From the IMG/VR virus record IMGVR_UViG_3300037264_002833, positions 1-20,076 of that record: a stretch of 20,076 nt of DNA; one strand, written 5' to 3'. The position numbers and the translations under genes were made by a program. The notes below the pieces were generated by a model. That model worked only from the letters and a program-made list of their open reading frames with translations. It made no database searches and was not told the origin of the DNA. This document shows, one piece after another, positions 1-20,076 of the stretch (position 1 is its first letter; every line of letters starts with the position of its first letter). This stretch comes from a virus.

Positions 1-6
1 GCCGCG

Positions 7-411
7 TCACGGCTGGTGCCCGCGCGAGCGCCGCACGCGATCCTCGACGACCGCGAGGCGCGCCGGCAGGTCCTTGACCTCGTTCGCCAAGCGATTGACG
101 GACTCGGTGAAATGCCCGATCGTCGATTTCATCGTTGCCAGTTCCTGCGGGATCATGATAAGCTGGTCGAGGCGGTGGTCCATCGCCGCGCGCATGTCGC
201 GCACCTCCGGGATGATCGACGCGGCCTCAAATAGCGGCACGAACCCTGGCACCTTCTCCGCCTCCTCCACCCACTTGCCGTGATTGCGGCCGAGGACGCG
301 GAATACCCAGGCGTCGGCCTTCTCGCGAAAGACCCACGCGACGACGCCTAACGTGGTCACGACCGTCGCCGGGACCGCGAGGAGGAGGCCCATCCACTCG
401 CTGCGGTTCAT
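7..411 (-). CDS. Single-TM, coiled-coil membrane protein, holin-like
   Basis: 134 residues, ATG at 411. One hydrophobic segment at about 7-28 (MGLLLAVPATVVTTLGVVAW), then a basic stretch (FREKADAWVFRVLGRN), a short hydrophobic patch and a long helical part, 'MRAAMDHRLDQLIMIPQELATMKS' through 'NEVKDLPARLAVVEDRVRRSR', with heptad spacing. It follows the tail-fibre gene, where lysis cassettes usually begin, and small one-TM proteins with a charged coil are common there. Holin, spanin-like or other membrane role cannot be told apart; no lipobox was seen. Any lysin gene would lie beyond base 1. Confidence 0.6.
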   Translation of the reverse strand: MNRSEWMGLLLAVPATVVTTLGVVAWVFREKADAWVFRVLGRNHGKWVEEAEKVPGFVPLFEAASIIPEVRDMRAAMDHRLDQLIMIPQELATMKSTIGHFTESVNRLANEVKDLPARLAVVEDRVRRSRGHQP

Positions 412-926
412 GGTGGGGTCAGCCTCCAGAGGAGTCCGTAGGATCCGGCGCGGACGGTCGGCCCGGTCCCGACGCTTTCCCGCTTGGCTCGAGCCTCGAG
501 CGTCCCGGCGTTCGCCCCGTTGCGGAGGACGCCGCGGAGACGAAACACGCGCGTTGCCGTGCCGTTGCTCGCCGTCGACGCCGTGTTAGCGTCGTAGGCT
601 GTAGCCCCGCGCTCCGTGCGCGCGGTCGCTGAGGTCCAGTAGCTCTGCTCGTAGGCGATGCTCGTCGGGTTCGCCGGCCCGGTCACAGCGACGTCGATCC
701 CCGTCGTCGTGGCGTCCGCGTCGCAGAGTAGTACGAACTCGAACGCGTAGGCGACGCCGGCGTTGACCGCGAGCCCGAGTTCGGTGATGGTCGCGAAGGC
801 GGTCCCGAGGTTCACCTGGTCCGCTGTTTTGTAGGCGCGCACCGGGCCGAAGCCGGCTGGTCCGGCGTCGCCCGGAAGCCCTCGCGGTCCCGCAATCGTC
901 GATCCGGCCCCGCCTACGTATTTCAT
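408..926 (-). CDS. Collagen-like phage fibre protein
   Basis: 172 residues from the ATG at 926 (MKYVGGAGST). A short Gly-x-y collagen-like stretch (GPRGLPGDAGPAG, about 13-25) is followed by a globular domain: 'FATITELGLAVNAGVAYAFEFVLLCDADATTTGIDVAVTGPANPTS' and 'RVFRLRGVLRNGANAGTLEARAKRESVGTGPTVRAGSYGLLWRL'. That domain is common at the ends of prophage fibre proteins. The collagen stretch should help trimerise. An ATG at 1073 would add 49 residues but these look like out-of-frame sequence. The stop overlaps the next ATG (ATGA). Confidence 0.6.
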   Translation of the reverse strand: MKYVGGAGSTIAGPRGLPGDAGPAGFGPVRAYKTADQVNLGTAFATITELGLAVNAGVAYAFEFVLLCDADATTTGIDVAVTGPANPTSIAYEQSYWTSATARTERGATAYDANTASTASNGTATRVFRLRGVLRNGANAGTLEARAKRESVGTGPTVRAGSYGLLWRLTPP

Positions 927-1036
927 GATGTCGCGACCACGAGGAGTTGAATGCTGCCGTCGAGGCGATTGCCGGCGGGCGCGGAGCCTGGTATCGCCGA
1001 GATTTTGATCTCGCTCCCCGCCGGGAGCGAGAGCAT
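923..1036 (-). CDS. Possible 37-aa micro-protein between tail genes
   Basis: ATG at 1036 to TGA at 923, reading MLSLPAGSEIKISAIPGSAP then AGNRLDGSIQLLVVATS. The stop overlaps the start of the fibre gene as ATGA, the junction style used throughout the window. Codon third positions in this frame are mostly G or C, unlike the competing frame that would extend the fibre gene upstream, whose translation is Arg/Ser/Gln-rich and unnatural. The ribosome site is weak (AGAAAG). It lies in the same frame as the 110-aa gene, just after its TGA, so it could also be a read-through extension. Confidence 0.4.
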   Translation of the reverse strand: MLSLPAGSEIKISAIPGSAPAGNRLDGSIQLLVVATS

Positions 1037-1069
1037 CGCTTTCTGTCGACGGAATAGCGAGGCTGTGAC

Positions 1070-1402
1070 TCATGCAGACTGCTCCCGCCCAAAGGCGCTA
1101 AACGACAGGTTCGCGGTCGAGGCGTAGACGTTCACCACGTCCGTCGCCGCCAGGGACAGGCCGAGCACCGCGGCGAACGTGTTATTTCCCGAGATGGACA
1201 CGTCGTAGTAGAGATAATCCTTATTCGCCGTCCCGCCGCCGGCGACGTCGACGCTGACCCGGAACGTCACCGCGACGGCCGAGCGATTGCAGACGACGAG
1301 GCTTGACACAATCGCCTGCGTGTTCGCCGGCACGGTGTAGAGCGCGGTCTCGGTCGTCGCGTTGGGAGCGGCCTGGCCCAAGACTTTGTAAACGACTGCC
1401 AT
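1070..1402 (-). CDS. Conserved small phage tail protein (110 aa)
   Basis: 110 residues, ATG at 1402. Pattern 'YKVLGQAAPNATTETALYTVPANTQAIVSSLVVCNRS' followed by 'VTFRVSVDVAGGG', 'DYLYYDVSISGNNTF' and 'LAATDVVNVYASTANLSFSAFG' is a small beta-sandwich family frequent beside tail-fibre genes; members have no agreed function but are assumed structural. No membrane segment. The TGA stop overlaps an ATG (1073) in another frame, which I do not accept as the next start (see the fibre gene). The reading frame stays open for 48 more codons after this stop. Confidence 0.65.
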   Translation of the reverse strand: MAVVYKVLGQAAPNATTETALYTVPANTQAIVSSLVVCNRSAVAVTFRVSVDVAGGGTANKDYLYYDVSISGNNTFAAVLGLSLAATDVVNVYASTANLSFSAFGREQSA

Positions 1403-1405
1403 GCG

Positions 1406-1750
1406 TTAGGCCCCCATGAGGAGAAAATCAGGCTCGTCCTGCTGCGGCCCGCCATCGGGCCAGAACTGGCCCTCGAACGCGGGCGCGGGCGGCTCGAGCG
1501 CGATGACCGCGAAGGCGATGACCTGCGTCACCCATGCCTCAGGCGTCGCCTCATGCACGACGAACACCGGTTCCGCCGTGACCCATGCCTCAGGCGTCGC
1601 CTCATGCACGACGAACACCGGTTCCGCCGTGACCCACGCCTCCGGCGTCGGGTCGTGCACCACGAACACCGGTTCCGCCGTAACGCGCGCGGCCGGGTCG
1701 GGTGTAACGACGGGGTAGACCGGCGCGCCGGTGACGCGAATGTCCGTCAT
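1406..1750 (-). CDS. Small protein with 17-residue tandem repeats
   Basis: 114 residues from the ATG at 1750 (MTDIRVTGAPVYP). Five units of 17 residues are visible, the central three near-identical with consensus W-V-T-A-E-P-V-F-V-V-H-E-A-T-P-E-A; the first and last are diverged. A non-repeat C-terminus follows: 'PPAPAFEGQFWPDGGPQQDEP'. The repeat has alternating hydrophobic residues, suggesting a small beta-solenoid or stalk. I do not recognise a family. It lies among tail-tip genes and ends four bases before the next start. Frame supported by strand, spacing and protein-level periodicity. Confidence 0.6.
   Translation of the reverse strand: MTDIRVTGAPVYPVVTPDPAARVTAEPVFVVHDPTPEAWVTAEPVFVVHEATPEAWVTAEPVFVVHEATPEAWVTQVIAFAVIALEPPAPAFEGQFWPDGGPQQDEPDFLLMGA
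1530..1682 (-). repeat. 51-base tandem repeat, three copies (two exact)
   Basis: Units at 1530-1580 and 1581-1631 are identical over all 51 bases; 1632-1682 is a diverged third copy. The unit length is a multiple of three, so the protein frame is kept when copies are gained or lost. Exactness of two copies points to a recent duplication. Confidence 0.9.
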
Positions 1751-1755
1751 ATCGC

Positions 1756-2766
1756 TTAGGTCTCCACCTCGACGCCGAACTCGGCCGCATTGAAGTCCGT
1801 CGAGTTCCACGCCGAGGCGTCCGGTTGCACGTCGTACTGCGAGTGCTGCCAGTCATAGGCGCCGGCCGCGTGCGTGAGGGCAGCCGAGTTGTCGACATCC
1901 GCCGCCACCTTCACGTAGTGCGAGATCGCGCGCGCCCCCGCGTCCGTGCGCTTGCCGTAGGTCGACACGGACACGAACGGAATCGACGCGATCGTGCCAG
2001 AGAGATTGCCGAAATCGAAGGAGGAAATCTGGCCCACCGTCGACGAGGCGATATAGGTCGTGTCATCGTCCGGGGTCGCGTCGTCAATCGCGGCGGCCCC
2101 TGTGCCCGTGTTCGGCGTCCACTGCGCCGTCGTGCCCGCGCCGGCTGCGACGACGTCGCGAATCCGCACCATGCCGAGCGGGGTATCATTCACACCGCCC
2201 GTCGCGTCAATCTGGTACAGGTCGCCGAGCGTGAAGGCCACTGTCGCCGAGGCGGCGGCGCCCTCCCCGAACCGGATTTGCGTCGCGTACTCGTTGGCCG
2301 TCTGGTTGGTATCCTGCACGGTGAGACTGATGTCCGTCGCTCCGTCCACGGCCACGTAGACTACGCCCGTTGTCGCGTCGACCGTGATGCCGACCTCGAC
2401 CCACCGATGCACGGCGCTATGGATGGTCGCTGTCCCTGACCCGAGCACGGTCGCCCCGCGCCGCGCCTCAATCTTCCCGTCCGTCCGCAGCCAGATTGAG
2501 CATTGTTCGGTCACGTCGTCCATCGCGCGGAGGATGCAACAGGGGCCAACGCCCTTGAGTGCGAATCCGACGACGAACGACGCTTCGTTCGCCAGCGCAC
2601 GACTCACGTAGCCCTGCGCGTTGGTGACGACGAGGCCCGCGTCGCCGAGCCGGCCGGCGCCAGCCGTGACGGCGAGCCCTGTCGTGACGCCAGGGCCACC
2701 GAAGAACGCCACCGACTGTGCGGCGGTCGTAAATCGGTTCCAGTTCATCGCAAGGCGGGCAGCCAT
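1756..2766 (-). CDS. LamG/concanavalin-like tail protein
   Basis: 336 residues from the ATG at 2766, preferred to an upstream in-frame ATG at 2847 because AGAGGGG (which includes the previous stop region) lies about eight bases before it. The first 190 residues have a lectin-sandwich look: 'YVSRALANEASFVVGFALKGV', 'SIWLRTDGKIEARRGATVLGSGTATIHSAVHRWVEVGI', 'VYVAVDGATDISL'. The rest is beta-rich with 'FPFVSVSTYGKRTDAGARAISHYVKV'-like strands and 'YDWQHSQYDVQPDASAWNSTDFNAAEFGVEV', a tail known from phage structural proteins. A sugar-binding tip or fibre component is likely. Follows the hub gene closely and ends five bases before the small repeat-protein start. Confidence 0.6.
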   Translation of the reverse strand: MAARLAMNWNRFTTAAQSVAFFGGPGVTTGLAVTAGAGRLGDAGLVVTNAQGYVSRALANEASFVVGFALKGVGPCCILRAMDDVTEQCSIWLRTDGKIEARRGATVLGSGTATIHSAVHRWVEVGITVDATTGVVYVAVDGATDISLTVQDTNQTANEYATQIRFGEGAAASATVAFTLGDLYQIDATGGVNDTPLGMVRIRDVVAAGAGTTAQWTPNTGTGAAAIDDATPDDDTTYIASSTVGQISSFDFGNLSGTIASIPFVSVSTYGKRTDAGARAISHYVKVAADVDNSAALTHAAGAYDWQHSQYDVQPDASAWNSTDFNAAEFGVEVET

Positions 2767-2779
2767 TGACGTAACCCCT

Positions 2780-5700
2780 CTAGGTGGCGGTAGTGTCGAA
2801 ATAGACGAGGAGATCCGCGAGCGTGCCCGCGGGATAGGTATTCGCAAGCGTGTAGTAGAGCGTCAGGCTCCCCGCCGACGCTGGCCCGAACGGCACGGGC
2901 GGCGACAGGACGAGAATCAGGGACGGCTCGGTCGTCGGGAGGACGACCTCGAGCGCGAGGCCAGAGGCCGGCGCATAGGCCGTATTGATCGCGCGCGTGA
3001 GGTCCGCCGTGCGCGAGGCCGCGTCGGTGTAGAGGCGCAGACGGCATGGGCTATTCGCCTCGACGCGCCACGCGCTCACCTGGCTCGTGGCCGTGAGCGT
3101 GATCGTGCCCGTCGTGCCGTCGATGCCCGTCGCGCCGGTCCCGTCGAGTGCGAGCGCGGTGATACTCGTGCGCGTGGTCCCGACGAGCGCCGGGAGGATG
3201 CCGCCCCACGGCATCACGCTCACGATGGGCGTCCACGCGGAGGGCGTGTAGGTGGCCGAGTATGCCTGCGCGCGGAAGAACCGCAGGCGGCCGTCGTTCG
3301 GGATAAAGTACCAGACGGCGAACACGTCGCCGATAAACGCCGTCTTGCCCTGCTGAAAACCGCCGCCCGCAGTGACGCTCACGGGCCAGGGGTCCGGAAT
3401 CCCCGACCCCACGGCGGTCTCGGCCACCATCTGAAAGACGATTTCGTGCGGGTACGGCACGGTCGGGAGCGTGACCGTCATGCCGACCGCATCCGGGGCC
3501 GAGATACTCGCGCCCGGCACATAGCCGGAGAACGCGCGCGGCGACGTCGGCTCGGCGAGCACAATGCCAGCGCCGGCGATCGTCGTCACAGTGTCCGCGA
3601 GCGTCGTCCCCACGGGCGTTGTGCTCGTGACGTCCATCAGCGACACCTCGACGTCATATTCAGTCAGCGCGAGGAGCGGGAGGAGCGTAATCTGTATCGA
3701 GCGGGGGCCGAGCAGGAGAAGCAAGGTCCAGGGCGTCGTGCCCGTGACGCGCGAGATGACGCGCACGATCGACGTCGTGTCGGAGTTCGTCCACGCGGCG
3801 ATGACATAGTTGCTGCTAATCGTCGGGAACGTGAGCGACGCGATGACACCAGGCGGCGCGGGCGGCGTCACGGGCGGCGGCAGCGTGCCGTCGTCCGGCC
3901 CCGTTTCCGCGTACCAGTAGGACCGCGCGCCCGGCGACCCGCCAGGGATCCACGCCTCGGCACTAATCCACGCGACGTTGTTGGGCGGGATAAAGCCCAT
4001 GTCGACCGCGTAGGTGTCCGACGTCGCCGCCCGCAGGTCGATCGTGCCGACATGGACGCCGCTGTCCGTCGGGGAGGCCGCCGTGTCCGGCGTCAGCGCG
4101 AAATACACGTCGAGGAGCGCGCCGACGGCCTGCAGCGCAAGCACGTTCGAGACGGTGATGGTGAGGACGTATTGCCCCTGCGCGATAGAGACGGCTGACA
4201 CCGCCACCGCCAGCGTGAACGGCACCGAGCACGGAACGCCGGAGCCCTCGTCGATACAGCGGAGCACATCGCCCGCCGGCTCGCGCGTGTGGCCGATAAT
4301 CCGGCGCGGGCGCAGTCCGCCCCGCTGCGCCGACGGATCCCGCCCCGGCTGCGCGTTCGGCTGGTGCACAGTCGCGTCAACGATGACGTCGCCGATCGTG
4401 CCAGCGGTGAACGGGCCGGCCAGAGTGAGACCCGTCTCGGGCGCCCCGCGCGCGAAGCGGTCGAATAACCGTTGCGCGATCCCCTGGATGTAGAACGCGC
4501 CATTGAGCGGCGTCGGTCCCGCAGTCGTGTTTCGCAGCCGGATGCCAGGCGACCCGACGATCGCGAGGTCGAGCGACTGCGAGCCATAGATGTCCCTATC
4601 CGGCGTCACGCCGTCCGACGTGTAGTCGATCTCATATGGCGCGTCGAAGGTCGCCATCATCGACGGTGGCCGGCGGTCGCGGTTCTCGAGCGTCGGCGTG
4701 CCGAACCCGGTAAACTGGTCAAAGGTCCACAGGTAGAGCTGCCGGATCGTGGCGGTGATGACGTTCCGGCGCGACGAGGCCGAGAGCGTCCACGTCGGCA
4801 CGCTGCCGAACCCGCGGAGGTCGTCCTCGGTCAGCGTCGCGACGCCGTCGGAGAGCCCGACCCGGTCGCGGGTCACGACGAGGCGCCGAGCGTTCGAGTT
4901 CGTCGCGAGCGTCACGGTCAGGCCGACGAACGCGCAGAGCGAGTCGATGAACTCCGCGACGGTTTGCGCCGGGTCGGTAAGCTGGCCGGTAATGATGAGG
5001 TCAGCGCCTAGCGCCGCAAGCGCGGCGTTGTACGCCGTGGCGTCGATGGCGACGTCAATCGCAGTCAGCGCGTTGTCAATTAGGAGCGCCGGGTGCCCCT
5101 GATACCAGAGCGGGAAGTCCTCCGACGGCGCGGTCGGCACGACCAGGACGAGGAACTCGGTGCCAACGGGCGCGACGGTGTCGATGTCGTCATCCTGCCA
5201 GCGGAGCGCTAGTTCGCTGCCGGTGCTGATAATGCGCCCGTGCGGCGTGTCGAATCCGTAGGGCGTCGCCGTCGTCACGAACGCGTTATCTGCCGCAGCG
5301 TACACGTAGGCGACGAGTTGCGAGAACTCGCCGCGGAGATCGCGGTCGCTGCCGTTCGGCATGTCGACGCGCTGCCCTGGCGTGTCAACGTAGAACGGCC
5401 GCGCGGCGCGGTTGACGTCATAGTATCCGCCGCCGCCGGGAAAGAGCGAGGGCGGATACCACCAGGAGCTTTGCCGCTCGAGAATCACCCACCCCGTTGT
5501 GTCACCAGGCGCGTTGCCCGTCACGACAAACCGCACGAGGCCATAGTCCGACATGTAGCCGTTGAGGCCGAGATAAATCGGCGTGCCGAACAGAGCCGTG
5601 GGTCGGAACTGCGGGCCGGCAGGCGTGTAGAGCGCGCCGATGCGCGTATTGCGCTCTCGGCGACGCGCGCCGCCGATCGTGATACTGTACGTCTGCGCCC

Positions 5701-6628
5701 GCGTCAGCTCGAGGTCGGTGACGTACCCGGAGCGAAGCAGTGCCCACGACGCCTGACCGTCCGTTGAGTATTCGAGGAACGCCTCGCGCCCGAGCAATTG
5801 GTAGCGCGCCCCGGTGTCGGCGAGCCAGAGCGTGACGTAGCGACCAGCCGGGAGCGACGAAACCGGGTCGATCGTGACCGAGTCGATGTTGACTGACCCG
5901 ATGAAATAGACGCCGGTCGTGGAGTACCACCCGGCCCCGACCCGAATCGTCCCGGTCGCGCCGACCGTGACGGTCACGCTCACCGATTCCCACCCGCTAC
6001 TCGCGCCACCTGGCACGACCGAGTCTAGTTCTATGCCGAACCCCTGCACGGTTCCACTATCGACCGTCGCCTGGACGAGGCACCGGACGCCGTTGCCGGG
6101 CGCCATCGACCCACCACCGGGGCTCGTGCGCGGGTTCTGTTGCGCGACGAGCGTGACCTGGTAGGCGACTCCCGGCGTGAAGCCGGTGAATGTTTTCGCG
6201 ACCTGGCCGTATGATGGGGCGGGGCTCGGACTACCGACGCCCAGGATGATGCTGAAAAACACCGTCGAGTCGCCGTCGGGGCCGACATAGCCTGGCGCGA
6301 GCGTGCCCGCCTCGCCTTCCTGGACCCATCCCGACGGCGGCGCGCCGGGATAGAGCGGGTCGTAGCCCGTAATCCCGCCGCCCCCGCCGGCCTGCTGAAC
6401 GTCCGACACGACGACCTGCGCGGCGGCGTCAGCGACCGTGCTGGTGAGCGGGTCGAGGAGGTCGCCGTCGTCGCTCGGCGGCTCGACGATGTAGTTGTGA
6501 TCCGCCCCGTCGCGCGAGGACGTGACCCAGAAATGCTCGTCCGAGACGGTGACATCGCCGACCGCGAACGGCGCGGCCGCTCCCGGCGTCACGACGACGA
6601 GGCGATAGACAACGGCCGTGGCGGTCAC
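2780..6628 (-). CDS. Large tail-tip / tail hub protein with carbohydrate-binding-like and Fn3-like regions
   Basis: 1282 residues, GTG at 6628 two bases after the previous stop. Regions: N-terminal strand domain (1-80) ending in a Gly run; a jelly-roll-like segment (about 90-255, 'GQVAKTFTGFTPGVAYQVTL' ... 'GWESVSVTVTVGATGTIRVGAGW' ... 'VNIDSVTI') resembling CBM4/9-type sugar-binding modules; a hub-like part starting 'LADTGARYQLLGREAFLEYSTD' (about 268 on); Fn3-like folds near 925-1010 and 1020-1145; a C-terminal domain with 'WRVEANSPCRLRLYTDAASRTADLTR' and 'LTLYYTLANT', found at the end of other phage tail proteins. It takes the place of lambda gpJ or Tal proteins and probably contacts the host. 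No peptidase or lysozyme motif seen. Insertion of the sugar-binding-like segment so near the N-terminus is unusual. Confidence 0.7.
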   Translation of the reverse strand: MTATAVVYRLVVVTPGAAAPFAVGDVTVSDEHFWVTSSRDGADHNYIVEPPSDDGDLLDPLTSTVADAAAQVVVSDVQQAGGGGGITGYDPLYPGAPPSGWVQEGEAGTLAPGYVGPDGDSTVFFSIILGVGSPSPAPSYGQVAKTFTGFTPGVAYQVTLVAQQNPRTSPGGGSMAPGNGVRCLVQATVDSGTVQGFGIELDSVVPGGASSGWESVSVTVTVGATGTIRVGAGWYSTTGVYFIGSVNIDSVTIDPVSSLPAGRYVTLWLADTGARYQLLGREAFLEYSTDGQASWALLRSGYVTDLELTRAQTYSITIGGARRRERNTRIGALYTPAGPQFRPTALFGTPIYLGLNGYMSDYGLVRFVVTGNAPGDTTGWVILERQSSWWYPPSLFPGGGGYYDVNRAARPFYVDTPGQRVDMPNGSDRDLRGEFSQLVAYVYAAADNAFVTTATPYGFDTPHGRIISTGSELALRWQDDDIDTVAPVGTEFLVLVVPTAPSEDFPLWYQGHPALLIDNALTAIDVAIDATAYNAALAALGADLIITGQLTDPAQTVAEFIDSLCAFVGLTVTLATNSNARRLVVTRDRVGLSDGVATLTEDDLRGFGSVPTWTLSASSRRNVITATIRQLYLWTFDQFTGFGTPTLENRDRRPPSMMATFDAPYEIDYTSDGVTPDRDIYGSQSLDLAIVGSPGIRLRNTTAGPTPLNGAFYIQGIAQRLFDRFARGAPETGLTLAGPFTAGTIGDVIVDATVHQPNAQPGRDPSAQRGGLRPRRIIGHTREPAGDVLRCIDEGSGVPCSVPFTLAVAVSAVSIAQGQYVLTITVSNVLALQAVGALLDVYFALTPDTAASPTDSGVHVGTIDLRAATSDTYAVDMGFIPPNNVAWISAEAWIPGGSPGARSYWYAETGPDDGTLPPPVTPPAPPGVIASLTFPTISSNYVIAAWTNSDTTSIVRVISRVTGTTPWTLLLLLGPRSIQITLLPLLALTEYDVEVSLMDVTSTTPVGTTLADTVTTIAGAGIVLAEPTSPRAFSGYVPGASISAPDAVGMTVTLPTVPYPHEIVFQMVAETAVGSGIPDPWPVSVTAGGGFQQGKTAFIGDVFAVWYFIPNDGRLRFFRAQAYSATYTPSAWTPIVSVMPWGGILPALVGTTRTSITALALDGTGATGIDGTTGTITLTATSQVSAWRVEANSPCRLRLYTDAASRTADLTRAINTAYAPASGLALEVVLPTTEPSLILVLSPPVPFGPASAGSLTLYYTLANTYPAGTLADLLVYFDTTAT

Positions 6629-6629
6629 G

Positions 6630-7046
6630 TCAGTAGAGGCACACCATCGACGACAGTGAGGTACCGACGTACTCGAGCCCGACCGAGAACTCGTAGTCCA
6701 GCGATTCGCGGTCGACGCGCGTTAGCGTGGGCTCCGTGTCGGGCGCGAGGGCCATGTCGTCGTAACTGCGGTCGCTCGTGTCGCCGGTGTTGACCGTGCA
6801 GACGCCACCCGAGAGCAGGTGATAGCGGAGTCGCTCGGCCACGGCCATCTGCGCGTTCTCGAACAGGAGCGCAAACGACACGCGAGGCGCGGCGCGAAAC
6901 GTGAACACGTCAATCGCGCCACTGCCTAACCGTCGTGCCATATCCTGCACCGGCGCGGATTGCGGCGTCCAGTTATTGAGCCGGTCGCCGAGCGCGGTGA
7001 GTGTAGCGAAGGCGACGGTATCGGTGAACGTGATCGTGGCGGCCAT
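6630..7046 (-). CDS. Distal/minor tail protein (138 aa)
   Basis: 138 residues, ATG at 7046 adjoining the tape-measure stop. Short beta-rich protein with 'LGDRLNNWTPQSAPVQDMARRLGSGAIDVFTFR', 'VSFALLFENAQMAVAERLRYHLLSGGVCTVNTGD' and 'DYEFSVGLEYVG' near the end. I recognise it as a small protein that commonly follows the tape measure and precedes the large tip protein in siphoviruses of this kind, a position held by distal-tail or minor tail proteins. The exact role (ring connecting tube to tip) is inferred from position. Confidence 0.55.
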   Translation of the reverse strand: MAATITFTDTVAFATLTALGDRLNNWTPQSAPVQDMARRLGSGAIDVFTFRAAPRVSFALLFENAQMAVAERLRYHLLSGGVCTVNTGDTSDRSYDDMALAPDTEPTLTRVDRESLDYEFSVGLEYVGTSLSSMVCLY

Positions 7047-9200
7047 TTACCCGCCCCGCCGCGTGTAGGCGCGGACTGCTTGAGTCATGAGGCGCTCCCC
7101 CTCGGGCGAATTGAACACCAGCGGCCGACCGAACGACGGGCCAACGGCTGGCGTCGCGACACCTGCGGTCGCCATCTGCCGGCCGAGGACGGTCGGCTGC
7201 GGCTGGACAATCGCGCGCAGCCGTGCGACGGTCGCGCGCAGTTGCCGGTCGATGGCCGACAGGGGCGACGCGGCGTTCGGGCCGTAGACGTAGCTCTGCA
7301 GTGTCGACGTGCTCCCGAGGCTGCCGCCGCCCCCACCGCTGCCACCTCCTGCGCCGCCGCCCGACCCGCCTAACGCACGCCCAAGCGCGAGCAGCGCCGC
7401 CGCTGCGCCGAGGGCGAGTAGCGGGTTCGCCGCCGCCCACGCCTGTATAGTCGCCATGAGCTTCAGGCCCATAATCCAGTTCGTCGCGACCGTCGTAAAC
7501 ACCTGCCCGAGCACCTGCGAGAAGGTTTGCTCCATCGCCTCGGCAATGTTCCCACCGGCGAACGCCGCCGAGATCCCGGCCCCAACCGTAGCGGCCAGGC
7601 CCTCGGCGAGCCCGGCCCCGAAGCGTGCATCCTGCGCCATCTGCCGACCCGCCTCGAAGGACAGCGCGCCGGTCCTCACTTGCTCCGAAATCGCCGCGAT
7701 TTGCGTCGCGAGCCGGGCCTGGACGGCGTTCGTCGTGCCGGAGATGTTGGCCCGGCCCAGGTCGCCTAGCTCGGCCTTGATGCGGCGCAGCTCGCCGAGC
7801 GCGCCCTCCTCACCTAACGCGGCGGCGAACAGAATGGCCGCGTCGACCGTCTCCATGAGCGTCGACAGGCTTGACCGCTCGACGTCGGCCGTTTGTTTCG
7901 CGGCGTCCGTTTCGGAAATCTTCCCGGCGGTGAGTTGTTGCTGGATCCCGAGCCGGCGGAGGTCGAGGTCCGCCTGCAGCCGCCCCAGGTGCACGCGGCG
8001 GTCATCGAGATTGGCGGCGTTCGTGGCGAGGCTCACGAACGCGTCGACGGTCGCGCGCCGGTCCTCGAGCGACTCACCCGTGGTGAGCGGAAGCCGGAAC
8101 ATCGCGTCGGCCTCCTGCTGTATCTGTAGCAACCGCGCCTGATGCGTGCGCCCCTGCATGGTCAGGCGGCGTTGCTCGAAATCATCGAGCGCCGTCCGCA
8201 GGGACCGGAGCGCCGCCGTGCCTTGCGCCTCGTTCTGCGCGAGTTGGGCGCTCGCCTGGCTGCCTAACGCCGAAATCTCGGCGCGAAGCTGCGTAATGGA
8301 GCGGTCGGCCTCCTCGCGGTCCCGGTCCCGTTCGAGCGGGAGTTTCGCGAGTCGAATCTGCAGCGCGGCGATTTGCTGTTGCCGCGCGGCAATTTCGGCG
8401 TCTCGGCCCGCCTCGATGGTCGTGGCCCGCGTCTGGTAGTAGGCGGAAAGCGACTTCGTCCCGCGCTGATACGCCGCCTCCTCGGCCGCGGCTTCGGCGT
8501 CGAGCCGGCCCTTGACGATGGTCAGTTCTGCCTTCGCGCCGGCAATCTGGTCAGCCCGGCTCCGCTCGCGGGCGGCGTTCATGAAGCCGAGCACGGCGTC
8601 CGTCGTGCCTAACGCAATCGTGCCAATAATCGAGGCGATCGCGCCCTTCGGACCCAGGAAGGCCAGCACGCCGGTCGTGGCCTGGGCCAGCGACCGCAGG
8701 GACGCCTCGCCGGTATTCGCAAACTGGCTGAATCCGAACGCCAAGACATTGAGCGACGAGAGCCCGCGCCGGGAGAAGGACGACAGTTGCCCGTCCGCCT
8801 TAGCGACCTCCCGGCCAAAGAGCGTAGTCGTGGCCGCCTGCTTCGCCTGCGCCTTCTCCGCCTTCTGGACGCGGCCCTCGAACAACTGCACAGACCGGCC
8901 GAATTGCTCTTGTTGCGTCGTGGACGCGCCAACTTGGGTCAGCCACTGCCCCTGAGCCTGCGCGGATTGCCGCAGTTCCCGCACGGCCGTCTGGCTCGTG
9001 TGGTCGACGGTGCGGCCCTGCAGCGCAAACAGGCGCGTCCCCTCGGCTATCTCGCGGTTGAGCGCCTTCTGCGATGCCGTGAGCTTCTGTTCGGCACCCG
9101 CCGCCTGCTGTGCCTTCGTGTCAATCGCGCCGAGGGCCGCGAGCGCCTGACGGTCGCCCGTCGTCTCGATGCGGAGACTGAGCGCGCCGAGTTCGGCCAT
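7047..9200 (-). CDS. Tape measure protein
   Basis: 717 residues, ATG at 9200 with AGGTGAG upstream. The N-terminal 200 residues are rich in Ala, Gln and Lys with heptad-like helices; a hydrophobic stretch lies around 171-208 (LAQATTGVLAFLGPKGAIA and following); long charged coiled coil covers about 215-400; a second hydrophobic part (NWIMGLKLMATIQAWAAANP and 'LLALGAAAALLALGRALGG') comes before a Gly/Ser linker near 610-630. The protein sets tail length and is expelled during DNA entry; 717 residues at about 0.15 nm each suggest a tail near 105-110 nm. It follows the chaperone, as expected, and abuts the next start as TAAATG. No lysozyme or peptidase motif was recognised. Confidence 0.85.
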   Translation of the reverse strand: MAELGALSLRIETTGDRQALAALGAIDTKAQQAAGAEQKLTASQKALNREIAEGTRLFALQGRTVDHTSQTAVRELRQSAQAQGQWLTQVGASTTQQEQFGRSVQLFEGRVQKAEKAQAKQAATTTLFGREVAKADGQLSSFSRRGLSSLNVLAFGFSQFANTGEASLRSLAQATTGVLAFLGPKGAIASIIGTIALGTTDAVLGFMNAARERSRADQIAGAKAELTIVKGRLDAEAAAEEAAYQRGTKSLSAYYQTRATTIEAGRDAEIAARQQQIAALQIRLAKLPLERDRDREEADRSITQLRAEISALGSQASAQLAQNEAQGTAALRSLRTALDDFEQRRLTMQGRTHQARLLQIQQEADAMFRLPLTTGESLEDRRATVDAFVSLATNAANLDDRRVHLGRLQADLDLRRLGIQQQLTAGKISETDAAKQTADVERSSLSTLMETVDAAILFAAALGEEGALGELRRIKAELGDLGRANISGTTNAVQARLATQIAAISEQVRTGALSFEAGRQMAQDARFGAGLAEGLAATVGAGISAAFAGGNIAEAMEQTFSQVLGQVFTTVATNWIMGLKLMATIQAWAAANPLLALGAAAALLALGRALGGSGGGAGGGSGGGGGSLGSTSTLQSYVYGPNAASPLSAIDRQLRATVARLRAIVQPQPTVLGRQMATAGVATPAVGPSFGRPLVFNSPEGERLMTQAVRAYTRRGG

Positions 9201-9203
9201 AGG

Positions 9204-9928
9204 TCAGCTCACCTTGCGATTCGCGGGGCCGCGGCGCGGCGCCTGTCGCATCGCCGCCTCGAACTCGTGGATCGCGTCAATGGGATCCTTCCCCGGAGCG
9301 TCTGTCATCGGAGCCTGCTGCCAGGCGCGCAGCACCGCGTCGCGATCGCGCTGGAGTTCCTTCGGCGCGTGCATCGCGTGATGCGTGAGGTAGGCGTGCG
9401 TGACCGCCTCACTCTCGCGCGCGAGGCCCTCGACGCGCTCGACGTCGAGGAGCCCATAGAGCGCATAGAGCACCTCGTGCCACGGCCACTCGTCCACCTC
9501 GTGCGGCGCTTGTCCGAAGGCACGCGCTACCCTGGCGGTGAGGGCGCTGCGGTAGTCATCGTACTCGAGGCCGGGATAGGCGGCGACGGGGGCTCCATCG
9601 GCGGTGACGAGCCCCCGTCGCCGAGCGCGTTTCCCAGTGCCGCTTCGACCATCTCGAGCTTGCCCTGCGCGGCCCCGAGCAGGCGGACGAGGTCCGGGGC
9701 GGCGAGCTGTGCAAGTTCCGCCTCCGTCGCCCCGACCGACCAGGCCGCGAGTTCATAAAACAGCACCAGCGCGCCGGCCATATCACCGGCACGCTGTAAG
9801 GCCTGCGCCCGCTCGAACTTCTCGAGTTCGACACGCCGGAACTGACGGACGAGGCGCGTCGTACCCGCCTCGTCCGTCGGGAGGGAACACGTCACCGGCT
9901 CCCGGAGCGCCACGAAATCAATGTGCAT
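9204..9928 (-). CDS. Tail assembly chaperone, frameshifted long form (gpGT-like)
   Basis: A -1 shift on GGGAAAC joins the first 100 residues of the short form to a second frame, read from base 9629, that runs 141 codons to TGA at 9204, giving 241 residues. The extension has no good start of its own where the conserved part begins, yet reads as a typical chaperone T domain: 'YPGLEYDDYRSALTARVARAFGQAPHEV', then 'WPWHEVLYALYGLLD' and 'AWQQAPMTDAPGKDPIDAIHEF'. Known gpG/gpGT pairs need both forms in a set ratio. The stop is two bases before the tape-measure start. Confidence 0.8.
9527..9928 (-). CDS. Tail assembly chaperone, short form (gpG-like)
   Basis: 133 residues from the ATG at 9928 after a CAGGGAG stretch. 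The helical body 'RRVELEKFERAQALQRAGDMAGALVLFYELAAW' and 'LAAPDLVRLLGAAQGKLEMVEAALGN' matches the tail chaperone type. The slippery GGGAAAC falls at codons 98-100; ribosomes that do not shift continue into a Pro/Ser-rich end (SPPMEPPSPPIPASSTMTTA) and stop at TAG. In known phages this form binds the tape measure and recruits tube subunits but is absent from the virion. Confidence 0.75.
   Translation of the reverse strand: MHIDFVALREPVTCSLPTDEAGTTRLVRQFRRVELEKFERAQALQRAGDMAGALVLFYELAAWSVGATEAELAQLAAPDLVRLLGAAQGKLEMVEAALGNALGDGGSSPPMEPPSPPIPASSTMTTAAPSPPG
9581..9635 (-). promoter_or_regulatory. Programmed -1 ribosomal frameshift signal
   Basis: Slippery heptamer GGGAAAC at 9635-9629 in the correct phase (0-frame codons GGA AAC), a five-base spacer, then a perfect 15-bp stem (9623-9609 with 9595-9581) closed by a 13-base loop. 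The order and spacing match the classical -1 signals of tailed phages and viruses, and the shifted frame carries the recognisable chaperone extension. Shift efficiency cannot be judged from sequence. Confidence 0.85.
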
Positions 9929-9943
9929 GCGGCTCCCTGGGAG

Positions 9944-10534
9944 TTACTCGTAGGTAACGTAGTTGTCGATGTCGAAGTTGTCGTGCGTGTAGTTCTCGAT
10001 CTCGAAGTAGGGCGGCTCCACTGACGTCTGCGACGCGAGGAGGATCGCCTTCCAGTCCAGCTCGCGCGTCTGCTCGTTCGAGTCCTCGCCGGCCTGCGAC
10101 GAGTTCTCGGGGCGCATCAGCGGATAGATGATCGCGTTGAACGAGTCCGTGCCTGTGACCGGGTCGTGGACGCGATACACGAGCCGGACGTCCGTGATGA
10201 GGTCCGACTCGGTGAAGAACACACGCGCGTTCTGCGCGAGCACCTGGTTCCCGCCCGCGCCGCCGCCGGATCCATCCGAGGACGAGCCGGGCGAATAGCG
10301 GTTGAGCATCTCGGGCGTGAGATCCTTGAGGCGACCCGTCAGGTGCGTATCCCACCCGGTAATCCGCTGCATCCCGACCTTCTCCGTGGTGAAGCCGTCG
10401 GCCTCGACCACGCGCCACTGCGCGCCGGGGTTGTGCGTGTAGCCACCGACCGCCGGGCCGATGGGCGTCGTGCCGACGTAGAGCATCGCAGCGTCAGCGC
10501 CGAACTTTCTGAGTGCATAGATAGGATCAGCCAC
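9944..10534 (-). CDS. Major tail tube protein
   Basis: 196 residues from a GTG at 10534, with GAGGAA eight bases upstream. Features: 'AAMLYVGTTPIGPAVGGYTHNP' (15-36), 'VVEADGFTTEKVGMQRITGWDTHLTGRLKDLTPEMLNRY' (42-80), a flexible Gly/Ser loop (81-96) and a beta-rich second half ending 'YFEIENYTHDNFDIDNYVTYE'. This is the layout of siphovirus tube subunits, which stack as hexameric rings. It lies directly before the tail-assembly chaperone and tape measure, the near-universal order. The Gly/Ser loop is probably the inter-ring or surface loop. Confidence 0.75.
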   Translation of the reverse strand: MADPIYALRKFGADAAMLYVGTTPIGPAVGGYTHNPGAQWRVVEADGFTTEKVGMQRITGWDTHLTGRLKDLTPEMLNRYSPGSSSDGSGGGAGGNQVLAQNARVFFTESDLITDVRLVYRVHDPVTGTDSFNAIIYPLMRPENSSQAGEDSNEQTRELDWKAILLASQTSVEPPYFEIENYTHDNFDIDNYVTYE

Positions 10535-10570
10535 GGGTCAGTTCCTCGGGTGGGTAGGGCAGGGAGAGAG

Positions 10571-10589
10571 CGCCCCCGGAGCGGGGGCG
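10571..10589 (-). terminator. Perfect 8-bp GC hairpin in front of the tail-tube gene
   Basis: CGCCCCCG, a three-base loop, then CGGGGGCG, in the 74-base gap between the tail-completion and tail-tube genes, the longest gap in the window. On the transcribed strand it is followed by a pyrimidine-rich run with no U-tract, so a classical intrinsic terminator is unlikely; a partial stop, RNA-processing barrier or 5'-end stabiliser for the abundant tail-tube message fits better. No promoter boxes are evident. Confidence 0.4.
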
Positions 10590-10608
10590 GGCGAAGGCAG
10601 TGCTCGTG

Positions 10609-11097
10609 CTAGCCAGCATAACGAGTCAGGAAAATTGGACTACAGCGAAATGGCAGGAGCAGCCGCACGGCGACGAGTTCGCGGTCGGCGGGTTCGGTAT
10701 ACGGAATCGTGAAACGGTTCGCGACGCGGTGCGCCGAGATATGGCCGCCGACCTCGGTATAGGTGAACGCGTGCCAGGCCTCCATGACGACGTCGGCCAT
10801 CGCCTCGACCTGCGCCTGTGTTTTCCGCGGCCTGCCGTAGAGAATCAGTTCGGCCGTGGCGACAACTTGCAGGCCACCGTCGAAGCCCTGGAGGGGCGCG
10901 TCGACGAGATGGAGCACGCCCCAAAAACCGCTGACGTTGTCCGGGGCCTGGTCAAAAAACAGTTTCCCGTCCGAGCCCGCACCGCTCGAGGTGCTGCCGA
11001 GCCGCGTCGCGAGCGATGAGCCACCGCCGCTCGGCGTGAAGGTCAGCAGCTGGTTCCTGATGATGAGTTCGACGCCGCGCCAACTCGCAGTGCTCAT
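10609..11097 (-). CDS. Tail completion / tail terminator protein
   Basis: 162 residues from the ATG at 11097 (ATGA overlap with the gp10-like gene). It has an N-terminal 'WRGVELIIRNQLLTFT' helix, a Gly/Ser-rich stretch, then 'KLFFDQAPDNVSGFWGVLHLVDAP', 'VATAELILYGR' and 'YTEPADRELVAVRLLLPFRC'. Position between a gp10-like gene and the tail-tube gene, length, and the alternation of strands fit tail terminators (lambda gpU-like role), which cap the tail tube and set the joining surface to the head. The family resemblance is moderate; the position argument carries most weight. Confidence 0.6.
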   Translation of the reverse strand: MSTASWRGVELIIRNQLLTFTPSGGGSSLATRLGSTSSGAGSDGKLFFDQAPDNVSGFWGVLHLVDAPLQGFDGGLQVVATAELILYGRPRKTQAQVEAMADVVMEAWHAFTYTEVGGHISAHRVANRFTIPYTEPADRELVAVRLLLPFRCSPIFLTRYAG

Positions 11098-11477
11098 CGC
11101 GCTCCGCCCTCGAAGGTTCGACCATACGCGCGCTGGTACGCGGCCCGTTGCTCGGCCCGCGTCTCGAGGAGTGCCGGCATCCAGATCTCCACGCGCTCGA
11201 AACGGCGCGTGAAAAGGTTCATGTGGCCGACCTCCCAAAACAGCGCATAGTTGAGGTTCGTGCCGACGAGGATAAACGCGCCGAGCGCGTCCTCGGCCGG
11301 CTCCGAGTGCGTCACGGAACTCATGACGTGGCCGGTGACAAAGGCGCCCGACGTGTAGCCGCCGCGCAGCTCACGCTTGACCCGGTTTTCGACGACGGCT
11401 GCGGCCGCGAGCAATCCTGCGCCCGTCGCTTGTTGCAGCCGGGACCGCACGGCGGGCAGGTGCGACTGGTAGGCCAT
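11094..11477 (-). CDS. Neck/tail protein of the HK97 gp10 family
   Basis: 127 residues from the ATG at 11477, two bases after the stop of the repeat protein. The longer open frame upstream is a shadow of the repeat array. The helical N-terminus 'AGLLAAAAVVENRVKRELRGG' and the later 'GAFILVGTNLNYALFWEVGHMN' are typical: family members end their core with 'vG.....YA.y.EfGt'. The tail 'RRFERVEIWMPALLETRAEQRAAYQRAYG' is the usual C-terminal helix. Such proteins lie in the neck at the top of the tail. The gene ends in ATGA, overlapping the tail-completion gene, which is the expected order. Confidence 0.75.
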   Translation of the reverse strand: MAYQSHLPAVRSRLQQATGAGLLAAAAVVENRVKRELRGGYTSGAFVTGHVMSSVTHSEPAEDALGAFILVGTNLNYALFWEVGHMNLFTRRFERVEIWMPALLETRAEQRAAYQRAYGRTFEGGAR

Positions 11478-11479
11478 TG

Positions 11480-12835
11480 TCAGCCGTCCTCGAAGCGGTA
11501 CAGTGCGCCGGCGCCGACGAGCGGGGCCGAGTCGTCCTCGAGGCGCCAGAGTGCGCCGGATCCGCCGGCTGGCGCCGCGTCGTCCTCGATGCGCCACAGC
11601 GTCTGCACGGCCACTGTCGGTACTCCGACAGCCCAGGTACTGACCGCCGGCAGCGGCTTGACCGTGCCAAGCCGAACCGACGAGGCCAGCACGACCCAAG
11701 TGCTGGCGCCCGCGGCCGGTTGAACCGTGACGCCGCCAGGCGTGGCCGTCGGGTCGTTGGCCGTCCACGCGGAAATGGCTGGCGCTGGCGTCAGGCTGGC
11801 GTTGGCGGCACGCGCAGGGTCGAGGGCTGTCCAGGTGCTGACCGCTGCCGCCGGGGCGACCGAGACGGCGGTCGTGACCGTTGGCGTCGGGATGGCCCAG
11901 GTCGAGACGCCGGCCGCGGGCGACACCGTGACCGCGACGGTGACGGTCGGCGTCGGGACCGCCCACGTCGAGACAGCAGGTGCCGGGGTCAGCCCCGTAC
12001 TCGCCGTCGCATCGAGCGCGGTCCACGTCGCAATGGCCGCCGCGGGCGAGGCGGTAACGGCTGCTGCGACGGTCGGCGTTGGGACGGCCCAGGTGCTCAC
12101 CGCCGGGGCAGGCGTCACGGCCGCGCTCACGCTCGCATCGAGCGCAGTCCACGTACTCACCGCGGCCGCTGGCGAGGCCGTGACCGCCGTCGTCACGGTC
12201 GGCGCTTGGGCCGCCCAGGTCGTAATCGCCGCGGCCGGGGCGACCGTGACTGCGAGCGTTATCGTCGGGTTGTTGGCCGTCCACGTCGAAATCGCTGCCG
12301 GCGGTGCGACGCTGACCGCTGCGGTAACTGCCGGCGCGGCACCGGTCCACGTACTGACCGCAGCCGGCGGACTTGCTGTCACACCGCCCGCAGTGACCGC
12401 GAGCGCGTTGGCGGTCCACGTCGCTACCGCTGCTGCGGGCGAGAGCGTGACCGCTGCGGCGCGCGCCGGATCGGTCGCGACCCACGCTGTGACCGCCGCG
12501 GCCGGCGAGACGGTGACGCCACCCGCTATGACGCTCGGGGCGTTGGCCGTCCACGTCGCGACCGCAGCGGATGGCGCGACCGTAACCGCACCGGCCACCG
12601 TTGGCGCGTTCGCGGTCCAGGTCGCAATCGCGGGCGCGGGCGAGACGGTAACGGCGCCCGCAGCCGTTGGCGCGTTCGCGGTCCAGGTCGTAACGGCCGG
12701 GGCCGGCGAGACGGTCACACCGCCGACCGCGACCGACGGGGCGCTGGCCGTCCACGTGCTGACGGCCGCCAACGGGTTGACCGTTAGCGCGCCAGTTGCA
12801 GACAGCGCGCCGAGGAATACGCGAAGGGTCGCCAC
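11480..12835 (-). CDS. Long tandem-repeat structural protein (18 Trp-centred repeats plus three short acidic repeats)
   Basis: 451 residues from a GTG at 12835 just after the previous stop; no strong ribosome site, so translation may be coupled. After an 18-residue lead (MATLRVFLGALSATGALT), residues 19-412 are 18 head-to-tail units of 20-23 residues with the consensus V-(T/S)-V-x-P-A-x-A-V-S-T-W-T-A-x-x-P-T-V, one Trp per unit. Residues 413-451 change to a different repeat, L-W-R-(I/L)-E-D-D-x-A-P, in three copies. The units are Ala, Val, Thr and Pro rich and should make beta strands, suggesting a rod or solenoid. I do not recognise a family. The minus frame is preferred over open plus-strand frames because all neighbours are on the minus strand and junctions are tight. 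A fibre, whisker or glycan-bearing stalk is possible. Confidence 0.65.
   Translation of the reverse strand: MATLRVFLGALSATGALTVNPLAAVSTWTASAPSVAVGGVTVSPAPAVTTWTANAPTAAGAVTVSPAPAIATWTANAPTVAGAVTVAPSAAVATWTANAPSVIAGGVTVSPAAAVTAWVATDPARAAAVTLSPAAAVATWTANALAVTAGGVTASPPAAVSTWTGAAPAVTAAVSVAPPAAISTWTANNPTITLAVTVAPAAAITTWAAQAPTVTTAVTASPAAAVSTWTALDASVSAAVTPAPAVSTWAVPTPTVAAAVTASPAAAIATWTALDATASTGLTPAPAVSTWAVPTPTVTVAVTVSPAAGVSTWAIPTPTVTTAVSVAPAAAVSTWTALDPARAANASLTPAPAISAWTANDPTATPGGVTVQPAAGASTWVVLASSVRLGTVKPLPAVSTWAVGVPTVAVQTLWRIEDDAAPAGGSGALWRLEDDSAPLVGAGALYRFEDG
11483..11599 (-). repeat. Three short acidic C-terminal repeats (LWR-x-EDD type)
   Basis: The last 39 codons of the repeat protein encode LWRIEDDAAPAGGSGA, LWRLEDDSAPLVGAGA and a truncated LYRFEDG. 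The unit is 16 residues (48 bases) and unrelated to the main array. It could be a capping or docking tail. Confidence 0.8.
11600..12781 (-). repeat. 18-unit protein-level tandem repeat, about 66 bases per unit
   Basis: The coding units span 20-23 codons each (394 codons in total) and differ at DNA level while keeping P-A-x-A-(V/I)-S-T-W at their centre. Units ending in GGVT are one residue longer; three short units lack the leading two residues (P-A-P-A-V-S-T-W-A-V and a K-P-L-P variant). Divergence between units suggests an old array kept by selection on protein shape. Confidence 0.85.
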
Positions 12836-12836
12836 T

Positions 12837-13151
12837 TTACTGCGTCGTGGGGATCGAGAAAACGATGTCGCTCCATTCCTTCGGGGCGGTCTGATCTATG
12901 CAAACGACGGTAATCACGTCGCCGTTCATCTCAGCAGCACTGAGCGAGATGAGGACCAGCACCGTGCTCGCCGGACTGACTGAAGGCAGGGTCGTGAGAT
13001 TTGCCAGCGCTGTCGCATCCACGGCGACCTTGAAGTCGCCAGCCGCGATAGTCGGACTCGACTTGAAGTTCCCCGGATTGACGTAATCCTCCAACGCAAT
13101 CCGAATCAGGAAGTCTTCGTTTTTCTTGGGCGGATTGTAGGGAGCAGCCAT
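12837..13151 (-). CDS. Conserved small phage protein of unknown function (104 aa)
   Basis: 104 residues, ATG at 13151, two bases after the stop of the upstream propeller gene (TGACCTATG). The pattern 'NEDFLIRIALEDYVNPGNFKSSPTIAAGDFKVAVD', 'ALANLTTLPSVSP', 'VLVLISLSAAEMNGDVITVV' and a final 'EWSDIVFSIPT' is one I recognise from small beta-sandwich-like phage proteins encoded beside fibre and tail-tip genes; their role is not established. It is acidic, without membrane segment or signal peptide. Here it lies between the propeller pair and the long repeat protein, so a part of the same surface assembly, perhaps an adaptor, is a reasonable guess only. Confidence 0.65.
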   Translation of the reverse strand: MAAPYNPPKKNEDFLIRIALEDYVNPGNFKSSPTIAAGDFKVAVDATALANLTTLPSVSPASTVLVLISLSAAEMNGDVITVVCIDQTAPKEWSDIVFSIPTTQ

Positions 13152-13154
13152 AGG

Positions 13155-14333
13155 TCAAATCCCGCAGATGAAGGAACGCGCAATAGGAGTCGCGACAGGA
13201 ACGGCCATGTAAATCACCTCTTGGCTTGCCGAGCGGTAGTACCTCGCGAACGGATGGCCGAGATACCACCGAGGACAGGTGATGAATTGCTTCATGTTGT
13301 CTCGAATGACGTTTGCCAGCGTTTCCGGTCCCCACGTCGTACCGCCGTCTTGCGATACTTTGCAATAGACGTTGACGCTGATAAAGATCTGAGACCCGTC
13401 GGACTTGCCGCCATAAAACACCCACCAAAACCCCGTTTGAAGATCAATACATACCGCCGCGAGCCCTTGGTCGTCTGTCGAGTTCAATACCACATTCGTC
13501 ATCTCAGTGATGCTCGACTCGGTGATCTTCCAAATCCTCAAGTCGGCATTTGCCGCGTCAACCGCGCTCCATGCGGCGAGGATGATCTGGCTATTGGTCA
13601 GGTCAACCGCTGCCGCCCAATGCGGATGTTGGTTCGCGGCAGTCGTATCCACCATGCCCGTCGCAATGGACGTTTCAGCCCACGTATTCGCGCTATCATC
13701 GTAGATGTACCGGGACACCTCGTCTGCATCCGCATCCCAGAACATCGCCATGATGTCCTGATTGTCAGCCGCGAAGCCCGGCACAAGGATGACTTGATCG
13801 AGCGTTGCCAGCGCTTCCGGCGAGGTCCGCGCCGCGTCCCATGCCCCGTTTGGGACGTTTGCGTTCGGCAATCGGTAGAAGCCGCCTTCTGCCCCCGCGT
13901 CGATCACACCATTGATGTAGACGTTGCCGCCGCGAGCCCGCGTAATGGAAAGTGACCCGCCAGCCGCTGTTGAGGTTCCTGCGCGGACCACGATCTCCGT
14001 CGAGAGCGCATCGCTCGATTCCGTGTTGACCGTCCGATAGCGAATGTCGTCGTTAGTCGACTCGATATGGGCAACGTGAATCAACCCTCCGGCCAGCCCG
14101 CTCCATTTGTCATACCAGACGGCGAGCGCCGTACCCGCGTTGATTGTGCCGACTTGCACCGGACTGCCCCATGTGACACCGTAATCCGTGGACTTCCGAT
14201 ACCAGACGGCGGTGCCGGTATTCAGGTAGAATGAATAGAGAGCCCCTGTCGCAATCTGCACGAGATAGTTCGTCCCGGCCCCGGTGTGTTCTGTCGCGGC
14301 GTAGGCCAGCAGGATATCCGAGTATTTCGGCAT
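13155..14333 (-). CDS. Asp-box (sialidase/BNR-like beta-propeller) virion protein, copy B
   Basis: 392 residues, start ATG at 14333, three bases after the stop of copy A. Asp-boxes are STDYGVTW (48-55) and SQDGGTTW (327-334). The middle of the protein is nearly identical to copy A (for example 'TALAVWYDKWSGLAGGLIH' is the same in both), while roughly the first 45 and last 55 residues differ. At DNA level a run of 40 bases, starting 'gactcggtgatcttcc' near 13516 and near 14700, is shared exactly. This points to a tandem duplication followed by change at the ends. The ends may determine attachment or ligand choice; that is inference. Function as for copy A is unproven. Confidence 0.65.
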   Translation of the reverse strand: MPKYSDILLAYAATEHTGAGTNYLVQIATGALYSFYLNTGTAVWYRKSTDYGVTWGSPVQVGTINAGTALAVWYDKWSGLAGGLIHVAHIESTNDDIRYRTVNTESSDALSTEIVVRAGTSTAAGGSLSITRARGGNVYINGVIDAGAEGGFYRLPNANVPNGAWDAARTSPEALATLDQVILVPGFAADNQDIMAMFWDADADEVSRYIYDDSANTWAETSIATGMVDTTAANQHPHWAAAVDLTNSQIILAAWSAVDAANADLRIWKITESSITEMTNVVLNSTDDQGLAAVCIDLQTGFWWVFYGGKSDGSQIFISVNVYCKVSQDGGTTWGPETLANVIRDNMKQFITCPRWYLGHPFARYYRSASQEVIYMAVPVATPIARSFICGI

Positions 14334-14336
14334 CGG

Positions 14337-15524
14337 TCAGGGGGCTCCGAGGAACGAGCGCGCCGGAAGCGGCACCCCGTACCATGCCGCGATGAAAATG
14401 AAATCACTCGCCAAGCTCCGCCAAATCCTCACGACCGGGAATCCCAGATACAGCCGGGGACACGCGATGAGGGACTTAACGTTGTCAAGAGTCACGTTGA
14501 ATTGTGTCTCGGCTCCCCACGTCGTACCACCATCTGTTGATACTTTGCAGTAGATGTTCACGGTGCTAAAGACCTGAGACCCATCAGACTTCCCACCGTA
14601 AAACACCCACCAGAAACCGGTTTGGAGGTCGAGCGTAATCGCACAGAAACCTTGATCGTCCGTCGAGTTCAAGACCACGTTCGTCATCTCGGTGATGCCC
14701 GACTCGGTGATCTTCCAAATCCTCAAGTCGGCATTTGCCGTGTCAACGGCGCTCCATGCGGCGAGGATGATCTGGCTGTTCGTGAGATCGACCGCCACGT
14801 TCCAATGAGGGAAGTGGCTGGCGGCTGATACGTCGCTCATGCTCGTCGCGATGGACGTTTCGGCCCATGTGTTCGCACTGTCGTCGTAGATATATCGGGA
14901 AACTTCATTCGCGTCCGCATCCCAGAACATCGCCATGATGTCCTGATTGTCAGCCGCGAAGCCGGGGACGAGATAGACCTGATCGAGTGTTGCTAACGCC
15001 TCCGGCGAAGTCCTTGCTGCATCCCATGCCCCGTTCGGAACATTCGCGTTTGGCAGTCGGAAGAACCCACCTTCCGTGCCTGCATCGATCACACCGTTGA
15101 CGTAGACATTCCCGCCGAGAGCGCGGGTGATCGACAGCGACCCACCAGCCAACGTCGAGGCCCCCGCAAACACGGTCGTTTCAGTCGAAAGCGCGTCGCT
15201 GGACTCGGTATTGATCGTGCGGTAGCGGATGTCGTCGTTGCCGGATTCGGCATAGGCGAAATGGATCAGGCCCCCCGCCAACCCGCTCCATTTGTCGTAC
15301 CACACAGCGAGCGCCGTCGGGTTGTTCAACCCACCCACTGTCGTCGGGAAGGACCATGTGAGTCCGTAATCTGTGGACTTCTTGAAAACGACAGCCGGTT
15401 GACTGTTTAGACCCAACAAGTACCACACACCAGCCGGGGTCTGGACGAGATGAACCGTACCCGCCCCGGACCACTCAGTTGTACCGCCAGTGTGCACGAC
15501 CATCTGATCCATCTTACGCGGCAT
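14337..15524 (-). CDS. Asp-box (sialidase/BNR-like beta-propeller) virion protein, copy A
   Basis: 395 residues, ATG at 15524 with AAGGA six bases upstream, overlapping the end region of the previous gene's stop. Two Asp-boxes of the S-x-D-x-G-x-T-W type are visible: STDYGLTW at 50-57 and STDGGTTW at 329-336. Between them are aromatic strands such as 'ALAVWYDKWSGLAGGLIH' and 'QDIMAMFWDADANEVSRYIYDD', fitting a propeller. No catalytic Arg triad or F-R-I-P of true sialidases is recognisable, so binding rather than cleavage is more likely. It has no signal peptide, which fits a virion part assembled in the cytoplasm. The next gene is a close paralogue. Local base composition looks lower in GC than the neighbouring tail genes, suggesting recent acquisition. 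A receptor-binding or capsid-decorating role is inferred. Confidence 0.65.
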   Translation of the reverse strand: MPRKMDQMVVHTGGTTEWSGAGTVHLVQTPAGVWYLLGLNSQPAVVFKKSTDYGLTWSFPTTVGGLNNPTALAVWYDKWSGLAGGLIHFAYAESGNDDIRYRTINTESSDALSTETTVFAGASTLAGGSLSITRALGGNVYVNGVIDAGTEGGFFRLPNANVPNGAWDAARTSPEALATLDQVYLVPGFAADNQDIMAMFWDADANEVSRYIYDDSANTWAETSIATSMSDVSAASHFPHWNVAVDLTNSQIILAAWSAVDTANADLRIWKITESGITEMTNVVLNSTDDQGFCAITLDLQTGFWWVFYGGKSDGSQVFSTVNIYCKVSTDGGTTWGAETQFNVTLDNVKSLIACPRLYLGFPVVRIWRSLASDFIFIAAWYGVPLPARSFLGAP

Positions 15525-15529
15525 GGTCC

Positions 15530-15976
15530 TTACTGCTGCAGGTAGGCCATGCCGAGGGCGTCGAACGAGACCGTGAACGTGCCGCCGTTCGTCGGCGTGT
15601 CAGTGAAGTCGAGGAAGAACAGCGGCGTGGAGCCCGCGTCGTTCGTGTTCTCGCGGATGATCGCCGCCCCGCCCACCGTCTCGCCCGTCGCGAGTGTCCA
15701 GGCGGTCGGATCGGCCGCGTCGAACACGACGCGATCGGTGCTGTCGTTCTTCGCAACGGTTTTCGAGCCTAACGCCTTGCGACCCGCTCCGGCGAAGCCG
15801 CCCACGTAGCCCCCGACCGTCACCTCGGACGCGGCCAGCGTCGTCACCGCGGCGTGGTCCTTGTCGAACGTATAGCTCGACAGGAGAAGCATGATCTTAA
15901 TCGCGCCATCGGTGAGAAAGTCGATGGTCCCGTCGCCGAGGGATTCCGCGCCCTCGTTGTAGACGCCGCTAGCCAT
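15530..15976 (-). CDS. Conserved phage structural protein of unknown role (148 aa)
   Basis: 148 residues starting at the ATG at 15976 after GAGGAA with a seven-base gap. The sequence follows a family often seen among phage structural genes: 'GTIDFLTDGAIKIMLLLSSYTFDKDH', then 'EVTVGGYVGGFAGAGRKAL', a central 'DRVVFDAADPTAWTLATGETVGGAAIIREN' and a C-terminal 'LFFLDFTDTPTNGGTFTVSFDALGMAYL'. It is beta-rich with no membrane segment. In other phages such proteins lie near head or fibre genes; I know of no proven function. Its leader closely resembles the one in front of the tail-tube gene. It opens the accessory cassette between the joining protein and the gp10-like gene. A decoration or adaptor role is inference. 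Confidence 0.7.
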   Translation of the reverse strand: MASGVYNEGAESLGDGTIDFLTDGAIKIMLLLSSYTFDKDHAAVTTLAASEVTVGGYVGGFAGAGRKALGSKTVAKNDSTDRVVFDAADPTAWTLATGETVGGAAIIRENTNDAGSTPLFFLDFTDTPTNGGTFTVSFDALGMAYLQQ

Positions 15977-16002
15977 AGGTCAGTTCCTCGAGTGGTGAGA
16001 TG

Positions 16003-16356
16003 TCAGGGAGTCGCAAGCACGAGTTCGGCGTTCCGTTCCGCGTGGACCTGCAGCTCGTCGCGGCCGTACTGCCGCGCGAGGACGGCGCGAATCACGAACG
16101 ATTCGCCATCGCAGAGAATGGCGCCGTCGACCTGCGCCGGCGCGACCGCGGCGAACCCGAACACCGCGTCGACGTGATGCGCGGGCGCGGCGCCGACCGT
16201 GGTCTCGCGACCCGTGGGCGACACCTTCGAGCACCACCACAACTCGTCCGGATCCGACGAGGGGAGCGTCTGGTACGCCGAGTCGACCGCGCCCGCGGTG
16301 CCGGCCTCGACGTAGGCGAACAACTGCGCGCGATAGCGCCGCAGGCTCGCGCTCAC
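16003..16356 (-). CDS. Head-tail joining protein (phage head-tail adaptor family)
   Basis: 117 residues from a GTG at 16356 that overlaps the methyltransferase stop as GTGA. The frame is open further upstream, but that part is arginine-rich shadow of the methyltransferase gene. Visible pattern: N-terminal 'SLRRYRAQLFAYVEAGTAGAVDSAYQ', a 'WWCSKVSPTGRET' strand, 'QVDGAILCDGESFVIRAVLARQYGRDELQVHAERN' with the 'D.i..dg..y.I..v' shape, and a short hydrophobic tail. This is the usual length and layout of the small beta-barrel neck proteins (HK97 gp7 / SPP1 gp16 type) that close the connector after DNA packaging. The order capsid-connector-joining protein supports it, apart from the two inserted enzymes. 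Confidence 0.65.
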   Translation of the reverse strand: MSASLRRYRAQLFAYVEAGTAGAVDSAYQTLPSSDPDELWWCSKVSPTGRETTVGAAPAHHVDAVFGFAAVAPAQVDGAILCDGESFVIRAVLARQYGRDELQVHAERNAELVLATP

Positions 16357-17555
16357 GGACGCCACGCCACGATGGCGGAGAACGATTGCTTGAACCGGTC
16401 GCTCCGGGAGCGGTAGTCGCTCAGGATGTGCCAATCGGCGAACTGCGCCGTGAGCCATTCGCTCGTCAGGCTGTGCGGGTGGTGCTCCGCGACCGGCGTA
16501 TCGACCCAATCGAACCAGCGCACGACGCGCGCGTGGCGCTTGGCCGTGGCGAGCACCGCCGCCGGGTCGAGGACATGCTGCAGGACGTTGTAGCCCCAAG
16601 CCTCGTCACACACCCCCCCCGCGTAGTCCTCCGCCGTCATCTGCACGCGCGTCATGTTCAAGCGCGAGACGATCCCCGTCTCGACGTGCGGCAGCGGGTC
16701 GACGACGGTATACGCCTTGAGCGGCAGGGCATAGAGGACCGCGAGCGGCATGGGACCGCCGCCGATATCGAGCACCGTGAGGCCCTCGGTCGAGGCCGCC
16801 GTTATCCCGAGCCACTCCGCGTAGAGTGCGTCGAGTTCGCGGCACAGTGCCGTGCGGTCGGCCCCGGCCCAGAACTCCAATTCGCCAGCTTGGGCCGCGG
16901 CCCATCGCTCGTCCGAAATCGCGTCAATGCGTTGCACGATACCCGTCCCTCGCCGCGTCAGCACCCAGGCCTCGTCACTGCTCTCGCCGGGGAACACCTG
17001 CCGGGCCGTGATGTCGAAGCCGGCCGCGTGGAGTTCGGCCTTCACGCGGCTCCGGTCGAACGTGTGACAGTGGACGCCTTCCCACACCTCGGAGCGCGCC
17101 GCGCCGGGCGGCCGGTACCAAGTGAGGACGACGACGCGACGCGCGGCCGCGAGGACCAGCGACAGCGCGGGCTGCAGGTCCGGCTGATGCTCGAGGACGT
17201 GGCGCGCATACACGACGTCGGCCGACAGCGGCGGGAGGTCGCTCAGCGTGAGGTTCCGCCAGGTCGACTCCGCGAACCGCTCGCGCAGGGCCTCACACAG
17301 CGTCCGCGACCCTTCATGCGCGCGGTATTTGATGAGCCCCGCCAGCGCATACTCGCGGAAATGGCGCTCGTAATCGACGCCAGGGCCAGGGCCGACTTCC
17401 GTCAGCGTGCCGTCGCCGGCGACGGCGGCCTCGAGCGCGCGCTCGGTGGCCCACGCGCGCGACGGGTTCTCCCAATCGTGGTCGAGGAACGTTGCCGGAT
17501 TGACTGAATCCCAATAGCGGAAGTTCGGCGCGGTCATCGGGCTCGGTGCCGTCAT
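16353..17555 (-). CDS. Two-domain class I SAM-dependent methyltransferase
   Basis: 400 residues with two Rossmann-type methyltransferase units. Domain 1: glycine loop 'LTEVGPGPGVDYERHF' (51-66) and 'DVVYARHVLEH' (113-123), then 'VWEGVHCHTFDRSRVKAELHAAGF' (157-180). Domain 2: 'LTVLDIGGGPMPLAVLY' (259-275), the acidic strand end 'VVDPL' (284-288), and 'AWGYNVLQHVLDP' (319-331). Between them, 'ERWAAAQAGELEFWAG' (216-231) resembles the 'W..AQ..E..FW' stretch found near sugar and lipopolysaccharide methyltransferases. Reaction: methyl transfer from S-adenosylmethionine; acceptor unknown. It overlaps the connector gene (ATGA) and the head-tail joining gene (GTGA). The N-terminus repeats MTAP, so an ATG at 17537 is a second possible start; neither has a clear ribosome site. 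DNA methylation is less likely because no DPPY or PCQ motif is seen. Confidence 0.75.
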   Translation of the reverse strand: MTAPSPMTAPNFRYWDSVNPATFLDHDWENPSRAWATERALEAAVAGDGTLTEVGPGPGVDYERHFREYALAGLIKYRAHEGSRTLCEALRERFAESTWRNLTLSDLPPLSADVVYARHVLEHQPDLQPALSLVLAAARRVVVLTWYRPPGAARSEVWEGVHCHTFDRSRVKAELHAAGFDITARQVFPGESSDEAWVLTRRGTGIVQRIDAISDERWAAAQAGELEFWAGADRTALCRELDALYAEWLGITAASTEGLTVLDIGGGPMPLAVLYALPLKAYTVVDPLPHVETGIVSRLNMTRVQMTAEDYAGGVCDEAWGYNVLQHVLDPAAVLATAKRHARVVRWFDWVDTPVAEHHPHSLTSEWLTAQFADWHILSDYRSRSDRFKQSFSAIVAWRP

Positions 17556-18157
17556 GGGACGCGGACCACTACCCAGGGGGCGATGAGGTCACGCACGCGC
17601 GACGGGAGTCCACCCGTGTAACTGGTCGACACGCCACCGCCGGCCGTTTCGCTCGTCGCGGCCGGCGAGCGGCGCTGGTAGAGGTCCGCTGCCGCGTCGA
17701 GAATCGCCTGGAACAGCGCCGGCTCGATGCGCGCCGCATATGCGGCGTCGGCCGCGAGCCCGCAGTTCACCGTGACGGTATAGGGCGGGTTGTCGAACGT
17801 GATGCCGGGCCGCGCGCGGATGAGCGACTCCCAGGCCACCGGCTCGCGGTAATCCACGTCGGGGTCGAGCACCGTACCGTCTACGTCCTCGACGACGGGA
17901 TCCGTCACCGCGGACGAGGCGGCCGCGACCTCGAGCGGCAGATACTGCGGCGGGATGAGGATGACGCGAACCGGTCGATACGTCGTGCCGTTCTCGCAGT
18001 GGTCGACGAACGTGCGTTCCGTCACCTCGATGTCGCGCCCTAACGCCCCGCGCACGGCGGCCTCAGCCGAGGCCAGGAGCGCCGCGAGCAGCGTATCCTC
18101 GGCCGTGTCCTGGATCCGGAGATACGCCTTCACGTCCGACAGGCCAGGCAGCGCCAT
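17552..18157 (-). CDS. Head-tail connector protein (phage gp6-like / phiE125 gp8-like family)
   Basis: 201 residues. The start is the ATG at 18157, which shares a base with the TAA of the glycosyltransferase gene (TAATG) and follows a strong GGAGGAG five bases upstream. The N-terminus 'LSDVKAYLRIQDTAEDTLLAALLASAEAAV' is the helical signature of gp6/gp15-type connectors (short helix, 'D..ed.ll..li..A...ve..'), followed by 'YLPLEVAAASSAVTDP' and a beta-rich middle, then a C-terminal helix 'LFQAILDAAADLYQRRSP', also usual in the family. These proteins form a ring under the portal that receives the next neck ring. The gene ends in ATGA, overlapping the methyltransferase start, so the three genes are probably translationally coupled. 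Recognised by pattern, not by a database search. Confidence 0.75.
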   Translation of the reverse strand: MALPGLSDVKAYLRIQDTAEDTLLAALLASAEAAVRGALGRDIEVTERTFVDHCENGTTYRPVRVILIPPQYLPLEVAAASSAVTDPVVEDVDGTVLDPDVDYREPVAWESLIRARPGITFDNPPYTVTVNCGLAADAAYAARIEPALFQAILDAAADLYQRRSPAATSETAGGGVSTSYTGGLPSRVRDLIAPWVVVRVP

Positions 18158-19482
18158 TACGTCTCCTCCGGCCGGGTGGTGTAGACGTCCTCGCGCCCGA
18201 GCCAGCGCGCGAGCATCCCCTCGTAGCGCCGCGCCACGGCGGGATAATCGTGATAGGCGCGCACATAGGCGTGGACGCGCGCCGCCTCGGCGTGATAGTA
18301 GGCGCGGTCGACGACCAGGCGCTCGATCACCTGCTCGAGCCCGCGCTCGTCGTTCGCGTAGGTGTAGGGCACCTGCCCGACGTGCTGCCGGTACAGCGCG
18401 GCGACGTCCGGGTCGCCGGCGATGACCGGATGACCCATCGCGCCGCCCTCGAGACCCGACGTCTGGATCCCGAGCCAGAACGAGTCGAACGTCGCGTCGC
18501 ACGTGCCCTTGCGCTCAAGCGCCACGTTCTGCGGTAGCGTCTCCATGAGGACCGGGATGACCCGGAGGCCGCGCGTGTTCAACTTGTCGCAGACGCGCAA
18601 GAATACGTCCGTACCCTTATTCGCGCGCTTCGTCGGGCAGTGCGCGATACGGAACGCGCCCTCGGGACTCGTCGCCGGGCGTACCGTCGGGAGCGCGCGG
18701 TAGCGGTCGACCGGGACCGTGATCGGAAGCCACTGGATCTCGACCGGCTCGCCAAGCTCGCGCGCCAGGCGCTCCGCCTCCTCGTAGAAGGTCAGCCGGG
18801 CGCCGACGAGTTTCGCCCACAGCGCCTTGTCTTTCCGCGCCTCGATGTGCGTCCACCAGCCGAGGTGCGCCGCATCCTCCTTTCGCACCGACCCGTGATA
18901 GTGCCGCACGAGCAACTGGCCGCCCTTGCGCGCGAGGCCGACGTTATTGAGCAGCATGTAATCGACGTGGCAGTGGATCACGTCCGCCTCGAGGATCGCC
19001 TGGCGCGTGACCGCCGCGTGCTTCTCGCCGTCGTACTGACGCAGCGACGAATACGGGTTCGAGTCTGCGAACCGGATAAACGCCGACGCGTGCTTCGTGG
19101 TCGCGAGCGCGGAGTGGAACCGATAGGCCGCGCTGCCGGGATCGTAGCCGCAGCCCTGGACAATCCTGAGCGCGCCCTCGGTGGGCTCCCGATAGGCGAC
19201 CTCCTCGACGTCGTCGATCCACGGCGACAGCACGCGACCGGGTGCGCCGTACCAGTTCACGGCGCGACTGTTCACGCGATAGACGATCCCGCGCACTTCT
19301 GCGCGCAGCGCCGCCTCCTCCTCCATCCAATACTGCTGACCGGGGAGATAGCGGATCCGCACGTCGCCGCCCCGAGTCGGCGCCGCCCCGTGTTTATGCG
19401 GCACAATCGCCGCGACGAGCACCGTGCCGGGAGGTTGTCCCCCCGGCACGGTGCTACCCTGGCGGTGGATCGCATCTCGCAT
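18157..19482 (-). CDS. GT-B fold glycosyltransferase (GT4-like) embedded in the head operon
   Basis: 441 residues from the ATG at 19482, chosen because GGAGGAG (19489-19495) lies six bases upstream. An ATG at 19509 overlapping the capsid stop would add nine residues but has no clear ribosome site. Numbering from 19509: an N-terminal half with 'EADVIHCHVDYMLLNN' (174-189) resembling the end of a GT-B acceptor domain; then 'AFRIAHCPTKRANKGTDVFL' (285-304), the usual opening of the donor domain; then 'FWLGIQTSGLEGGAMGHPVIA' (344-364), the GT4-type stretch where a Glu (354) and a Gly-Pro-Val contact the nucleotide-sugar. Known members move a sugar from a nucleotide donor to a protein, lipid or glycan. 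It sits between the capsid and connector genes and ends in TAATG, sharing one base with the connector start. Target unknown: virion protein glycosylation or host surface-glycan modification are both possible. No signal peptide or membrane segment seen. Confidence 0.8.
   Translation of the reverse strand: MRDAIHRQGSTVPGGQPPGTVLVAAIVPHKHGAAPTRGGDVRIRYLPGQQYWMEEEAALRAEVRGIVYRVNSRAVNWYGAPGRVLSPWIDDVEEVAYREPTEGALRIVQGCGYDPGSAAYRFHSALATTKHASAFIRFADSNPYSSLRQYDGEKHAAVTRQAILEADVIHCHVDYMLLNNVGLARKGGQLLVRHYHGSVRKEDAAHLGWWTHIEARKDKALWAKLVGARLTFYEEAERLARELGEPVEIQWLPITVPVDRYRALPTVRPATSPEGAFRIAHCPTKRANKGTDVFLRVCDKLNTRGLRVIPVLMETLPQNVALERKGTCDATFDSFWLGIQTSGLEGGAMGHPVIAGDPDVAALYRQHVGQVPYTYANDERGLEQVIERLVVDRAYYHAEAARVHAYVRAYHDYPAVARRYEGMLARWLGREDVYTTRPEET
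19418..19455 (-). promoter_or_regulatory. Perfect 14-bp inverted repeat just downstream of the capsid gene
   Basis: The arms are 19418-19431 and 19442-19455, exact reverse complements with a 10-base loop. In mRNA the stem begins 53 bases after the capsid stop codon, inside the first codons of the glycosyltransferase gene (encoding STVPGGQPPGTVL). No U-run follows, so it is not a classical intrinsic terminator. A stable hairpin here could protect the 3' end of capsid mRNA or lower read-through into the next genes. That role is inference; the inverted repeat is directly visible. Confidence 0.55.
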
Positions 19483-19488
19483 GACCAA

Positions 19489-19495
19489 CTCCTCC
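19489..19495 (-). promoter_or_regulatory. Shine-Dalgarno GGAGGAG of the glycosyltransferase gene
   Basis: Read on the minus strand, GGAGGAG is followed by a six-base spacer and the ATG at 19482. It decides this start over the in-frame ATG at 19509, which overlaps the capsid stop as TGATG but has no purine-rich stretch in front of it. Confidence 0.6.
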
Positions 19496-19508
19496 ACCGC
19501 GGTTGTCA

Positions 19509-20076
19509 TCAGACGTACACGTCATCGAGGACCACAAACGGCGAGTGCTGGTCGACGTTCGTTGATGCGACCGACCGATACGCATACGGCGCATCGGGGA
19601 TCGGCGCACCAGCGCCACGAGTCAGGAACCGCCACGTGGTGATGTCGTTCGTGAACGCGAAATGAATCGACGACTCGACCGTGAGCTGCTTCCGCAGCGC
19701 GCAGGCGTAGTGGTCGGGGTTCACGAGCGCGAAGTCGCCCTCCGACCCGAGCGCGTTGAGGAAGTCCGAGACCACGATCGGATAGCCGAGCAGCCGGACG
19801 TTCGACGGATCCTGATTGAGCGTCTGGATGAACACCGACCCGCTCCCGGTCGACAGCTCGAACAGCGGCAGCTCCGCGAACGCGGCGCGGCCGACCATCC
19901 AGAACGAGCCGGGGCCGTGCGTGTGCTTCACGTACATGCTCAACGCATCCGCGAACTTGATGCGGTTCTGCGTCGCCCGCGTGACCTTGATGAGCGGCGT
20001 GTTCCCGCTCGCGTGCGTCGCCGAGGTGTGCAGCGCCCCGAACGGGGCCGAGGAGTTCGACCCGTTGATCGTGATG
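19509..20076 (-). CDS. Major capsid protein, HK97-fold family (C-terminal part, gene continues beyond the window)
   Basis: About 188 codons are visible with no stop up to the window edge; the gene begins beyond base 20076. The reading frame continues upstream of the first internal start-like codon, giving residues such as ITINGSNSSAPFGALHTSA and then TPLIKVTRATQNRIKFADALSMY. The pattern that follows (FWMVGRAAFAELPLFELSTG, then LLGYPIVVSDFLNAL and an acidic 'GDFALVNPDHY' strand) matches the C-terminal half of HK97-type capsid proteins: a Trp-Met before the P-domain strand, then 'l.GyPv..s..mp', then a loop holding a Gly-Asp. In the family this protein builds the icosahedral shell. It is the first gene seen in the operon and ends in TGA 26 bases before the preferred start of the glycosyltransferase gene. 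Family assignment is inferred from pattern only; an encapsulin-like shell is unlikely given the tail genes. Confidence 0.85.
   Translation of the reverse strand, partial: ITINGSNSSAPFGALHTSATHASGNTPLIKVTRATQNRIKFADALSMYVKHTHGPGSFWMVGRAAFAELPLFELSTGSGSVFIQTLNQDPSNVRLLGYPIVVSDFLNALGSEGDFALVNPDHYACALRKQLTVESSIHFAFTNDITTWRFLTRGAGAPIPDAPYAYRSVASTNVDQHSPFVVLDDVYV

Follow-up and report, generated by a model that had tools for sequence, protein, structure and literature searches.

The window analysed here is the whole of the virus fragment IMGVR_UViG_3300037264_002833, 20,076 bases long, in which all genes identified lie on the minus strand. Read along that strand, an HK97-type capsid gene is followed by a GT-B glycosyltransferase (GT), a connector, a two-domain SAM methyltransferase (MT) and a conserved unnamed protein (Table 1). 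The same order had been given in an initial annotation and was confirmed here by family matches and, for the GT, by its fold. The N-terminus of the capsid protein is missing, as the record ends inside the gene; its full-length homologue in the related locus L002 (L designates related loci throughout) comprises 453 amino acids and is 72% identical across the shared part.

Table 1. Features of the head-gene segment of the window.
Feature	Coordinates	Strand	Basis
HK97-fold major capsid protein, C-terminal 188 aa	19509..20075	-	Pfam Phage_capsid, E 7.4e-12
Predicted soluble GT-B (GT4-like) glycosyltransferase, 450 aa	18157..19509	-	Predicted structure and weak GT-family matches of relatives
DUF7210-like domain at the GT N-terminus (approximate limits)	19270..19426	-	Subthreshold DUF7210 matches in relatives
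Head-tail connector (gp6-like adaptor)	17552..18157	-	Pfam PF05135 (Phage_connect_1), 8e-12; PHROG 442 head-tail adaptor, 2e-16
Fused double class I SAM methyltransferase	16353..17555	-	N half Methyltransf_23, 2e-13; C half phrog_3603, 2e-16
Small conserved protein after the connector slot ("joining protein")	16003..16356	-	Homologues in related loci

The genes are tightly joined, as had been noted initially: the junctions capsid/GT (TGATG, overlap -1), GT/connector (TAATG, -1), connector/MT (ATGA, -4) and MT/"joining protein" (GTGA, -4) all overlap, and the following gene, which has a GAGG ribosome site, starts at a distance of +26 nt. These junctions place both enzymes for co-expression with the head genes, in agreement with the earlier proposal. 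Since most other gaps in the window measure 0-29 nt, a compact spacing common there, the overlaps are read as likely co-expression and as nothing special beyond that. For the "joining protein", the name given initially found no counterpart in a family match (Pfam, PHROG or NCBIfam); its place was borne out by the related loci, 71 of 85 of which have a homologue behind the connector, and it is probably a head-closure or adaptor protein.

Elsewhere in the window, two tandem paralogous BNR-like propeller proteins (13155-14333 and 14337-15524, minus strand) share 73% identity as a whole and hardly differ in their central part, which suggests a recent duplication or gene conversion. A protein of ~22-residue repeats is encoded at 11480-12835 (minus strand; units of 66 bases at 12492-12715 and of 48 bases at 11485-11599). 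A small ORF at 1526-1681 contains a 51-base repeat in approximately three copies (93% match) and specifies repeated 'AWVTAEPVFVVHEATPE' peptides.

Structure prediction upheld the initial assignment of both enzymes. The GT has a small DUF7210-like domain at about residues 28-80, and its AlphaFold model (pLDDT 86.5) displays over residues 111-440 a GT-B (two-Rossmann) fold, which aligns with GT4 enzymes over ~300 residues (VIA-align, Z ~20-23). Matches included T4 AGT (Z 22.7), BshA (22.6) and PimA (21.5); rows within 1 Z count as tied, and the top rows are essentially tied. While the GT-B fold is shared with PimA, BshA, MshA and T4 AGT, the window GT is 11-18% identical to these enzymes, apparently has Leu at the first Glu of the EX7E motif and carries an additional N-terminal domain. 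Searches with its sequence in Pfam, PHROGs, NCBIfam and the sequences of the PDB gave no match, and no relative was found among 50,697 phage records when the window GT and two divergent family members served as queries. The family is common in uncultured viral contigs (122 matches with the family profile, 80 kept) and spans identities down to ~33%; 14 of 31 relatives weakly matched Glyco_trans_1_4. The only members found in cellular assemblies, L019 in a Burkholderiales MAG and L018 in a Gemmatimonadetes MAG, hint at hosts, with the proviso that MAG binning may mislead. Moreover, an extra domain upstream of the GT is present in L011 (9146-11086), L035 (880-2895) and L012 (2441-4198), matching family-2 glycosyltransferases in the former two, and L005 features a 214-aa ORF between capsid and GT (2385-3029) that looks GIY-YIG homing endonuclease-like by eye.

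Across 31 divergent members of the family, H205, K298, D342, Q349 and D366 are invariant, and catalysis by the predicted enzyme appears plausible. The EX7E motif is incomplete: in a register taken from a weak hhalign alignment, the first Glu is replaced by Leu346 in 31/31 members, and the second (E354) is present in 30/31. We therefore refer to the protein as GT4-like and not as a GT4 member. This family-wide replacement, together with an N-terminal domain that outlasts the GT domain (see below), could also indicate that the fold was kept as a non-catalytic part of the head, e.g., as a structural, chaperone, decoration or assembly factor. The large number of polar residues that are invariant within the GT-B domain, the repeated association of other sugar enzymes and an unrelated GT family in the same interval of other phages argue against this explanation, which we consider quite improbable.

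In most family members, a short domain resembling DUF7210 precedes the GT-B domain. The best match to DUF7210 (PF23843) reached 24.1 bits, below the curated cut-off of 27, and the sub-cut-off matches share one position, the GT N-terminus, in about a dozen loci. As the matches stay under the Pfam cut-off and their place is consistent, the domain is called "DUF7210-like" only. It is modular: in L098 and L133 the GT domain is lost, and what is left between capsid and connector is an ORF for the N-terminal domain alone, which in L098 matches DUF7210 by itself (E 5e-4). A stand-alone form of 91 aa exists in L158. Comparison of the lone domains of L098 and L133 gave a dN/dS of ~0.28, i.e., purifying selection, and the DUF7210-like domain consequently appears to have a separate function for which it is retained. 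A search for a described function of DUF7210 returned none. The TMCBR2 protein located between capsid and connector (P0008) was also considered as a homologue of this domain and rejected; it looks alike by eye, a profile failed to set it apart from shuffled sequences, and Pfam reported no DUF7210.

The position of the GT is strongly conserved. Both flanks were identified in 73 related loci; in 69 of these, nothing but the GT separates the capsid gene from the connector gene, and the other four have additional sequence within this interval. Pairwise GT distances correlate with those of the capsid (r 0.82) and of the connector (r 0.90), capsid and connector correlate with each other at r 0.93, and permutation maxima were ~0.33 or less. 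Conserved position and co-divergence thus characterize the GT as a head-operon member of long inheritance, not as cargo, and rule out a recent insertion. The initial view of both enzymes as inserts of one kind needs correction: the GT keeps its place, and variability is confined to the MT. A capsid-based scan of 80 loci found the GT in 59 and absent from 17 (four were too short), which means that the enzyme is dispensable. In the capsid tree, which was built quickly, has several weakly supported branches and includes two outgroups that are very remote, the rows without GT are of two kinds, namely outer lineages, in which the connector follows the capsid at a distance of ~22-89 nt, and L098/L133, which lie within the GT-carrying part and are enclosed by branches with support 96 and 99.

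These observations also bear on the idea that GT and MT alter a polysaccharide or lipid of the host surface late in infection, with the linkage to head genes serving late expression only. Possible gains would be a block of superinfection or the escape of released virions from trapping. GT4 enzymes frequently act at membranes, and the structural neighbours PimA, BshA and PglA use small-molecule or lipid acceptors. However, the window GT has no predicted membrane segment (maximal 19-residue hydropathy 0.87; relatives 0.74-1.94), its capsid-connector position is strict and accompanied by co-divergence, and its N-terminal domain persists alone between head genes. A classical seroconversion set (GtrA/GtrB by integrase) was likewise not noticed around the GT on incidental inspection. 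Taken together, we regard an action on the host surface as unlikely.

The MT is composed of two fused class I SAM MT domains (about residues 1-204 and 212-400), whose models matched 3e23 (N half, Z 17.1) and 8x8j (C half, Z 14.9) and which both contain the motif I glycine loop (EVGPGPG and LDIGGGP, respectively). The N-terminal half matches general methyltransferase families of the small-molecule type, and structures of that kind were matched by both halves. The MT is an accessory, and the slot between the connector and the next gene is variable. In L002 and L014, the two domains fused in frame in the window are encoded by separate, overlapping genes; L004 has the first domain (MTn) only, followed by a GT2, and L020 the second (MTc) alone, while L003 is devoid of MT and features a GT2, behind which another GT2-like gene begins (as judged by eye). 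Scans for single-domain MTs were positive for the L002 and L014 contigs alone. Other GT-carrying members have an MT or GT2 immediately ahead of the terminase gene. In total, 19 of 27 records with GT contain an MT or GT2 gene vs. one of 10 without, a weak enrichment that lacks significance in the strictest test (Fisher p 0.27 for records of at least 20 kb, Poisson p 0.03, both ignoring relatedness). Most loci with GT have no MT in the slot, which rules out an obligate pair. What stands of the pairing emphasized in the initial annotation is that GT and MT genes adjoin head genes in many relatives and also in some phages without relation to the window; a fixed pair they are not, the MT being accessory, split or replaced by a GT2.

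The rank of T4 AGT at the top of the VIA-align matches could point to DNA glucosylation, as performed by the T4 alpha-glucosyltransferase, with the MT acting on the base or the sugar. However, the tie with BshA means that the GT-B fold alone is indicated by this match, and the small-molecule character of the families and structures matched by the MT also speaks against a DNA target. Furthermore, 22 viral records, several of them possibly incomplete, contained no gene of the thymidylate synthase/dCMP-hydroxymethylase family (Thymidylat_synt). DNA modification is therefore disfavoured and, in our estimate, highly improbable.

Glycosyltransferases in the capsid-to-neck interval also occur in phages of cultured hosts. 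Pontimonas phage phiPsal1 displays the order capsid, GT4, MT, GT2 and neck protein, and in Microcystis phage Mae-JY09 the capsid is followed by an unassigned gene, a GT4, an unassigned gene, a sugar epimerase, a further unassigned gene and the adaptor. As in the window, a GT is thus located between capsid and neck or adaptor, accompanied by MT and GT2 in phiPsal1 or by a nucleotide-sugar epimerase in Mae-JY09. The two GT4s are related to each other (36%), but no sequence relation to the window GT was detectable, and the phiPsal1 enzyme, unlike some relatives of the window GT, has no DUF7210 match. The paper on phiPsal1 contains no discussion of these genes. Occupation of this interval by two GT families that are unrelated to each other, both together with sugar enzymes, favours a target in the head or neck.

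Virion glycosylation in mycobacteriophages (Che8, cluster O) was reportedly described by Freeman et al. in 2023. The annotated GTs of Che8, a phage with a reportedly glycosylated capsid, are genes 108-110 at 56-58.7 kb, i.e., ~50 kb from the capsid gene at 5.1 kb, whereas the window GT is wedged between capsid and connector; the initial generalization that known glycosylated virions have their GTs near structural genes is contradicted by this genome. Che8 gp108, the one Che8 GT compared, has no detectable similarity to the window GT family (hhalign probability 0.5%), and the window GT further differs from the mycobacteriophage type by its DUF7210-like domain. Two publications report mycobacteriophage capsids to be glycosylated with phage-encoded GTs (PMC11600133, PMC11256854). 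In cluster O, three GTs adjoin an O-methyltransferase and are stated to modify capsid and tail tube (PMC11600133), a vicinity of phage GTs and methyltransferase that resembles the MT-carrying locus of the window. In cyanophage ACG-2014f, gp017, a homologue of the C-terminal MT half, likewise lies beside a GT among structural genes, but at a tail-fibre site and not at the head, as a single-domain MT, next to a different GT and with a 2OG oxygenase also adjoining. The proposed function hence resembles a known one, while gene layout, enzyme family and domain fusion differ.

On balance, we favour, as reasonably probable, a module for glycosylation of the virion, most likely of its head, with optional methyl capping. 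Following this proposal, the predicted GT-B enzyme would be made together with capsid and connector. Its N-terminal domain would tether it to the nascent head, where the enzyme could draw on a nucleotide-sugar of the host to glycosylate a head protein, possibly in O-linkage; the major capsid protein is the most likely acceptor. The two MT domains might then methylate this sugar, thereby capping or diversifying it, and in relatives a GT2 in the MT slot would add a second sugar. The phage could benefit from a shield or from an altered surface for adsorption or persistence. In favour of virion glycosylation are the conserved GT position (69/73) and co-divergence, the GT-B fold with its invariant residues and the lone N-terminal domain in L098/L133. 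The exchangeable MT/GT2 slot, the frequency of such genes in GT-carrying records, the unrelated GT4s of phiPsal1 and Mae-JY09 and the precedent stated for cluster O (PMC11600133) point in the same direction. Against it count the lost EX7E Glu, the absence of the GT from 17/80 loci, the weak MT/GT2 enrichment and the sub-cut-off DUF7210 matches, as well as a linkage to head genes that would be expected of any late gene.

A more specific and clearly more tentative version, which we would not yet put on a par with virion glycosylation as such, is a head-docked GT: a conserved head-operon domain fused to a GT-B enzyme might allow glycosylation of the capsid as it assembles, in a broad group of phages that are mostly uncultured, and an exchangeable MT/GT2 cassette might rewrite the virion glycan. 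Should this be the case, glycosylation of the virion would be inherited along with head morphogenesis, as a part of it, across a large group of uncultured phages instead of being a rare trait of actinobacteriophages, and exchange at one gene slot would bring variation to the sugar coat. Gene order would then offer a way to predict particle surface chemistry, and natural relatives with and without the GT would permit testing of the role of the coat.
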